In this document: piece by piece, positions 1-64,000 of the stretch
Numbering within the stretch: position 1 is the first letter of the stretch
Layout of the letters: each line of letters begins with the position of its first letter
Assembly: GCF_947496775.1 (NCBI RefSeq)
Contig: NZ_CANMDU010000007.1
Location: 1 to 64,000, forward strand
Direction: 5' to 3'
Length of the DNA stretch: 64,000 nt
DNA from: an uncultured Maribacter sp.
GTDB taxonomy: Bacteria; Bacteroidota; Bacteroidia; Flavobacteriales; Flavobacteriaceae
Position numbers and translations under genes: made by a program
The notes under the pieces: model-generated
Seen by the model: only the letters and a program-made list of their open reading frames with translations
Told to the model about the DNA's origin: nothing
Database searches by the model: none

Positions 1-31
1 AAAAATCCAGCGAAGCTAGCTTCGCTGGATT
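1..31 (-). terminator. Intrinsic terminator of the nrdBA transcript
   Basis: Positions 4-31 form a perfect 28-nt palindrome (arms AATCCAGCGAAGCT / AGCTTCGCTGGATT). Read on the minus strand it is followed by five T residues at positions 5-1, where the window ends. It lies 57 bp past the nrdA stop codon, in the right place and orientation to end the nrd transcript. The GC-rich stem stands out from the AT-rich surroundings. Confidence 0.8.
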
Positions 32-87
32 AATTTAATTATTTAATAAATTGTCAACCTATTTTAGGACGACTCAACACTATCTAT

Positions 88-2574
88 TTAAGATCCACAC
101 ATTAAACAATCATCATCTGCTTGTCCTTCCTTTGCTCTTGCTATCATTTCTTTCATCTCCGCAGGTGTTAACGGCTTTATATCTAGTTCTTGTTGCACAG
201 GCGTTGGTTTAACTTCCATAGTAGCTGCTTCTTCAGCTGCTGGTGTTGGTGTAGCAGCAACAACTTCTGCTTGTGCAGCAATGCTAACAGGAACTTCCTT
301 TTTCTTCGTATTATCCAAAGTAAATTTAATGGCGTCAACAGCTGCCTTAGTACGTAAATAATACATTCCCGTTTTTAAGCCACTTTTCCATGCGTAAAAG
401 TGCATAGAAGTCAGCTTGGCATTATTCGCATTTTGCATAAATAAGTTCAACGACTGACTTTGATCAATAAAGTAACCCCTTTGGCGACTCATATCAATAA
501 TATCTTTCATGCTCAATTCCCAAACTGTTTTATATAAATCTCTTATATCCTGAGGTATCGTTTCTATATGCTGTATAGATCCGTTAGCACGCATTAATTC
601 TTGCTTCATACCCTCATCCCACATTCCGAGAGCCACTAAATCTTCCAACAAATGCTTATTTACCACAATAAACTCTCCTGAAAGTACTCTTCTTGTATAA
701 ATATTAGATGTATACGGTTCAAAACATTCATTATTCCCTAAAATTTGGGAAGTAGAAGCCGTAGGCATAGGTGCTACTAATAAAGAATTACGAACTCCGT
801 TTTTAGCCACATCTTTTCTTAACTTTTCCCAATTCCATCTACCAGAAAGTTCCTCATCTTTTATTCCCCATAAATTGTGCTGAAATTCTCCTTGGGACAT
901 TGGCGAGCCTTCATATGTGGAATATGGACCTTCTTCTTTAGCCATTTCCATAGAAGCAGTTAGTGCAGCAAAATATAATGTTTCAAAAATCTCTTGGTTT
1001 AACTTTTTTGCCTCATCACTGGTAAAAGGCATACGTAACATAATAAAAGCATCTGCAAGACCCTGCACACCTAAACCAATTGGTCTATGACGCATATTAG
1101 AATTTTCCGCTTCTTTTACCGGGTAATAATTTCTATCTATTACTTTATTTAAATTTTTGGTTACTCTCTTTGTTACTTTAAATAATTCTTTATGATCAAA
1201 TGTCCCGTTTTTAACAAACATTGGCAATGCTATAGAAGCTAAGTTACACACTGCTACTTCATCTGGAGAAGTATACTCCATTATTTCCGTACACAAGTTA
1301 GAAGAACGTATTGTTCCTAAATTCTTTTGGTTACTCTTACGGTTAGCCGCATCTTTATACAACATATAAGGTGTACCAGTTTCTATTTGAGATTCTAATA
1401 TTTTCTCCCAAAGTTCACGTGCTTTTACCGTCTTGCGTCCTTTTCCTTGCTCTTCATATGAAGTATACAACTTCTCAAACTCCTCACTATGGCATTCAAA
1501 AAGACCTGGGCATTCATTAGGGCACATTAATGTCCAATCTTCATTAGCCTCTACCCTTTTCATAAATAAATCCGAAATCCACATTGCATAGAATAAATCT
1601 CTTGCACGCATTTCTTCTTTACCATGGTTCTTTTTAAGATCTAAAAACTCAAAAATATCGGCATGCCATGGCTCCATATAAATGGCAAAACTTCCTTTAC
1701 GTTTTCCTCCACCTTGATCCACATATCTTGCAGTATCATTAAAAACCTGTAGCATTGGAACAATACCATTAGAAGTACCATTTGTTCCTGCAATATAGGA
1801 TCCTGTAGCTCTTATGTTATGGATTGATAAACCTATACCACCCGCAGATTGCGAGATTTTTGCAGTTTGCTTTAATGTATCATAAATACCATCAATACTA
1901 TCATCTTTCATTGCTAACAAAAAGCAAGAAGACATTTGTGGTTTTGGTGTACCTGAGTTAAAGAGTGTTGGTGTAGCATGTGTAAAATATTTTTTAGACA
2001 TTAACTCATAGGTTTCTATAGCTGCATCTAAATCATTTAAATGAATCCCAATAGAAACACGCATAAGCATATGCTGTGGTCGTTCTGCAATTTTACCATT
2101 GATTTTTAATAAATACGAACGCTCTAATGTTTTAAAACCAAAATAGTCGTAGCCAAAATCTCGGTTATAAATTATAGTAGAATCTAATTTCTCAGCATTC
2201 TCCATAATTACATTATACACCTCATCAGATAACAATGGAGCTTCCTTTGTTGTTCTAGGGTTTACATATAAATACAAATCTTTCATTGTTTCTGAGAAAG
2301 ATTTTTTTGTGTTTTTATGTAGGTTAGAAACAGATATACGAGCCGCAAGTTTGGCATAATCTGGGTGTGTAGTTGTCATAGTAGCTGCAGTTTCTGCTGC
2401 TAAATTATCTAACTCCGAAGTAGTTACCCCATCATACAAACCTTCTATTACTCGCATAGCCACTTTAAGTGGATCTACTAAAGCATTTAGTCCGTAACAT
2501 AACTTACGAACTCTCGCAGTTATTTTATCGAACATTATCATTTCTTTTCTTCCGTCTCTTTTTACTACATACAT
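88..2574 (-). CDS. nrdA: Ribonucleoside-diphosphate reductase, alpha (catalytic) subunit, class Ia
   Basis: Reduces ribonucleoside diphosphates to deoxyribonucleotides together with NrdB in the cytoplasm. The 828-residue protein opens with an ATP-cone (about residues 1-90), the allosteric activity site. Visible active-site elements are C217 in MSSCFLL, the N426-x-C428-x-E430 triad in NLCTE and C443 in AVCNLAS; C217 and C443 are the expected redox pair. The C-terminal tail ends CLMCGS, giving the mobile thioredoxin/glutaredoxin-reducible cysteines C823 and C826. An Ala/Pro/Glu-rich linker precedes the tail. It lies downstream of nrdB with a 132-bp gap and is followed by a strong terminator. 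Length and motifs are normal for the class I alpha subunit. Confidence 0.97.
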
Positions 2575-2706
2575 ATTGCTACAATGGTTTTAGTGGTTCG
2601 TTAAATTTTAGGGTCGCAGGGTCATATAACCGTGCAAATCCGAGTTTTCTGTAGGTTTACTATTAAGCTAAAGGGGTGTAAGGCAACTATAAAGTCGACT
2701 TACTAA

Positions 2707-3693
2707 TTAAAAATCAGCATCGAAGCTAATTTTTTGAGAATCTTCATCATCCTCTGTATTCAACACGCCTGCTTTTTGATATTCAGAAACGCGCTTTTCA
2801 AAGAAATTTGTCTTTCCTTGTAAGGAAATCATATCCATAAAATCGAACGGATTGGTAGAATTGTATACTTTATCGCATTCTAATTCTACTAACAAACGAT
2901 CCGTGACGAATTCCAGATATTGCGTCATTAATTTAGCATTCATCCCGATTAGACTTACTGGTAGCGACTCGGTAATGAATTCTCTTTCGATATTAAGTGC
3001 ATCTACTAAAATCTCTTTGATTCTTTCTTTAGGCACTTTATTTATGATATGGTGATTATGCAAATGAACTGCAAAATCGCAATGCATACCTTCATCTCTT
3101 GAGATTAACTCATTAGAAAATGTTAATCCTGGCATTAAACCTCTCTTTTTAAGCCAATATATAGAGCAAAAAGAACCAGAAAAGAAAATACCTTCTACAG
3201 CCGCAAAAGCAATTAAGCGTTCTGCGAAACTTGGAGATTCTATCCATTTTAAAGCCCAATCTGCTTTTTTCTTTATTGCTGGGAAATTTTCTATGGCCTG
3301 AAAAAGAATAGTTTTTTCTTTTTCATCTTTTACATATGTATCTATTAAAAGAGAATACGTTTCGGAATGAATGTTTTCCATCATTATTTGGAAACCATAG
3401 AAAAACTTTGCCTCGGAATATTGTACTTCATTTACAAAATTCTCTGCCAAGTTTTCATTTACAATCCCATCAGAAGCAGCAAAAAATGCAAGAATGTGTT
3501 TTATAAAAAAACGTTCATCGTCATTTAACTTATTCTTCCAATCTGTTAAATCCTCGTGTAAATCGATTTCTTCTGCAGTCCAAATACAAGCCTCCTGTTT
3601 CTTATACCAATCCCATAAATCATTGTGTTGAATTGGAAATATTACAAACCGATCTTTATTTTCGGCTAAAATAGGCTCTATGGCTACAGACAT
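2707..3693 (-). CDS. nrdB: Ribonucleoside-diphosphate reductase, beta (radical-generating) subunit
   Basis: Houses the di-iron/tyrosyl radical cofactor that starts catalysis in NrdA. In the 328-residue protein the ferritin-like fold ligands are recognisable: D44 in EEIDL, then E106, H109 and the likely radical tyrosine Y113 in ENIHSETYS. The E-x2-H-x3-Y spacing matches E. coli NrdB E115/H118/Y122. The C-terminus carries the acidic tail ([17 protein letters not shown]) that docks on the alpha subunit. It is the first gene of nrdBA. The 637-bp upstream region is non-coding and should hold the promoter, but I could not pick one box with confidence. Confidence 0.96.
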
Positions 3694-4330
3694 AATTATA
3701 AATGAATTTAGTGTTAATACGGAATATGCTCTTTCGTATATATTAGCAAAGATGTAAAATTACAGCCAAAATAAAAGAGGTAATTTTGTTATATCGTTAC
3801 AAAGTTTTTAACACAAAATGTTGAAATGTATGTTTAGCTATAATGTTTATTAGCCTTAACAAAGAAATACTTTTAAGATAAAATATTACCTAGAAATAAT
3901 TCTAAAAAAATAAACCAAAAAGTATTAAAATTATATACTTTTTGGTTTATTAAAAAACGTTTCAATATTTTTCTAATCCTCTTATTTACAGTACTTATCA
4001 ATTGTACGGCCCTTCCAATGCATCTAATTAAAGATAAATACTACAATAATGCTAATTCAGGTAGTTCCCCCGAAACCTATAATCAACGTAATACAATCTC
4101 TAACAAAATTAGACCTTGTATTTTTGTGTAGTAAAACATTGGACGGAAATACTAATTAAAGTACACGATCTTTTTATTATAACGTGTCCTAGAGCCGTAC
4201 CTTTTAATATTGATAAAAAATTAAATACTTACTAAGTATTACCGTATTTACATACAAAAATAACCAAATAACTACATTAAAACTGACGGATTTTCCCTCT
4301 ATTTTATATGATTTCGGTTAAAATCACAAT
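3694..4330. other. Long non-coding stretch between nrdB and a small secreted-peptide gene
   Basis: About 640 bp with no convincing reading frame on either strand. The left part must carry the nrdB promoter. It contains a strong hairpin terminator facing left (3904-3951, listed separately). A plus-strand TATTTTTG at 4119-4126 fits a Bacteroidota -7 box but has no TTG at a sensible distance. A short spaced inverted match (TACGGCCCT near 4004, AGAGCCGTA near 4191) is visible but without other support. The roughly 380 nt between the small gene and the terminator could be a long 3' untranslated region or an independent RNA. Confidence 0.5.
3904..3951 (-). terminator. Intrinsic terminator facing left
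   Basis: A perfect 16-bp inverted repeat (3909-3924 with 3936-3951, arms AATAAACCAAAAAGTA / TACTTTTTGGTTTATT) with an 11-nt loop. On the minus strand it is followed by T residues (A-run at 3904-3910 on the plus strand). It would end a leftward transcript coming from the small gene at 4331-4474 before it reaches nrdB. On the plus strand it is followed by a run of A, so it works best leftward. Confidence 0.75.
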
Positions 4331-4474
4331 TTATTCATTTATGTCTAAATTTTTCAAAGTAACATTCACAGCAATATTATCTTTTACAATCTTGGAGCTA
4401 TTCCTTTTTTCAACCACTACAGCTACTAATAACAAAGACAGTAAAAGCCCAAACATTATTAAGCACTTTTTCAT
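4331..4474 (-). CDS. Small secreted or membrane-anchored peptide (47 aa), unknown function
   Basis: Read directly from the minus strand: a 47-residue frame from ATG to TAA. It opens with MKKC, followed by a very hydrophobic stretch (LIMFGLLLSLLLVAVVV) and a polar tail ending NVTLKNLDINE. This is the layout of a signal peptide or single-span membrane peptide. Cys4 lies before the hydrophobic core, so it is not a lipobox. No homologue is recognised. It stands alone, divergent from the LytTR regulator at 4780, and a strong leftward terminator lies 380 bp downstream, which supports transcription in this direction. It could still be a chance frame, because short hydrophobic frames are frequent in AT-rich DNA. 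Confidence 0.42.
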   Translation of the reverse strand: MKKCLIMFGLLLSLLLVAVVVEKRNSSKIVKDNIAVNVTLKNLDINE

Positions 4475-4779
4475 CTTAGGTTTTTTTTAGTTTATCTAAA
4501 CATTCGATTAATAGTCAATGAAACACATGTATAAATCCATGTATATCAAATTTATACTAATGAAAATGACCAAAAATATATAAATGTATAAATGGTAGTT
4601 TTTAATGTATAATTGACACCCCAGCAAAGTCTTCTAAAAATCCAAACCGATAATTTTATATTTTTTAAATATATATTGTTATTCATACCTAAATAATTAC
4701 CATTAATACATCTTTTTTTAAAATGTAACTAGAGAATTATTTTTTTAAGTAACTTACCTCTAAACATATTAAGCAACCT
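4475..4779. other. Non-coding gap between the small peptide gene and the LytTR regulator
   Basis: 305 bp of very AT-rich sequence with no usable reading frame. It should hold the promoters of the divergently arranged small peptide gene and the response regulator. I see no clear TAnnTTTG box next to either start and no strong hairpin. Confidence 0.4.
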
Positions 4780-5514
4780 ATGTTAGAAGCCGTAATAGTT
4801 GATGATGAAATTAAAGCTCTTCAAAGTTTATCTTGGGAGCTAACCAATTTTAGTAAAGAAATTAATGTAGAAGCTTCTTTTACAGATCCATTTGCCGCAC
4901 TAGAGTATTTAGAAAAAAACACTCCTGATTGTCTTTTTTTAGATATTGAAATGCCTACAATGGATGGTTTTCAGTTTATTCAAAAACTACAAAACAAAAA
5001 TTTTCCTGTTGTAATTACCACAGCTTATAACCAATACGCTATAAAAGCCTTAAAAAACGAAGCAATAGATTATCTATTAAAACCTATCGACACTGATGAT
5101 TTAAAAGAGACTATTGTTAAGATTAAAAAGTTTAACTACAATAATTACACATCTAACAAGCTAGAAAAGATTCTTTTAAATTTTAACGCCAATAATATTC
5201 AAAAAAAAATTACTATTAATACCGATGGTAAACTTGTCTTTTTGGAAAGTGATGAAATCCTTTATGCAGAATCTGATGGCAACTATAGCACCCTTTTTTT
5301 AACAGATGGCAACAAACTAGTTCTTACTAAAAAACTTAAAGAAGTTAACGAACTTCTACCGCAAGAGACTTTCTTTAGAATTCATAACTCGTACATTATT
5401 AATCTAAACAAAATAAAAGAGTTTTTAAAAACAGATGGATACGTTATTTTAAAATCAAACCATAAGATTCCAGTTTCTCGTCAAAAAAAATCAGATTTCT
5501 TAGATTTAATATAG
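4780..5514 (+). CDS. LytTR-family response regulator
   Basis: A cytoplasmic two-component response regulator of 244 residues. The receiver domain (about 1-120) has the acidic pair D8/D9, the phosphoacceptor D55 in LFLDIEMPTMDG and the Lys of YLLKPID. The C-terminal LytTR DNA-binding domain (about 138-243) carries the family pattern LYAESDGNY ... FFRIHNSYIIN. LytTR proteins usually bind pairs of direct repeats about two helical turns apart. The gene is 8 bp upstream of a LytS/YpdA-type histidine kinase and clearly forms an operon with it. The cognate signal and targets cannot be read from the sequence. Confidence 0.93.
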   Translation: MLEAVIVDDEIKALQSLSWELTNFSKEINVEASFTDPFAALEYLEKNTPDCLFLDIEMPTMDGFQFIQKLQNKNFPVVITTAYNQYAIKALKNEAIDYLLKPIDTDDLKETIVKIKKFNYNNYTSNKLEKILLNFNANNIQKKITINTDGKLVFLESDEILYAESDGNYSTLFLTDGNKLVLTKKLKEVNELLPQETFFRIHNSYIINLNKIKEFLKTDGYVILKSNHKIPVSRQKKSDFLDLI

Positions 5515-5522
5515 ACCATTAC

Positions 5523-7499
5523 ATGCAAATAAATACGTCTACATTTTTTCACATCTTATTTTATTTTCTTTTCCCTAAAATTAGAAAGGCATTTGTTTTA
5601 CTTATTCTTTTTTTTAGCATCTCTATATCGAGTCAAGATATTTCTCCTGCTTTTCTCTTGAAAATGGACAGTCTTATTAAAGAATCTCCTATTACCTACA
5701 AGGCCATTGATAAAGTACTAAGAAGCAAAAGAAAAGACACTATTCATATGCGTTTCTTTGCTCAAAGGGCTTTAAACAAAGAGTATTTAACGGGTCAATC
5801 TTATGCCTTAAATCAACTCGGTAGGAGGTACCGGGCTTATTCTCAATTTAGCAAGGCTATTTCTTTACATAACCAAGCATTATATGCTGCCAATACAGCT
5901 AACAATTTAGAATTCAAAGTCTATAGCCTAAATATGCTCAGTGTTGTTTACCGCAGAACAGACGCTATTAAAACAGCATTAGACTATAATCAAGAAGCGT
6001 TAGAACTCGCAGAAACTGTAGAAAACCCGTCCGACAATTTAAAGAGAAGTATTAATGTATCTTTAAACGGAATCGGTAATTTATACCAAACTTTAGAACA
6101 ATACGATTTAGCCATAAAACAGTTTCAAAGATCTATGCAATTAGAAAAAGATCTTGGTAATGAGCTAGGCATCGCTATTAATCATCAGAATATAGGGGAA
6201 TGCCAAGAGGCTCAACTCGACTTAACTGCTGCACTGCAGAGCTACCGCACATCTTTAGCTTACAATGAGAAAATAAATAGTGATATGGGTCGTATTATTT
6301 GTAAAAATAGCATTGCTCAAATCTTTATAAAACAGAATAAGATAAATAAAGCATTAGCTATATTAGAACCAGCACTACGAGACTCAAAATCCTTGGGTGA
6401 TAAATACATTACATCAGCGGTACAAATTAATTTAGGGAAAGCCTTAATGCAAATTAATCGTTATTCTGAAGCAGAAAAGAACATCCTAGAGGGACTACAA
6501 CTTGCAAAAAAGCACAATCTCCCAAGCGGAATCTCGCAGGCCAACCTAAACTTATCCGAACTATATGGAAGGCAAGGACAACATAAAAAATCTTTAACCT
6601 ATTACAAAAAAGCTCAAAAATTCAATGAGGAAATATCTAATGTTCGGAACCTACGTTACGTAAACGATATGATTATTAGGTATGATACGGAGAAAAAAAA
6701 CAGCCAGATAGAGGTTCTTGCTAAAGAAAACGAAATTGTAAAACTAAAACTTAGAAAAAACCAGACCACTTTACTTATAAGTGGTATTGCCTTATCTCTT
6801 TTAGCAGGCATATTTTTTATTCTATACCGACAATACCAATTAAAAAATGAAAAAAAGCTTCTTACACTAGAACAAACGATGCTACGAAGCCAAATGAATC
6901 CGCACTTTCTATTTAATTCCTTAAACTCTATTAAACTATACATTATTAATAATGAAAAGAAAAATGCAGTTTATTATCTAAATAAATTTTCTAAACTAGT
7001 ACGTAAAATATTAGAAGCATCTACCCTAAAAGAAATTACACTTGCTGAAGAATTAGAAACCGTAGAACTATACTTAAATATTGAAAATATTCGTTTTTCC
7101 AATGAAATTAATTACACTATTTCTATAGATGAAGACATAGATATACATACTGTGAAGATTCCTTCTTTAATTCTTCAGCCTTTTCTAGAAAACGCTATAT
7201 GGCATGGACTATCTTCCAAAGAAGGAGAAAAAAAATTAACCCTTACCGCAAATCCAGGAAAAAAAGGGTTTATTACTATTTCTATTATCGATAACGGAGT
7301 TGGAAGAAACGCTGCTGAAAAAATTAAAAAAAATAAAGTCTTAAAACGAAAATCTGTAGGCATAGATATTACCAAAGAACGTTTAAGTAATTTCTCCAAA
7401 GATTACCAAAATTCTTTTGATATAGAAATATTAGATTTGTTTGATGAAGATAAAAAATCACTAGGAACTAAAATAATACTCAATATTCCTACCTTTTAA
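5523..7499 (+). CDS. TPR-repeat sensor histidine kinase (LytS/His_kinase type)
   Basis: A 658-residue membrane kinase partnering the upstream LytTR regulator. Order of parts: an N-terminal signal or membrane segment (about 15-38, LLILFFSISISSQ), a periplasmic array of tetratricopeptide repeats (about 75-375), a short coiled coil, one transmembrane helix (about 415-435), then the His_kinase domain with the phosphoacceptor H461 in QMNPHFLFNSLNS and a C-terminal HATPase domain (PFLENAIWHGL, DNGVGRNAA). This arrangement is common in Bacteroidota, where the TPRs are thought to sense a protein or envelope signal. The 3' end overlaps the convergent DUF3109 gene by 11 bp. Confidence 0.92.
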   Translation: MQINTSTFFHILFYFLFPKIRKAFVLLILFFSISISSQDISPAFLLKMDSLIKESPITYKAIDKVLRSKRKDTIHMRFFAQRALNKEYLTGQSYALNQLGRRYRAYSQFSKAISLHNQALYAANTANNLEFKVYSLNMLSVVYRRTDAIKTALDYNQEALELAETVENPSDNLKRSINVSLNGIGNLYQTLEQYDLAIKQFQRSMQLEKDLGNELGIAINHQNIGECQEAQLDLTAALQSYRTSLAYNEKINSDMGRIICKNSIAQIFIKQNKINKALAILEPALRDSKSLGDKYITSAVQINLGKALMQINRYSEAEKNILEGLQLAKKHNLPSGISQANLNLSELYGRQGQHKKSLTYYKKAQKFNEEISNVRNLRYVNDMIIRYDTEKKNSQIEVLAKENEIVKLKLRKNQTTLLISGIALSLLAGIFFILYRQYQLKNEKKLLTLEQTMLRSQMNPHFLFNSLNSIKLYIINNEKKNAVYYLNKFSKLVRKILEASTLKEITLAEELETVELYLNIENIRFSNEINYTISIDEDIDIHTVKIPSLILQPFLENAIWHGLSSKEGEKKLTLTANPGKKGFITISIIDNGVGRNAAEKIKKNKVLKRKSVGIDITKERLSNFSKDYQNSFDIEILDLFDEDKKSLGTKIILNIPTF

Positions 7500-8061
7500 C
7501 ATGTTCCTTAGCTACTTCCTCCAACTCCGCATACCACTCTTTCCCAAATTTTCGTATTAGAGATTCTTTCACAAATTTATAAATAGGCACCTGTAATTCT
7601 GTTCCTAACGAACATGCATCATCACATATTTCCCATTTATGATAATTTACAGCAGTTAGCTCTGTATACTCTCGCACCCTAACAGGGTACAAATGGCAAG
7701 AAACAGGTTTTTTCCAATCAATTACCCCGTCATTATATGCCTCCTCTATACCACACTTTGCAGTTTTCTTTTCATCCAAAATTACATATGCGCAGGCATT
7801 CCCATTTACTAAGGGGGTTTCCCATTCTCCGTCTTCTCCTTTAACAAAAGCTCCTTGCTTTTCAATTTCCACTATACCTTCGGGGCTTAAATACGGTTTT
7901 ACTTTACTATAAATATCCACCATAATTTCAGTCTCATCATCTGCAACAGGTGCTCCTGCTTCCCCATCAATACAACATTGTCCTTTGCACGCATTTAAAT
8001 TACACACAAAATCATTTTCTATTATCTCCTCGGATACTATAGTTTTTCCTATTTGAAACAT
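7489..8061 (-). CDS. DUF3109 family protein
   Basis: A 190-residue cytoplasmic protein of the DUF3109 family, whose function is unknown. It contains the conserved cysteine cluster CNLNACKGQCC near the N-terminus and further Cys residues (KCGIEEAYN, KPVSCHLYPVR, CDDACSLG), which suggests a metal or iron-sulphur site. I start it at MFQIGKTIV, because family members begin there and the longer frame adds 20 unrelated residues. It is convergent with the histidine kinase and divergent from marC. Confidence 0.85.
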   Translation of the reverse strand: MFQIGKTIVSEEIIENDFVCNLNACKGQCCIDGEAGAPVADDETEIMVDIYSKVKPYLSPEGIVEIEKQGAFVKGEDGEWETPLVNGNACAYVILDEKKTAKCGIEEAYNDGVIDWKKPVSCHLYPVRVREYTELTAVNYHKWEICDDACSLGTELQVPIYKFVKESLIRKFGKEWYAELEEVAKEHVKR

Positions 8062-8130
8062 ACTCAAAATTAAAATGGCAAGATACGTTTTCTTACATAT
8101 TCTATAACATCTATAATTCAAGAATAAGTG

Positions 8131-8138
8131 TACATTTG
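8131..8138 (+). promoter_or_regulatory. -7 box of the marC promoter
   Basis: TACATTTG fits the Bacteroidota -7 consensus TAnnTTTG exactly and lies 20 bp before the marC ATG. No clear TTG -33 element is present. Confidence 0.5.
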
Positions 8139-8157
8139 AAAAAAAACAATAAACGTT

Positions 8158-8736
8158 ATGTCATTAAATTTTGATTTTCGGGAAATTGCTTCTTCAGGAA
8201 TGATTCTTTTTGCCGTAATAGATATTATTGGAAGTATTCCTATTATAATTGGTTTACGAAAAAAAGTAGGGCACATACAATCCGAGAAAGCTTCTCTCGT
8301 AGCAGCTTCTATTATGATTGCTTTTCTATTTATTGGAGAAGAAATATTAAAACTTATCGGTATTGATGTAAATTCCTTTGCTGTTGCAGGGGCTTTTATA
8401 TTATTTTTTATGGCCTTAGAAATGATTTTAGGAATTACACTATACAAAGATGACGAACCCGAAACTGCCTCTATTGTCCCCATTGCTTTTCCTTTAATAG
8501 CCGGCGCTGGTACTATGACATCTATATTATCTCTCCGTGCCGAATATCATGTAGAGAATATAATTGTTGCCATTGTAGTAAATATTATCTTTGTATATAT
8601 AGTATTAAAATCTTCCAAAAAAATAGAACACATTTTAGGGAAAAACGGTATAAATGTTATTCGTAAAGTATTTGGAGTTATACTATTAGCTATCGCAGTT
8701 AAATTGTTTGCTGCAAATATAAATCAGCTCTTTTAG
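8158..8736 (+). CDS. MarC family integral membrane protein
   Basis: A 192-residue inner-membrane protein with six predicted membrane segments. It shows the MarC-family patterns of a first helix ending in DIIGSIPI and the central FPLIAGAGTMTSI stretch. MarC/UPF0056 proteins were once linked to multiple antibiotic resistance, but their substrate is not established. A small membrane protein follows 21 bp downstream and is probably cotranscribed. Confidence 0.9.
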   Translation: MSLNFDFREIASSGMILFAVIDIIGSIPIIIGLRKKVGHIQSEKASLVAASIMIAFLFIGEEILKLIGIDVNSFAVAGAFILFFMALEMILGITLYKDDEPETASIVPIAFPLIAGAGTMTSILSLRAEYHVENIIVAIVVNIIFVYIVLKSSKKIEHILGKNGINVIRKVFGVILLAIAVKLFAANINQLF

Positions 8737-8757
8737 AAGACATAAAAATTATAAAAA

Positions 8758-8961
8758 ATGAACAAAACCCTAACCTTAGTCTTAATTGCATTAGCAATAG
8801 CATTAATATCCTACAACGTTACCCTTTTAGATTTTAATAATTTGTTTGAAGGTAATAGTATTATTGCTCTTATTGGCATCATGGCATCTTTAGTAGCTAT
8901 TGTATTAATATTAGTTTTTAATACCAGCAAGAAAATACAAAAAAAGATGAACGAAAATTAG
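8758..8961 (+). CDS. Small two-helix membrane protein, unknown function
   Basis: A 67-residue protein with two hydrophobic segments (about 4-25 and 34-57) and a basic C-terminal tail (KKIQKKMNEN). The 21-bp spacing after marC suggests one operon. The stop codon overlaps that of the convergent protease gene by 4 bp. No family is recognised. Confidence 0.7.
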   Translation: MNKTLTLVLIALAIALISYNVTLLDFNNLFEGNSIIALIGIMASLVAIVLILVFNTSKKIQKKMNEN

Positions 8962-10586
8962 TTCTGTTCTTCTGTTTCTTGTTCTTCTATATTTTGCACT
9001 AAAGAAGGGTTGTCTAATTGCAGCACCTTATTTAACATAGGGTCTTCTACACTTTTAATTTTAGCATAAACATTTGGTCCATATAACTGATCGGCCAATG
9101 CTGCTTTTAAATATAGTTTTATCCCACCCTCTAAATCATAGAAATTCATTTTTAAATTTCTTGTCATAGCGTACTCTACGAAATTCTCAAAAAGAATGTC
9201 GTCTACTCTAAAATCATTAATAAATTCTTCTTGGGTATAATAATCATACCTTTTACGGTCTTCATCTAAATGTTCAAAGGCAAAATAAGATAAAAAACCA
9301 TAACTATCCATACTCTCTATCGCCTCTTCCTCATTAGTACCAATTGGTACAAAAACATCGGGAATTATTCCGCCACCGCCATAAACAATCTTTCCTTTTG
9401 GTGTTTTAAATTTTAAAGAATCTGCGACTTTAATACTATCCGCGGACATTAATTCCCCATTATTATAGCGTTCTGTAAACTTTTTATAATAATCTTTATG
9501 TCCGTTTTTATATGTTTTTTGTATGCTTCTTCCTGTTGGTGTATAGTATCTTGAAACCGTAAGTCGTACTGCAGAGCCATCTCCTAAATCCATTTCTCTT
9601 TGCACTAACCCTTTTCCAAAAGATCTTCTTCCTACGATAGTACCTATATCATTATCTTGTAATGCCCCTGCTATTATTTCACTGGCAGAAGCGGATCTTT
9701 CATTAATTAAAACATAAACTGGTTTATCTTCAAACTCTCCTTTATCCGTTGCAAATACCTTTTCGACCTTTCCTTTCTTATTTTTTGTAAATAAAATTAG
9801 TTTACCGTCTTTTAAAAACTCATCTGCCATCTCCTCTGCAATTCCTAGATAGCCACCAGGATTATCTCGCAAATCTAGCGTTAGTTTCTTTGCCCCTAGT
9901 TTTCCTAATGCCCCCAAAGCAGACTTAAACTCTTTAAAAGTAGATTCTGCAAAACGATTTACTTTTAAGTAACCCATTTCATCCGTGAGCATAAAATAAG
10001 CCACTACACTTTTAATGGGCACTAAATCTCTTTTAACCTTTACAGAAAAAACTCTGTTTTCCTCCTTGCGGTAAACCTGTAAATTTACCTTAGTTCCTTT
10101 TTTTCCTTTTAGTTTTTCTACAATATTATTACTTCCAAGATTCTTCCCATACAGTGTATCTTCATCTGCCATAAGGATCCTATCTCCCGCCTTAATTCCT
10201 TTCTTAAAGCTGGGTCCTTCTGGTATTGCTCGGATAACGGCTATAGTGTCTTGGTACGGATAAAAATTTATCCCAATACCTACAAAATCTCCTTTCATAT
10301 TTTCAGAGACTTTATCCATTTCTGCGCTAGGAATATATACCGAATGTGGATCTAGCTTTTCCAAAATATTATTTACAGTAATATCTACTATACTATCCGT
10401 ATTAATATCATCTACATACTCATAATCTATATAATCAATAAGTTTGTTAAGTTTATCTTTTTTAGAATTGGTCGTAAAAAGTCTTTCTGGAGAATGATTA
10501 AAACTCAATTTTCCACCTATGAATATGCCTAAAGCAAGAGCTACAGCAATAATCGTTGGCCACAAATAGGTGTTGATTCGTTTCAT
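8958..10586 (-). CDS. S41 family carboxy-terminal processing protease
   Basis: A 542-residue CtpA/Prc-type serine protease acting in the periplasm. It has an N-terminal membrane anchor (about 9-25), a PDZ domain (about 95-180) and an S41 catalytic core. The Ser-Lys dyad is readable as S300 in ERSASASEI and K325 in SFGKGLVQR. A C-terminal extension of about 170 residues follows the core. The start is 9 bp downstream of the dCMP deaminase stop, so the two are cotranscribed. Confidence 0.93.
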   Translation of the reverse strand: MKRINTYLWPTIIAVALALGIFIGGKLSFNHSPERLFTTNSKKDKLNKLIDYIDYEYVDDINTDSIVDITVNNILEKLDPHSVYIPSAEMDKVSENMKGDFVGIGINFYPYQDTIAVIRAIPEGPSFKKGIKAGDRILMADEDTLYGKNLGSNNIVEKLKGKKGTKVNLQVYRKEENRVFSVKVKRDLVPIKSVVAYFMLTDEMGYLKVNRFAESTFKEFKSALGALGKLGAKKLTLDLRDNPGGYLGIAEEMADEFLKDGKLILFTKNKKGKVEKVFATDKGEFEDKPVYVLINERSASASEIIAGALQDNDIGTIVGRRSFGKGLVQREMDLGDGSAVRLTVSRYYTPTGRSIQKTYKNGHKDYYKKFTERYNNGELMSADSIKVADSLKFKTPKGKIVYGGGGIIPDVFVPIGTNEEEAIESMDSYGFLSYFAFEHLDEDRKRYDYYTQEEFINDFRVDDILFENFVEYAMTRNLKMNFYDLEGGIKLYLKAALADQLYGPNVYAKIKSVEDPMLNKVLQLDNPSLVQNIEEQETEEQN

Positions 10587-10595
10587 TTACTATTC

Positions 10596-11030
10596 TTATT
10601 TGTTAGATATTTTTGGCATATGAACCAATTCTACGCCTGCTTTTTCTAAAAATTTAAGTCCTGAATCATCTTTATAAGCGACTTGATAAACCACCCGTTT
10701 TATACCTGATTGATGTATAAGTTTGCTACATTCTTTACACGGAGATAGCGTAATATATAATGTAGCTCCATTACAAGATTGTGTAGAAGAAGCGACCTTA
10801 GAAATTGCATTTGCTTCGGCGTGTAACACGTACCATTTTGTATAACCCTCTTCATCCTCACAAACATTATTAAACCCCGTTGGTGTACCATTATAACCAT
10901 CAGAAATTATCATTCTATCCTTTACAATAATTGCTCCCACTTTTTTTCGTTCGCAATTAGATAAAAGCCCCCATTCCTTAGCCATTCTCAGGTAAGCTTT
11001 ATCGTATTTTTTTTGTTTTATCTCTTTCAT
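10596..11030 (-). CDS. dCMP / cytidylate deaminase family protein
   Basis: A 144-residue zinc-dependent deaminase of the ComEB/dCMP deaminase type, expected to convert dCMP to dUMP in thymidylate supply. Zinc-site residues are H70 and E72 in the HAE motif (VLHAEANAIS), and C98 and C101 in the PCKEC motif. The substrate loop NGTPTGFNNV is typical of dCMP deaminases rather than tRNA or cytosine deaminases. It precedes the S41 protease in one transcription unit. Confidence 0.9.
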   Translation of the reverse strand: MKEIKQKKYDKAYLRMAKEWGLLSNCERKKVGAIIVKDRMIISDGYNGTPTGFNNVCEDEEGYTKWYVLHAEANAISKVASSTQSCNGATLYITLSPCKECSKLIHQSGIKRVVYQVAYKDDSGLKFLEKAGVELVHMPKISNK

Positions 11031-11123
11031 CTAAAAAACTACTAACATAGTTAAGTATAGCAAACTACTAAGATACCTGCTTTATAAAACAACAACAACC
11101 TATTAAGGTATAATTAACAAAGC

Positions 11124-11708
11124 TTACCAAGGAAACGTATTAATTAACATGGGAATCGTAATTAAAAGAGCCGCAATAGAACCAATTATTACAAAATATC
11201 GTTGCTTTACGTGAAGCCAAGTTTGCACACTAAAGGCTATTGCTAGAACACTTAGTACAATAATAATCTGAGAAAATTCTATTCCAAAAGCAAAACCAAA
11301 GAGTGGCGTTATTTTTTCTTCTTCCCCAGCCATTAACATCTTAAAATAATTAGAAAATCCAAATCCATGAATTAACCCAAAAAAAGAAGTCGCTATTACT
11401 AGCAACAGGATACTTTTTTGTTGCTGTTGCGTTTTAGCATAAAGCAAATTAAAAATAACAGTAATAAATATGGTTACTGGAATTAAAAACTCTATAAAAG
11501 TTACATCCATTACAACTACCTCAAACACAGAAAAAACTAGGGAAGTGCAATGCGCTATAGTAAAAACAGTAGCTAACAACAATACATTTTTCCAATTTTT
11601 AAAAGTAAAAGGAAGGGTAAGAGCCGTTAAAAATAGAATGTGATCATAGGCCGAAAAATCTAACACATGATCTAAACCTAATGTAACATAAAACCATAAA
11701 TTATCCAT
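11124..11708 (-). CDS. HupE/UreJ-like membrane protein
   Basis: A 194-residue integral membrane protein with about six helices. The start GLDHVLDFSAYDHILFL and the later LIHGFGFSNYF carry the conserved His/Asp pattern of the HupE/UreJ_2 family, which includes nickel or cobalt permease-like proteins. The metal specificity is not shown by the sequence, and no hydrogenase or urease genes are nearby. It follows the TerB-DnaJ gene by 10 bp. Confidence 0.8.
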   Translation of the reverse strand: MDNLWFYVTLGLDHVLDFSAYDHILFLTALTLPFTFKNWKNVLLLATVFTIAHCTSLVFSVFEVVVMDVTFIEFLIPVTIFITVIFNLLYAKTQQQQKSILLLVIATSFFGLIHGFGFSNYFKMLMAGEEEKITPLFGFAFGIEFSQIIIVLSVLAIAFSVQTWLHVKQRYFVIIGSIAALLITIPMLINTFPW

Positions 11709-11718
11709 ATCCTATATC

Positions 11719-12453
11719 TCAAATTCCTCGTTCTTTCTGAATATTTTCATATGCTTTTTGAACACGTTTAAATTTTTCTTCTGCCCCTTTCTTTATAGCT
11801 TCATTTTCTGTAATAACCTTATCCGGGTGATACTTCTTAGCCATGGTTCTATATGCTTTTTTAACTTCATCATCGGTGGCTGTTTTTTCTATTTCTAAAA
11901 TCTTATATGCCGTATCCGCCGATTTTACAAACATAGCTTTTATACTATCGAAATCTCTTACACCCACTCTTAGATAACCAGCAATTTCCTTTATTTTATC
12001 CACCTCCGAACTACTTACATTACCATCGGCCTGAGCTATTCCGAATAGAAAATGTAGTAATTGCAGTCGTACTTCATATCTGGTTCTTTGGTTTAGATAG
12101 GCACAAATGCGTTGGGCAGAAATTTCGCTTTTCTTATTAATATCATTAAAGGTTCTAAAAATAGCATTTGCTCTTTCCTTACCGTATGTACTAACAAAAT
12201 ATTGCTGTACATAGTTCATTTCTGTTTGCGAAACCTTACCATCTGCCTTAATTACTAAGGAACATAAAGAGAGTAAATTAAGTTCAAAATCGGCTGGCGA
12301 TACCTTCTGTCTTGTTATATCGCTAAAAACAGTATTTCCGTTTCCATGACCAGAACTCAAATTATCTATAAAACTGCCAACAAGAAATCCTAAAATTGCG
12401 CCGGGAAATCGTAAAAAAGAATACCCTAAAATGGCAGCAAACCACTTAATCAT
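11719..12453 (-). CDS. TerB-DnaJ domain co-chaperone (DjlA-like)
   Basis: A 244-residue protein with a short N-terminal hydrophobic segment (about 5-27, [20 protein letters not shown]), a TerB-like helical domain (about 58-165) and a C-terminal J domain with the HPD motif at 209-211 (AKKYHPDK). This order matches DjlA, a membrane-anchored DnaK co-chaperone. It is the first gene of a leftward pair with the HupE-like gene. Confidence 0.87.
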
Positions 12454-12505
12454 AAATCCATTAATTTTTTATCAAAGATATGCTATTACTGTAAAAAATA
12501 TAATC

Positions 12506-12545
12506 TAATGAAAAGTAATGAAAAGTAATGAAAAGTAATGAAAAT
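12506..12545 (+). repeat. 10-bp tandem repeat, almost four copies
   Basis: The unit TAATGAAAAG is repeated three times exactly (12506-12535), followed by a fourth copy ending in T instead of G. The array ends 22 bp before the -7 box of the bacilliredoxin promoter, so it covers or adjoins the -33 region. Confidence 0.9.
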
Positions 12546-12567
12546 TAACTAAGTACGACAAATTGTA

Positions 12568-12575
12568 TATCTTTG
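12568..12575 (+). promoter_or_regulatory. -7 box of the bacilliredoxin promoter
   Basis: TATCTTTG matches TAnnTTTG exactly, 25 bp before the ATG. The 10-bp tandem repeat lies where the -33 element should be, and no canonical TTG is seen there. Confidence 0.6.
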
Positions 12576-12600
12576 TCCTTATTAATTAAAATAATACATT

Positions 12601-13011
12601 ATGTATCCTGCAGAATTAGTTAAACCAATGAGAGAAGACCTAGCATCTGCTGGTTTTCAAGAATTATATACTGCCCAAGAGGTAGAAAATGCGATAGCAA
12701 AAGAAGGAACAACTTTAGTTGTTGTAAACTCAGTTTGTGGATGTGCTGCTGCTAACGCAAGGCCAGCTGCTAAAATGAGTTTGCAAAATGATAAAAAACC
12801 TAATCATACTGTTACGGTTTTTGCTGGAGTAGATACAGAAGCAGTGAATGCGGCTAGGGATTTAATGATTCCTTTTCCTCCATCATCTCCTTCTATGGCC
12901 CTTTTTAAAAATGGCGAATTAGTTCATATGATTGAACGCCATCATATTGAAGGAAGACCTGCAGAAATGATTGCAGAAAATTTGGCCGAGGCTTATAATG
13001 AGTTCTGCTAA
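12601..13011 (+). CDS. Bacilliredoxin (BrxA/BrxB, YphP/YqiW family)
   Basis: A 136-residue thioredoxin-fold protein. In Firmicutes this family removes bacillithiol from mixed disulphides, and related proteins are widespread in Bacteroidota. The CGC active site is at C46-G47-C48 (NSVCGCAAANARPA), and the C-terminal half contains the cis-Pro region PFPPSSPSMALF. The length is normal. It has its own promoter and is followed directly by an intrinsic terminator, so it is probably monocistronic. Confidence 0.92.
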   Translation: MYPAELVKPMREDLASAGFQELYTAQEVENAIAKEGTTLVVVNSVCGCAAANARPAAKMSLQNDKKPNHTVTVFAGVDTEAVNAARDLMIPFPPSSPSMALFKNGELVHMIERHHIEGRPAEMIAENLAEAYNEFC

Positions 13012-13033
13012 AAAATAATTTTAAACATTATTG

Positions 13034-13067
13034 GAAAAACCGCTCTTTTTAAAAGAACGGTTTTTTT
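13034..13067 (+). terminator. Intrinsic terminator after the bacilliredoxin gene
   Basis: An inverted repeat (AAAAACCGCTCTTTT pairing with AAAAGAACGGTTTTT, one mismatch), followed by a T-run. It lies 22 bp past the stop codon. A reading frame from a TTG at 13031 runs through this hairpin, which is why the next gene is started at 13079. Confidence 0.8.
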
Positions 13068-13078
13068 ATTTTTACACT

Positions 13079-13819
13079 ATGGGAAAATTTTTTGCCTACA
13101 TACTAACTCCAATATTTGCATTCTTTTTTATGCTTATTTTATTGGTTTTTCAACCAATTCAATGGATTTGTTTCAATGTATTTGGTTATAAAGCGCATAG
13201 TATTAGTGTAAACTACTTTAATTTATGTTTAATAAGATGCACCCATATTATAGGTACAACTTATAAGTTTAACAATCCTCACAACATACCAACAAACAGA
13301 CCTTTAATAATAGTATCTAACCACCAAAGCATGTATGAGATTTCTCCTATAAGCTGGTGGATGCGTAAACATCATCCAAAGTTTGTGAGCAAAAAAGAAT
13401 TAGGAAAAGGTATTCCTAGTGTTTCTTACAATTTAAAACATGGTGGTTCTGTTCTTATAGATCGCAACGATGGCAAACAAGCTATTAAAGAAATTGCAAA
13501 ACTAGGCTCTTATATAGAAGAGCATAACCGAAGTGCTGTAATATTCCCCGAAGGTACTCGTAGTAGAACTGGGCATCCAAAAAAGTTCCAAACTATGGGA
13601 CTCAAAATATTAATTAAAAAAGCACCCTCCGCGTTAATAGTACCTATTAGTGTAAACGATTCATGGAAAATGTTACGGTATGGTAAATTTCCTAATGGTC
13701 TAGGTAGCCACATTACTATAGATGTACACAAACCGTTAGAAATAGAAGGTAATATTGATGATTTAATTGCCACAATAGAAAAGACTGTTGCACAAGGCGT
13801 AAATTCTTTTAAAGCATAA
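13079..13819 (+). CDS. plsC: 1-acyl-sn-glycerol-3-phosphate acyltransferase (PlsC-like)
   Basis: A 246-residue membrane-associated acyltransferase of phospholipid synthesis. It has an N-terminal hydrophobic segment (about 6-30) and then the acyltransferase motifs. Motif I reads NHQSMYE, so the usual HX4D is HX4E here. Motif III FPEGTRSRTG is intact and VPISVNDSW fits motif IV. The start at MGKFF places the gene just after the terminator; the longer frame is rejected. It is followed after 11 bp by the HD hydrolase. Confidence 0.88.
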   Translation: MGKFFAYILTPIFAFFFMLILLVFQPIQWICFNVFGYKAHSISVNYFNLCLIRCTHIIGTTYKFNNPHNIPTNRPLIIVSNHQSMYEISPISWWMRKHHPKFVSKKELGKGIPSVSYNLKHGGSVLIDRNDGKQAIKEIAKLGSYIEEHNRSAVIFPEGTRSRTGHPKKFQTMGLKILIKKAPSALIVPISVNDSWKMLRYGKFPNGLGSHITIDVHKPLEIEGNIDDLIATIEKTVAQGVNSFKA

Positions 13820-13830
13820 AGTATCCTATT

Positions 13831-14499
13831 TTGAAAGATGAAAACGTAATACAAGAAACCATTTCCTTTGTAAAAAAAACTTTAGATGGCGCCGAAGGCG
13901 GACATGATTGGTTTCATATAGAACGTGTTTACAAAAACAGCCTGTTAATAGCAAAAGAAGAAAAGGTAGATATGCTTATTGTTTCTCTTGGTGCTTTGTT
14001 ACATGATATTGCAGATGCTAAATTTTATAATGGCGATGAGAGTATTGGTCCTAAAATAGCCAGCGATTTTTTACACTCTAAAGAGGTTATTCCAGAAGTA
14101 ATACACCATGTGGTAGCCATTATAGAAAATATTTCTTTTAAATCTTCTTTAGATAAAGGTAATCCGAAGAAGGAAAGGTTTAATTCTCTAGAATTACAAG
14201 TAGTACAAGACGCGGATCGTTTAGATGCTATTGGTGCCATAGGTATCGCAAGAACTTTTAACTATGGTGGATTTAAGAATAGACCCCTATACAACCCAAA
14301 TATTCTTCCTAATTTGGAAATAACGAAAGAAGAGTACAAAAAATCGACCGCCCCGACTATTAATCACTTTTACGAGAAACTACTTTTATTAAAAGACAAA
14401 ATGAATACCAATAGCGGCAAGAAACTAGCGGAAAAAAGACACCTGTTCATGGTTAATTACCTCAATCAATTTTATTCTGAGTGGAATGGCCAATCGTAG
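13831..14499 (+). CDS. HD domain phosphohydrolase (YedJ/PgpH-like)
   Basis: A 222-residue cytoplasmic metal-dependent phosphohydrolase. HD-fold residues are visible in GGHDWFHIERV, LLHDIADAKF and later QDADRLDAIGAIGIAR, the pattern of the YedJ group. The substrate is not known. The start is a TTG codon: the HD motif begins near residue 24, no in-frame ATG precedes it, and the ATG inside the first codons is out of frame. It is cotranscribed with plsC. Confidence 0.85.
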   Translation: MKDENVIQETISFVKKTLDGAEGGHDWFHIERVYKNSLLIAKEEKVDMLIVSLGALLHDIADAKFYNGDESIGPKIASDFLHSKEVIPEVIHHVVAIIENISFKSSLDKGNPKKERFNSLELQVVQDADRLDAIGAIGIARTFNYGGFKNRPLYNPNILPNLEITKEEYKKSTAPTINHFYEKLLLLKDKMNTNSGKKLAEKRHLFMVNYLNQFYSEWNGQS

Positions 14500-14536
14500 C
14501 GAAATGAGTTGGTACGATTATTGCTACACACTTTGA

Positions 14537-15136
14537 ATGAAAAAAGTTTATTTATTCCTATCTCTAATTTTACCGTACCTAATCTATAGCCAAGTTTCTG
14601 GCCCTGAAATTTTTGCAGAATACGGTGCATTTTATAATGGAGATTTAAAGTCATTTACAAATCATAAAATAACAGCAGGGAGTGAACTATTTTCATTTAA
14701 ATATCTATCTCCAGAAATTGAAATTGCCTATAACTTTGGAACTCATGAAAAATCTGAAATTCCATTTACCAGTATTGCCTTTGGTTTTAGCCCTAAACTA
14801 GTTTTCCAAGAAGAAAAATCAAGATGGGTTTTTATACCCAAATATCATTTTGGAAACATAACCGCTGAAAATTTTGATTCCAATAACAATGCAATAAAAC
14901 ATAAAGACAAAATTAATTTTTGGTCTTTTGCAATTGGCTTAGAAATTAAATCCAATTACAACAGTTCTAATAGAGAAAAATGGGGTGTTTATCTTATCTA
15001 TAACGGTTTTAATGCTAAGCCTACAATGAGTAGGGTTAATGTTGAACAGTTAAAAATTAATAACACCCAATCTATTGGTTTAAGCTTTAGAATAAGTTCC
15101 AATTTCAAAAGAAAAAACGAAGAATACAGAGAATAA
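14537..15136 (+). CDS. Secreted or outer-membrane protein of unknown function
   Basis: A 199-residue protein with a clear signal peptide (MKKVYLFLSLILPYLIYSQ, cleavage after about residue 19). The mature part is rich in alternating aromatic and polar residues (EIAYNFG, SIAFGFSPKLVF, FAIGLEIKS) and ends in short strands, suggesting a small beta-barrel or a periplasmic beta protein. No family is recognised. It follows the HD gene by 37 bp. Confidence 0.7.
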   Translation: MKKVYLFLSLILPYLIYSQVSGPEIFAEYGAFYNGDLKSFTNHKITAGSELFSFKYLSPEIEIAYNFGTHEKSEIPFTSIAFGFSPKLVFQEEKSRWVFIPKYHFGNITAENFDSNNNAIKHKDKINFWSFAIGLEIKSNYNSSNREKWGVYLIYNGFNAKPTMSRVNVEQLKINNTQSIGLSFRISSNFKRKNEEYRE

Positions 15137-15182
15137 AAAAGTCTTATACTTTATTATAAACACCCTTTTTATTCCCCAAAAT

Positions 15183-15887
15183 TTAATCACAATTACCATC
15201 TAAATCGCAAGCACTTCCCTCTCCAGTATTTAATATGGTTAATTTTTCTTGCTCATGTTTTTTCCAAGTATTTTCTAAGGCTTCAGTAAAAACTTCCTCT
15301 GGCTGGGCTCCTGAAAGTCCATATTTACCGTCTAGTACAAAGAAAGGAACACCGCTAATGCCTAAATTTCGTGCTTCCAATTCATCCTGTCTTACTTCAT
15401 ACGTTAAAGCATCAGATAAAAACATAGTTTTAACCTTATCGAAATCTAAACCAACCTCTTTTGCTATTTGTAATAGTACATCTATAGCGTCAATATTTTT
15501 GGCATCTTCTAAATGTGCTTTTAAAAGTGCCTCTTTTGTAGCATCTGCTTTATTTTTTGTTTTTGCAAAATGTAATAAACGGTGTGCATTTAATGAGTTT
15601 GCTGTTATTGCTTTCTCTATATTAAAATTAAGACCCACCTCACTTGCCATGGCTGTTACACGATCAAACATACCCAAAGCAGTATCTTTGTCAATGTTTT
15701 TTACTTCCATAAAACGCTCTATATAATCTACATTTAGCTTCGTTTCTATATAAGGATCTAACTCAAAACTTTTCCACTCAACAATAACCTCTTCTTTATA
15801 TGGAAATTTATCCAAAGCCGCTTCAAATTTTCTTTTTCCTATATAACAAAATGGACATCTAATATCGGACCAAATACTTACTTTCAT
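15183..15887 (-). CDS. DsbA family oxidoreductase (FrnE-like)
   Basis: A 234-residue thioredoxin-fold protein of the FrnE/2-hydroxychromene isomerase-like branch. The CPFC redox motif lies near the N-terminus (SDIRCPFCYIGKRKFE), followed by the all-alpha insertion and GISGVPFFVLDGKYGLSGAQ with the cis-Pro. There is no signal peptide, so it is cytoplasmic. I start at MKVSIWSD because the longer frame begins at a TTG with six poorly supported residues. An extra pair of cysteines lies at the C-terminus (SACDLDGNCD). Confidence 0.88.
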   Translation of the reverse strand: MKVSIWSDIRCPFCYIGKRKFEAALDKFPYKEEVIVEWKSFELDPYIETKLNVDYIERFMEVKNIDKDTALGMFDRVTAMASEVGLNFNIEKAITANSLNAHRLLHFAKTKNKADATKEALLKAHLEDAKNIDAIDVLLQIAKEVGLDFDKVKTMFLSDALTYEVRQDELEARNLGISGVPFFVLDGKYGLSGAQPEEVFTEALENTWKKHEQEKLTILNTGEGSACDLDGNCD

Positions 15888-15973
15888 ACTCTTATAATTT
15901 CGCAAACCTACTATCCAATAAAATAGACGCTTATTTACCTAAAAGCTTACTTTCTATTTAAAAATACAATTAC

Positions 15974-17047
15974 CTAAAACAATTTCATTTGTCCGTCTTT
16001 ATATTGCTCATGTAAGCTAATATTAAGTTCTGGAAACACTTTGTCCCTAAAATACTTCTTTTTAGCAATACGTATTAAATCATGAATCTGTGTAGCTATT
16101 TTACCTTCACCCCTAGACCGAACTCCAAAACGACTGTCATTTAAGGTTCCACCATGGCATTCTTCTATTTGACGTAATACCTTTTCCGCTTTATCGGGCA
16201 ATGTTTTATAAATCCAATCTGTAAAAATTTGACCAATAGCACCATTTAAGCGTACTACAGTAAAAGCAAATGACAACGCTCCATTTTCCGATACCGCTTT
16301 TGCTAAATTAAGAATCTCATGACTGTTAATCCCTGGAATAATTGGGGCTAGCATAGCCTTTACAGGGATGTTATTTTCTGAAAGTAATTTAATAGTTTTT
16401 AAGCGTTTTTTAATACTTACTGTTCTAGGTTCCAAAATACGCCTGGTTTCTTCTGATAGTGATGTTACAGAAATAGTAACGCCTATTAAATTATCTTTAG
16501 CAAGTTCTTTAAGTATTTCTAAATCTCTTAGAATTAGAGCATTTTTAGTAATTATGCCAACAGGGTGTTTGTACTTCAAAAACAGCTCTAAACATGCTCC
16601 GGTAATACCAAACTCTTTTTCTGCTGGTTGGTAACAATCTGTATTCCCTGAAAGTACTATAGTTTTAGCAGACCAACGTTTACTTTTTAATTTTGCCTCT
16701 AATAACTTAGGAGCATCCTTTTTAATCAAAATTTTTCTTTCAAAATCTAAACCTGCACTATACCCCCAAAATTCATGTGTATTCCTAGCATAACAATATA
16801 TGCAACCATGCTCACAACCTTGATACGGATTCATGGAAAATGCCATTCCAACATCGGGACTAATAACTTTATTAACAATGGTTTTAGGGAAAATCGGAAC
16901 GTATTGCGTCTTATTTTTATCCGCTAGTTCTCCTTCTTTTCTACAAAATTCAAGAAAATCATTTCTAGTTTCGTAAATATATTCAGAGAATTTATTGGTT
17001 TTATTTTCTTGCGCTCCTCTTCCTTTAAGGTAGGGTTTCGATATCAT
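15974..17047 (-). CDS. PA0069 family radical SAM protein
   Basis: A 357-residue radical SAM enzyme. The iron-sulphur/SAM motif is C78-x3-C82-x2-C85 (GCEHGCIYCYARNTHEFWG), characteristic of the PA0069/SplB-like family. It also contains LSGNTDCYQPAEKE and GVRSRGEGKIA, both conserved in this family. The substrate is not established, though some relatives resemble spore photoproduct lyase. It is a single gene on the minus strand. Confidence 0.9.
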   Translation of the reverse strand: MISKPYLKGRGAQENKTNKFSEYIYETRNDFLEFCRKEGELADKNKTQYVPIFPKTIVNKVISPDVGMAFSMNPYQGCEHGCIYCYARNTHEFWGYSAGLDFERKILIKKDAPKLLEAKLKSKRWSAKTIVLSGNTDCYQPAEKEFGITGACLELFLKYKHPVGIITKNALILRDLEILKELAKDNLIGVTISVTSLSEETRRILEPRTVSIKKRLKTIKLLSENNIPVKAMLAPIIPGINSHEILNLAKAVSENGALSFAFTVVRLNGAIGQIFTDWIYKTLPDKAEKVLRQIEECHGGTLNDSRFGVRSRGEGKIATQIHDLIRIAKKKYFRDKVFPELNISLHEQYKDGQMKLF

Positions 17048-17106
17048 TGTCGATTGGATTTATTCCAAAATTATGGAAATATTCCTTTTTTGACAATTTC
17101 AATGTA

Positions 17107-18660
17107 TTAATTAACAGTTACTTTTACTAACTGCTTTCTACTACCTCTTTTTGCATAGAACAATAGCTCATTATCTGTTTTTCTTATTAATGGTTTAGAC
17201 ACCATTATAGGTAAACGAACATCTTTATCATCCACCAATTTTTTATAAGACAAATCTCCCGTTGGTTTTACCTGAATTACGAAAAGGTTAGGGTTACGGC
17301 TAAATCCTTGCTTAAAGAGAATTCTATTTTTACTCATTTTTTGTGGATTTTCGCCAGAGTTAATAAAGAAAAACATGGTTTCACCTTTTCCATAAGGGGT
17401 ATAAGATGCATAAGCAGCATCTCCTTGTGTAACTTCTGCCTTATTAATATTTCTTGCCCACTCCATATCTCCTTGCGAATTAAGTTTTGCGCAAACAATA
17501 TCATTATAATGAAAACGCTCTACCTCTAAACGGGTTCCTGTAGAAGTAGCATCCATTCCCTTAGTTACAAAATACTCTTCTGCACTAAAAATTAAAGCAT
17601 TTTGTTCTGTAACATGTATGCTTTTAAAAATTAGGTTCTTAATTTCCGCATTTACTTCTCTACCAAATTTATCCACCATAAATTGCTCCGAAAAAGCGTT
17701 GTATTTTTTCGATTGTATCTCTAAAGAAGATGCATTTAATTTATAATAACATAACCCATTATACCTATTATCCTTACGGTCTGCATAAAAACCTACAGTA
17801 ACCAAACTATTGTCTATTAAAATAGGTTTCAGAGATTCTGGGTACCTACCGGCATCGTTAAACTCTTGCGTTTGGTGGCCACTATTTGTTACTCTTACCA
17901 CCTCATACTGAAATCTACGCTCTTTAGCGTCGAACCTTCTTTTCTTAAAATAAGCCTTACCAGAAAAATATAGCGCCTGAAAATCGGGTGATACTTCTAT
18001 ATTCTCAAAAGCATAATTTTTGTCTTCTGCGGCAGTTGAAAAATCATAGGTAATATGTTTTTTTAAATCGGTACCAAAAAGATGCATGGCATATTTCTTT
18101 TTCTTTCCTTCCCTGTGCTGTACAGTAATAGCAAAAGCGTTCTTTTTATCATTAAAATGAACCGCTGTTGAAAAACCGTTATTAAAACTTCTATTAAACT
18201 TGCTAACTGCCAAAGGATTTGTAACTTCTTTAGAAGAAACAAAAAGAATGGAACGCTCTGTAAAATTAAAATCGTCCAAAGGAGTTTGATGAATTATATA
18301 CTCGTACCCTTCTTTCTTGTTATTATATTTTAATTCTAATAGATATAGTTGGCCATTTCTTATAAAACCATCAACCATATGCATAGCAGAATATTTATAA
18401 TTATAGTCTTGAATTAAGTTTAAGTCGGCATCATACATCTCAATATAATGCCCCTTTGCTCGCAATAGAACACCACCATAATACTTTCTTACTATTACAG
18501 TTTGTCCTTTTTGATCATCATCAATAGATAAAATTGTAGAATATTTATACCTATCGTTATAATTTTCTCCTAAACTATAATTTACAGGTAGTTCTTGTGC
18601 TTTAAGTAAACTAAAGCTACAAATACATAGTAGCACAAAAATATTTCTTAAACGCATCAT
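17107..18660 (-). CDS. Secreted protein of unknown function (predicted beta-rich)
   Basis: Starting at MMRLRN, the protein has a signal peptide (NIFVLLCICSFSLLKAQ) and about 500 mature residues with no recognised domain. Repeated short segments of the type I-x-Y-D-A-x-L-N-L and G-x-x-Y-x-L suggest a beta-propeller-like or repeat fold. Tyr and Lys are abundant. It is probably periplasmic. Upstream start codons add nine residues without a signal-like character and were not used. Confidence 0.7.
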   Translation of the reverse strand: MMRLRNIFVLLCICSFSLLKAQELPVNYSLGENYNDRYKYSTILSIDDDQKGQTVIVRKYYGGVLLRAKGHYIEMYDADLNLIQDYNYKYSAMHMVDGFIRNGQLYLLELKYNNKKEGYEYIIHQTPLDDFNFTERSILFVSSKEVTNPLAVSKFNRSFNNGFSTAVHFNDKKNAFAITVQHREGKKKKYAMHLFGTDLKKHITYDFSTAAEDKNYAFENIEVSPDFQALYFSGKAYFKKRRFDAKERRFQYEVVRVTNSGHQTQEFNDAGRYPESLKPILIDNSLVTVGFYADRKDNRYNGLCYYKLNASSLEIQSKKYNAFSEQFMVDKFGREVNAEIKNLIFKSIHVTEQNALIFSAEEYFVTKGMDATSTGTRLEVERFHYNDIVCAKLNSQGDMEWARNINKAEVTQGDAAYASYTPYGKGETMFFFINSGENPQKMSKNRILFKQGFSRNPNLFVIQVKPTGDLSYKKLVDDKDVRLPIMVSKPLIRKTDNELLFYAKRGSRKQLVKVTVN

Positions 18661-18768
18661 AAAGTAGGTATTTGGTGATTTAATCAATAATGGAAATAAT
18701 ATTTCAAGGATTGCCTTAAAACAAAACTAGTTTCCAATTAATGCCTCATGAGCTTGCCCAGAGGTAAT

Positions 18769-19551
18769 TTACTTTCCTGGAAAATCTGCTTTTCTCTTTT
18801 CTAAAAAGGCAGTTGTTCCTTCTCTAAAATCGGCTGTACCAAAACATTTTCCAAAAGCTTTTATCTCGGCATTATACCCATCTAGAGTAGTATTAAAACC
18901 AGCATTTACTGCTTTTATTGCATGACCAATTGCAACGGAAGAATTATTCGTTATTTTAGCAGCTATTTTTTTACATAAGGGCAATAATTCTTCTTGTTTT
19001 ACTACATGGTTCACCAAACCGCAAGACAAGGCTTTAGGAGCATCTATCATACCAGCAGTCATAATAAGCTCCATGGCCATTCCTTTACCAATTAATTGTG
19101 GTAATCGTTGCGTTCCCCCATATCCTGGAATAACTCCTAAAGAAACTTCTGGAAGGCCCATTTTTGCATTATCGCTTGCCACTCTAAAATGGCAAGCCAT
19201 AGCCAACTCTAACCCTCCTCCTAATGCAAATCCATTAACCCCAGCAATAACTGGTGTTTTCATGTTTTCTACAAAATTGAAAAGTAGTTCTTGTCCTTTT
19301 TTTGCAAGCGCTTCTCCTTTTTTTACTGAAAAATTCGCAAATTCCGATATATCTGCTCCAGCAACAAAGGCTTTGTCTCCACTCCCTGTTAAGATAATAA
19401 CTTTTGTATTTTTATCTTTATCTAAAGCTTTAAATGCCCTATGTAGTTCCTTTATAGTATCTCTGTTTAACGCATTTAATTTTGTAGGTCTATTAATGGT
19501 TACCTGTGCCAAAAATTCTTCTCTCTCTACAAGAATAGTATTAAATTCCAT
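18769..19551 (-). CDS. Enoyl-CoA hydratase/isomerase family protein (crotonase)
   Basis: A 260-residue crotonase-fold enzyme likely hydrating 2-enoyl-CoA (short-chain, crotonyl-CoA-like) in fatty acid or amino acid degradation. The oxyanion-hole segment GFALGGGLELAMACHFR and the catalytic region LPEVSLGVIPGYGGTQRLP are both intact with the expected Glu residues. The gene begins 11 bp after the NtrY-like kinase stop in the same direction. Confidence 0.92.
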   Translation of the reverse strand: MEFNTILVEREEFLAQVTINRPTKLNALNRDTIKELHRAFKALDKDKNTKVIILTGSGDKAFVAGADISEFANFSVKKGEALAKKGQELLFNFVENMKTPVIAGVNGFALGGGLELAMACHFRVASDNAKMGLPEVSLGVIPGYGGTQRLPQLIGKGMAMELIMTAGMIDAPKALSCGLVNHVVKQEELLPLCKKIAAKITNNSSVAIGHAIKAVNAGFNTTLDGYNAEIKAFGKCFGTADFREGTTAFLEKRKADFPGK

Positions 19552-19562
19552 ATTATATATTT

Positions 19563-21014
19563 TTAGTTCTCTTTAGGAAATTTTACCGTAAAAACGGTTC
19601 CTTTACCTGGTTGTGATGTAAAATCAATTGAACCCTTATACGTCTCCACAATATTTTTTACCATACCCAGTCCAAGACCCATTCCACTAGTTTTTGTAGT
19701 AAATTTAGGTTCAAATATTTTATCTTTATTTTCGTCTGATATTCCTATTCCATTATCTGCCACCATAATTTTTACAAAATTATCTTCACTCGCCATAGAA
19801 ACTAAAATTCTTGGTGAGGCAACCTCAGGAACGGCTTGTATAGCATTTTTAATTAAATTAGTGATTACTCTAATTAACTGCGTACGATCTAACTTAGAGA
19901 TAATTTCTTCTTCCTCCGAAATAAAATGTATATAATCTTTATTGAAAATATCTAGCGCTAGTTTTACAATTTTTACCACATTTAAAGTCTCATTCTGTTG
20001 TGCAGGCATTTCGGCAAAATTAGAAAATGCAGAGGCTATACTGCTCATGGTATCTATTTGTTGGATTAATGTTTTAGAATACTCTTCTACTTTTTCATTT
20101 ATTTTAGGGTCCTCTGGATTAAACTTGCGCTCAAAACTTTGTACCGTTAAACGCATTGGAGTAAGCGGATTTTTTATTTCATGAGCTACCTGTTTAGCCA
20201 TTTCTCGCCACGCCTGTTCTCTTTCGCTCTTTGCCAGTTTTACTGCACTTTGCTCAAGCTCATCAATCATGGAATTATAAGAAGAAATTAAATTTTCCAT
20301 TTCTTCTCCTGGATTTTCTATAAATATTTTCTTATTCCTTTTGGTTAAATCCGTCTGGCTAATCATATTTGAAATAGTCTCTAAGGACCTCGTAATATAT
20401 TTAGATATAAAATAAGCCAAACTTACTGCCATTAGAAGCATTACCAAATACACTCCTCCTAGACGCATTAAAAACTCTTTGAGCTCCATATCATTAAGAG
20501 AGTTGTCCTCAAAATACGGAAGATTTAAAATACCGATTGGTTTAAATTGGTAATCCGTAATGTAAGTGTAAGATGCCTGATACTTATCCCCAGCAGTAGA
20601 ATTCTGCTCCACAAAGCGTTTTTCTACAGAATTAGACAAGTTATTAAGGATAACGGCATCTAAACAATTGGAAATAGAGTCTTTCTCGAACTTTGGTCGG
20701 GAGCTTTTAATCAACTCTCCTTCTAAATCGTAAATATTAAAATTTACATTTTGCACATCGGCAATTTGATAAATTTCTTCTTTAAAAATATATCCTAAAT
20801 TTTCAGTTGTAACTGGATACGTCGTTCGTTGTAGGGTATAATTAATACTCTGCTTAATCTGACCCTCTTTACGCTCTAAACGCACTTGGTGATAATCTTT
20901 TGATTGCTCTCTATATTGATAAATAGTAATCCCAGCGATTAATACCGAAGCAATAAGCACCAGTAAAATCATAGAGATAAAAATCCGAGAACGAAGAGAG
21001 AATTTTTTTAGCAA
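19563..21014 (-). CDS. NtrY-like sensor histidine kinase
   Basis: A 483-residue membrane kinase with two transmembrane helices (about 12-33 and 184-205) enclosing a periplasmic domain, a HAMP linker (about 206-258), a HisKA domain with phosphoacceptor H278 in AHEIKNPLTPMRL and a HATPase domain (NLIKNAIQAV, DNGIGI, GMGLGLGMV). The HEIKNPLTP box is typical of NtrY-type kinases. No response regulator is adjacent, so the partner lies elsewhere. It leads a pair with the crotonase gene. Confidence 0.92.
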   Translation of the reverse strand: MLKKFSLRSRIFISMILLVLIASVLIAGITIYQYREQSKDYHQVRLERKEGQIKQSINYTLQRTTYPVTTENLGYIFKEEIYQIADVQNVNFNIYDLEGELIKSSRPKFEKDSISNCLDAVILNNLSNSVEKRFVEQNSTAGDKYQASYTYITDYQFKPIGILNLPYFEDNSLNDMELKEFLMRLGGVYLVMLLMAVSLAYFISKYITRSLETISNMISQTDLTKRNKKIFIENPGEEMENLISSYNSMIDELEQSAVKLAKSEREQAWREMAKQVAHEIKNPLTPMRLTVQSFERKFNPEDPKINEKVEEYSKTLIQQIDTMSSIASAFSNFAEMPAQQNETLNVVKIVKLALDIFNKDYIHFISEEEEIISKLDRTQLIRVITNLIKNAIQAVPEVASPRILVSMASEDNFVKIMVADNGIGISDENKDKIFEPKFTTKTSGMGLGLGMVKNIVETYKGSIDFTSQPGKGTVFTVKFPKEN

Positions 21015-21114
21015 CGATTACTTGTTTAATGTTAAAGATACGGATTCTGTCTAAGTTTAAATTGCAGCATAAATTCCCGTTTATAAAACAAACACTACAA
21101 CTTTTACACCAACC

Positions 21115-21666
21115 TTAAGCTTCCGGGTTTTTATCCTGAATACTTTTATAAAGTTTAATTCCCAACATTAATAAAATACCTAAAACTATAATTCCGACAA
21201 CACCAAATATCCAATTAAACGTACTTTTTAATATAACCAGAAAAACAACGGCAAACAAAATAAGCGTAGCTCCTTCATTCCAAATTCTCATAAACTTAGA
21301 ACTATATTTTACCTCATCTCTTTGCAATTGTTTAAATATTTGATGGTTTTTAACATGATATATAAAAAGTACCAAAACAAAAGTAAGCTTTACATGCATC
21401 CAAGGTTGTTGTAACCAAGCAGGCATTAAAATTAATAACCAAATAGCAAAAATAGTACTCAACACTGCGGAGGGCCAAGTAATAATATACCACAAACGTT
21501 TGGTCATTAATTTTAGTTGTTTGGAAAGAATTTCCTTTTCAGGGGATTCTTTGCGCCATGCTTCTATATGGTAAATAAAGAGTCTAGGGATGTAAAACAA
21601 ACCCGCAAACCATGTTATTACAAAGATTAGATGTAATGACTTTATGTAATTATAGTATTCCCCCAT
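21115..21666 (-). CDS. hemJ: CopD/HemJ family membrane protein, probable protoporphyrinogen IX oxidase
   Basis: A 183-residue inner-membrane protein with about four to five helices. The pattern LHLIFVITWFAGLFYIPRLF near the N-terminus, RLWYIITWPSAVL and WMHVKLTFVLVLFIYH match HemJ-type protoporphyrinogen oxidases, which convert protoporphyrinogen IX to protoporphyrin IX just before ferrochelatase. The family is also annotated simply as CopD. The many haem genes in this window support the HemJ reading, but the ferrochelatase gene lies 6 kb away with unrelated genes between. Confidence 0.75.
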   Translation of the reverse strand: MGEYYNYIKSLHLIFVITWFAGLFYIPRLFIYHIEAWRKESPEKEILSKQLKLMTKRLWYIITWPSAVLSTIFAIWLLILMPAWLQQPWMHVKLTFVLVLFIYHVKNHQIFKQLQRDEVKYSSKFMRIWNEGATLILFAVVFLVILKSTFNWIFGVVGIIVLGILLMLGIKLYKSIQDKNPEA

Positions 21667-21821
21667 AACATTAAAGAATTCCTTAAATATATACTCTCTT
21701 TAACTACAAATTTACAGTTCTTTAAATAAACTATCACAGAATAAGTACACAAGACTTTAAATGAAAAACCTTTACTTTTTATGTGTAATTACTTAATTTA
21801 GAAATTCAGTATTAAAATAAA

Positions 21822-24800
21822 TTATTCTTCTACAAAAAGGTAATGCAATTTTAAAGTATTAAACTCCTCATTAAATTCTTGCAGCTCTTTATTTAAAACT
21901 GCATTAAAAACCTCTAACTGTTTTTCTATTTTACCTTTAAGTTCATTCTTAACAGCAACATCTTGCTCTGTTGGAGGAAAATCGTCTATGGCAACTAAAC
22001 TATTTAAATGACCCAATTTATTATTTAAACGAATAGGAAAATTTAAAGGATCTTGACCACTTCTGTTTTTTGTTTGATATAATGCCTTTTCAACCGTCTC
22101 CAAATCTTCTTTCATTTTTTTAGCTTTTTCCACCAGAGCTTTTGTTTCTTCATTACCTTTATATTGCTTCATGAAAACGCCTAATTGCTTTGTAACTTTT
22201 CTGATTTTTGTAATAGATTGATGCGCTTTTTCGATTGTAGAATTTACATCTGTAATAAAATCGAATTGTTTTTGCATATCTGCAACGGTAACTTCTGCCC
22301 TTGGGTCTGGTAAAATTTTAAACTCTTCGGTCTGTATTTCTCCATTAAGATTTAGCGAAACTTTATAGTTCCCTGGTACCGCTTTTGCACCATCCAAGTT
22401 AGCCCACCAAAGAATCATTCCGTCTAACTTCTTAGCTCCTTTTCCTCTGGTGTTCCAAACAAAAGTATTACCTCCTTCTTTTACTTTTAATATTTTATCC
22501 TTTGCTTTTTCAGAATTACTATAAGTAGCCAACGTATCTCCAGACATAGAAGTAAAACTTAGCCTTACACTATCTTTTTCGATTAAATTTTTAAGGTAAA
22601 AATGAGTAATTACGCCATTCGGATGGTTAGTCCCTTCTGTTTTTGAAGGTATTTTAGGAGTTCCTCCTTTTGTTCTATAACTATCCTTTGGTTTAAACAA
22701 AACAGAAGAACTATTTTTCTTTGCATCATTCATTTGGTGTAATACCGTTAAATCATCTATAATCCATAAACTACGCCCTTGTGTTGCCACTATTAAATTG
22801 TTTTCTTTTATTGTTAAATCTGTAATGGGAACAATTGGCAAATTTAATTGAAACGGACCCCAGCTATCCCCATCATTAAAAGAAACATACATTCCTGTTT
22901 CCGTACCTGCGTACAATAAGCCCTCTCTTTTTGGATCTTCCCGAACTACTCTAGTAAAATGTTCATTATTTATACCATTTGTTATTTTATTCCAAGTTTT
23001 ACCATAATCCGTTGTTTTATACAAATATGGATTAAAATCCCCTAACTTATATCTAGTGGCAGCCACATAACAAGTTCCTTCATTAAAAGCAGAAGGTTCT
23101 ATACTATTTATCATACTCCACTCTGGCATATTAACTGGAGTAACATTTTCCCAATGACCACCACCGTCCTTAGAAATATGAATTAATCCATCATCACTAC
23201 CAACCCAAAGCAACCCTTCTTTTAATGGGCTCTCATTAGCTGCAAAAATGGTACAATAATATTCTACACTTGTATTGTCTTGAGTTATTGGCCCTCCACT
23301 AGAGACTAATTTTGTTGGATCATTTCTTGTTAAATCTTCGCTTAAAAGTTTCCAACTTTGCCCTTCATTTTCGCTGACGTGAACATGGTTAGAAAAAGTA
23401 TATAATTTTTTTGGATTATGCTTACTAAATAGAATAGGGAAGTTCCATTGAAAACGGTATTTCATTCCTTCCGCTCCATGCCCCATAGGGTTATCTGGCC
23501 AAACATTTATACCACGAATCGTTCCTTTATCATGATTAACGCGAGTTAAGAATCCATCATAACTACCACCATAAACAATATCATTATTAGTAGGGTCCAC
23601 CGCAATATGTGCGGATTCTCCTCCTGCAGTTGGTTCCCAATCGTCTTCACCGATACTACCACTATCGGAACGGTGTTTTATACGTAGGGTAGAATTATCT
23701 TGCTGCGCCACGTATATTCTATATGGAAAAGCATTGTCTGTAGTAACTCTGTAAAATTGTGCTGTTGGCTGGTTATAATAGGTACTCCATGTTTCTCCCC
23801 CGTCATAAGACACTTGTGCACCACCATCGTCTCCAATAATCATCCGTTCAGAATTTTCTGGAGAAATCCATAAATCGTGATGATCACCATGCGGAGCATT
23901 AAAAGTGTTAAAACTCTTTCCACCGTCTGTAGATTTATGGTAGCGCACGTTCAACACATAAACTACATCTTCATCTTCTGTATCTGCATAAACTCGAGTA
24001 TAATACCAAGCTCTTTGTCTTAGTTTACGTTCACTATTGACTTGGATCCATTTTTTTCCACCATCATCAGAACGATAAAGTCCACCCTTTTCTTTATTTT
24101 CTACAATTGCCCAAACCCGTTCCGAATTTTTAGGGGAAACGGTTACTCCAATAATTCCAAGAGTATCCTTTGGGAAACCTTCATTTTTAGAAATATCTTT
24201 CCATGTCTCACCACTATCTGTACTTTTCCAAAGAGCGGAGCCATCACCACCACTACTTAAGCTATACGGCGTTCTTTTAGCTCTCCAGGTAGAGGCATAT
24301 AAAATACGTGGATTAGTAGGGTCGAATGTTAAATCTACCGCTCCAGATTGTTGGTTTACAAATAACGTTTTTTTCCATGTTTTACCACCATCTATACTTT
24401 TATAAACCCCTCTATCTTGCGTTGGCTTATAAATGTTCCCTAAAACTGCTGCATAAACAATGTTCGGATTTGTTGGGTGAATTCTTATTCGAGGAACATG
24501 TCTACTATTTTTAAGCCCTGCAAAAACCCAAGTTTTACCTGCATTCTCTGTTTTCCAAATACCATACCCCGAAGAAACATTACCTCTAAGGGTCTTTTCT
24601 CCTCCGCCTGCATAAATAATATTTTTATCACTTTTCGATACCTCAATGGCACCTATGCTCCCTCCAAAAAATCCATCTGAAATATTACCCCAAGTACGAC
24701 CGCCATCCGTTGTTTTCCAAACACCGCCACCTGTAGCTCCAAAATAGAAAAGATTAGGCTCTCCAGAAACACCAGCTACTGCAGCCGAGCGACCCCCGCG

Positions 24801-24959
24801 AAAAGGGCCTATTAATCTATATTCCAAACTGGAATATAATTCTTCCGGATAGGTTGGACTTATAGGTTTTGATTTTTTTCTTTTTTGCGCGGAAATAGAA
24901 ACTGGCAAAAGTAAAATAGCAAGCAGAAAAAAGCTCACCCAAGAATAGATAATTTTCAT
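21822..24959 (-). CDS. Secreted VPS10/sortilin-like beta-propeller protein (BNR repeats)
   Basis: A 1045-residue exported protein with a signal peptide (SWVSFFLLAILLLPVSISAQ). It contains a long series of Asp-box repeats of the type S-x-D-G-G-x-T-W (TTDGGRTWG, SIDGGKTWK, SDDGGKKW, SYDGGETW, SKDGGGHWE), which form sialidase/sortilin-like propellers. The C-terminal 200 residues are helical and Lys/Glu-rich. Such proteins in Bacteroidota are called glycosyl hydrolases without proven activity. The start was set at MKIIYSW, dropping 23 residues that precede the signal peptide. Confidence 0.88.
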   Translation of the reverse strand: MKIIYSWVSFFLLAILLLPVSISAQKRKKSKPISPTYPEELYSSLEYRLIGPFRGGRSAAVAGVSGEPNLFYFGATGGGVWKTTDGGRTWGNISDGFFGGSIGAIEVSKSDKNIIYAGGGEKTLRGNVSSGYGIWKTENAGKTWVFAGLKNSRHVPRIRIHPTNPNIVYAAVLGNIYKPTQDRGVYKSIDGGKTWKKTLFVNQQSGAVDLTFDPTNPRILYASTWRAKRTPYSLSSGGDGSALWKSTDSGETWKDISKNEGFPKDTLGIIGVTVSPKNSERVWAIVENKEKGGLYRSDDGGKKWIQVNSERKLRQRAWYYTRVYADTEDEDVVYVLNVRYHKSTDGGKSFNTFNAPHGDHHDLWISPENSERMIIGDDGGAQVSYDGGETWSTYYNQPTAQFYRVTTDNAFPYRIYVAQQDNSTLRIKHRSDSGSIGEDDWEPTAGGESAHIAVDPTNNDIVYGGSYDGFLTRVNHDKGTIRGINVWPDNPMGHGAEGMKYRFQWNFPILFSKHNPKKLYTFSNHVHVSENEGQSWKLLSEDLTRNDPTKLVSSGGPITQDNTSVEYYCTIFAANESPLKEGLLWVGSDDGLIHISKDGGGHWENVTPVNMPEWSMINSIEPSAFNEGTCYVAATRYKLGDFNPYLYKTTDYGKTWNKITNGINNEHFTRVVREDPKREGLLYAGTETGMYVSFNDGDSWGPFQLNLPIVPITDLTIKENNLIVATQGRSLWIIDDLTVLHQMNDAKKNSSSVLFKPKDSYRTKGGTPKIPSKTEGTNHPNGVITHFYLKNLIEKDSVRLSFTSMSGDTLATYSNSEKAKDKILKVKEGGNTFVWNTRGKGAKKLDGMILWWANLDGAKAVPGNYKVSLNLNGEIQTEEFKILPDPRAEVTVADMQKQFDFITDVNSTIEKAHQSITKIRKVTKQLGVFMKQYKGNEETKALVEKAKKMKEDLETVEKALYQTKNRSGQDPLNFPIRLNNKLGHLNSLVAIDDFPPTEQDVAVKNELKGKIEKQLEVFNAVLNKELQEFNEEFNTLKLHYLFVEE

Positions 24960-25069
24960 TTTTAAGGTCTTATAATTAGTCAACCTAAAAATAGTGAATA
25001 TTACAAGGTAATTCTTTTTACTCAGCAATTATTCTAAGAACGAACTCCTTAAATAACTAAAAGATCCTT

Positions 25070-26167
25070 CTATTCTAAAAAAAGTAAACAAACCGGGCTA
25101 GGAAGTTTAACTTCATCTAGAAATTTTAGAGTACCCTGTTCTACATCTCGTTTAAAAACAGAGATATTATTTGTTTTTTGATTACCCACTAATAGAAAAG
25201 CATTGGATGGATCAATCGCAAAATTTCGTGGCCAATCTCCTTGCACACTTTCTCTACCAATTAAAGTAAGTTTCCCTGTTTCAGTATCTACTTTAAAAAT
25301 TACAATAGTATTCTCTCCTCGATTAGACCCATACAAGAATCGACCATCTTTAGATAAATGAATGTCTGCACAGAAATTTTCCCCTTTAAAATCTTTGTCT
25401 AATGTTGATTTTGTTTCCAACGAAATATATTCTCCGTTCTCTTTTCTTTGAAAAACGGTAATAGTAGAATTAAGCTCATTAATTACATATAAAAACTTTT
25501 CGTTTACCCCGAATTTAAAATGCCTTGGCCCCGCACCATCAGGTAGATTTAATGATCGCTGATTTCCTTTAACAAATTTATCTCCATTATAAATATATCT
25601 TTTAACCGCATCTAACCCTAGGTCAGCAGTAAAAAGTCCATCTGGAGTAAACAAAGAAGCATGGGCTCTGGAGGTTTTTATAGTGTCTAAAATTTTATGG
25701 TCAATATATTGCGGATTCTGTTGTAAAGAACCGTTTTCTCCTATTTTATAAATAGATAAACTTCCGTCTGAATAGCATGACGCCGCCAAAAAATCTCCTT
25801 TTTCAGAAATACCTACATGGCAAGGGTAGCCACCACCAGTACCCACAGTATTAATTTCTTTTAATCCATCTTTTTCTATTTCATAAGCAATTACAGCACC
25901 TTTAGAACCCTTAAACTCTGTGGTTTTTTCTATCGCATATAAATATTTCTTATTACTAGAAATTGCCAAAAAAGAAGGGTCTTTGATGTTAGCTTCTACT
26001 TTTTTATTAGCAAGTTTTCCTGTCTTTGTATTAAAAGAATAACTGTATAAACCCTCACTACCATTTTCAGAAAATGTGCCAACAAACAACTTGCTGTTAG
26101 ATTCCTCTTTACAAGAAATAAATAATATTAAACAACACAGAACAGATACTAAATACCATTTTTTCAT
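25070..26167 (-). CDS. Lactonase family protein (YbhE/6-phosphogluconolactonase-type propeller), lipoprotein
   Basis: A 365-residue lipoprotein: the N-terminus SVLCCLILFISCKEES carries a lipobox with Cys19. The rest is a seven-bladed propeller of the Lactonase (PF10282) family, with typical segments LFVGTF, GTGGGYPCHVGIS, DGAGPRHFKF, GENFCADIHLSKDGRFLYGSNRG and NFAIDPSNAFLLVGNQ. Relatives hydrolyse 6-phosphogluconolactone, but an exported form may act on another lactone. The start is 1 bp from the end of the MATE gene, indicating cotranscription with it. Confidence 0.88.
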   Translation of the reverse strand: MKKWYLVSVLCCLILFISCKEESNSKLFVGTFSENGSEGLYSYSFNTKTGKLANKKVEANIKDPSFLAISSNKKYLYAIEKTTEFKGSKGAVIAYEIEKDGLKEINTVGTGGGYPCHVGISEKGDFLAASCYSDGSLSIYKIGENGSLQQNPQYIDHKILDTIKTSRAHASLFTPDGLFTADLGLDAVKRYIYNGDKFVKGNQRSLNLPDGAGPRHFKFGVNEKFLYVINELNSTITVFQRKENGEYISLETKSTLDKDFKGENFCADIHLSKDGRFLYGSNRGENTIVIFKVDTETGKLTLIGRESVQGDWPRNFAIDPSNAFLLVGNQKTNNISVFKRDVEQGTLKFLDEVKLPSPVCLLFLE

Positions 26168-26168
26168 A

Positions 26169-27560
26169 CTACAAATCAGCTTTTTTAACCAAAGTTTTTA
26201 CTACTTCTTTTCTTAAATAATAGCCTGTTACTAATGTCGCTAAAACATCAGAAATAGGAAATGAAATCCAAACTCCTAACTCTCCTAAGAAATTAGGGAG
26301 AACTAAAATTAAAGGTATGAAAAAGAAGCCTTGTCTGGTTAAAGTTAATAATAAAGCTGGCACTGCTTTGCCAATTGCCTGAAAATAAGCTGCACCAATT
26401 AACTGTATAGCAATTATCGGAGTAGCAGCAAATACCCAACGCATAGCAGAAGGGGTATGTTCTAAAACAAAAGCGTTGATTGTTAACTCTTTTGCTGTTA
26501 GGTTAATATTATTGCTCAAAAATAAAGAAGCTATCTCTTCGGGGAATACCATTAAACCCATAAATACTACTGTCGCCAAAATAGCAGCGTATAGTATAGC
26601 TGTATTAATAGATTCCCGAACCCTATCTAGCTTTTGAGCTCCATAATTAAACCCTGCAATGGGCAAAAATCCTTGGGTTATTCCAAATACCGGAAACAAA
26701 GCAAACATTAACATTCTTCCTATAATAGCATAAACAGCAACCATTGCTTCTCCTCCTAAATTAAAGAGGATATTATTCATTAAAAGATATATAACACTAA
26801 CTACTGCCTGTCTAGAAAGTGTAACAAAACCTAAAGAGGCTATTTGTTTTAATACCTCAAGATCTAATTTAAGATATTTCCACTTTAATTTTAATTCTGA
26901 ATTCTTTGAAACAAAAAAATAAGCCACATAACTACAGCTTAAAAGGTATGCTATATTGGTTGCCCAAGCTGCTCCATGCATTCCCCAATCTAAAACGTAG
27001 ATAAAAATATAATCCATAAATAGGTTTCCTATGGATGGTATTATAAGTGCTACCATTGCAAATTTAGGCTTTCCTTCTGCCCTAATAACAGAGCTTCCCA
27101 TCATAGAAAAACCCAAAAGAGGAACGCCATACAATACAATTACATAGTAAATTTTTGCAGGATCAAAGATGCCTCCTTTTCCTCCAAAAGCAGGAATTAA
27201 ATCATCTACAAAGAACAACCCAAACCCTATAAATACTAGGGTAATGGAAAAAGTAAGTGTAATTTGATTACCAAAAGTTTTAAGTGCTTTTTCTAAATTA
27301 TTACTACCTAAGGCACGAGATATTATACTGGAACCTCCAATACCAATTGCCATTCCCAAAGCGGCTATAAAAAAAGAAACAGGGAGTACTACATTTATGG
27401 CAGCAATGGCAATAGAACCAATCCAATTACCAACAAAAATGGAATCTACTAAAACATTCAAAGACATTACTAAAATCCCTATAGCTGCAGGCACGGCTTG
27501 TTTAACCAACAATTTGCCTATAGGCTCAGAACCTAATTGTTCTGAAGAGACCTTTTCCAT
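26169..27560 (-). CDS. MATE family efflux transporter
   Basis: A 463-residue inner-membrane transporter with 12 helices of the MatE fold, in the NorM/DinF group that exports cationic drugs or metabolites with Na+ or H+. Typical segments are GSEPIGKLLVKQAVPAAIG, NVLVDSIFVGNWIG and GITQGFLPIAGFNYGA. The start MEKVSSEQL overlaps the hemH stop codon as TAATG. The longer frame, which reads inside hemH, is rejected. Stop-start coupling links its translation to ferrochelatase; whether it exports a porphyrin is not shown. Confidence 0.93.
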   Translation of the reverse strand: MEKVSSEQLGSEPIGKLLVKQAVPAAIGILVMSLNVLVDSIFVGNWIGSIAIAAINVVLPVSFFIAALGMAIGIGGSSIISRALGSNNLEKALKTFGNQITLTFSITLVFIGFGLFFVDDLIPAFGGKGGIFDPAKIYYVIVLYGVPLLGFSMMGSSVIRAEGKPKFAMVALIIPSIGNLFMDYIFIYVLDWGMHGAAWATNIAYLLSCSYVAYFFVSKNSELKLKWKYLKLDLEVLKQIASLGFVTLSRQAVVSVIYLLMNNILFNLGGEAMVAVYAIIGRMLMFALFPVFGITQGFLPIAGFNYGAQKLDRVRESINTAILYAAILATVVFMGLMVFPEEIASLFLSNNINLTAKELTINAFVLEHTPSAMRWVFAATPIIAIQLIGAAYFQAIGKAVPALLLTLTRQGFFFIPLILVLPNFLGELGVWISFPISDVLATLVTGYYLRKEVVKTLVKKADL

Positions 27561-28591
27561 TACGCTGGAAGTGCTTCTGTGGTTTCCCAGTCTTTTAACC
27601 AATTTGCCATTACCCTAACCCATGCATCACTATCATTTAAGCAAGAAATATGCTTGTAATCTTCCCCACCAGCTTCTTGAAATTGGTGTTTCCCTTCCAT
27701 AGCAATTTCCTCTAGAGTCTCTAAACAATCTGCAACAAATGCTGGAGTTATCACTGCTAGTTTTTTCTTTCCTTCTTTAGGAAAACGCTTAAATTCAAAA
27801 TCGGTATACGGTTTTAACCAAGGATCATTTGGTAGTCTAGATTGAAAAGATAAGCTTACTTTATCCTCTGGCAAACCTAAATAGGCTTTTACTTTCTTTG
27901 TAACTTCAAAACACTGATGCCTATAACAACTATGGTGTGCTACAGAATTAGTAGAGCAGCAACTACCATCAATTTTACAATGAAATTTAGTAGGATCACT
28001 CTTTTTAATATGTCTTTCCGGAATCCCATGATAGGAGAATAAAATGTGATCATAATCAAAATCTTGTAATCCGTCTGCTATGCTTTCCGAAAGTACCTTT
28101 ATATAATCTTCATTTTTATAAAAAGCAGGTAATGTAGTCACCTTCATTTCCGGAAAAAAAGCATCTCTATCTTCTAATGTTTTTACCACTACCGTCTCAA
28201 AAGAAGACATTGCATATTGTGGATACAAAGGAACTAACAAAACATCATCTACTCCTTTTTCTTTTAATTCTTGCAAAGCATTTTTAATAGTCATACTTCC
28301 ATATCGCATTCCTAATGCTACTGGCATATTCACTAATTTCTGTACTTTTTCTGTAAATCTTTCAGAAATAACCACCAAAGGAGAACCTTCTTTCCACCAG
28401 ATTTTTTGATAAGCCTCTGCTGATTTTTTGGGTCTTGTCTGCAAAATAATACCTCTAACGATAATATTACGCAACCATTTAGAAACGTCTATTACCCTTT
28501 CATCCATTAGAAATTCATCTAAATATGGTTTTACGTCCTTAGCTGTTGGGCTATCCGGAGACCCAAGATTTACTAATAATACTCCTTTCAT
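27560..28591 (-). CDS. hemH: Ferrochelatase
   Basis: Inserts Fe2+ into protoporphyrin IX, the final step of protohaem synthesis. The 343-residue protein begins MKGVLLVNLGSPDSP, and contains ILFSYHGIPERHIK with the catalytic His of SYHGIPE and LSFQSRLPNDPWLKP. The segment CKIDGSCCSTNSVAHHSCYRHQC is Cys-rich and may hold a [2Fe-2S] cluster. It leads the leftward unit hemH-MATE-lactonase and ends in a TAATG overlap with the MATE gene. Confidence 0.96.
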   Translation of the reverse strand: MKGVLLVNLGSPDSPTAKDVKPYLDEFLMDERVIDVSKWLRNIIVRGIILQTRPKKSAEAYQKIWWKEGSPLVVISERFTEKVQKLVNMPVALGMRYGSMTIKNALQELKEKGVDDVLLVPLYPQYAMSSFETVVVKTLEDRDAFFPEMKVTTLPAFYKNEDYIKVLSESIADGLQDFDYDHILFSYHGIPERHIKKSDPTKFHCKIDGSCCSTNSVAHHSCYRHQCFEVTKKVKAYLGLPEDKVSLSFQSRLPNDPWLKPYTDFEFKRFPKEGKKKLAVITPAFVADCLETLEEIAMEGKHQFQEAGGEDYKHISCLNDSDAWVRVMANWLKDWETTEALPA

Positions 28592-28610
28592 CTGTTCTTT
28601 TTATCCAATG

Positions 28611-28618
28611 CAAAAATA
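28611..28618 (-). promoter_or_regulatory. -7 box of the hemH promoter
   Basis: On the minus strand TATTTTTG fits TAnnTTTG and lies 20 bp before the hemH ATG. In the same divergent gap, TTGCTAAT (28707-28714) and ATTAGCAA (28724-28731) form an 8-bp inverted repeat that may be an operator for either direction. Confidence 0.5.
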
Positions 28619-28786
28619 CTACTTGTATTGAATATACGTTAGCTTTATCTTAGACATTGTTAATAGTTATATAAGGAATAGTAATTATTAGACCCAATGT
28701 TCTAAATTGCTAATAAAAAGTTAATTAGCAAATAACGCTATAAGTTATGCGTCTTTTAGATGTAATTTATAAAATATTTATTCTTT

Positions 28787-31700
28787 ATGCGCTTAAAAAT
28801 TACGTTTACCTTCCTTCTAGCATGTTTAGGGTTATACGGCCAAGAAAAGAACAGTTTACTTTGGGAAATATCAGGAAACGGACTTAAGCAAAGCTCCTAT
28901 TTATATGGTACCATGCATGTAAGTAAGAAAATTGCTTTTCGTTTAGATGATGTTTTTTATGAAGCTCTAGACAAGAGCGATATTATTGCTTTAGAATCTG
29001 ACCCGAACACCTGGCTAGATAGTGACGATATTGGAGGCTCTATGCAGAGACATGGTAACGGACTCTTAACTAAAGGTTTCTATACCTATCCCTTTGTAGT
29101 AAATAATCCCAGAAAAGAAATTATTGCTTCTTACTTAGCTTCAGAAGATCGTATTGTGAATAATATTCTCTTTAGAACTAATGAACATTCTCAAAATTTT
29201 GAAGAAGAAACATATCTAGACATGTTTATATACCAATCTGCTAAGAAATTCGATAAAAAAGTTGTCGCCTTAGAAGACATGGAAGAAGCTGCAACCTTAG
29301 TTGGTAGAGCTAGCCTTAACCCTGTAAAGCAAAAACCAGATGAATGGTTACAAAAAAAGATGCAATTACAGGACCCTATGTTTATGTTACAAGATGCGTA
29401 TAGAGAAAGAAACATAAATCTTTTAGATTCTATTGACCGTGCTATGTATACCACATATTATATAGAAAACATGCTACACATACGTAATAGAAACATGACC
29501 AAAAGTTTAGATTCTGTTATGCAATTAGGCAAAGTATTCGCTGGTATTGGCGCTGCACATTTGCCGGGAAAAAACGGAGTTATCGATCTTTTACAAAAAA
29601 AAGGATACACCGTAAAAGCACTTACCTCAAGAGCTGGTAAAAAAGGGCAACAAATAAAAAGTAAATTAGAACGCAAAATCAAAATAAACACTCTTCAAAA
29701 TCATGAAGTTGAAGACCGTTTTTTTAGTATTCTCTTACCCAATAAAATTTACCCAATAACATCTTTTAACAAAACTACTTATGTGTCTCCTGATCTTGCC
29801 AACGGAAGCTTTGTAGTAATCAATAGGATACCTACCCATTCTTTCCTTAAACAAAAAGACCTTTATTCTATACAAGATATTGATCAATTACTTTTTGAAA
29901 ACATTCCTGGAAAAATTACAGAAAAAACAGAAATTCAACGAAACGGTTTTAAAGGATTGAACATAAGAAATGAATTAAAAAATGGAGACCAGCAGCGGTA
30001 TCATATATATAAAACTCCTTTAGAGATTATAATTTTTAAAATGGGTGGTGAAGGTAATTTTGTAACCCAATTTTCCGACACTATTTTCAACAGTATTTCT
30101 TTTAAAAAGTTAGATTCTAAAAAACTAAAATTAAACTCTACTTTTAAAGATTTTGAAATTACCATGCCTTCCTTACACAACTTTACAAACAGCTCTAGAG
30201 CTGGCAACAGATTTGTAGAAGGATACGATTCTATTACAGATTCGTACTACTTTCTAAAAAAAGCATCTTTAAATGATTTTAATTTTATTGAACAGGATAG
30301 TTTTGAGCTAAAACAAATACAGAAACGCTTTTACCAAGATTTAAAACTCAATCCAGAATATGAAGATTTTAATGGTAGAAGCTTAACTTCTAAAGCCCCT
30401 TTTAATAATGGCGAACAGAAATTTCTTCATCTAAAAACTACTTTTAATAATGGTAATTATTACCTCTTAGGGGTTCTTACTAAAAATGAAGAAGAAGCTA
30501 TTGCCTATTTATCTTCTTTAAAATTAATGACAACTACGTATCAAAAACCTTTCAAAACTGTAATTGATACTGCTATGTTTTTTAGTACTAAAACTACTGT
30601 TAAACCTCCAAAATTCGTAGAAAGCAGCAATGCCAACTACTATAATGAAAAAAAGAATAAACCTTACGACGCCTTTCTTAAAAAAACTATCTATAGCAAT
30701 AAAAACCAAGAATCTATTTGGGTACAATTAAACAAGTCGCAAGATTTATTGATGTTTAAAAACATAGATTCGGTCTGGGCCTTACGAAAGCGTTTGTATG
30801 CCAAACAAACTTTTGGTCTTAAAAATATAAGTCAGAAAAAATATAAGGAGGGTATTTACGAATTACAATTAACCCTTACAGATACAGCTAGTACTAGAGG
30901 TATTTTAATTAAAAATATTGTAAAAGACGGCCTTCTATGGGAATTAAAAACACCAATAGATACCGTAGTAAGGCCGAGCAAATTTGTAGAGAACTTTTAC
31001 CGCCATTTTAAACCTATGGACACTGTTATTGGTAAAGATATTTTACAAGATAAAACCAACGCTTTTTTTACTGCATTACGCCAAAACGATAGTTTAGTAA
31101 TAGATGGTTACCGATACATAAAATTCGACAAGAAAAATGTAGACTCCTTAAAATTTTATATTGCCAAACATAAATTTACAAAGCAGCAAAAAAATATACA
31201 AAGTCATTTAATTCAAGAGTTAGGAGAAATTAAAGGTGTAAACCTTGCTCCATTTTTTAAAACTTTTTATGCGAATTCCTACAGTAATTCGAACGCTCAA
31301 GCCAAAGTTTTAAAAACTATTGCAAACCGAAAAGACGAGTCTTCTATAGATTTATTATTGTATTTAATGTCTACAGATTTACCATTGGTATCTAATAATT
31401 ATCAAATAAACTCCATCTTTAAACCGTATAGTGATAGTCTTGCTTTAGGTAAAAAGCTATTTCCCGAGATACTAGAATATAGCGCCATTGAAGAATACAA
31501 ATCTCCGATTTTCTCTATTCTATCAAGATTAAAAGGAAAGGGATACGTTAAAACAAAGGTTTACAAAAAATATAAAAAACAAATTTTAAACGATGCTAAA
31601 ATCCTTCTTAAAAGACAACTAGGCGTCGATAGTGATTTAAAAACTCAAAATAGATTTTCGAACCATAATTCCGGTCAAATAAGAACAAGCAACATTCTAG

Positions 31701-32296
31701 AAGATTATGTAATTTTATTGTTCCCTTTTAGAAAAGAAAAAACAGTACAGCAATTTTTTACGCAATTACAAATGGTAAAAAATCCAGAAATACGTACTAC
31801 CCATATTGCTTTATTAGCAGAGAATAACGAAATAATACCTACCGGCATTTTAAAAGAATTAGCCAAAAACATAGAATCAAGAGCTAAATTATTTAAAAAG
31901 CTAAAAGCAATAAACAAATTACAATTTTTTCCGAGCATGTATAAAACGCAGAAACATTTAGCAGAAACTTTGCTATATACTAACACCGATTATGTTAATG
32001 ACAAAGCTTTATTAAAATATATATGTCAAGAACAACTACAGTATCAGGGAAAAGCAATGACTGCTTACTATTTTAAAAAAGGAGGCAATCATGATTATGA
32101 TAAAAATTACAAGATGCACATGCTAGTATTTGAAAATAAAAAGGGATTACAAACAGAACCCTTTTACAAAAATAATGGTATGCGTATTGAGGATACAGAT
32201 ACCGATGAAGAGACTATAAATTATGTAAGGGAGCGGTTTTTACTAAAAAACCATAATCGCGCAATTATATATAGACCAAATGGTTATGGATTTTAA
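28787..32296 (+). CDS. TraB/GumN domain protein with a very long C-terminal extension
   Basis: A 1169-residue secreted protein (signal peptide LKITFTFLLACLGLYGQ). Residues 22-290 are a TraB/GumN domain: LLWEISGNGLKQSSYLYGTMH at the start and VFAGIGAAHLPGKNGVIDLLQKKGY at the end, the conserved GTMH and G-x-x-H elements of this proposed metallopeptidase-like family. The remaining 880 residues show no recognised domain. They include repeated helical segments in the last third (for example SSIDLLLYLMSTDLPLVSNN) that resemble HEAT-like repeats. Usual GumN proteins are about 300 residues. It is followed at 32 bp by the DUF1460 gene. Confidence 0.87.
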   Translation: MRLKITFTFLLACLGLYGQEKNSLLWEISGNGLKQSSYLYGTMHVSKKIAFRLDDVFYEALDKSDIIALESDPNTWLDSDDIGGSMQRHGNGLLTKGFYTYPFVVNNPRKEIIASYLASEDRIVNNILFRTNEHSQNFEEETYLDMFIYQSAKKFDKKVVALEDMEEAATLVGRASLNPVKQKPDEWLQKKMQLQDPMFMLQDAYRERNINLLDSIDRAMYTTYYIENMLHIRNRNMTKSLDSVMQLGKVFAGIGAAHLPGKNGVIDLLQKKGYTVKALTSRAGKKGQQIKSKLERKIKINTLQNHEVEDRFFSILLPNKIYPITSFNKTTYVSPDLANGSFVVINRIPTHSFLKQKDLYSIQDIDQLLFENIPGKITEKTEIQRNGFKGLNIRNELKNGDQQRYHIYKTPLEIIIFKMGGEGNFVTQFSDTIFNSISFKKLDSKKLKLNSTFKDFEITMPSLHNFTNSSRAGNRFVEGYDSITDSYYFLKKASLNDFNFIEQDSFELKQIQKRFYQDLKLNPEYEDFNGRSLTSKAPFNNGEQKFLHLKTTFNNGNYYLLGVLTKNEEEAIAYLSSLKLMTTTYQKPFKTVIDTAMFFSTKTTVKPPKFVESSNANYYNEKKNKPYDAFLKKTIYSNKNQESIWVQLNKSQDLLMFKNIDSVWALRKRLYAKQTFGLKNISQKKYKEGIYELQLTLTDTASTRGILIKNIVKDGLLWELKTPIDTVVRPSKFVENFYRHFKPMDTVIGKDILQDKTNAFFTALRQNDSLVIDGYRYIKFDKKNVDSLKFYIAKHKFTKQQKNIQSHLIQELGEIKGVNLAPFFKTFYANSYSNSNAQAKVLKTIANRKDESSIDLLLYLMSTDLPLVSNNYQINSIFKPYSDSLALGKKLFPEILEYSAIEEYKSPIFSILSRLKGKGYVKTKVYKKYKKQILNDAKILLKRQLGVDSDLKTQNRFSNHNSGQIRTSNILEDYVILLFPFRKEKTVQQFFTQLQMVKNPEIRTTHIALLAENNEIIPTGILKELAKNIESRAKLFKKLKAINKLQFFPSMYKTQKHLAETLLYTNTDYVNDKALLKYICQEQLQYQGKAMTAYYFKKGGNHDYDKNYKMHMLVFENKKGLQTEPFYKNNGMRIEDTDTDEETINYVRERFLLKNHNRAIIYRPNGYGF

Positions 32297-32328
32297 ATAG
32301 CCACTTTTATAATCTAATTTTAAAATAA

Positions 32329-33171
32329 ATGAAACCTATATTACAACTCATAATCACTCTTTTTACAATCCAAACGGGCTTTTCGCAACAACTAGTATGC
32401 TCCACTAAAGATAAAGACGCTTTTGAAAGTAAAATAATAGAGATAGATGGGTTATTAGAAAGTGAATTTGGTAAGACTATAACCACCGTTGGGAAGACAT
32501 TCCTAGGAACACCTTATGTTGCTAAAACTCTAGAAGTGGATGCGAAAGAACCTTTGGTAATCAATTTTCAAGGATTAGACTGCACCACTTTTGTAGAAAA
32601 TGTTTTGGCTTTTAGTAACCTATTAAAGGATTCTAAAACAGAATTTTCTGATTTTACTAAAACACTAGAAAAAATAAGATATAAAGACGGTTCCAGAGAT
32701 GGCTACGCTTCTAGATTACATTATTTCTCAGAATGGATTGTAAATAACGAGGAGAAAGGATTGATTAAAAACATAACTTCTGATATTGGAGGAATTGAAA
32801 TCGCAAAAACAATAGATTTCATGAGTACCCACCGCGAATTATATCCTTTTTTAAAAGACAACGAAAAGAACTACAATAAAATAAAAGCTTCTGAAAAATT
32901 CCTAAACAACGAAGTTATGTGCGTTCTAGAACAAGGTAAAATTGAAGCCCATGAACACCTTATTAAATCTGGCGATATTATTGCACTTACAACATCTATA
33001 AAAGGATTGGATATTACTCATACCGGTATTGCAACGCGAGAAAAAGATGGAAGAATTCATTTACTACACGCCTCTTCCTCTGGAGAAGTCAAAGTCTCTA
33101 AAGAACCATTAGTAGACTATCTAAAAAAAATAAAGAATAATACCGGAATTATGGTTTGCAGACCATTATGA
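32329..33171 (+). CDS. DUF1460 family N-acetylmuramoyl-L-alanine amidase-like protein
   Basis: A 280-residue exported protein (signal peptide ending GFSQ). The DUF1460 domain is an NlpC/P60-like cysteine hydrolase acting on peptidoglycan fragments. C85 in GLDCTTFVENVLAF is the candidate nucleophile and the His of DITHTGIATR the likely general base. GTPYVAKTLEV is also characteristic. It follows the TraB/GumN gene in the same direction with a 32-bp gap, so cotranscription is likely. Confidence 0.87.
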   Translation: MKPILQLIITLFTIQTGFSQQLVCSTKDKDAFESKIIEIDGLLESEFGKTITTVGKTFLGTPYVAKTLEVDAKEPLVINFQGLDCTTFVENVLAFSNLLKDSKTEFSDFTKTLEKIRYKDGSRDGYASRLHYFSEWIVNNEEKGLIKNITSDIGGIEIAKTIDFMSTHRELYPFLKDNEKNYNKIKASEKFLNNEVMCVLEQGKIEAHEHLIKSGDIIALTTSIKGLDITHTGIATREKDGRIHLLHASSSGEVKVSKEPLVDYLKKIKNNTGIMVCRPL

Positions 33172-33285
33172 ATCATTTTGTATTACTACTATTCTCTACT
33201 TATTTAAAGACCAACCAGTTTGTAAACCTATTTAGTTCCGAAAAATATATTTAAAAAAATACCGTTAGTCGGATAATAAATTAAA

Positions 33286-33322
33286 AACGCCTCCATAAAC
33301 ATATTGAAGGCATTTTATTTTT
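33286..33322 (+). terminator. Probable intrinsic terminator between the DUF1460 and ThuA genes
   Basis: GCCTCCA and TGAAGGC form an imperfect hairpin (one mismatch) followed by a T-rich tract. It ends the rightward transcript that includes the TraB/GumN and DUF1460 genes. The stem is short. Confidence 0.5.
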
Positions 33323-33371
33323 AATTCTAAAACAAACCAAATAGTTTATTTTCAATATTCGTTTTAGTTGT

Positions 33372-34148
33372 CTATCTACGCAGACAATATAGTAAGCCAC
33401 CTACTAAGTGTTTTCTAAAATCGGGTTCATCAAAGGTCTCTTTAGTATGTCCTCCTCCAGTGTAAAAAGAACGTCCACCATCAAACTCATGATACCATGC
33501 TATAGGATGATTATCACCATTAGTTCCTCCTTCATAAGAATTTTCATCTAATTCCATTATTACATGAATATCTGGATTTATTTCTTTGTAATTATACCAT
33601 TCATCTGTTCTTGCCCAAGTATCATTTAAATGCATGGTTGCAGGATGTTTTTTATCGACCACATTAATTACAGCATCGCGTACATTCGGGTTATTAGGAT
33701 GTCCGTTAAAATAAGCTCCAACTAATTTTCCAAACCAAGGCCACTCATACTCCGTATCACAGGCAGCATGTATTCCCATAAAGCTCCCTCCAGATTGAAT
33801 ATATTTCTCAAAAACACCTTGTTGTTTCTCATCAAGAATATTTAATGTTGTGTTTAGAAAGACCACCAACTTATACTTATTAAGATTTGTAGAATTAAAA
33901 TCTAACGAATCTTCCGTTTGGAATACTTGAAACGAATTTTCTGCACCAAGTTCTTTTAAAGTTTCTACTCCTTTTTCAATAGATTTATGGCGCCAACCAG
34001 CCGTTTTGGTAAAAACTAAAACTTGATCTACTTTTTGCTTAACTTCCATTGCCTGGTTTTCTTCTTGGTTCTTTTTCTTTGTTGTTCCACAGGCAACAAA
34101 AAGTAATGCACACGAAATAACAAATACACTATTAACAATAAATTTCAT
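33372..34148 (-). CDS. ThuA domain lipoprotein
   Basis: A 258-residue lipoprotein with lipobox FVACGTTKKK (Cys20). The body is a ThuA-like domain of the class I glutamine amidotransferase fold, seen in VLVFTKTAGWRHKSIEKGVE, FMGIHAACDTEYEWPWFGKL, GAYFNGHP and HPIAWYHEFDGGRSFYTGGGHT. ThuA-like proteins are associated with sugar use, but the activity is unclear. It is a single gene. Confidence 0.87.
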   Translation of the reverse strand: MKFIVNSVFVISCALLFVACGTTKKKNQEENQAMEVKQKVDQVLVFTKTAGWRHKSIEKGVETLKELGAENSFQVFQTEDSLDFNSTNLNKYKLVVFLNTTLNILDEKQQGVFEKYIQSGGSFMGIHAACDTEYEWPWFGKLVGAYFNGHPNNPNVRDAVINVVDKKHPATMHLNDTWARTDEWYNYKEINPDIHVIMELDENSYEGGTNGDNHPIAWYHEFDGGRSFYTGGGHTKETFDEPDFRKHLVGGLLYCLRR

Positions 34149-34561
34149 TGATTTTACTTCTTTATAATTATTAAGTCTTAAAAATATCTATTTTAAAAAA
34201 TTTCTACTATAACAAATTGCACAATCTATACTACATATTATACCAAAAGCAATTTTTAAGCTTAAAAAATACGTTTTAATATTTTTCTAATTGCAATATA
34301 GGTAGCTAACGAAACAACCGTATACCCTGTCAGGAAGACTGCTAACCGTTAAACACTAAATCTTTGTATTTAAGAACCTCTTACTTATAATTTAAAATAC
34401 TGCTTTAGCTTAAAAAAATGGAGACAATCACTATTACCAATATGTTAATTGCAATTGTACAGGAGATACTAGCCGTACATTTAATGCTATTTTTTCTTAG
34501 TGTAGGAAGAGTACCATCGATTATCAAAAGCAAAAAACACATGAAACTCCTTAATCACAAA
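34149..34561. other. Gap between the ThuA and AraC genes
   Basis: 413 bp that contain the ThuA upstream region (AT-rich, no obvious -7 box) and, towards the AraC side, one possible short frame on the plus strand (listed separately). No strong hairpin and no RNA gene were recognised. Confidence 0.4.
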
Positions 34562-34576
34562 TTACCCATTAGATAA
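34418..34576 (+). CDS. Possible 52-residue membrane peptide
   Basis: An ATG-to-TAA frame of 52 residues, with a hydrophobic middle (MLIAIVQEILAVHLMLFFL) and a basic tail (IIKSKKHMKLLNHKLPIR). Its last 15 bases overlap the 3' end of the convergent AraC gene. The hydrophobic-then-basic layout resembles a small single-span membrane protein, but no promoter or homologue is visible and chance is a real alternative. Confidence 0.25.
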   Translation: METITITNMLIAIVQEILAVHLMLFFLSVGRVPSIIKSKKHMKLLNHKLPIR

Positions 34577-35449
34577 TGACATTACATACTTTTTAGGTGT
34601 AGTACCATACTTCTTTTTAAAAGCAGCAATAAAATGGCTAGAAGTACTGTAACCTATACGAAGGCCTATCTCATTCACATTATGTTGACCAGATTCTAGA
34701 AGACGCCGAGCATGCTCCATTTTATAATCGAATAAAAAACTATAAACAGAATCGCCATAAATCTGTTTAAACCCCTCCTTTAAACGCTTTAAACTAATAC
34801 CCACTTGTTTTGCTAAATCTGGTAAGCTTGGAGGTTCGGCCATATGATTAATCATAATTTCCTTAGCCTTACGAATTCGCAAAACATTATCTTCATCTAC
34901 CAAAAATGGGCATTGTTCTATATCGGCATCTGTACTTTTATTAAAATAAAGGGATATTAACTCATACACTTTACCTTTTATATACAACTCTTTAATAGAA
35001 GGATGTAGGTTATAATTCATTATCTGGCTTAGTACTACAGCAATAGCAGGAGACACTGGGTCTTGAGAGTAGTACTTTTTTTCTTTAAATTCTTGACTTA
35101 AAAAAGGAATGTAACTAGCTTCATTAGAAAACAAAGAATGGAACTTTCGAATGGTCATTACTACAGAAACCAACCAAGAATTAGGATGCAATTCTAAATT
35201 CATAGGTAAATCTACTTGGGTATTATATAGTAAAAGTGAATTCTCTTCCGACACGTCTAAAGCATAACGGCCTTCATTGAAAACAAATTTAGCATGCCCT
35301 TTTAAACAAAAATGAAATTGAATATAAGCGCTATTAATATCTCGTATAACTTTTTGTGTTTCAGCGGAATCGTTCTGTATTTTTAATACATAAAAACCCT
35401 GTTCTATTAAAACCTCTTTAAAGGAACCTGAAGCGACATTTTCTTCCAT
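34562..35449 (-). CDS. AraC family transcriptional regulator beside hemA
   Basis: A 295-residue regulator. The N-terminal sensing half has no recognised ligand motif. The C-terminal AraC double helix-turn-helix (about 195-293) is clear in PSLPDLAKQVGISLKRLKEGF and NEIGLRIGYSTSSHFIAAFKK. It diverges from hemA, and a 27-bp perfect inverted repeat lies over its own promoter, which fits autoregulation and possible control of the haem genes. I start at MEENVASG; an ATG five codons upstream is possible. Confidence 0.92.
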   Translation of the reverse strand: MEENVASGSFKEVLIEQGFYVLKIQNDSAETQKVIRDINSAYIQFHFCLKGHAKFVFNEGRYALDVSEENSLLLYNTQVDLPMNLELHPNSWLVSVVMTIRKFHSLFSNEASYIPFLSQEFKEKKYYSQDPVSPAIAVVLSQIMNYNLHPSIKELYIKGKVYELISLYFNKSTDADIEQCPFLVDEDNVLRIRKAKEIMINHMAEPPSLPDLAKQVGISLKRLKEGFKQIYGDSVYSFLFDYKMEHARRLLESGQHNVNEIGLRIGYSTSSHFIAAFKKKYGTTPKKYVMSLSNG

Positions 35450-35461
35450 AGCAATACAAAT

Positions 35462-35499
35462 CAAAATTAAAATTTTATTTAGAACGCTTCTAAATAAAA
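35462..35499 (-). promoter_or_regulatory. AraC gene promoter with an overlapping palindromic operator
   Basis: On the minus strand TAATTTTG (35469-35462) fits the TAnnTTTG -7 box, 13 bp before the AraC ATG. Immediately upstream a perfect inverted repeat (35473-35484 TTTTATTTAGAA, spacer CGC, 35488-35499 TTCTAAATAAAA) covers the spacer and -33 region. A binding site here would control the AraC promoter directly. It is 150 bp from hemA. Confidence 0.55.
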
Positions 35500-35654
35500 A
35501 AGCAAAAAACCTTACTATTTGCTGCTAAAATACAGGTTTTGAGCCTACAAATTATGAATAAAAGACAAAAAACCCTTAAATCGATATTTATAGTTCCTCT
35601 AGCGTTACTTTTATCCAAACAATGAAATTATTTTTGCGTGCATTCCAAAATCAT

Positions 35655-36914
35655 ATGAAGGACTATCATATTTCTAAACATAATTCTTTCTACACCATTG
35701 GCCTTAATTATAAGAAAGCCGATGCCGTAATCCGTGGAAAATTTAGTTTGGATGAAATATCGATGAATAACCTATTATCGAGTGCCAAAGAAGATGGCAT
35801 TGATGGACTTTTAGCCACATCTACTTGTAATCGAACAGAACTACATGGTTTTGCTCAACATCCTTTTCAGTTAATAAAACTTCTTTGTGATAATACCAAC
35901 GGTTCCATAGAAGAATTCCAAGAGGTCGCTTATGTTTATAAAAACAATGATGCTATTTCGCACCTTTTTAAAGTAGGTACTGGTTTAGACAGTCAAATTC
36001 TTGGAGATTTTGAAATTATTAGCCAACTAAAACAAAGTTTTAATCGTTCCAAAAAGTTAAAAATTGCAAATCCGTTTATAGAACGTTTATGCAACTCCGT
36101 TATTCAAGCGAGCAAAAGAATTAAAAACGAAACACAAATATCCTCAGGAGCTACTTCTGTAGCATTCGCATCTGTGCAATATATTCTAAAAAATATTCCA
36201 GAAATTTCTCAAAAAAATATTCTACTCTTTGGAACAGGAAAAATTGGAAGAAACACTTGTGAAAACCTAATAAAACATACTAAAAATCCCAACATTACTT
36301 TAATTAATAGAACTAAGGATAAAGCCGAAAAAGTAGCAGGAAAGTTCAATTTAATGGTGAAAGATTATGGCGACTTACAATCCGAAATTAGAACTACAGA
36401 TGTACTGGTAGTTGCTACAGGTGCTAAGCAACCTACAATTTCAAAAGAAGTTCTTTATCCAAAAAAACCACTTTTAATTTTAGACTTATCCATCCCTAAA
36501 AATGTAGATAATTCTGTTGAAGAATTAGATAATGTTACTGTTATTCATTTAGACCATTTATCGCAAATGACAGATGAAACTTTAGAACGTAGAAAACAGT
36601 TTATTCCACAAGCAGAGGAAATTATTGAAGAAGTAAAAGATGATTTTATTCAATGGTTAGAGAGTCGCAAATTTGCTCCTGTAATTAAAGCTTTAAATAA
36701 AAAGTTAAAAACCATGAAGGAGGAAGAATTAGATTATCATTCTAAAAAACTGACTGATTTTAACTCCAAACATGCAGATGCAATCTCCAATCGCATCATT
36801 CAAAAAATAACAAAACAATTTGCTAATCATTTAAAGGAAACCGGTAATGATGCAGATGAGAGTTTAGAACTAATTCAAAAAGTTTTTCAATTACAAGTAA
36901 ATTTAAATGAGTAA
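35655..36914 (+). CDS. hemA: Glutamyl-tRNA reductase
   Basis: Reduces glutamyl-tRNA to glutamate-1-semialdehyde with NADPH, the committed step of C5-pathway tetrapyrrole synthesis. The 419-residue protein has the catalytic Cys (C58) in TSTCNRTEL, the NADPH-binding segment LLFGTGKIGRNTCENL and a C-terminal helical dimerisation domain. The start at MKDYHISKH matches related proteins; the frame extends 11 codons further upstream, but those look non-conserved. It overlaps the start of hemC by 8 bp, so the two are translationally coupled. Confidence 0.95.
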   Translation: MKDYHISKHNSFYTIGLNYKKADAVIRGKFSLDEISMNNLLSSAKEDGIDGLLATSTCNRTELHGFAQHPFQLIKLLCDNTNGSIEEFQEVAYVYKNNDAISHLFKVGTGLDSQILGDFEIISQLKQSFNRSKKLKIANPFIERLCNSVIQASKRIKNETQISSGATSVAFASVQYILKNIPEISQKNILLFGTGKIGRNTCENLIKHTKNPNITLINRTKDKAEKVAGKFNLMVKDYGDLQSEIRTTDVLVVATGAKQPTISKEVLYPKKPLLILDLSIPKNVDNSVEELDNVTVIHLDHLSQMTDETLERRKQFIPQAEEIIEEVKDDFIQWLESRKFAPVIKALNKKLKTMKEEELDYHSKKLTDFNSKHADAISNRIIQKITKQFANHLKETGNDADESLELIQKVFQLQVNLNE

Positions 36915-38490
36915 TACTATACGTATTGGTACTCGCGATAGTGAATTAGCACTATGGCAAGCAAATTATGTAAAAAGACAACTAGATGCCTTAGGGCATA
37001 ATACAAAAATAGTTGCAGTAAAATCTACAGGAGATATAATTTTAGACAAACCTCTTTACGAGTTAGGTATAACAGGTATTTTTACTAAAACACTGGATAT
37101 TGCTATGCTAAATGGCAATATAGATATTGCTGTGCATTCTATGAAAGATGTACCAACCGCGCTACCCAAAGGAATTGTAAAAGCCGCTGTCTTAAAGCGC
37201 GCAAATTATATGGACATTCTTGCTTTTAAGGATAACGAAGAGTTTTTAGGAGCACCAGAGGGTATTATTGCAACTGGTAGTCTTAGAAGAAAAGCGCAGT
37301 GGCTTAATCGCTACCCTACCCATACTGTGGTAGATTTAAGAGGGAATGTAAATAGTAGATTACAAAAATTAGAAAATAACAACTGGAATGGTGCCATTTT
37401 TGCCGCAGCAGGATTAGACCGTATAAATTTACAACCAGAAAATACTATTGGACTTACCTGGATGATTCCTGCTCCTGCACAAGGGGCAATTATGGTAGTT
37501 GCCAAAGAAGAAAATGATGAATTAAGAAAAATCCTATCCGAATTAAATCATGAAGCTACAGATACCTGCGTTGGTATTGAACGCGAATTTTTAAGAACCT
37601 TAGAAGGTGGTTGTACTGCTCCTATAGGCGCTTTTGCCTATATAAACAAGGAAGAAGAAGTTGTTTTTAAAGGGGTTTTACTTTCTAAAGACGGAAAACA
37701 AAAAATAGAGGTTGCTAAATCTGTAAAACTAGGAAAACACGAAACTCTTGGAGAAGATTTAGCAAATAAAGTCTTAGAAAAAGGGGGTAAACGTTTAATG
37801 GGGCAACTTAATGACGCCCCAACAGCACCACATATATATGCTACTAAAAAATTAACTCCTGAGCAAGCACAATTATTTGACCCTACTGTCAAGGTAGATT
37901 CTGAAGATTTTATAAAAATAAAGCTTACCAGAATTCCAAGACCTAAATTAAAAGCACTCCATAAAAATGTCATTTTTACAAGTAAAAATGGTATTGAAGC
38001 ACTAATACAAAATGCAACGGCTAGCGAATTACAATTTGATAATATTTATTGCGTAGGTCGTAAAACCAAGCGTTTAATAGAAAGACGAATTGGCGAAGTA
38101 ACCTATTGCGCTCCAAATGCCGAAAAACTTGCGGAATATTTATCAGAGAATCTTGAAGATAAAGAGGTTACTTATTTTTGTGGTGATATTCGTTTAGATA
38201 CTTTACCAAATTTATTAACCGAGAGTAATATTACCGTTACAGAGATTGAAGCATACCAAACAAGACTTGCGCCAAGAACCGTAGAAGAAGATACTAAAAT
38301 TGTTTTATTTTTTAGTCCTTCTGGCGTGCAAAGTTATATTAAGATTAACGACACTAATAAAATTGCATATTGCATTGGAGAAACCACAGCTTCTGAAGCT
38401 AGAAAACATTTTACAGAAGTTAAAGTAGCTAAAATGCGTACCGTAGAAAGTGTTATTACGTTGGCAAATTCTGATTTTATTACCAAGTAA
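36907..38490 (+). CDS. hemC: Hydroxymethylbilane synthase fused to uroporphyrinogen-III synthase
   Basis: A 527-residue bifunctional enzyme. Residues 1-305 are HemC: TRDSELALWQANYVK, HSMKDVPTALP, GSLRRKAQ and the dipyrromethane cofactor cysteine C236 in GGCTAPIGAFAY. Residues 310-527 match HemD, which closes the linear tetrapyrrole to uroporphyrinogen III: VIFTSKNGIEAL, YCVGRKTKRLIE, FFSPSGVQSY and YCIGETTASEARK. One protein thus carries two successive steps. HemD is normally weakly conserved, so that half rests on fold motifs. Confidence 0.93.
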   Translation: MSNTIRIGTRDSELALWQANYVKRQLDALGHNTKIVAVKSTGDIILDKPLYELGITGIFTKTLDIAMLNGNIDIAVHSMKDVPTALPKGIVKAAVLKRANYMDILAFKDNEEFLGAPEGIIATGSLRRKAQWLNRYPTHTVVDLRGNVNSRLQKLENNNWNGAIFAAAGLDRINLQPENTIGLTWMIPAPAQGAIMVVAKEENDELRKILSELNHEATDTCVGIEREFLRTLEGGCTAPIGAFAYINKEEEVVFKGVLLSKDGKQKIEVAKSVKLGKHETLGEDLANKVLEKGGKRLMGQLNDAPTAPHIYATKKLTPEQAQLFDPTVKVDSEDFIKIKLTRIPRPKLKALHKNVIFTSKNGIEALIQNATASELQFDNIYCVGRKTKRLIERRIGEVTYCAPNAEKLAEYLSENLEDKEVTYFCGDIRLDTLPNLLTESNITVTEIEAYQTRLAPRTVEEDTKIVLFFSPSGVQSYIKINDTNKIAYCIGETTASEARKHFTEVKVAKMRTVESVITLANSDFITK

Positions 38491-38520
38491 ATAATGATAG
38501 TCCAATTACTATAATTAAAA

Positions 38521-38576
38521 ATAGCTAAAAGCAAAAAGCTAAAGGCCATTAGCCAATAGCAAGTAACCAATAGCAG
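38521..38576 (+). repeat. AGC/GCC-rich degenerate micro-repeat upstream of hemE
   Basis: The 56 bp between hemC and hemE are made of irregular repeats of (A/T)AGC and AAAAGC with interspersed GGCC and AACC (AGCCAATAGC ... AACCAATAGC). Such tracts recur in Flavobacteriaceae intergenic regions as simple dispersed repeats. A frame on the opposite strand through it encodes a low-complexity Leu/Trp-rich string and is not a gene. Confidence 0.5.
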
Positions 38577-38584
38577 TATATAAT

Positions 38585-39607
38585 ATGAAGAACGACTTAT
38601 TTCTAAAAGCATTAAAAGGAGAAACTGTACAAAGGCCACCAGTTTGGATGATGAGACAAGCAGGGCGTTACCTTCCTGAGTTTATGGAAATTAAAGCTAA
38701 ATATGACTTTTTTACTCGTTGCCAAACTCCAGAACTAGCTTCTGAAATAACGGTACAACCTATACGTAGATATGGTATGGATGCAGCTATTTTGTTTTCT
38801 GACATTTTAGTAATACCGCAAGCCATGAATATTGAGGTAGAAATGAAACCAAATTTTGGCCCATATTTACCAAACCCTATTCGTTCGCAAAAAGATTTAG
38901 ACAGTGTTATTGTTCCAGATATTCAAGACACCCTTGGCTATGTTATGGATGCTATAAAAATGACTAAAGAAAAATTAAATGATGAAATTCCTTTAATTGG
39001 TTTTGCTGGTTCTCCTTGGACTATTTTATGCTATTGTGTACAAGGACAAGGAAGTAAAAACTTTGATAAAGCTAAAGAGCTTTGCTTTACACAACCTGTG
39101 GTAGCACATTCTCTATTGCAAAAAATAACCGATACTACTATTGCTTACCTTAAAGAAAAGGTAAAAGCAGGAGTTAATGCGGTACAAGTGTTTGATTCTT
39201 GGGGAGGAATGCTTTCGCCAACAGATTATCAAGAATTTTCTTGGCAATACATACAACAAATTATAGATACACTTAAAGAAGAAGCTCCTGTAATTGCTTT
39301 TGGTAAAGGGTGTTGGTTTGCCTTAAATGATATGGCAAAATCTGGCGCCTCTGCATTAGGGGTAGATTGGACATGTTCTGCACGTAATGCTCGCTACTTA
39401 ACCGGAGGAAATATTACACTACAAGGGAACTTTGATCCTTCTCGTTTATTATCACCGTCAGCAGAAATAAAAAAGATGGTACACCAAATGATAAATGAGT
39501 TTGGTAAAGATAAATACATTGTTAATCTAGGCCACGGAATTTTACCTAACATACCATTAGAAAACGCAAAAGCATTTATAGATGCCGTAAAAGAGTATAA
39601 AGAATAG
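38585..39607 (+). CDS. hemE: Uroporphyrinogen decarboxylase
   Basis: Removes four carboxyl groups from uroporphyrinogen III to give coproporphyrinogen III. The 340-residue protein carries the signature [17 protein letters not shown] at the N-terminus, [22 protein letters not shown] and the C-terminal NLGHGILPN. Length and motifs are normal. It lies 94 bp after hemCD across a micro-repeat and leads into the EI24 gene after 43 bp. Confidence 0.96.
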
Positions 39608-39650
39608 TACTCTTTTCTTTTGCCTATTTTTTGTATTATTATATCTAATT

Positions 39651-40394
39651 ATGATAAAAAATATTTTAAAAGGCATTACTTCTTACGCCAATTCTTTTAA
39701 ACTTATTGCGCAATTAAAATTGTGGAAATATTTTTTTATACCCATTGGTATTAGTATTGTAACTGCTGTTTTTATTGGCTTTACTAGCTATACACTTGCG
39801 GACGATATTGGCACTTTTATCTCCAAAATTTGGATATGGGATTGGGGAAAAGAAACTTTTACCTCTATAAGTAATTTTGTTGGTGGTGCAACGGTAATTC
39901 TCCTTGGACTTGTACTCTATAAGCATATTGTAATGGCATTATCTGCTCCCTTTATGAGTCCTGTATCCGAAAAAATTGAAGCGCATTTTACAAAAAACAC
40001 AAACCACGAGCATAGAAAAACTTCTTTTAACGACCAACTTTGGAGAGGTGTTAGAATAAACTTAAGAAATCTTTGGAAAGAGATTTTATTTACTATTCCA
40101 CTTATAATCTTAGGCTTTATTCCAGTAATTGGTATTGCATCTACCATTTTAATATTTTTGGTTCAGGCATATTATGCAGGTTTTGGTAATATGGATTATA
40201 CCTTAGAACGTCATTTTAAGTATAAAGAAAGTATTCAATTTGTAAAAAAGAATAAAGGGTTTGCTATTGGTAATGGTATTGTGTTTATATTATTTCTTTT
40301 AATTCCTGTTATCGGAATTATTTTAGTCTTACCTCTATCCGTAACAGCAGCTTCTAAACAAACTGTAGCTATTTTAGAAAATCAAAAACATTAA
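39651..40394 (+). CDS. EI24 (CysZ-like) domain membrane protein
   Basis: A 247-residue protein with four or more membrane helices. The layout (LKLWKYFFIPIGISIV near the start, LVLYKHIVMALSAPFMSPVSEKIE in the middle, GFIPVIGIAS and two C-terminal hydrophobic hairpins) fits the EI24/CysZ family, which includes sulphate permeases. No sulphate genes are near; its position inside the haem group suggests a role there, but nothing in the sequence proves it. It ends 4 bp before the GNAT gene. Confidence 0.8.
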   Translation: MIKNILKGITSYANSFKLIAQLKLWKYFFIPIGISIVTAVFIGFTSYTLADDIGTFISKIWIWDWGKETFTSISNFVGGATVILLGLVLYKHIVMALSAPFMSPVSEKIEAHFTKNTNHEHRKTSFNDQLWRGVRINLRNLWKEILFTIPLIILGFIPVIGIASTILIFLVQAYYAGFGNMDYTLERHFKYKESIQFVKKNKGFAIGNGIVFILFLLIPVIGIILVLPLSVTAASKQTVAILENQKH

Positions 40395-40398
40395 TCTA

Positions 40399-40941
40399 GT
40401 GGACTTGAATTTTGATTCTTATTACCTAGAACCAATACAAGAAAAACACGCTTGGGGTTTATGCGATTTTGTTACCTCTAATTCGGATAGATTAAAACGC
40501 TATTTCCCTCTAACATTAGCAGCAAATGTAACTCCAGAACTAGCTGCTATTTTTACAAATAAAAAAGCAAAAGAGTTTCTAAACAACCAAGAGTACCTAT
40601 TTATTCTCCGAAGTAATTTAGAAAAAAACATAATCGGTATAATTTATTTAAAAGAACTAAACTGGCAAACTAAACAAGGGGAGTTAGCTTATTGCATTGG
40701 GTATAATTATGAAGGGCAAGGTATTACAAGTAAAGCCATTACGCTTTTAACAAAATGGGCTTTTATTCAAAAAGCATTACAAAGGCTGCAAATAATAGTA
40801 CATAAAACAAATACCGCAAGTATTAAGGTTGCTATAAAAAGTAACTTTACATGGCAAAAAACGTTACCTAAAGAACATACTCCTCCTAATGAAGATTCGT
40901 TAGATATGGAGTTATACGAACATTACAATTCAATAAACTAA
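40399..40941 (+). CDS. GNAT family N-acetyltransferase (RimJ/RimL type)
   Basis: A 180-residue acetyltransferase with the RimJ/RimL layout: NIIGIIYLKELNWQTKQGELAYCIG followed by the acetyl-CoA loop NYEGQGITSKAITLL and NTASIKVAIKSNF. It probably acetylates a small amine or a protein N-terminus. The start codon is GTG, 4 bp after the EI24 stop. Its stop overlaps the next ATG as TAATG. Confidence 0.85.
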   Translation: MDLNFDSYYLEPIQEKHAWGLCDFVTSNSDRLKRYFPLTLAANVTPELAAIFTNKKAKEFLNNQEYLFILRSNLEKNIIGIIYLKELNWQTKQGELAYCIGYNYEGQGITSKAITLLTKWAFIQKALQRLQIIVHKTNTASIKVAIKSNFTWQKTLPKEHTPPNEDSLDMELYEHYNSIN

Positions 40942-41576
40942 TGCAGATAATTGAAAAATATGATCGCCAGTTTGAATATTTAGGTATCCTAATTAATCTT
41001 TTAATAGCCTATCAATTTTATAAAATTTGGAGTAATCCAACTATAAATGATGCTTCTACTGTTTCCGCTTTGGCAGCACTAATGGCTTTTGAGTTTATTA
41101 TGGTCCATTCTGGTGTATTTATGGCTGTAATGCCTAGAAAAATATCTTTATACGTATTATTTCCAGTGTATGGTCTTTTTGCACTTGCTTTTAATGCTGC
41201 AACAGAGAATAACACTATATTAATAGCTTACTTAGTAGTTATATTTAACCGCATGCGTTTTGCATTTTCAGATGTAAGTCCGGCTTTAAAAAATAGAGCA
41301 ATATTAACTTCTGTTTTAGCTGCAATTATATATTTTATATTGATTTTTGTAATCATGTTTACTATGAATTCCATTCCGGAACTTGGTTTACATGAAGAGT
41401 ACTTAGAAATTTCTGGTTATAATGCCGCAAAAACATCCGGTGGTGTGTTTATAGACACGCCACATATTGCCATTTTTTTTGGACTAATCTATTATTGTTT
41501 TTTAGTTCTAATTGAAGTATTATTACTTTATAAGCCACAAAATAAAAACCCGCCTATAAATATTCCTGATATATGA
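40941..41576 (+). CDS. Integral membrane protein of unknown function
   Basis: A 211-residue protein with about six hydrophobic segments (ILINLLIAYQFYKIW, ALMAFEFIMVHSGVFMAV, YVLFPVYGLFALAF, LTSVLAAIIYFILIFVIMF, IAIFFGLIYYCFLVLIEV). No family is recognised. TAATG coupling to the GNAT gene before it and an ATGA overlap with hemF after it place it firmly inside a translationally coupled haem operon. A role tied to the haem intermediates is possible but unproven. Confidence 0.75.
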   Translation: MQIIEKYDRQFEYLGILINLLIAYQFYKIWSNPTINDASTVSALAALMAFEFIMVHSGVFMAVMPRKISLYVLFPVYGLFALAFNAATENNTILIAYLVVIFNRMRFAFSDVSPALKNRAILTSVLAAIIYFILIFVIMFTMNSIPELGLHEEYLEISGYNAAKTSGGVFIDTPHIAIFFGLIYYCFLVLIEVLLLYKPQNKNPPINIPDI

Positions 41577-42475
41577 AAGATACTTTCTACGCCTATATTC
41601 AACAACTACAAGACACTATAACTACTAAATTAGAAGAAATAGATGGTGTTGCCACATTTAAAGAAGACCTTTGGAAAAGACCAGAAGGCGGTGGTGGTAG
41701 AACACGTGTTATAGAAAATGGAGCTGTTTTCGAAAAAGGGGGGGTAAATATTTCTGCAGTACATGGTGCTTTACCAGAAAGCATGCAAAATTATTTTGGT
41801 GTTAAAGATGCCGATTTTTTTGCTTGCGGACTAAGTTTAGTATTGCACCCTAAAAACCCAATGGTTCCCACAGTACATGCTAATTGGCGCTATTTTGAAA
41901 TGTATGACAAAGAAGGTAACATTGTAGATCAGTGGTTTGGTGGTGGTCAAGACCTTACACCCTATTATTTATTTGAGGAAGACGCTATTCATTTTCATAA
42001 TATTTGCAAAATCTCCTGTGATAAACACAATCCATCTTTTCATAAAAAATATAAAGAACGATGTGATACTTATTTTTGGAATGCACACCGTAATGAAGCA
42101 AGAGGCTTAGGAGGCTTATTTTTTGATTATTGTAAAGCAACCGATGATATGTCTATGCAAGATTGGTATAACTTTGTAACCGAAGTTGGCAATAGCTTTT
42201 TAGAAGCATATATACCAATTGTTATAAAAAGAAAAGATTTACCGTATACTAAAGAACAAAGAGACTGGCAAGAGGTTAGGCGTGGCCGTTATGTAGAATT
42301 TAACTTAGTACATGATAAAGGAACTTTATTCGGATTACGCACCAATGGCCGTATAGAAAGTATTCTCATGAGTCTTCCTCCACATGTACAATGGCATTAC
42401 AATCACCATCCAGAAAAAGGTAGCTCCGAAGAAAAGTTATTACAGGTTTTAGCAACTCCAAAAGATTGGGTTTAA
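41573..42475 (+). CDS. hemF: Coproporphyrinogen-III oxidase, oxygen-dependent
   Basis: Oxidatively decarboxylates coproporphyrinogen III to protoporphyrinogen IX using O2. The 300-residue protein has RPEGGGGRTRVIENGAVFEK, the HANWRYFE segment, DQWFGGGQDLTPYY and the C-terminal LPPHVQWHYNH, all characteristic of HemF. It overlaps the previous gene as ATGA. The use of the oxygen-dependent form fits an aerobic life style. Confidence 0.96.
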   Translation: MKDTFYAYIQQLQDTITTKLEEIDGVATFKEDLWKRPEGGGGRTRVIENGAVFEKGGVNISAVHGALPESMQNYFGVKDADFFACGLSLVLHPKNPMVPTVHANWRYFEMYDKEGNIVDQWFGGGQDLTPYYLFEEDAIHFHNICKISCDKHNPSFHKKYKERCDTYFWNAHRNEARGLGGLFFDYCKATDDMSMQDWYNFVTEVGNSFLEAYIPIVIKRKDLPYTKEQRDWQEVRRGRYVEFNLVHDKGTLFGLRTNGRIESILMSLPPHVQWHYNHHPEKGSSEEKLLQVLATPKDWV

Positions 42476-42484
42476 CACTAGATT

Positions 42485-42643
42485 ATGGCTAAAAAGGGTA
42501 AAGAAAAAAATACGGTAAATAAGGCCAAACACACCAAACTGATGAACCGTAAAAAGAATAAACTTAAAAAGGAACAAGAAACTAGGAAAGAGCGACTAAA
42601 AGCTATAATAAAACTCAGTAAAGAAAAATCTAAAGAAAATTAA
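42485..42643 (+). CDS. Small highly basic protein (52 aa), unknown function
   Basis: A 52-residue ATG-to-TAA frame made largely of Lys, Arg, Glu and Asn (MAKKGKEKNTVNKAKHTKLM ... KLSKEKSKEN). It starts 10 bp after the hemF stop, and its TAA overlaps the ATG of the YchJ-like gene (TAATG), which is the coupling used elsewhere in this operon and the main evidence that it is real. The sequence predicts a charged helix able to bind RNA or DNA. No homologue is recognised. Confidence 0.6.
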   Translation: MAKKGKEKNTVNKAKHTKLMNRKKNKLKKEQETRKERLKAIIKLSKEKSKEN

Positions 42644-43035
42644 TGAATAAAAATTGCTTTTGCGGTAGTAAAAAATCATATACGATATGTTGTAACATCC
42701 TACATAACAACATTTTAAATGCAGAAACTGCGGAACAACTAATGCGCTCTAGATATTCCGCTTTTGCAACTGGTAATGGCGATTATTTAATGAAAAGCCA
42801 CCATTCTAAAACAAGAGTTTTAGAAGATAAAAAAGAAATTGTAGCATGGGCAGAGTCTGTAACTTGGATTAAACTAGAAGTTTTGGAAACTACCGAAGGA
42901 AAAAAAGAAGATGCCCAAGGAACTGTAACTTTTAACGCCCATTATTACGAAAACGGGAAAGTAAATATCTTAAATGAAAAATCTGCTTTTGTAAAAGAAA
43001 ATGGACATTGGGTTTATTTAGGATTAGCAGAATAA
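42643..43035 (+). CDS. YchJ/UPF0225 family SEC-C-type zinc-binding protein
   Basis: A 130-residue protein of the UPF0225 (YchJ) family. It starts [17 protein letters not shown], the SEC-C-like metal-binding motif, and continues with [22 protein letters not shown] and a C-terminal small SnoaL-like fold. Function is unknown. It is coupled to the basic protein before it and precedes a lipoprotein gene by 2 bp. Confidence 0.85.
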
Positions 43036-43037
43036 AT

Positions 43038-43658
43038 ATGCAACGAAATATATACATAATACCTCTTTTCATCAGCTTCATAATAAGTAGCCTTACTTCC
43101 TGTAATTCTAAAAAACACAAAAGCGATATAGAAATAACTTTTACCCCAGATACTCTTAATGTAGGTTATACGTATTGGTGGCCAGAATCTGGTCCTTTTA
43201 TAGGACAATGCGGTGAAGAATTTGCTTTAGCATTTTTAGGGTCGGTCACAAATATTGAAAACCCTTCTGATATAGCTGGCCCCTTATACACTTCTCAAGA
43301 AGGCATAATACAAATAGAAAATGTTTTTAAAATTAAGGATCTTGGTGATAATAAATATACCAATCAGAATTATTTTAAGTCCGATTGTTTCAATGGCTTA
43401 GATTTAGTTGTTGGTGATAAAGTCTTAGTTATCTGCTATGATTATGACGACAATTTTAGTGTTCCTGGCAATAAATCTATTCTAAAAGTGTCTGGTCTAG
43501 AGGATCCAATCGTGCAATCCATCAAAAAATATATTGATAAGGATTTAAACCCGATAAAAATTAGAAAAGATATAGATTCTTGGAAAAAATATGATTTGGA
43601 TGAAAATCTAAATCAAATAATTAAGTGCAAACAGGAAAATTTGCATTCCCTAGAATAA
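43038..43658 (+). CDS. Lipoprotein of unknown function
   Basis: A 206-residue exported protein starting [10 protein letters not shown], with a signal peptide and lipobox [10 protein letters not shown]. The mature part has the motif [22 protein letters not shown], which I do not recognise from any family, and acidic stretches (DYDDNF). It starts 2 bp after the YchJ stop; the frame that begins 30 bp earlier inside that gene is rejected. It is the last gene of the hemA group, ending against the convergent helicase. Confidence 0.7.
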
Positions 43659-43659
43659 C

Positions 43660-46296
43660 CTATTTCCAAATCACGGCTTTTTTAGTAGGTTTTTCTGTTG
43701 TGTTAGATATATGTAAAATCCTCGCTTTTAAAAGTAATTTTCTACCCTCTAAACTACGAGTATACAGAAGTTTTGCTCCTCCAACCTTCTCTATCCAAAA
43801 TTGTAAAAACAAGTTTGCTTTCTCCTTTTTATCACCAAAAATAGTCGGAACCACAAAATAACTATCTATTCCCAAAACTTTTCGTACCCATCCGCCCCGA
43901 ACTAATAAATAACGAGGGTTCTCAATTGGCGCCACTATTTCATCTAGCGCATTAATAAAAATGGCACTCTCATAATCCGTAGCACCCAATAACATACAGG
44001 AAACAGTTCCCATAGTATCTACATTGGCCACTACATTTAAATCCTTTTCATCCGATGTAATATAACCTAATTTAGTCATCATGGCCACTACTGCACATCC
44101 CATACTTTCTATATCCTTATGTACCTTTCCGTAAGTGATGTATAATTTAATTGCTTTCCAGGTTTTAACTCCAAATCCCATTACAAAAGCGGTAATTAAG
44201 GCATACAAAAATGTTAACCATCCTTTTGTTAAAATAACTTCGGTATTTTTAAGGAGGAACTCTGGTAAGAAAAAAGAGAGGCCCGCTATAATTTCTGCAA
44301 AGCTATAGACCACCATATCTCTATAGTGCAAAGCCTTCTGCCTTTTATAATTTCTACTTCCCCTAAAATATTTCTTTAATTCCCATACCAAGCCATTGCC
44401 AGTTTCAATAGCTGTCTTCCAATGGGCCCTAATTTTCGCTCTCTCCACAGATGCCCGTAATGCAATACTATTTGCATGCTCTATTGCTTCTTCTGTAATT
44501 TCTGGGATACTGCCTATTCTATCCATACCATTTTCTATATAAACTGGGGCACTGGTAGAAACACCCATAAATGCAGTAAAACGGCGAGATAAAGTTTCAT
44601 AGTCCCGTCCACCACTTTCCGAAAAAGGTTCTAAACATGCTAAATGCCAAATAACAGCGGTTTTATTCTTTTCTCCTTTTAAGGAACGGATAGCTCTTCC
44701 TCTCATCTGATTAGACGAAACAAAAGAACCAACAAAAGAAGCCAAAATTAGGGTATTTATTGCTGGCGCATCCCAACCCTCGCCTAAAAACGATTTTGTA
44801 CCAATAAGTATATTAATATATCCCTTCTGAAAAAGTTCTGTTATCATTTCTACTAGTGACATTCCTTTAGAGCTATCCTTCCGAATTATTACAAAATCAG
44901 AATCTGACCGCAACGCAGTACAACCTATTTTTTCTTCTGAAAAAAGTGTTTCCAATTCTAAAAGCACTTGTCTACTGATAATAACAATACTTCCTGTTAA
45001 TATACCAATTGATTTTTTGTCTATTTCAGCCAATCTAAGCTTATGGAATATAGAAAGCACCCCCAGCTTATCTAACGCTTTAACATCTTCTTCTTGGGTA
45101 TTTAAATACTCCTTTCGAATATAATCCGTCAGTATTACGCCGCGTAGTTTTTCTTTGAGGTTCGCATAAGAGTTTTCCGTTATAGTTACAATACTGTTTA
45201 ATTTACTGGGGCTTGTAGCCAAGGCTCTGTAAAACGCATCACTCCCAATCAAGTCTACCCGTTTTGTTTTTAAAACCCCTAGCGTTCTCAACTCCTTTTC
45301 CCATCGCTTTAAAAAAGATTCGTATTCGAAAAATTGATTTCTATCTGTAAAAAACAAATGCTGTAACAAAACCTCTAACCAATGGTTATTTAAAGACGGA
45401 AATTCTATTTTTTCCATTCGACCAAAACCAAGAATCTTTACTTTTTTGTATGGAATATCTACCCCAGTAGATTGCAGGTAAATTAACAATGCAGAAAAAT
45501 AGGTGGGATTCTGATAAATTTCATCCAAACAACTCTCTGTGCGACTATAAAATCTATGATTAAGTGCAAAATCACGAAAAGTACTATCGTTCTGAATATC
45601 TAGTAACAACTGCCCTACTTTTCTTCTAAATTCTACAATAAAATTTATGGTAACCGTATCGGGCAGGGAATAGTGGACAAAATCTTGGTGCGGACATAAA
45701 TCACCCTCTTTAACCAAATCAGGGATAGCAATTTCATCGTCTACCGCACCACATAAATCAAAATACCGTTGTACCTCAATACTTCCACTGTCGTAAGGTG
45801 GCGTAGCTGTTAGTGCTACCATAGTAAGGTTTTGGTCTAATTTTAAGGCATACAAACATTTCCACCATTCATTTTTTAAATGATGTGCTTCATCTAGAAC
45901 CAAGGCCTCTATCCCTTGTTTTCTAAAAAAAGTCAAAAACTCCTCCTTAGAGGCTTGTTTTTTGTAAAATGCATGTAACCCTTGGTAGGTGCTAAAAGTA
46001 ATATCAGACGGCTTAGAAACATCAAAAGAGTATGCTTTATAGTCGCTTTCTTCAGCAAAAAACTCTTGTAGCCTATTCTCCCATTGATTGCGTATAGTCA
46101 AAGTAGGACTTAAAACTAGAGTTTTCTTCCCAATCAAACGAACCATTTCTAGACCTAATATTGTTTTCCCTGAACCGGGAGGGGCTACAACATGCAAATG
46201 ATTGTCTTTAATGTGCTCTACAAAATGATTTAAAAATTTAGCCTGGTAGGTACGCCAAGGAAATTTAAACCGTAAAGAAGTAAAGCTGAGAATCAA
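43660..46296 (-). CDS. SF2 DEAD/DEAH-box helicase with two C-terminal transmembrane segments
   Basis: An 878-residue protein. Motif I is APPGSGKT (G41-T45), motif II DEAH at 135-138 (VLDEAHHL), motif III TATPP, and the C-terminal RecA lobe has the motif VI-like QMRGRAIRS preceded by GTKSFLGEGWDAP. After the helicase core, residues 655-715 hold two hydrophobic helices (FAEIIAGLSFFLPEFLL; LTFLYALITAFVMGFGV) and then about 165 unassigned residues. ResIII/SSL2-type helicases rarely have membrane helices. The gene is on the opposite strand between the hemF group and hemB, which suggests an inserted accessory gene. A nucleic-acid defence role is a guess only. Confidence 0.85.
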   Translation of the reverse strand: MILSFTSLRFKFPWRTYQAKFLNHFVEHIKDNHLHVVAPPGSGKTILGLEMVRLIGKKTLVLSPTLTIRNQWENRLQEFFAEESDYKAYSFDVSKPSDITFSTYQGLHAFYKKQASKEEFLTFFRKQGIEALVLDEAHHLKNEWWKCLYALKLDQNLTMVALTATPPYDSGSIEVQRYFDLCGAVDDEIAIPDLVKEGDLCPHQDFVHYSLPDTVTINFIVEFRRKVGQLLLDIQNDSTFRDFALNHRFYSRTESCLDEIYQNPTYFSALLIYLQSTGVDIPYKKVKILGFGRMEKIEFPSLNNHWLEVLLQHLFFTDRNQFFEYESFLKRWEKELRTLGVLKTKRVDLIGSDAFYRALATSPSKLNSIVTITENSYANLKEKLRGVILTDYIRKEYLNTQEEDVKALDKLGVLSIFHKLRLAEIDKKSIGILTGSIVIISRQVLLELETLFSEEKIGCTALRSDSDFVIIRKDSSKGMSLVEMITELFQKGYINILIGTKSFLGEGWDAPAINTLILASFVGSFVSSNQMRGRAIRSLKGEKNKTAVIWHLACLEPFSESGGRDYETLSRRFTAFMGVSTSAPVYIENGMDRIGSIPEITEEAIEHANSIALRASVERAKIRAHWKTAIETGNGLVWELKKYFRGSRNYKRQKALHYRDMVVYSFAEIIAGLSFFLPEFLLKNTEVILTKGWLTFLYALITAFVMGFGVKTWKAIKLYITYGKVHKDIESMGCAVVAMMTKLGYITSDEKDLNVVANVDTMGTVSCMLLGATDYESAIFINALDEIVAPIENPRYLLVRGGWVRKVLGIDSYFVVPTIFGDKKEKANLFLQFWIEKVGGAKLLYTRSLEGRKLLLKARILHISNTTEKPTKKAVIWK

Positions 46297-46430
46297 AAAA
46301 GAAATAGTTTTAAGTTATAAAAGTAGCAAATGAACGTTTTAAATACCAATTATATTGGTTTACAAGCAATTTCTATAGTGCATTTTCTTTACTTTGTAAC
46401 TTTAAAACAAATTTTCAGTAAAACAACTTT

Positions 46431-47426
46431 ATGTACCCACTTATAAGAAATAGAAGATTACGTAGTAATACAGCTGTTCGCAGGTTAGTTCGTGAAACCA
46501 TAATAACTCCGGATGATTTTCTCGTGCCACTATTTGTTGTGGAAGGAAAAGGTATAAAAAAAGAAATTCCATCCATGCCAGGGCAATTTCAACTAAGTTT
46601 AGATAATTTAGAAAAAGAAGTAAAAGAGCTTTGGAATCTTGGTCTTTGTTCAGTTTTACTTTTTGCCAAAGTACCAGATAATTTAAAAGATAATAAGGGA
46701 ACAGAAGCCTTAAATCCAGACGGACTAATGCAACGTGCTGTAAAAGCTGTAAAAAATGCTTGTCCAGAGATGTTGGTAATGACCGATGTTGCTTTAGACC
46801 CATTTTCTGTATACGGTCATGATGGTATTATTGAAAACGGAGAAATAGTAAATGATGCATCTTCCGAAGTTCTTGCAGAAATGAGTGTTTCTCATGCAGA
46901 AGCTGGAGCAGATTTTGTTGCACCAAGTGATATGATGGATGGTAGAATACTAACCATTAGAGAGGCTTTAGAAGATGAAGGGTATACCAATACTGGAATA
47001 ATGAGTTACAGTGCAAAATACGCTAGTGCCTTTTATGGTCCTTTTAGAGATGCATTAGATTCTGCTCCAGTAGACAATAAAAATATTCCAAAAGACAAAA
47101 AAACCTACCAAATGGATTACGCTAATAGGTTTGAAGCTATTAGAGAAACCCAAATGGATATTGATGAAGGTGCCGATATCGTTATGGTTAAACCTGGTTT
47201 ATGTTACTTAGATATTGTTCGTGAAATTAAAAACGAAGTAGATGTACCTATTGCAGTTTACCAAGTTTCTGGAGAATATGCTATGCTTAAAGCTGCGGCA
47301 GAAAAAGGGTGGCTAGACCATGATGCGGTAATGATGGAGCAACTAATTGCCATTAAAAGGGCCGGCGCAAATATAATAGCTAGCTATTTTGCAAAAGATG
47401 TAGCTAAATTATTAGGCCAATTATAA
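46431..47426 (+). CDS. hemB: Porphobilinogen synthase (5-aminolevulinate dehydratase)
   Basis: Condenses two 5-aminolevulinate molecules to porphobilinogen. The 331-residue protein has both Schiff-base lysines: K196 in SYSAKYAS and K254 in VMVKPG. The usual zinc triad region reads MTDVALDPFSVYGHDG (119-132) with no cysteine, so it is of the Mg2+-type rather than the zinc-type. N-terminal RRLRSNTAVRRLVRET is typical. It is separated from the hemA-hemF group by the helicase and may be transcribed from its own promoter. Confidence 0.95.
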   Translation: MYPLIRNRRLRSNTAVRRLVRETIITPDDFLVPLFVVEGKGIKKEIPSMPGQFQLSLDNLEKEVKELWNLGLCSVLLFAKVPDNLKDNKGTEALNPDGLMQRAVKAVKNACPEMLVMTDVALDPFSVYGHDGIIENGEIVNDASSEVLAEMSVSHAEAGADFVAPSDMMDGRILTIREALEDEGYTNTGIMSYSAKYASAFYGPFRDALDSAPVDNKNIPKDKKTYQMDYANRFEAIRETQMDIDEGADIVMVKPGLCYLDIVREIKNEVDVPIAVYQVSGEYAMLKAAAEKGWLDHDAVMMEQLIAIKRAGANIIASYFAKDVAKLLGQL

Positions 47427-47497
47427 TGAATACCTATTAGTTTATTTTAAATTCTTATCCAAAAAAGAAACAAACGCCAAATATTCATTTAACACAC

Positions 47498-47540
47498 TTA
47501 CAATAAGCAATTTAAATATAATCGTATACGATTATTGTAA
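47498..47540. promoter_or_regulatory. Nested palindromes downstream of hemB
   Basis: An 18-bp perfect palindrome (47518-47535) lies beside an outer pair TTACAATAA (47498-47506) and TTATTGTAA (47532-47540). Two nested inverted repeats in a 281-bp gene-free stretch before the CBS gene suggest an operator or a processed RNA structure. No T-run follows. Confidence 0.45.
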
Positions 47541-47707
47541 AATAAAAGATACTGTATATCAATATTTTAAAAAACAGCTATTTTCCTTAAGTATTTCAAA
47601 TTTAAAGAATCGGTAGATTTATTTATAAAAAATACTTATCGTTATAATAACAGAATAAAAATACAATCTGTGAATTTATATGTATTTTAGTTCTTTAAAC
47701 ATTTTCC

Positions 47708-48829
47708 ATGGGACTTTTAATTTTTTATGCGCTTATCTCTATTTTCTTTTCCTTTCTATGTTCAATTCTAGAAGCAGTTTTACTAAGTGTTACATCAACC
47801 TTTATTAATGTTAAGAAAAAAGAAGGCAAAGATTTTGCTGTAACATTAGAAGAACTAAAGAAAGATGTAGACCAACCTCTAATAGCAATTCTTACTTTAA
47901 ACACTATTGCACATACTGTTGGTGCAATTCTAGTCGGTGTACAAGCCAAAGTTGCATACCAGGAATTGTACGGAGCAACACAACAATCTATCCTTGGAAT
48001 AGAATTTTCCGAAGATTTAATGGTCGGTGTAGTTTCTACAATAATGACATTGCTAATTTTAATTGCTTCTGAAATTGTACCTAAAACTATTGGTGCAACG
48101 TATTGGAAACAACTTTCTGGTTTCACAGCAAAATCTCTAAAAATAATGGTATTGCTATTGAAATGGACTGGCATACTTTGGATTTTACAACTATTCACAA
48201 AATTAGTTGGGGGTAAAGGGCACCATGGTAGTGTTTTAAGCAGAGAAGATTTTACAGCCATGGCAGATATTGCCCAAGAAGAAGGTGTTTTTCAGGAATC
48301 CGAATCTAAAGTGATTAAAAATTTATTAAAGTTTGATGAAATTTTAGTAAAACATGTCATGACGCCTCGCTCTGTAATGATAACAGCTTCTGAAAGTAAA
48401 AGTATAGATTCGTTCTTTAGAGAAAACCCGAAAATGCGCTTCTCAAGAATTCCTACCTATAGTGATAAGCTAGACCATATTACTGGTTATGTGCTGAAGG
48501 ATAATATTTTAGAGGAAATGATTCATAAAAACGGAGAATCTAACCTTGCGACTATACGAAGAGATATAATTATCACTAATAGAAATACTCCTATTCCAGA
48601 TTTGTTCGAGACACTTATTGAAAAAAGAGAACATATTGCCTTGGTGGTCGATGAATACGGTTCTGTTAGTGGTTTAGTAACTATGGAAGATGTTATTGAA
48701 ACATTACTTGGGTTAGAAATAGTAGATGAAAGTGATAAGGTAGATAATTTACAACATTTAGCACGTAAGAATTGGCAAGCACGTGCCAAGCGTTTAGGAA
48801 TTATAGAAGAAAATACAGAGTTAGAGTAA
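47708..48829 (+). CDS. CNNM/hemolysin family membrane protein with CBS domains
   Basis: A 373-residue protein. The N-terminal DUF21/CNNM membrane domain (about 1-170) has three or four helices (YALISIFFSFLCSILEAVLL), and a pair of CBS domains follows (about 210-350; VMTPRSVMITA, HIALVVDEYGSVSGLVTMEDVIE). Such proteins are usually linked to Mg2+ or Co2+ transport. The C-terminal CorC_HlyC domain of longer relatives is absent. It leads the pair with the MGMT gene (1-bp gap). Confidence 0.9.
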   Translation: MGLLIFYALISIFFSFLCSILEAVLLSVTSTFINVKKKEGKDFAVTLEELKKDVDQPLIAILTLNTIAHTVGAILVGVQAKVAYQELYGATQQSILGIEFSEDLMVGVVSTIMTLLILIASEIVPKTIGATYWKQLSGFTAKSLKIMVLLLKWTGILWILQLFTKLVGGKGHHGSVLSREDFTAMADIAQEEGVFQESESKVIKNLLKFDEILVKHVMTPRSVMITASESKSIDSFFRENPKMRFSRIPTYSDKLDHITGYVLKDNILEEMIHKNGESNLATIRRDIIITNRNTPIPDLFETLIEKREHIALVVDEYGSVSGLVTMEDVIETLLGLEIVDESDKVDNLQHLARKNWQARAKRLGIIEENTELE

Positions 48830-48830
48830 T

Positions 48831-49304
48831 ATGGAAGAAGCATACATTGCTACACCATTAGGAATAACAAAAATCGCGGGCGATGTAAATGGCATTGTCT
48901 CGATTACTGTACTCAATGCAGACGTACCCATTACAGAAGTCATCCCTGAAGTTTTAGAAGATACCGTTTACCAACTTAGGGAATACTTTAAAGAAGAACG
49001 CAAAGACTTTAATCTAATCCTCAACCCAGAAGGTACTGATTTTCAAAAACGCGTATGGAAAGCTTTAGAGGATATACCCTATGGAAAAACCATTTCCTAC
49101 ATGGATTTATCTAAAACCTTAGGAGACCCAAAAGCAATACGTGCTGTGGCAGCTGCAAATGGTAAAAATCCTCTTTGGATTGTTGTTCCATGTCATAGAG
49201 TAATTGGTAGTGATGGCTCACTTACGGGTTATGCTGGCGGTCTGCATAGAAAAAAATGGCTTTTAGAATTAGAAAGCCCGGCAAAACAACAATCGTTGTT
49301 TTAA
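48831..49304 (+). CDS. Methylated-DNA--protein-cysteine methyltransferase
   Basis: A 157-residue DNA repair protein that accepts the methyl group of O6-methylguanine on its active-site Cys in the PCHRV motif (VPCHRVIGSDGSLTGYAGG). The helix-turn-helix DNA-binding stretch PYGKTISYMDLSKTLGD is present. It starts 1 bp after the CNNM stop, so the two form a unit. Confidence 0.93.
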   Translation: MEEAYIATPLGITKIAGDVNGIVSITVLNADVPITEVIPEVLEDTVYQLREYFKEERKDFNLILNPEGTDFQKRVWKALEDIPYGKTISYMDLSKTLGDPKAIRAVAAANGKNPLWIVVPCHRVIGSDGSLTGYAGGLHRKKWLLELESPAKQQSLF

Positions 49305-49345
49305 CTTTTAGTAGACCAATTACTAACACTACAATCAAAACTTTT

Positions 49346-49942
49346 ATGAAAACAGATAGTAATAACTTAAAAATTATACCATACATTAAGTCTTTAATAA
49401 ATGTAGACGATAATGTTCTAAATGAATCCATATCTCGTTGTACAATTAAACATTTCAAAAAAAAAGAAACCATTTCAAAAAGTGGAAATACGGATAGAGA
49501 ATTATTTTTCATTGAAGATGGTTTTATAAGGTTATTCATTACAGACAGTAAAGGAAAACAACATACCACACATTTTGCAATACCAAATGTGTTTATTGCC
49601 GATTATACTGCTTTAGCATCTGGCTTACCTGCTATGTATACTTTGGAAGCAATAGAAGACACTAAAATGATAGTAATTAGTAATGAAAATTTACAATACC
49701 TCTATTCTAATTTAAAAGAAGGCGAACTCTTAGGCCGAAAAATTTTAAATCAATATTTCTATTATTTTGATAACAGATTGCAACATTTTTATACACATAC
49801 ACCTCAAGAGCGATTTGATTTAATGAATAGCATTTTTCCTGATATTCACAATAAAGTACCACAACATATGATAGCTTCCTATATTAATATAACTTCTGTT
49901 CATTTAAGCAGGCTAAAAAAGCAGGCACATTTAAAAACCTAA
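49346..49942 (+). CDS. Crp/Fnr family transcriptional regulator
   Basis: A 198-residue regulator with an N-terminal cyclic-nucleotide-binding-like domain (FKKKETISKSGNTDRELFFIEDGFIRLF, TALASGLPAMYTLEAIED) and a short C-terminal helix-turn-helix (HMIASYINITSVHLSRLKKQ). I start at MKTDSNNLK; the longer frame overlaps the MGMT gene and is rejected. The ligand is unknown. No Fnr-type N-terminal Cys cluster is present, so oxygen sensing through an iron-sulphur cluster is unlikely. Confidence 0.88.
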   Translation: MKTDSNNLKIIPYIKSLINVDDNVLNESISRCTIKHFKKKETISKSGNTDRELFFIEDGFIRLFITDSKGKQHTTHFAIPNVFIADYTALASGLPAMYTLEAIEDTKMIVISNENLQYLYSNLKEGELLGRKILNQYFYYFDNRLQHFYTHTPQERFDLMNSIFPDIHNKVPQHMIASYINITSVHLSRLKKQAHLKT

Positions 49943-50003
49943 ACAAATGTTATCGTTTTACTGTTTTAATAGATGGACATTTGCATCTTACAAATAAACC
50001 ATT

Positions 50004-50483
50004 ATGAAACAAATATTAAACAACTACATTTCTAAAACTACTGCAATTTTATTAATCTTATTATCTACAGCTTGCAAAAAGGATTCTAATGATAGTAGCA
50101 ATGAATTAAATTCAAACACTTTTACAGCTATCGTAGAAGGTGAAGATTTTACATCTACCGATATACTGGCAGTACAATTAAGTGCTTCAAAAAAAATTAC
50201 TATCACGGCGGAGTCTAAAGATTCAAAAGTAATTCAGTTTATTCTTCCAGGAGATATCACTGAAGGTACTTTTAAAATTTTTGATCTCTTAAACACTCCT
50301 CAAATTTTAGGCAGTTATTCCCCTGTAACTTCAGTAGATAGTTTTGAACCCCTAACCAGCGGAAATATAACCATAACTTCTTTTAATGATGCAACCAACA
50401 CTATTGAAGGTACTTTTAATGCGAACACATCTACTATAACTATTACGCAAGGTACATTTAATATTAAATTTAAAGAGCTTTAA
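50004..50483 (+). CDS. Lipoprotein of unknown function
   Basis: A 159-residue lipoprotein (signal ending LLSTACKKDS) with a beta-rich mature part (NTFTAIVEGEDFTS, TGNI-like repeats of Thr and Ile). It resembles small DUF6252-like flavobacterial lipoproteins but no firm match is claimed. It follows the Crp/Fnr gene by 61 bp. Confidence 0.65.
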   Translation: MKQILNNYISKTTAILLILLSTACKKDSNDSSNELNSNTFTAIVEGEDFTSTDILAVQLSASKKITITAESKDSKVIQFILPGDITEGTFKIFDLLNTPQILGSYSPVTSVDSFEPLTSGNITITSFNDATNTIEGTFNANTSTITITQGTFNIKFKEL

Positions 50484-50518
50484 TGTAATACTAGTCTAGC
50501 AAAACATTTAAAAAAACC

Positions 50519-50583
50519 ATATACCCTTTTACTTATAGTTTTATAACGCAATATAAGTTTAAAGCTATAAGTAAAAGGTATAT
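50519..50583 (+). repeat. 65-bp imperfect palindrome downstream of the lipoprotein gene
   Basis: The left arm (50519-50538) and right arm (50565-50583) pair over 19 bp with one bulged C, enclosing an inner segment that contains a further TATAAG/ACTTATA pairing. No T-run follows, so it is not a standard terminator. It may be a transcript 3' end, an mRNA stability element or a short mobile repeat. It is the only notable structure in the 217-bp gap. Confidence 0.6.
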
Positions 50584-50700
50584 GCAATAGGTTTATAGTC
50601 TATAAGAATAGCACTTCTGAGAGCTAATAGTATTAAAAACAACAACATACACTTCTATTTATAAAAGAAACTTTACCTACTTTTACATAAATACTTTTAT

Positions 50701-51324
50701 ATGAAATCTTACAAACTACTAATTTTAGCCATTTTATTTTCTACTTTTTTTATTGGTTGTAAAGAAGCTAAAAAAGAAAACGTAACAACTAGCTCAGAAA
50801 AAAGTACGTTACATATTGAGCAAGATAAACCGGATATCTATTTTGAAAAAAACGCAAGTTGCTCCAATTTTATTAATGCTATAGATTTTTCTTCTCTTTG
50901 TTTTTCTACAAATAAAACACCGGATTACGACCTTAAAAGCCCTGAAACCGCTAATATTTGTAAATACAATATTTCTACAGGTGAAAATTCTAAAAATATT
51001 TCTATTACTCTAACTTTTTTTGATTACAACTCGGGCGGGTTTAATGGTCGCCAAAAACCTCAACAAGTAAGAGAATTGATAGAAAATAGTTTTGATAAAC
51101 GTAAAAAAAACACACAACTCTTTGCTAGTTATAAAGATGCTTCCTTAGGAGATAAAGCTTTTTTCACCTTCAACGAAGCCAAAACAAATAAAGCATTACA
51201 TTTTAGAATAGGCAATGTACAAGCCTTTATTGAAATACTAAATAACAATGAGAATCCTTGTTATAGTTCCGATGCTGAATTATTAAAACTTGGAAAACTT
51301 ATACTAAATAATTTAAAAAAATAA
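50701..51324 (+). CDS. Lipoprotein of unknown function
   Basis: A 207-residue lipoprotein (signal with lipobox FFIGCKEAKKE). The mature part contains NASCSNFINAIDFSSLCF and a C-terminal NPCYSSDAELLKLGKLI, giving several cysteines that may pair. No family is recognised. The region directly after it is a decayed OmpA-type gene. Confidence 0.65.
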   Translation: MKSYKLLILAILFSTFFIGCKEAKKENVTTSSEKSTLHIEQDKPDIYFEKNASCSNFINAIDFSSLCFSTNKTPDYDLKSPETANICKYNISTGENSKNISITLTFFDYNSGGFNGRQKPQQVRELIENSFDKRKKNTQLFASYKDASLGDKAFFTFNEAKTNKALHFRIGNVQAFIEILNNNENPCYSSDAELLKLGKLILNNLKK

Positions 51325-51399
51325 GTACACCAATTCTAATTATTGGAACACCATTATAAATGCTATAGCAACTAATACCATAAGAAATAGCTTCCATAA

Positions 51400-52129
51400 A
51401 CTTAGAAAAACTAAACTCCATATTTATTAGAAGAGCAACGGTATAAGAAGTATAATTTAATTACGAACAAGCCTTAAAATCTGTTGGCTTTGAAATTATT
51501 TACCCAAGCTTTGGGATAAAAAGAATACCGGCACATAAACCCCATAAAGTTACTTTAGATATTCCCTAGCTCATCATAATAGTAATATTGAAACCGATAG
51601 ACGCTTATTTTGTTGCACAAGGAAAAAAGGATGGTAAAATTTATACACTAGCCTTATTTATACATTACAATAGAAGTTCTTGGAAAGGTTTAAAAGATAA
51701 CATCTTTGTTCAAGCCCAAATTGTAGAAAAAGAGGATATGGAAACTGGACAGGTATCTGCAGCCTTTATAGAAGAAAAATAAAAAACGAAGGTAAAGAAG
51801 TGTTTCACAATATTCTATTTGATTTTGGTAGTGATACACTTACACCAGAATCTTATAAGGTATTAGAAACCTTAGCTACATATTTAAATTCAAATAAAAA
51901 ACAATCCTATTATATTGTTGGTCCTACAGATAATATTGGATCTTTAATAAATAACCAGAAATTATCTGAAAAAAGAGCGCAAGCCGTAACTAAAGCTTTA
52001 ATATCAAAATACCATGTAAATTCTACGCAATTATCTGCGCATGGTGTTGGACAACTATCTCCATTAGCCATTAATACAACAGAAACTAGAAGAGCTTTAA
52101 ATAGACGTGTAGCAGTTGTTCTTAAATAA
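51400..52129 (+). pseudogene. Decayed OmpA-family protein with DUF4892-like N-terminal half
   Basis: The pieces can be stitched to one ancestral protein. Reading 51455-51569 gives NYEQALKSVGFEIIYPSFG ending in an early TAG, a segment typical of DUF4892-OmpA lipoproteins (NYENALKKAGFEILY in relatives). 51588-51782 continues the domain (DAYFVAQGKKDGKIYTLALF, MVEKEDMETGQVSA-type). 51800-52129 is a full OmpA-like peptidoglycan-binding domain (LFDFGSDTLTPESYKVLE, LSEKRAQAVTKALIS, RALNRRVAVV). A one-base loss in an A-run near 51776-51786 separates the last two parts, and at least two stop codons interrupt the first part. No signal peptide remains. The single-base break could be a sequence error, but the stops cannot be. 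Confidence 0.8.
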
Positions 52130-52148
52130 AAGTTAACAGAAAATAAAA

Positions 52149-52200
52149 AAAGAGTTTAGTGACTTTTCTAATTAAAATAGAAAAAGAAACTAAACTCTTT
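52149..52200. terminator. Bidirectional hairpin terminator
   Basis: A 12-bp perfect outer stem (52149-52160 with 52189-52200, AAAGAGTTTAGT / ACTAAACTCTTT) with a second inner pairing (CTTTTCTA / TAGAAAAG). It separates the plus-strand OmpA remnant from the convergent minus-strand lipocalin-like gene. An A-run before and AT-rich sequence after allow use in both directions. Confidence 0.65.
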
Positions 52201-52239
52201 ATATATAAAACGTATAGATGTTTACATTCTGAAATACGC

Positions 52240-52695
52240 TTATTTTCTTTCGTATTTAGCATATTCATAGGTTTCCGAACCATTATCCTCGCAACCGTAC
52301 ATTCCCCATTTTAAAACATCCTTTCCATCAAATTCAGACTTAATATCATAAGCTTCTAAATCATCTTCATAAGCATCTTCTAAAGGTGTAATTTTATACG
52401 TGCCATCCTCATTTTTTTTCCACTCCCCGCTTTCATAAAACTCCCCATCTACTATTTCAATATAAGTGCCATCTGCTTTAAAAGTATAGGTATTAATAAC
52501 ACCAACATCTCCAGGTCTTGAAGTTTCAATTTCATCCGTATCACAATAATATGAATGTTCAGAAACAAAGTTCCATTCGCCAATTAAAAGATCTACATCT
52601 GCAAGTTTATCTTCAACATTTGCATCCTCTTCTGAACAAGCAGTAAAAAGAATAAGTAATAAAAAAGTTAATGGTAATTTAAAAAAATAGTTCAT
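52240..52695 (-). CDS. Lipocalin-like lipoprotein
   Basis: A 151-residue lipoprotein (signal with lipobox LLILFTACSEED, Cys20). The mature part begins LIGEWNFVSEHSYYCDTDE and alternates strands (GVINTYTFKADGTYIEIVDGE, YKITPLEDAYE), the pattern of the lipocalin-like domains common as Bacteroidota lipoproteins. Function is unknown. It is convergent with the OmpA remnant. Confidence 0.8.
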   Translation of the reverse strand: MNYFFKLPLTFLLLILFTACSEEDANVEDKLADVDLLIGEWNFVSEHSYYCDTDEIETSRPGDVGVINTYTFKADGTYIEIVDGEFYESGEWKKNEDGTYKITPLEDAYEDDLEAYDIKSEFDGKDVLKWGMYGCEDNGSETYEYAKYERK

Positions 52696-53100
52696 GGTTA
52701 TAATTTTGGTTTATTATTGAGTTCTATAAAACGCCTTACAACCATATTATTGTATAAATTATATTTTTTTCTTATTTGATTAAAGAGATTTATCTTACAT
52801 TTTATAGAAAACAAGCAGAAAAGAAAGCAATATTTTTTAATTATTACAAACCAATTAGTTTGTTGTAAACCCTTATAACTACATACAGAATGGAGTTTTT
52901 ACTTTTCGTCGATACTAAAACATCAAAAAAAGAAGTTTTAGTAATTAGCAATAGGTTTTAAAAAACTAAAAACCGACTACCTAGTTTATTTACATATAAA
53001 CAAACGTATTTAAAAGTGTACCATAAAACAACTGTAAACAGGGTGTTTTAAACCTAACAGTAACCGTAAATTTGTTACTGAAACCATTATTTTTAATATA
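52696..53100. other. Gene-free gap with the DUF4153 promoter
   Basis: 405 bp of AT-rich sequence between divergent genes. The right end holds TAAATTTG (53067-53074), an exact TAnnTTTG box 26 bp before the DUF4153 ATG, without a clear -33 TTG. A minor self-complementary stretch (AAACCAATTAGTTTGTT near 52846) is visible. No gene or RNA was recognised. Confidence 0.45.
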
Positions 53101-54897
53101 ATGAAAATACCATCTTTAACAGAAATTACCACTAAAGCAGAAAGTGCTTTTAAACGTTTTCCTATTACATTAGTGTGGTCTATTCTAGGCTCTTTATATT
53201 GTATGAGTATTGTAGGAGATTCTTCGTTAGATTTATTTGAGGACAAATCAAATGTATTACTCACGCTAAGCTTGGGTATAAGCTGGCTAATTGGCATTCA
53301 ATTTTTTGTAGAACAATTTAAGAACAAGAAAAAATGGCTCTGGTTAAAAGTAGTAGTCCTTGCTCTATTAGGTCTTTTTTACTGGTACTACCCTAGTGTA
53401 TACCATTATACACAAAACCCTATATACCTTACTAGATTTTTCCTTTACCTTATTGCAGGGCATTTATTTGTTCTTTTTGCTCCATTTCTAGTTAAATGGG
53501 ATAAAAATGCCTATTGGAATTACTTAAACCTAACTGGAGTAGCTATAACTAGAAGTCTGTTTTTTTCAGGTATTCTTTTCTTAGGGTTAGTTTTAGCCTT
53601 AATTGCTATTGAGGCTCTTTTTGATATAAACATAAAAAGAAGAAGATATGGACAGTTGTTTATATTTTGCCTAGGTATTGTAAATACGTGGATATATTTA
53701 GCAGATTTTCCTAAAAATGTAATGCAGAATACCACCATACAGCTTAACAAAGCAATTGAGGTATTGGTAAAATATATATTAATACCGTTAGTTATTCTTT
53801 ACCTATTAATATTATATGCATATAGTGCCAAAATTGTTATAGAATGGGAATTGCCTAAAGGTTGGGTTTCCTATTTAGTAATTGCACTATCTGTTTTAGG
53901 ATATGTAATTCAAATAATAATAAACCCCATTCAAAAAAGTATAAAATCGTGGACAATCAATAGGTTTTTTCCTTGGTTTTACCTCTTATTAATTCCGTTA
54001 AACATATTACTCTTTGTTGCCATTTTTAGGAGAATTAATGATTATGGAATTACAGAAAACAGATATTTTGTATTAGCAATTGCTATTTGGAATGTTGCCA
54101 TGATAGCATACATATTACTTAGCAAGAAAAAAGCTTTAAGAACAATTCCTATTTCTTTATTTGCAATTGCAATTTTTTCTTCATTTGGTTTTTGGGGAGC
54201 GCATAGTGTCTCTAACGCTAGCCAAACAAGGCAATTCGAGGAAATATTTAATAAAGTAAAAGAAAATAATAATACTGCAAGTCAATCAGAATTATACCAA
54301 CTAAAATCTATTTTAACCTTTTTAGAAGAACGAAAAAAAGTAACAAACTTAAACTCCGTTACCCAATTAAATATAGAAGACTTTAGAGAAGAAGGCTATG
54401 AGTATAATACGTTTGGCTATTTAAACAAATATAAAATTTGGAAAAAACTAGATATTAAACTTGATTCAGCCTCTCTAACCAATAACGCTTCTAGCAACAG
54501 AATATATTATAACAAAAGTAACTATAGCAATGTTAAGCTATCCACATCTATTGCTGACTATGATTATTTTACCTATCTCAATTATTACAATACCAATAAA
54601 ACTATTGATGCTGGAGTATATGATATACTTTTAGACATGAATACCATAGAAATAGACATTTATACTAAAAAGGATTCTTTAAAGCACATAAGGATTCCTA
54701 TTAAACAAAAGTTATTAGAATTATCTGAAAAAACGGACAACCTAAATAATTTAGATGACTCTAATTTTAACTTCACAACGGAAAATAAAACAATGAAAAT
54801 TAACTTATTTTTATCTGAGGTAAGTTTTAACATTAAAACCGATAAGAAAATTACATTTACCTCTTTTAAAGCCTTTTTATTTATAAAAGAAAAATAA
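53101..54897 (+). CDS. DUF4153 family membrane protein
   Basis: A 598-residue protein with about 12 membrane helices in the first 370 residues and a soluble C-terminal part with Asn/Tyr-rich beta segments. It belongs to the DUF4153 group: ITLVWSILGSLYCMSIVGD, LFFSGILFLGLVLALIAIEALFDI and the arginine-containing DYGITENRYFVLAIAIWN are typical. Function is unknown. The exonuclease starts 3 bp after its stop. Confidence 0.87.
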   Translation: MKIPSLTEITTKAESAFKRFPITLVWSILGSLYCMSIVGDSSLDLFEDKSNVLLTLSLGISWLIGIQFFVEQFKNKKKWLWLKVVVLALLGLFYWYYPSVYHYTQNPIYLTRFFLYLIAGHLFVLFAPFLVKWDKNAYWNYLNLTGVAITRSLFFSGILFLGLVLALIAIEALFDINIKRRRYGQLFIFCLGIVNTWIYLADFPKNVMQNTTIQLNKAIEVLVKYILIPLVILYLLILYAYSAKIVIEWELPKGWVSYLVIALSVLGYVIQIIINPIQKSIKSWTINRFFPWFYLLLIPLNILLFVAIFRRINDYGITENRYFVLAIAIWNVAMIAYILLSKKKALRTIPISLFAIAIFSSFGFWGAHSVSNASQTRQFEEIFNKVKENNNTASQSELYQLKSILTFLEERKKVTNLNSVTQLNIEDFREEGYEYNTFGYLNKYKIWKKLDIKLDSASLTNNASSNRIYYNKSNYSNVKLSTSIADYDYFTYLNYYNTNKTIDAGVYDILLDMNTIEIDIYTKKDSLKHIRIPIKQKLLELSEKTDNLNNLDDSNFNFTTENKTMKINLFLSEVSFNIKTDKKITFTSFKAFLFIKEK

Positions 54898-54900
54898 GCT

Positions 54901-55614
54901 ATGTTGCAAAAAACCAACCTTGAGTATATTCTATTTTTAGATATAGAAACGGTTCCTGAGCAAGAACATTTTGGCAGTTTAGATGCCGATAAAAAAGAAC
55001 TTTGGGAACAAAAATCTAGATACCAACGTAAAGATGAATTTACTGCAGAGGAGTTTTACGATCGTGCAGGTATTTGGGCAGAGTTTGGTAAAATTGTTTG
55101 TATATCTGTTGGATATTTTAATTTTAAAGGAGACATAAGAACTTTTAGAGTTACTACTTTTCATGGGGAAGAAGACACCCTTTTAAAAGAATTTAAAAAC
55201 TTGTTAAACTCTCATTTTAGTAGCACAAAACATTTACTTTGTGGGCATAATGGTAAGGAATTCGATTTTCCTTATATAGCTCGTAGAATGATAATACATG
55301 GTATAGATTTACCTTATAAACTAAATATGTTTGGCAAAAAACCCTGGGAAATTCCGCATTTAGATACCATGGAACTATGGAAATTTGGCGACTATAAGCA
55401 TTTTACTTCTCTTAAGCTTATGGCGAATGTATTAGGTATTCCTTCTCCTAAGGAAGATATAGATGGTAGCATGGTTAGACAAGTATTCTATGAAGATAAG
55501 GATATAGACCGTATTTGTAAATATTGCGAATTAGATGTTATTACTACTGCTCAAGTTTTTCTAAGACTACGAAACGATAACCTTCTGGTAGACTCAGAAA
55601 TTAAACGTATTTAA
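54901..55614 (+). CDS. 3'-5' exonuclease, PolB-like DEDD superfamily
   Basis: A 237-residue ribonuclease H-fold exonuclease. ExoI has the acidic pair in LFLDIETVP, ExoII lies in GHNGKEFDFPYIARRM and ExoIII in CKYCELDVITTAQVFLRLR. It matches the predicted PolB-like 3'-5' exonucleases that stand alone in Bacteroidota, probably acting in DNA or RNA trimming. It is coupled to the DUF4153 gene by a 3-bp gap and overlaps the convergent subtilisin gene by 4 bp. Confidence 0.88.
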   Translation: MLQKTNLEYILFLDIETVPEQEHFGSLDADKKELWEQKSRYQRKDEFTAEEFYDRAGIWAEFGKIVCISVGYFNFKGDIRTFRVTTFHGEEDTLLKEFKNLLNSHFSSTKHLLCGHNGKEFDFPYIARRMIIHGIDLPYKLNMFGKKPWEIPHLDTMELWKFGDYKHFTSLKLMANVLGIPSPKEDIDGSMVRQVFYEDKDIDRICKYCELDVITTAQVFLRLRNDNLLVDSEIKRI

Positions 55615-57824
55615 TCTTTATAAAACTTTGTAGTAGATATTCCCTTAGAAGTATCTATTACCAAAATATAAAGCCCAGAGGATAAGTTAGAGACTGGAAT
55701 ACCTTTTTCTGGCACTTCTCCATTATCTACTTCCAAGCCAGATGTAGAAATAATCTGAAAATGACTATCCTTTTCTTTCTCTCCATTAATACGAATTATA
55801 TCTGTAGTAGGATTCGGGTAAACAGATATACTAGGTAGTGTCTCCTTTAAAGAATTCTCCTCATTAATATCTTCCAAAATAGTTTCTAAACCGGCAAAAA
55901 CAAAAGAATACACCATAGAAAACTCCGATGCTTTATTTTCCGTACAAAAGGTGCGTAAACGAACATCATAAGACATATCCTTCACTAAACCAGGTAGTTC
56001 AATAATATTCTTATCGGTATATTTTATAATCCAATCCTTGGAATTAGATGGTTTATATTGTACTTCATACATTGCATCTGTAATCGTATCCCACTCCAAA
56101 GAAATAGTACCTGCCTCCCCTTGTAATTGCAAATTAGACGGTGCAAAAACCTTACACTCGGTCACTGAAATACCAGAAACAACTAATGAAAAATTTTGCA
56201 TAGCATTAGTGAGCTCTCCTTTATGAGTTATAGTAATTGTATACTCTCCTACGGCGTTTTCAATATCAATTTTCTCAAAATTATCTACTCTGTTATCGCC
56301 CTTGCTAGCCGCTTTTGTTGCCTCTGATGCACTGAGTTTCCATGGATAATATGTGCCAAAGTTTTGGGTTATTCTTATATCTAAATCGTTAACTAATGCT
56401 GCAGTAGTATTATTAACTACATCTCTATTAATAAAACTAGAAACGGGATCTGTCCAAGAGATAGAAGCCATTAGTTTTTGGTTTTCGGGTATGGTAACTG
56501 TAACACTATATGTTTCTCCTTGGGCAATACTTTCTTCTTTTATAATAGAGCTAAACTCCTTATTTGCTAATACCTCAGCGGCACTTTTGCTATTCATTAC
56601 TCCCCAACCCATTTGGTAATCTGGTCCGGCTTCATTAACATCATCTGCTGTATGTAGCACCAACCCCTTTAATGTAGCTGCTTTCATAAAAGAACCATAT
56701 AAATCATTGTGGTACTGTTGCAACAATAACATGGAACCTGTAATTCCAGGCGTAGCCATAGAGGTTCCAGTAGACGAATTGTAACTCGTATCACTATTAG
56801 AATATGCTGCATAAACATTGGTCCCTTGACCAGCAATGTCTGGCTTTATCCTACCATCATCTACAGGCCCAAAACTACTATATGCCGCTACGGTCGCTTT
56901 GACCAAAGCGCCATCAGTATCAATTTTTGCTTCCGCTGCAGCTACAGTAATTCCGTTTTTAGAAGTAGCAAAACCTAACAGCATGTCGTAACCTTTGCCT
57001 ATCGCCTCAGAAATTGGTACTTCATTATCTCCAGATTTCTGAGCATTTCCTGCTGCTGTTACCATAAGATAATACGGAGCATTATACATGATATTATCCC
57101 AATCTTTGGTAACACGTAAATAAGAGCCAAAATACCAGTCTGGTACACGGTCTGTAATAATCCCATAAGAATGGTTTGATAATAAAAGTCCGTTTGCAGC
57201 TGCTTCGGCCACTTCAATTTTATCTCTACTCCAGTCGCTTGTAATTCCTGTTGCTTCGTAAGCTACCCCCCTGGCCCTATCTTTTTTACCAGATGCAATT
57301 AACGTTCCCATTACCATAGTAGGATGTGATCCAAGTTTGGTAGTTTTATCCGCAATAGTTACCCGAGAATCGAACTCTGTATGTGTTTTACGGGCAACAC
57401 CAGAATCCCATACTCCAACTTGCATTCCTTTTCCTGTAATACCTAAATGCAATAATCCATCTTCATAAAGCGAATTTGCTCTAGTAGTAGCGCTTACATG
57501 ATCATAAAACGTAGTGTAGTATATTGGGGTTCCATCTTCTCCTATATCTAATAACTCAATGGCACTCCCATTTGGCAACTCCTCTTTTAATTGCCATCCA
57601 TTCTTTTGGGCTAAAGATTTTATTTGCTTTTGCTTTTGGGAAAATTGACTTTCTAATTTAGAAACCATTTTCTTTAAGTTAGAAGTGTTATACTCCTTAG
57701 TAATATTTATTTTTTGTGTCTTTGTTTGGCTATAAGAAAGTAAAGAACTTAATACAAATAAAAAGCACATTACTAGTTTATAAAACCATAGACAAAAAGG
57801 TTGTCTGGAGGTCATAAAATACAT
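55611..57824 (-). CDS. Secreted S8 subtilisin-like protease with T9SS C-terminal domain
   Basis: A 737-residue secreted protease. After the signal peptide (CFLFVLSSLLSYSQ) comes an N-terminal propeptide, then the S8 domain with D140 (VGVWDSGV), H167 (LGSHPTMVMG), N260 (AAGNAQ) and S355 (TGTSMATPG). A fibronectin type III-like segment (about 570-650) and a type IX secretion C-terminal domain (ISVYPNPTTDIIRING ... GLYILVIDTSKGISTTKF) follow. The CTD targets it across the outer membrane. The start may be the ATG three codons in (MTSRQPF). Confidence 0.93.
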   Translation of the reverse strand: MYFMTSRQPFCLWFYKLVMCFLFVLSSLLSYSQTKTQKINITKEYNTSNLKKMVSKLESQFSQKQKQIKSLAQKNGWQLKEELPNGSAIELLDIGEDGTPIYYTTFYDHVSATTRANSLYEDGLLHLGITGKGMQVGVWDSGVARKTHTEFDSRVTIADKTTKLGSHPTMVMGTLIASGKKDRARGVAYEATGITSDWSRDKIEVAEAAANGLLLSNHSYGIITDRVPDWYFGSYLRVTKDWDNIMYNAPYYLMVTAAGNAQKSGDNEVPISEAIGKGYDMLLGFATSKNGITVAAAEAKIDTDGALVKATVAAYSSFGPVDDGRIKPDIAGQGTNVYAAYSNSDTSYNSSTGTSMATPGITGSMLLLQQYHNDLYGSFMKAATLKGLVLHTADDVNEAGPDYQMGWGVMNSKSAAEVLANKEFSSIIKEESIAQGETYSVTVTIPENQKLMASISWTDPVSSFINRDVVNNTTAALVNDLDIRITQNFGTYYPWKLSASEATKAASKGDNRVDNFEKIDIENAVGEYTITITHKGELTNAMQNFSLVVSGISVTECKVFAPSNLQLQGEAGTISLEWDTITDAMYEVQYKPSNSKDWIIKYTDKNIIELPGLVKDMSYDVRLRTFCTENKASEFSMVYSFVFAGLETILEDINEENSLKETLPSISVYPNPTTDIIRINGEKEKDSHFQIISTSGLEVDNGEVPEKGIPVSNLSSGLYILVIDTSKGISTTKFYKD

Positions 57825-57840
57825 TGTAAGATTTGGACTA

Positions 57841-57848
57841 CAAATATA
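57841..57848 (-). promoter_or_regulatory. -7 box of the subtilisin promoter
   Basis: On the minus strand TATATTTG fits the TAnnTTTG consensus, 16 bp before the gene start. A TTG lies about 26 bp further upstream, longer than the usual spacing. Confidence 0.45.
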
Positions 57849-57986
57849 TTTTAGTAATAAGAGTTACTATAAAACAATAGACAATTTTCGATGAACTACA
57901 TAGTTAATTTAATCTAGTTGTTGTGAAAGTGCAAAAATATGATGTGTAAGAATATTCCTATTCAAAAAATTCTACAATTTCTTGTG

Positions 57987-58964
57987 CTAAGAATTTAATT
58001 TAAGTTGAATATAAACAGGAAAATGGTCGCTATAGCCTCCCAAATATTTACTTCCTGCATAGGTTCTATAAGGGCTACCTTTATACTTCCCTTTAAATTC
58101 TGTTAAAAAGGTATCATCGAATATATTGGCATGCGCAAAACTATGCGTTCCTTTTTCATAATTAAAGAAATTATGAGAAACCATAATCTGATCAAACAAA
58201 CTCCAACTTTTCTTATAATTTGTACTTCCTTTATGACTTGGTGTATGCAATTTCTCCATTGGGTTGTACAGATTAGTATCTTTTATTAATGTTTGTATAC
58301 TTTCCGAGCTAGGATTATCATTAAAGTCACCCATTATTATATAATTAGGATCTACCTCCGCTTCTTCTATCTCGGTCATAACTTTTCTAACGGTTTTGGC
58401 TGCTTCTACTCTTTTATAATCTGTTTCTGAGCTACCATCTCGTCTAGAAGGCCAATGATTCACAAAAAGATGTACCACTTCTCCATTAAGTTTACCCTTT
58501 ACATAAAGTATATCTCTAGTAGTATCTCTTACTCCTTTTAAATTATGAATCAAAAGAGTTACTGGCTCAGAATGTATAACTTCAAAATTACTTTTAAGAT
58601 ATAATAATCCCGTATCTATTCCACGCTCGTCTGGCGAATCGTAATGTACATATCCATAATCTATATCCCGTAAAGGCTCAGTGTATAAAAGGTCTTTTAT
58701 TACTTCTTCATTTTCTACTTCGGCAATACCTACCAACACAGGAGGAGTATTTGCAGATTCATATCCAATTTTGCTAATTACCTTAGCAAGTTTAAACAAC
58801 TTTTTATGATATCTTTTCTTAGTCCATTTCTTATACCCAGTTGGGGTAAAATCATCGTCTAAAGTTTTTTCATCATCTACAGTATCAAATAAATTTTCTA
58901 GATTGTAGAACGCAACCGTGTAAAGTTGTGGTTCTTTCTTTTGTTTAAATAAGGAAAAACGCAT
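57987..58964 (-). CDS. Endonuclease/exonuclease/phosphatase family protein
   Basis: A 325-residue metal-dependent hydrolase of the EEP superfamily. Motifs in order: AFYNLENLFDTVDDEKT, VGIAEVENEEVIKDL, FVNHWPSRRDG, IMGDFNDNPSS and the C-terminal GGYSDHFPVYIQL with the catalytic His-Asp pair. There is no signal peptide. Its substrate (DNA, RNA or a phosphodiester) cannot be told. It diverges from hflX. Confidence 0.88.
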   Translation of the reverse strand: MRFSLFKQKKEPQLYTVAFYNLENLFDTVDDEKTLDDDFTPTGYKKWTKKRYHKKLFKLAKVISKIGYESANTPPVLVGIAEVENEEVIKDLLYTEPLRDIDYGYVHYDSPDERGIDTGLLYLKSNFEVIHSEPVTLLIHNLKGVRDTTRDILYVKGKLNGEVVHLFVNHWPSRRDGSSETDYKRVEAAKTVRKVMTEIEEAEVDPNYIIMGDFNDNPSSESIQTLIKDTNLYNPMEKLHTPSHKGSTNYKKSWSLFDQIMVSHNFFNYEKGTHSFAHANIFDDTFLTEFKGKYKGSPYRTYAGSKYLGGYSDHFPVYIQLKLNS

Positions 58965-59015
58965 GCATTTTGTATTGGGGTGCTAAATTTACAAAATAGC
59001 TAGGTGAGATTTGCT

Positions 59016-59023
59016 TAATTTTG
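59016..59023 (+). promoter_or_regulatory. -7 box of the hflX promoter
   Basis: TAATTTTG matches TAnnTTTG, 15 bp before the hflX ATG at 59039. No good TTG is found at the usual distance. Confidence 0.5.
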
Positions 59024-59038
59024 CACTTTATAGAATTT

Positions 59039-60250
59039 ATGATAGAAAAGAAGACCACTGCCTATGAAAAGGCTGTTCTAATAGGCGTAATTAACAAAGA
59101 ACAGAATGAAGAGAAAGTTAAGGAATATTTAGACGAGCTAGAATTTCTTACCTATACTGCTGGTGGCGAAGTATTAAAACGCTTTGTACAAAAGATAGAT
59201 GTGCCAAATCCTAAAACTCTAATTGGTAGTGGTAAGATGGAGGAAGTTGAGGCTTATGTAGAAGCTAATAAAATAGGTTCTGTTATTTTCGATGATGAGC
59301 TTACTCCCGGGCAACAAAGAAATATAGAGAAACAATTACGATGTAAAATTATTGATAGGACCAGCCTAATTCTAGATATTTTTGCCCAACGCGCGCAAAC
59401 TAGTTACGCTAGAACCCAAGTAGAGTTAGCACAATACCAATATTTACTACCAAGATTAACTGGACTATGGACACACTTAGAAAGACAAAAAGGGGGAATT
59501 GGTATGCGTGGCCCAGGAGAAACAGAAATCGAAACAGATAGGCGTATTGTCCGCGACCGTATAACGCTACTTAAAAAGAAATTACTAAAAATTGATAAAC
59601 AAATGGGCACCCAACGAGGAAATCGTGGGGCATTAGTACGTGTTGCTTTAGTGGGTTATACCAATGTAGGTAAATCTACACTTATGAATGTTATAAGTAA
59701 AAGTGATGTTTTTGCAGAAAACAAACTTTTTGCAACATTAGATACTACCGTACGTAAAGTAGTTATAGGCAACTTGCCTTTTCTTTTAAGTGATACAGTT
59801 GGTTTTATACGGAAACTACCAACCCAATTGGTAGAGAGTTTTAAAAGTACGTTAGACGAAGTCAGAGAGGCCGATTTACTGTTACATGTTGTAGATATTA
59901 GCCACCCAAACTTTGAAGAACATATAGATTCTGTTCATAAAATTTTATCCGAGATAAAAAGCAGGGATAAGAAAACTATTATGGTGTTTAATAAAATTGA
60001 CCAGTACAAACATGAGACTATAGAGGAAGATGACCTAATAACAGAAAAAACCTCAAAACACTTTACTATTGCAGAATGGAAAAAAACTTGGATGCAAAAA
60101 GTAGGAGATAGAGCCCTTTTTATATCCGCACTAAACAAAGAGAATTTAGATGAATTTAGAAAACGAGTTTATAATGAAGTTCGCGATATTCATGTAACAC
60201 GGTTTCCGTATAATAATTTCTTATACCCGGAACATTTGGATGAGTATTAA
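59039..60250 (+). CDS. hflX: GTPase HflX
   Basis: A 403-residue ribosome-associated GTPase that splits stalled or hibernating 70S ribosomes. The N-terminal HflX domain has the signature QKGGIGMRGPGETEIETDRR; the G domain has the P-loop VGYTNVGKST, the G3 DTVGFIRKLP and the NKID specificity motif. I start at MIEKKTTAYEK, as related proteins do; six residues further upstream appear non-coding. An intrinsic terminator follows 38 bp after the stop. Confidence 0.94.
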   Translation: MIEKKTTAYEKAVLIGVINKEQNEEKVKEYLDELEFLTYTAGGEVLKRFVQKIDVPNPKTLIGSGKMEEVEAYVEANKIGSVIFDDELTPGQQRNIEKQLRCKIIDRTSLILDIFAQRAQTSYARTQVELAQYQYLLPRLTGLWTHLERQKGGIGMRGPGETEIETDRRIVRDRITLLKKKLLKIDKQMGTQRGNRGALVRVALVGYTNVGKSTLMNVISKSDVFAENKLFATLDTTVRKVVIGNLPFLLSDTVGFIRKLPTQLVESFKSTLDEVREADLLLHVVDISHPNFEEHIDSVHKILSEIKSRDKKTIMVFNKIDQYKHETIEEDDLITEKTSKHFTIAEWKKTWMQKVGDRALFISALNKENLDEFRKRVYNEVRDIHVTRFPYNNFLYPEHLDEY

Positions 60251-60287
60251 AGATAAAGGATAGTGTTATCTTTTAGAATAGAACAAC

Positions 60288-60321
60288 AAGATGTAATAGT
60301 AATATATTGCATCTTTTTTTT
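60288..60321 (+). terminator. Intrinsic terminator of hflX
   Basis: An 11-bp stem (60288-60298 AAGATGTAATA with 60305-60315 TATTGCATCTT, one G-T pair), a 6-nt loop and a T-run. It separates hflX from the small-RNA repeat array. Confidence 0.8.
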
Positions 60322-60391
60322 GCCTGTAAAAGATAAAATAAATTATAAAAAGTGTAGTTCATCGAAGAAAGAATACCACTCGTATTTTTCA

Positions 60392-60454
60392 CAACATTAT
60401 AGAGTTCGTTCACAACATAAATTGCGCAAAAACTTATCTCCTATACTATCTTTG
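60392..60454 (+). promoter_or_regulatory. Promoter and direct-repeat operator of ncRNA copy 1
   Basis: TTG at 60422-60424 and TATCTTTG at 60447-60454, 22 bp apart, fit the Bacteroidota promoter (TTG, about 19-23 bp, TAnnTTTG). Upstream, TTCACAACATTA and TTCACAACATAA (CAACA cores at 60392 and 60413) form a direct repeat with 21-bp spacing, two helical turns, a typical arrangement for a regulator bound on one face. Copies 2 and 3 have the same sequence at offsets of 367 and 2760 bp. Confidence 0.7.
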
Positions 60455-60460
60455 AAATGT

Positions 60461-60662
60461 AATTAAGATATAGTGTTTATCCCAAATAAATACTAGAACT
60501 TAACCGAAAAAACAACCAAGTGTCTTTTCCCCAAAAAATGATACTTAACCTTAAAAAATTACCGAAATAAATAACCTCGATTATCGAGTAAATTTCGAAC
60601 CCAAATTTTACAGAATACCTACTTAACTAAAAAATTGGCCCTTTCCCAAAAGGGCTTTTTTT
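60461..60662 (+). ncRNA. Putative small RNA, copy 1 (about 200 nt)
   Basis: Predicted from an exact TAnnTTTG promoter and a terminator about 200 nt apart, with no coding potential. The start is estimated. Hairpins in order: 60473-60480 with 60486-60493 (loop CCCAA); 60518-60524 with 60540-60546 (loop UUUUCCCCAAAAAAU); 60576-60580 with 60584-60588; AAATTT around CGAACCC (60590-60608 region); terminator 60638-60644 with 60649-60655 (loop CCCA). Four loops thus expose C-rich runs. ACTTAAC occurs three times. Not a sequence I recognise; tmRNA and 6S RNA do not fit. Confidence 0.7.
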
Positions 60663-60723
60663 ATGCCCTACAATTGCAATATTTTAAAATAGTTTTATTG
60701 CTTATTTAAGTCCCTGTGCTGCA

Positions 60724-61030
60724 GTTCATCGAAGAAAGAATACCACTCGTATTTTTCACAACATTATAGAGTTCGTTCACAACATAAATTGCGCAAAAAC
60801 TTATCTCCTATGCTATCTTTGAAATGTAATTAAGATATAGTGTTTACCCCAAATAAATGCTAGAACTTAACCGAAAAAACAACCAAGTGTCTTTTCCCCA
60901 AAAAAATGATACTTAACCTAAAAAATTACCGAAATAAATAACCTCGATTATCGAGTAAATTTCGAACCCAAATGTTACAGAATACCTACTTAACTAAAAA
61001 ATTGGCCCTTTCCCAAAAGGGCTTTTTTTA
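60724..61030 (+). repeat. Direct-repeat unit, copy 2 (307 bp)
   Basis: It lies 60 bp after copy 1 in the same orientation and is about 97-98 percent identical by eye. Changes include ATACT to ATGCT, TTATCCC to TTACCCC and AAATTTTAC to AAATGTTAC. The promoter block (TTG 60789-60791, TATCTTTG 60814-60821) and the CAACA direct repeat (60759 and 60780) are unchanged. Confidence 0.95.
60828..61029 (+). ncRNA. Putative small RNA, copy 2
   Basis: It has the same architecture as copy 1, with terminator stem 61005-61011 with 61016-61022 (loop CCCA) and seven T residues. In the first hairpin, A-to-G changes in the right arm replace A-U by G-U pairs, which keeps the helix. Its terminator faces the 3' end of the small gene at 61041 on the opposite strand, 11 bp away. 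Confidence 0.68.
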
Positions 61031-61040
61031 TGACAAAATA

Positions 61041-61328
61041 CTACACAGCCACTAAACCCGAAGTAATATTCAAATCTTCCTGTAAGCAATACTTCCATTT
61101 TACAAACAAATCTATACCACCAATAACATCGTGATCTTTAAATAAATCTCCTAATTGTTGGCTATGTAAAAACTTAAAATAAAAAGGCGCTTGTAATCTC
61201 CATGGCATTTGCTTTAAAGGATAAATCTCATTTGTATCTTCTCGATAATACAAATTAGAATTTTTGTCTAGATATAGTTTTAGATGTAACTCCTTTAAAT
61301 CAAAAATCTCATAAAACTCTTGGCTCAT
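61041..61328 (-). CDS. Hypothetical protein (95 aa)
   Basis: A 95-residue soluble protein beginning MSQEFYEIFDLKELHLKLYL, rich in Leu, Phe and Tyr, with MPWRLQAPFYFKFLHSQ in the middle. No family or motif is recognised. It lies between ncRNA copies 2 and 3 and is convergent with copy 2. Codon use looks like that of the neighbours. Confidence 0.6.
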   Translation of the reverse strand: MSQEFYEIFDLKELHLKLYLDKNSNLYYREDTNEIYPLKQMPWRLQAPFYFKFLHSQQLGDLFKDHDVIGGIDLFVKWKYCLQEDLNITSGLVAV

Positions 61329-61580
61329 ATCCTATTTTTATAAAACATAGTAGCACTTAAAAGCACAACCAATCCATATCTATTATAAATAATTTATTTT
61401 GCATGTTACCTATTTAAAAATCACCTTTTTATATCGGTGCAATTAAGATATGGATTATGTAACAGATTGTGGCTTAAAATAATTTACTTATCTTTTGTTT
61501 CTTATTAGTAAAAGTAATAAAAAATAGTTCACAGTAGTACATAAAAGTACATTTTTTGAAATAAAGTCCTACAAATATTT

Positions 61581-62009
61581 ATGAAAACTAACGAAATTAT
61601 AGACTTTTTACTTTCAGAATTTCAGACAGATAAAGCAGGGCTTGCCACTATTTTAAATGTACATAAATCTACTATAAGTAATATTAGTAAAGGCTACACC
61701 AAAAAAATATCTTCTAAACTAGCGCATAGCATTACTTTAGTAAAGCCAGAAATAAATTACGAGTTTATCATTGGTAATAGTGATCAAAAATATGTTTCTG
61801 ACGACCGCAAAAATGTATCAAGGCAGGTTTGTCTAGACACAAAAGGGAAAAATAGAATTACAATAGAAGAAATAACAACGTTTATTGTAAATCATATTGA
61901 AGAGTTTGAAAAGAATGAAATCTTTAAAATTTACAAAAATTCACTTGTTAATCAGGCAAAAGTAGAGTTATTACAAGAGCAACTGTTACTTAAAAACTCT
62001 ATGAAATAA
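61581..62009 (+). CDS. Helix-turn-helix DNA-binding protein, phage- or repressor-like
   Basis: A 142-residue protein. Residues about 15-50 (DKAGLATILNVHKSTISNISKGYTKKIS) have the form of an XRE-type helix-turn-helix; a polar linker follows and the C-terminal 40 residues (VNHIEEFEKNEIFKIYKNSL) predict a coiled coil, probably for dimerisation. No close family is named. It may regulate its own locus or the flanking ncRNA units. It is convergent with the 102-residue gene at 62016. Confidence 0.75.
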   Translation: MKTNEIIDFLLSEFQTDKAGLATILNVHKSTISNISKGYTKKISSKLAHSITLVKPEINYEFIIGNSDQKYVSDDRKNVSRQVCLDTKGKNRITIEEITTFIVNHIEEFEKNEIFKIYKNSLVNQAKVELLQEQLLLKNSMK

Positions 62010-62015
62010 GACTTA

Positions 62016-62324
62016 TTATACACCAGCCAAAACCCTAGTCACATCCTTTTCTGTTAATTGATCTAGACCTAGATCATGTAATAAGGTTAATATTTTAAGA
62101 TTTTTAACACGCTTTTTCGCAGCCTCATTTTTAGCGTTTATTTCTTTTACTTTTTTATTCGTAAACAAGCTTTTTAAATAGCCCTTTTCGCTATCTCCTT
62201 CCTCGTCTCTTTCATTAAATTCATCTATTATAGTACTTAGTACAATAATGGTTTCTTCCACAGATAAATCGCCAGCGCTAAGTTGGTGGCGTACTTCTTT
62301 AATTTGGTTAATTAAATCTTGCAT
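62016..62324 (-). CDS. Hypothetical helical protein (102 aa)
   Basis: A 102-residue protein beginning MQDLINQIKEVRHQLSAGDL, with strongly charged helical stretches (FNERDEEGDSEKGY, NAKNEAAKKRVKNLKIL) and a final LTEKDVTRVLAGV. No motif is recognised; it may be a small adaptor. It is 10 bp downstream of the membrane-protein gene and likely in the same operon. Confidence 0.6.
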   Translation of the reverse strand: MQDLINQIKEVRHQLSAGDLSVEETIIVLSTIIDEFNERDEEGDSEKGYLKSLFTNKKVKEINAKNEAAKKRVKNLKILTLLHDLGLDQLTEKDVTRVLAGV

Positions 62325-62334
62325 AGTAGGGTTT

Positions 62335-62832
62335 TTAATTTTCAGATACCGTTTTGGCCTTTAATATGTGTAGTATTTCTTGTGCCTCTTGTTGAAATTC
62401 TTTTTTAAGTGTTGTTTGATGATTATGCCACAGTGCTATTTTTTTTATTAGATACATTAATAATAAAAAGCTAAGACAGGAACCTATAGCGTAAATTTGT
62501 AAGTAGATTTCATCAAAATAAAACTGTGGTTGAAAAATCCAAACTATTTGAACAGCATAACAATATATTGGAATCAAAAAAGAAAGTAGATATGGCTTAA
62601 ATTGAAAACCAATAATCATTATTACTGGTGCAATAGATTGCGTAAAAGCCCATATAAAATTAGAATAATTACTAAAACCAAAAGTATTGCTTCCTTCTAT
62701 ATTTAATAATAGAAAAACCTTGTCTAGGTATAATAATAATCCAGACAAGGCAACAAATATCGAAGCTAAAACTCTTCTATTTTCTAATCTATTTTTGAGT
62801 CCCAGGCCTTTGAATTCCTCTATCCATTCCAT
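62335..62832 (-). CDS. Small integral membrane protein (165 aa), unknown function
   Basis: Four hydrophobic segments (ILASIFVALSGLLLYL, FIWAFTQSIAPVIMIIGFQF, LLSFLIPIYCYAVQIVWI, IYAIGSCLSFLLLMYLI) with a charged C-terminal tail (EFQQEAQEILHILKAKT). No family is recognised. The start overlaps the end of the small lipoprotein gene by 44 bp in another frame, so a slightly later start is possible. It is followed after 10 bp by the 102-residue gene. Confidence 0.65.
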   Translation of the reverse strand: MEWIEEFKGLGLKNRLENRRVLASIFVALSGLLLYLDKVFLLLNIEGSNTFGFSNYSNFIWAFTQSIAPVIMIIGFQFKPYLLSFLIPIYCYAVQIVWIFQPQFYFDEIYLQIYAIGSCLSFLLLMYLIKKIALWHNHQTTLKKEFQQEAQEILHILKAKTVSEN

Positions 62833-62932
62833 ACAATGTCTCTGTTTCAGCGGTGTCTGTTTTTGTACAAGAACTTACAAAGCCAATTAAAAATACTACC
62901 GCGATTACTGCTAAAAAATTTTTTGTTTTCAT
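62789..62932 (-). CDS. Tiny lipoprotein (47 aa)
   Basis: Read directly on the minus strand: ATG to TAG, 47 residues. The signal peptide (MKTKNFLAVIAVVFLIGFVSSC) is followed by a short polar tail (TKTDTAETETLYGMDRG). The SSC lipobox with Cys22 is exactly that of Bacteroidota lipoproteins, a strong argument that it is real despite the length. It leads a leftward group with the membrane protein and the 102-residue gene. Confidence 0.65.
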   Translation of the reverse strand: MKTKNFLAVIAVVFLIGFVSSCTKTDTAETETLYGMDRGIQRPGTQK

Positions 62933-63116
62933 AATAACATGCATTTTAAATTATTTATACATGTAAATTACAAAACTCACGGTAAATGTAGGAAATAATT
63001 AACTTACAAAATGTAGGTTTTTCCCTCGTTTTTACTCTTTAGTATGTATAGAGAATTAAAAACTATTTCTACAGCCCCATTTTCTGAAAATAAAAAACAA
63101 CAACTTTAAAACTGCG

Positions 63117-63420
63117 GTTCATCGAAGAAAGAATACCACTCGTATTTTTCACAACATTATAGAGTTCGTTCACAACATAAATTGCGCAAAAACTTATCTC
63201 CTATACTATCTTTGTAATGTAATTAAGATATAGTGTTTATCCCAAATGAATGCTAGAACTTAACCAAAAAAAACCAAGTGTCTTTTCCCCAAAAAATGAT
63301 ACTTAACCTAAAAGAATTACCGAGATAAATAACCTCGATTATCGAGTAAATTTCGGACCCAAATTTTACAGAATACCTACTTAACTAAAAAATTGGCCCT
63401 TTCCCAAAAGGGCTTTTTTA
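63117..63420 (+). repeat. Direct-repeat unit, copy 3 (304 bp)
   Basis: The third unit in the same orientation, about 95 percent identical to copies 1 and 2. The promoter block (TTG 63182-63184, TATCTTTG 63207-63214) and the CAACA pair (63152 and 63173) are unchanged. Differences lie in the transcribed part: TTTGAAATG to TTTGTAATG, AAATAAAT to AAATGAAT, CCGAAATAAA to CCGAGATAAA and a shortened A-rich tract. Confidence 0.95.
63221..63419 (+). ncRNA. Putative small RNA, copy 3
   Basis: Same architecture; terminator stem 63396-63402 with 63407-63413 (loop CCCA) and six T residues. In the first hairpin two A-to-G changes in the right arm give U-G pairs, keeping the helix. Coordinates of the 5' end are an estimate from the -7 box. 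Confidence 0.68.
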
Positions 63421-63480
63421 TTTCTATTATTTTTTAATATATGTATTTCAGCGATAAAACATGCTTTTTAACGGATTACG

Positions 63481-63542
63481 CAACAGAAATAGGCCATTTT
63501 ACAACAAAATTTTTTGCATTATCCTTTTCGTCTATACATTCG
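63481..63542 (+). promoter_or_regulatory. Promoter and CAACA direct repeat of the diverged fourth unit
   Basis: TTG (63514-63516), 18 bp, TACATTCG (63535-63542) is a one-mismatch form of the Bacteroidota promoter. CAACA cores lie at 63481 and 63502, again exactly 21 bp apart, as in copies 1-3, although the surrounding sequence has diverged. Confidence 0.5.
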
Positions 63543-63548
63543 TTTTGT

Positions 63549-63716
63549 ATTTAAAACTAAATGTTTTGTCCCGAATAAAAACCTTATTTTTTTGATACTT
63601 AAATAAGGCCTCTTACTGCGAATCTTTAACATAACTCTTATGTTATATTATAGACTGTGTAAACCAAATTTAACGTATCCTACTTAATAAAATAAAGCCC
63701 TCTAATGAGGGCTTTA
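63549..63716 (+). ncRNA. Putative small RNA, diverged fourth member
   Basis: About 170 nt that align with copies 1-3 in blocks: ATGTTTTGTCCCGAATAAAA with GTGTTTATCCCAAATAAAT, GATACTTAA, and near the end CCTACTTAATAAAATAAAGCCC with CCTACTTAACTAAAAAATTG plus GCCC. A hairpin AACATAA-CTC-TTATGTT (63628-63644) sits where copies 1-3 have CTCGA-TTA-TCGAG: the same place, different sequence. A second stem CCTTATTT / AAATAAGG (63582-63608) is present. The terminator stem is 63695-63702 with 63707-63714. Confidence 0.55.
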
Positions 63717-63720
63717 CTAT

Positions 63721-64000
63721 ATCTATTCTAGTTGCAATTATTAAAGTACAAGAAAAAAACTCTAGCTTGTTACTATTCTATTTATTCAATAGATGTTAGT
63801 AGATAGTTACCCGGATTACACCTCAAATTTTTGTAAATATTATGCTGAGCGGAGCCCTAGCCTATTTATAACTAACGAATAGTTCTCGACTTCGCTCGAA
63901 CCGACTATGCTAATCTTTTTAAAGAGATAATTTCATTCCGTTGAAGATATTTACAGTTGCGTATGTAGCTATTGACCTATATTACTTACCTCCATAATCA
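63721..64000. other. Gene-free right end of the window
   Basis: 280 bp with no credible reading frame. Apart from the dispersed repeat at 63841-63905 it is ordinary AT-rich sequence. The next gene must lie beyond the window. Confidence 0.4.
63841..63905. repeat. Dispersed flavobacterial intergenic repeat (degenerate)
   Basis: TATGCTGAGCGGAGCCC and GTTCTCGACTTCGCTCGAAC (63882-63901) are variants of the short GC-rich elements of the type GCTGAGCGAAGTCGAAGC / CTCGACTTCGCTCGA that are scattered between genes in many Flavobacteriaceae. The second part can fold as GTTCGA pairing around CTTCGC. It is listed from recollection of that element, not from a database search. Confidence 0.45.

Follow-up and report, generated by a model that had tools for sequence, protein, structure and literature searches.

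Four units in a Maribacter contig, arrayed between positions 60357 and 63720 of the window (the whole 64,000-nucleotide stretch analysed here), belong to a conserved family of structured RNAs. The family seems to be undescribed. A two-component sensor system probably activates the units.

Organization of the array

The array consists of three closely similar units, U1–U3, predicted to encode type-A sRNAs, and a fourth, U4, predicted to encode a type-B sRNA (Table 1). The original prediction placed the first three correctly (60357, 60724 and 63117) and called them near-identical; relative to U1 (309 nt) U2 is 98% and U3 97% identical. A search of the organism's own genome with unit 1 returned these three full matches, no further full copy, and a single short match of 29 nt, located on contig C1. 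The fourth unit (63450–63720), thought to be diverged with a shared layout, does align with blocks of U1–U3 and represents a sister type; in all 24 cases a type-B unit was preceded by one of type A.

The TTG/TAnnTTTG promoter first assigned to the units stands in part. The -7 box TATCTTTG is present in U1–U3; the TTG, 22 nt from this box, is not kept, and the consensus of 80 units described below reads AATAATTTAG at that place. The upstream elements kept in this consensus are GTTCATCGAA and two TTCACAACA boxes, and the RNA-model search left 30 loci, 26 of which have an upstream box that matches TTCATCGA with at most one mismatch. Boxes of this -7 type are placed at -12 to -5 (PMC9723704). From the box position, the predicted RNA starts at the G of GTAATTAAG, and the transcript formerly expected at 60461–60662 would run from 60459 to about 60663 (205 nt). 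As anticipated, each of U1–U3 ends in an intrinsic terminator, GGCCCTTTCCCAAAAGGGC with a T-run. A terminator scan listed 12 terminator-like sites (1.3 ± 1.3 in shuffled sequences), seven of them on the reverse strand inside units and two (62269 and 62275) unrelated. The U4 hairpin AAAGCCCTCTAATGAGGGCTTT is absent from this list; its T-run is interrupted and the terminator is weak.

The original prediction did not include the direct repeat with its 21-bp period, the distribution of the family, the presence of the sister type in other genera or the probable LytTR regulator, all described below.

Table 1. Coordinates of the array elements and of the neighbouring gene
Feature	Position	Strand	Basis or remark
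U1 upstream box GTTCATCGAA	60357..60366	+	-102 to -93
U1 direct repeat TTCACAACA-N12-TTCACAACA, predicted LytTR operator	60388..60417	+	0 mismatches
U1 -7 box TATCTTTG (TAnnTTTG)	60447..60454	+	Box type as described in PMC9723704
U1 type-A sRNA, predicted transcript	60459..60663	+	R1 match 60458–60547, 51.1 bits; fold; terminator 60637–60663
U2 upstream box (60724–60733) and direct repeat (60755–60784)	60724..60784	+	Pattern matches
U2 type-A sRNA, predicted transcript	60826..61030	+	R1 match 60825–60915, 52.7 bits; terminator from 61004
U3 upstream box (63117–63126) and direct repeat (63148–63177)	63117..63177	+	Pattern matches
U3 type-A sRNA, predicted transcript	63219..63420	+	R1 match 63218–63305, 51.3 bits; terminator from 63395
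U4 direct repeat TACGCAACA-N12-TTTACAACA	63477..63506	+	2 mismatches
U4 type-B sRNA, predicted transcript (GTATTTAAAAC...GTCCC...ATCCTACTTAATAAAA and hairpin)	63547..63720	+	One of 24 distinct type-B units
hflX, upstream of the array, outside the units	59021..60250	+	NCBIfam TIGR03156, GTPase HflX, above cut-off

A conserved structured RNA family

Loci from several genera, including Maribacter, Zobellia, Eudoraea, Arenibacter and Kriegella, yielded 80 distinct full units (144 nhmmer rows minus L032, which is the same DNA as the window, scores below 75, incomplete matches and duplicates). Two of these have no recognisable start, and counts below refer to the remaining 78, whose median predicted transcript length is 168 nt (U1, about 205 nt). 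R1, a covariance model built on hairpins one and two, matches 36 of 397 sampled Flavobacteriaceae genomes, representing 24 of 237 genera, with a copy number that varies among genomes. Among 395 genomes sampled across the phylum it gave four matches, all in Flavobacteriaceae, the family to which the window itself belongs; as far as searched, the RNA is confined to part of this family.

In U1, the predicted RNA is made up of hairpin H1 with CCCAAA in its loop, hairpin H2 with CCCC in its loop, a variable third stem, a ACCUACUUAA motif and the terminator. CCC(C)AA is found in the H1 stretch of 69 of the 78 units and in the H2 stretch, taken as a broad window, of 74; CCTACTT is present in 67. The letters of the H2 stem vary among units in the alignment. 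The folds of U1 (z -4.5) and U4 (63550–63720, z -5.0) each beat all 200 dinucleotide shuffles. Over 21 pairs, 80.7% of alignment cells are paired (73.0 in shuffles), two-sided changes in helices occupy 150 cells (46.1 ± 8.9 in shuffles), and the covariation score is 0.246, compared to 0.129 after shuffling and no more than 0.066 after sliding; these controls ran on an alignment fitted to a hand-given structure and are biased towards it. The structure is partly the analyst's choice, since the R1 seed consists of 14 chosen units with that structure. The inner stem of H1 is weak, with 67% of cells paired. On a plain MAFFT alignment RNAalifold found the terminator stem alone because the H2 arms differ in length.

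These properties bear on two other readings of the array. Near-identical copies in tandem and a variable copy number are what inert or mobile repeats would produce. Such repeats are extremely improbable here and the reading is regarded as already contradicted: the helices covary strongly, the promoter and terminator layout is kept rather than scattered, 51 of the 73 loci with units have hflX ahead of them in the same orientation, and neither viral contigs, searched with one exact pattern, nor plasmids, searched with blastn, gave a match. There is just as little likelihood that the units are genes for small proteins. An ATG-initiated ORF of at least 10 codons is present in 25 of the 78 units, and, with all start codons allowed, the longest closed ORF of a unit has a median of 22 and a maximum of 44 codons; against this, 53 units have no such ATG ORF, base pairs in the helices are compensatory, and no shared reading frame is favoured because U1–U3 differ by 1–2 nt indels inside the RNA.

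No family in Rfam, which includes LhrC of Listeria, covers the units. The window and 15 further loci gave no match to Rfam 15 above the gathering cut-off, and at E values up to 5 six matches were obtained, all below it. The 6S-Flavo RNA (RF01685) was rejected as a candidate, in keeping with the original view that the array is not 6S RNA: the sole match in the genome lies on contig C8. A search of the open-access literature with limited terms showed, among the top-ranked results, no paper on the RNA family or its regulator. The conserved promoter and terminator layout, the strong covariation, the lack of an Rfam match at gathering score and the separate location of the 6S-Flavo RNA support the suggestion of an undescribed multicopy sRNA locus comparable to LhrC, and the family is a candidate new Rfam family.

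A direct repeat with LytTR operator geometry

The 73 R1 matches were reduced to one locus per genome, and in all 30 of these loci the sequence TTCACAACA-N12-TTCACAACA stands 40–41 nt before the predicted start. The set is to be read in light of the fact that the R1 seeds descend from units found by pattern and that some genomes are shared with the pattern search. The N12 spacing also occurs in 78 of 78 units, which proves little because the search pattern fixed N12, and many loci of the 80-unit set came from a pattern fixing both N12 and TGTAATTAAG. When the upstream regions of the 30 loci were reversed, four had no match, 24 had a match with 2–4 mismatches and two a match with one; this control is not clean because reversed repeats retain the spacing.

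Published LytTR repeats mostly follow a 9 bp–12 bp–9 bp scheme, two 9-bp direct repeats 11–13 bp apart (PMC6193735), and the repeats of the units have this type of geometry upstream of the promoter. The pattern was found 21 times compared to 4 for its reversed version, four of the 21 being the sRNA units, and 57 times compared to 6 over six genomes, sRNA units again included. The letters of the unit repeat presumably depart from the classical LytTR consensus.

Similar sites precede T9SS adhesin operons and, in 10 of 10 genomes, a TPR histidine-kinase gene that adjoins a LytTR response-regulator gene. There, the site lies between the two genes, 163–367 nt before the kinase match, and no other repeat within three mismatches was found at these loci apart from a second one upstream in four. 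The regulator gene is beside the kinase gene in all 10 genomes and is 89–100% identical; domain search places a LytTR domain in the regulator and a HisKA_2 domain in the kinase. The kinase is present in 10 of 10 RNA-bearing genomes and was found in none of 12 genomes without the RNA, a co-occurrence that follows phylogeny and may reflect inherited linkage. With a 21-bp-period direct repeat just upstream of each copy, a LytTR regulator, encoded outside the array, probably activates all copies.

The units might instead encode a regulatory RNA under another factor, the repeat belonging to a different regulator of which the kinase gene is merely a target. Binding by a LytTR protein is deduced from geometry, position and co-occurrence, and the second kept box further upstream, GTTCATCGAA, has no assigned binder. 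This alternative appears rather unlikely, given that the spacing and arrangement of the repeats are those reported for LytTR proteins (PMC6193735) and that the site lies between the regulator and kinase genes in 10 of 10 genomes.

Possible function of the C-rich loops

The slightly favoured reading is that the units encode multicopy sRNAs which act in trans, are under LytTR control and carry redundant CCCCAAA loops; they would work like Listeria LhrC. By sequence, every copy has a promoter of its own, in which the upstream element is poorly kept, and the 21-bp-period repeat, and the response regulator encoded next to the repeat-preceded TPR-HisKA_2 kinase gene would activate all copies, alongside T9SS adhesin operons and other genes. 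Two hairpin loops of the RNA would expose CCC(C)AAA, frequently accompanied by a third stretch of CCAAA, and ACCUACUUAA would lie unpaired ahead of the terminator. Most probably the redundant loops would pair with G-rich stretches of several mRNAs, e.g. those for envelope or secreted proteins, and alter their translation or stability; several copies would provide a fast, strong response, as in LhrC.

Pairing with a particular mRNA is unsupported so far. A search with ATTTGGGGA yielded 55 sites, compared to 24 with the reversed pattern, but only two of 30 kept loci lie in sense orientation within 40 nt of a predicted start (20 are in sense inside an ORF, three antisense and seven between ORFs). 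TTAAGTAGG is not enriched (30 compared to 42, four of the 30 being the array itself), and its occurrence inside the kinase gene was rejected as a target, being found in the same place in one of 10 orthologues. Duplexes with eight regulon leaders gave z values from -2.0 to +1.1, and no target emerged from leader k-mers, complement patterns or duplex energies. The mRNAs of Flavobacterium psychrophilum are described as being without Shine-Dalgarno sequences (PMC9723704), which leaves C-rich loops without their usual target.

Alternatively, the RNAs could be decoys whose CCCAAAU and ACUUAACC modules titrate an RNA-binding protein, e.g. of the RRM type, as CsrB does with CsrA. When overlapping matches within a run are counted separately, CCCAA/CCAAA occurs at least three times in 76 of the 78 RNAs, and 61 of the 78 hold CTTAAC/CTTGAC/CTTAAT two or three times; conservation of the motifs extends to their sequence, beyond structure alone, and arrays increase the dose. 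Some regulon leaders (L126 and L140) hold similar stretches by eye, and CCAAATCTTAC is present in seven of 242 leaders and in none of 241 downstream stretches, but all seven precede one gene, the window's subtilase and its counterparts in six loci. The motifs are otherwise hardly enriched (CCCAAAT in three leaders, CTTAACC in one and CCTACTT in four, all with none downstream, in a small and partly redundant sample), and there is no known binding protein. A decoy role is a possible, rather doubtful alternative. A more speculative reading, of low probability, is an RNA hub driven by the two-component system and long linked to hflX in one Flavobacteriaceae branch. In such a hub, tandem A and B sRNAs would use these modules to titrate an RNA-binding protein of Shine-Dalgarno-poor bacteria and so determine how far adhesins and enzymes secreted by the type IX route, which the same system switches on, are translated.

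Experimentally studied sRNAs of Flavobacteriaceae seem few, judging from a limited search of the open-access literature. The structured family described here spans at least 24 genera and comes with a candidate operator and a candidate sensor–regulator pair tied to T9SS adhesin operons. It also raises the question of what C-rich loops could target in bacteria said to be without Shine-Dalgarno sequences.

Comparison with known systems

The 6S-Flavo RNA is, like the units, a flavobacterial non-coding RNA, but the units do not match it. Rfp18 of F. psychrophilum, compared by its description, is a structured flavobacterial sRNA with several stem-loops whose deletion lowers two metalloprotease mRNAs and for which an adhesin is a predicted target; unlike the units, it is described as one sRNA kept within its genus (PMC9723704). 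FopS of Bacteroides thetaiotaomicron, likewise compared by description, is a paralogous multicopy sRNA family of the same phylum, with 14 members of ~65–70 nt, one extended 5' seed, a 41-nt RbpB-bound motif and canonical promoters, in Bacteroidaceae (PMC11697453). The predicted RNAs of the units are longer (~170–205 nt), and the phylum-wide R1 matches are all in Flavobacteriaceae.

A close parallel is with LhrC1-5 of Listeria monocytogenes, multicopy sRNAs that all depend on one two-component system, LisRK. They have an adhesin mRNA as target, carry C-rich motifs redundantly, in two loops and in a single-stranded segment, and block a Shine-Dalgarno region (PMC4132741). Here again, there are several similar copies, each with its own promoter and terminator by sequence (the terminator of U4 being weak), and a conserved secondary structure with a redundant unpaired motif. 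The two families differ in that no homology is seen, the units having no Rfam match, and in that the candidate regulator of the Maribacter array would be of the LytTR type.

Units and their genomic setting

The array originally predicted here, three near-identical sRNA units (type A, U1–U3) and a diverged fourth (type B, U4), holds on alignment: U1–U3 share 97–98% identity across 309 nt, and U4 is alignable with them despite its divergence. Each of U1–U3 has a terminator and a -7 box of the form TAnnTTTG; in U4 the T-run of the terminator hairpin is interrupted. Folding is significant for U1 and U4 in a fold test, and a DNA similarity search found no further full copy of the U1–U3 unit in the 3.96 Mb genome. 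The four ORFs between U2 and U3 have no Pfam match.

In 51 of the 73 unit-bearing loci, hflX (HflX by NCBIfam in the window) lies 5' of the units on the same strand, at most 200 nt away in 48; these loci are partly redundant and many end at 8 kb, so that hflX may lie beyond in the other 22. Each of the 24 distinct type-B units has a type-A unit ahead of it in the same orientation, with a gap of at most about 150 nt from the type-A match. They begin near GTATTT, and most contain GTCCC or a close variant; at their end CCTACTTA or a close variant is followed by a hairpin.

Coordinates of units, repeat sites and variant loci (G000, own genome; window, G000:C7:1-64000; C, contig; L, extracted locus; other G-numbers, other genomes)
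Locus	Position	Feature
U1, U2, U3	window, from 60357, 60724, 63117	type-A units
U4	window, 63450-63720	type-B unit
	window, 61041-62832	ORFs of 95, 142, 102, 165 aa
	window, 57887-57948, minus strand	GTTCATCGAA and imperfect TTCACAACA repeat before subtilase-like gene (so named by eye), which runs leftwards from 57824
	C7:186541, 222142, 226790	repeat before T9SS-linked genes (CHU_C or SprB-repeat proteins)
L128/L179	G000:C2:274145	imperfect TTCACATCA-N12-TTTTACAACA-type site before ECF sigma factor, Maribacter
	G265:C1:4413170; G385:C2:459820	similar imperfect sites, two other genera
L131, L132	G000:C1:849189, 851734	very short RNA-like units, ~85 nt by eye, 3' of imperfect direct repeat
L136	G000:C6:22700	repeat before tiny ORF
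L035, L042, L096	7083-7289; 9177-9404; 6253-6447	palindrome CCCGATAGTTGTCGGGA or CCCGATAGCTATCGGGA at H1 loop, changing conserved loop
L041	G006:C76, about 13753-14271	~160 bp insertion within RNA, splitting type-A unit

Structure and distribution of the RNA family

R1, a covariance model of the first two hairpins (H1, H2) of the type-A RNA (84 positions, 21 pairs), was built from 14 units, its structure being picked with the sequences already known. At E ≤ 0.1 (E-values rough, calibration shortened) R1 found 101 matches in the 61 sources searched, seeds counted. Over 97 distinct rows, paired cells reached 80.7% versus 73.0 in shuffles, and two-sided changes 150 versus 46.1, with none of 500 shuffles as high; slid controls lowered pairing to 21.9–47.3%. 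The strongest structural support is for H2, with two-sided change at all eight pairs. The H1 outer stem (UUAAGU/ACUUAA), 94.6% paired, is weakly informative because it is nearly invariant; the inner stem is weak (67.3% paired). CCC(C)AA is retained in the loops of type-A RNAs.

By DNA similarity, 12 of 60 relatives carry units (own genome counted), including all seven other same-genus genomes of that set. One exact-pattern scan of a named genome collection returned 57 stretches, with records from Maribacter, Zobellia, Eudoraea, Muriicola, Arenibacter, Euzebyella, Pseudozobellia, Kriegella, Pricia, Ulvibacterium, Aurantibacter and Pelagihabitans, among others; viral contigs had no match to the exact pattern and plasmids none by blastn. 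R1 matched 36 of 397 Flavobacteriaceae genomes (24 of 237 genera; 73 matches, at most 5 per genome) under strict filters that lost some weak matches, and 4 of 395 genomes sampled phylum-wide (24 rows listed), all four Flavobacteriaceae. The 80 distinct full units from fetched loci give the consensus GTTCATCGAA ... TTTTTCACAACA-N12-TTCACAACA ... TA-box, followed by GTGTAATTAAGTGATAGTGTTGACCCCAAATC ... GAACTTAACCGAAA ... TTTCCCCAAATCG ... ACTTAACCTA ... AACCTACTTAACTAAAAAA - terminator.

A predicted LytTR operator

A pair of 9-mers with N12 between them, the predicted LytTR operator, occurs in all 30 loci retained after searching with R1 (each from a different genome; 73 matches in total), 40 nt from the predicted start in 26 and 41 nt in 4; 28 fit the degenerate pattern without mismatch and two have two mismatches. 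LytTR repeats are described as 9-bp, mostly 12 bp apart and 5' of the promoter (PMC6193735). At ≤2 mismatches, the own genome holds 21 sites versus 4 for the reversed pattern; by eye, among those other than L134, L135, L142 and L143, some (e.g. L133, L141) are apparently intragenic and look like chance. PorP/SprF genes follow at two of the three T9SS-linked sites, and, outside the array, the repeat also precedes an ECF sigma factor gene and a TPR-HisKA_2 histidine kinase gene.

In ten of ten RNA-positive genomes this kinase gene (E ≤ 4e-254) follows a LytTR response-regulator gene, at 89–100% identity, with the repeat 163–367 nt 5' of the kinase match (0–2 mismatches to a pattern permitting A or C at one position). 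With the same query, none of 12 RNA-negative genomes (11 genera) has the kinase at E ≤ 1e-90. This co-occurrence may be phylogenetic.

The first very short unit (L131) reads ATGTAATAAAAAACG...ATATAGTGTTCTC plus a hairpin; L131 and L132 may represent a third kind of sRNA within the regulon. Tiny ORFs also follow the repeat in other genera (L187, L190), 32–33 aa where read; the peptides, e.g. MANKNQDNTAYLNFIQNLNEIL... and MEAQMNQTQE..., are of unclear mutual kinship. GTTCATCGAA or a one-mismatch form precedes the subtilase-like gene in four more Maribacter loci (L038, L039, L040, L042), and the leader of this gene (upstream of 57824 in the window; L038, L039, L042, L045, L067, L071) has CCAAATCTTAC, which is similar to the third module of some sRNAs.

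Mode of action and comparison with LhrC

Searches for mRNA targets by complement patterns and duplex energies found none, and base pairing and protein titration are therefore both kept as candidate readings. The RNAs resemble LhrC, the Listeria multicopy sRNA family (PMC4132741), in C-rich loops repeated within each RNA, in several copies, and in one two-component system, here putative; by this analogy, the likeness would be one of way of working, not of descent.
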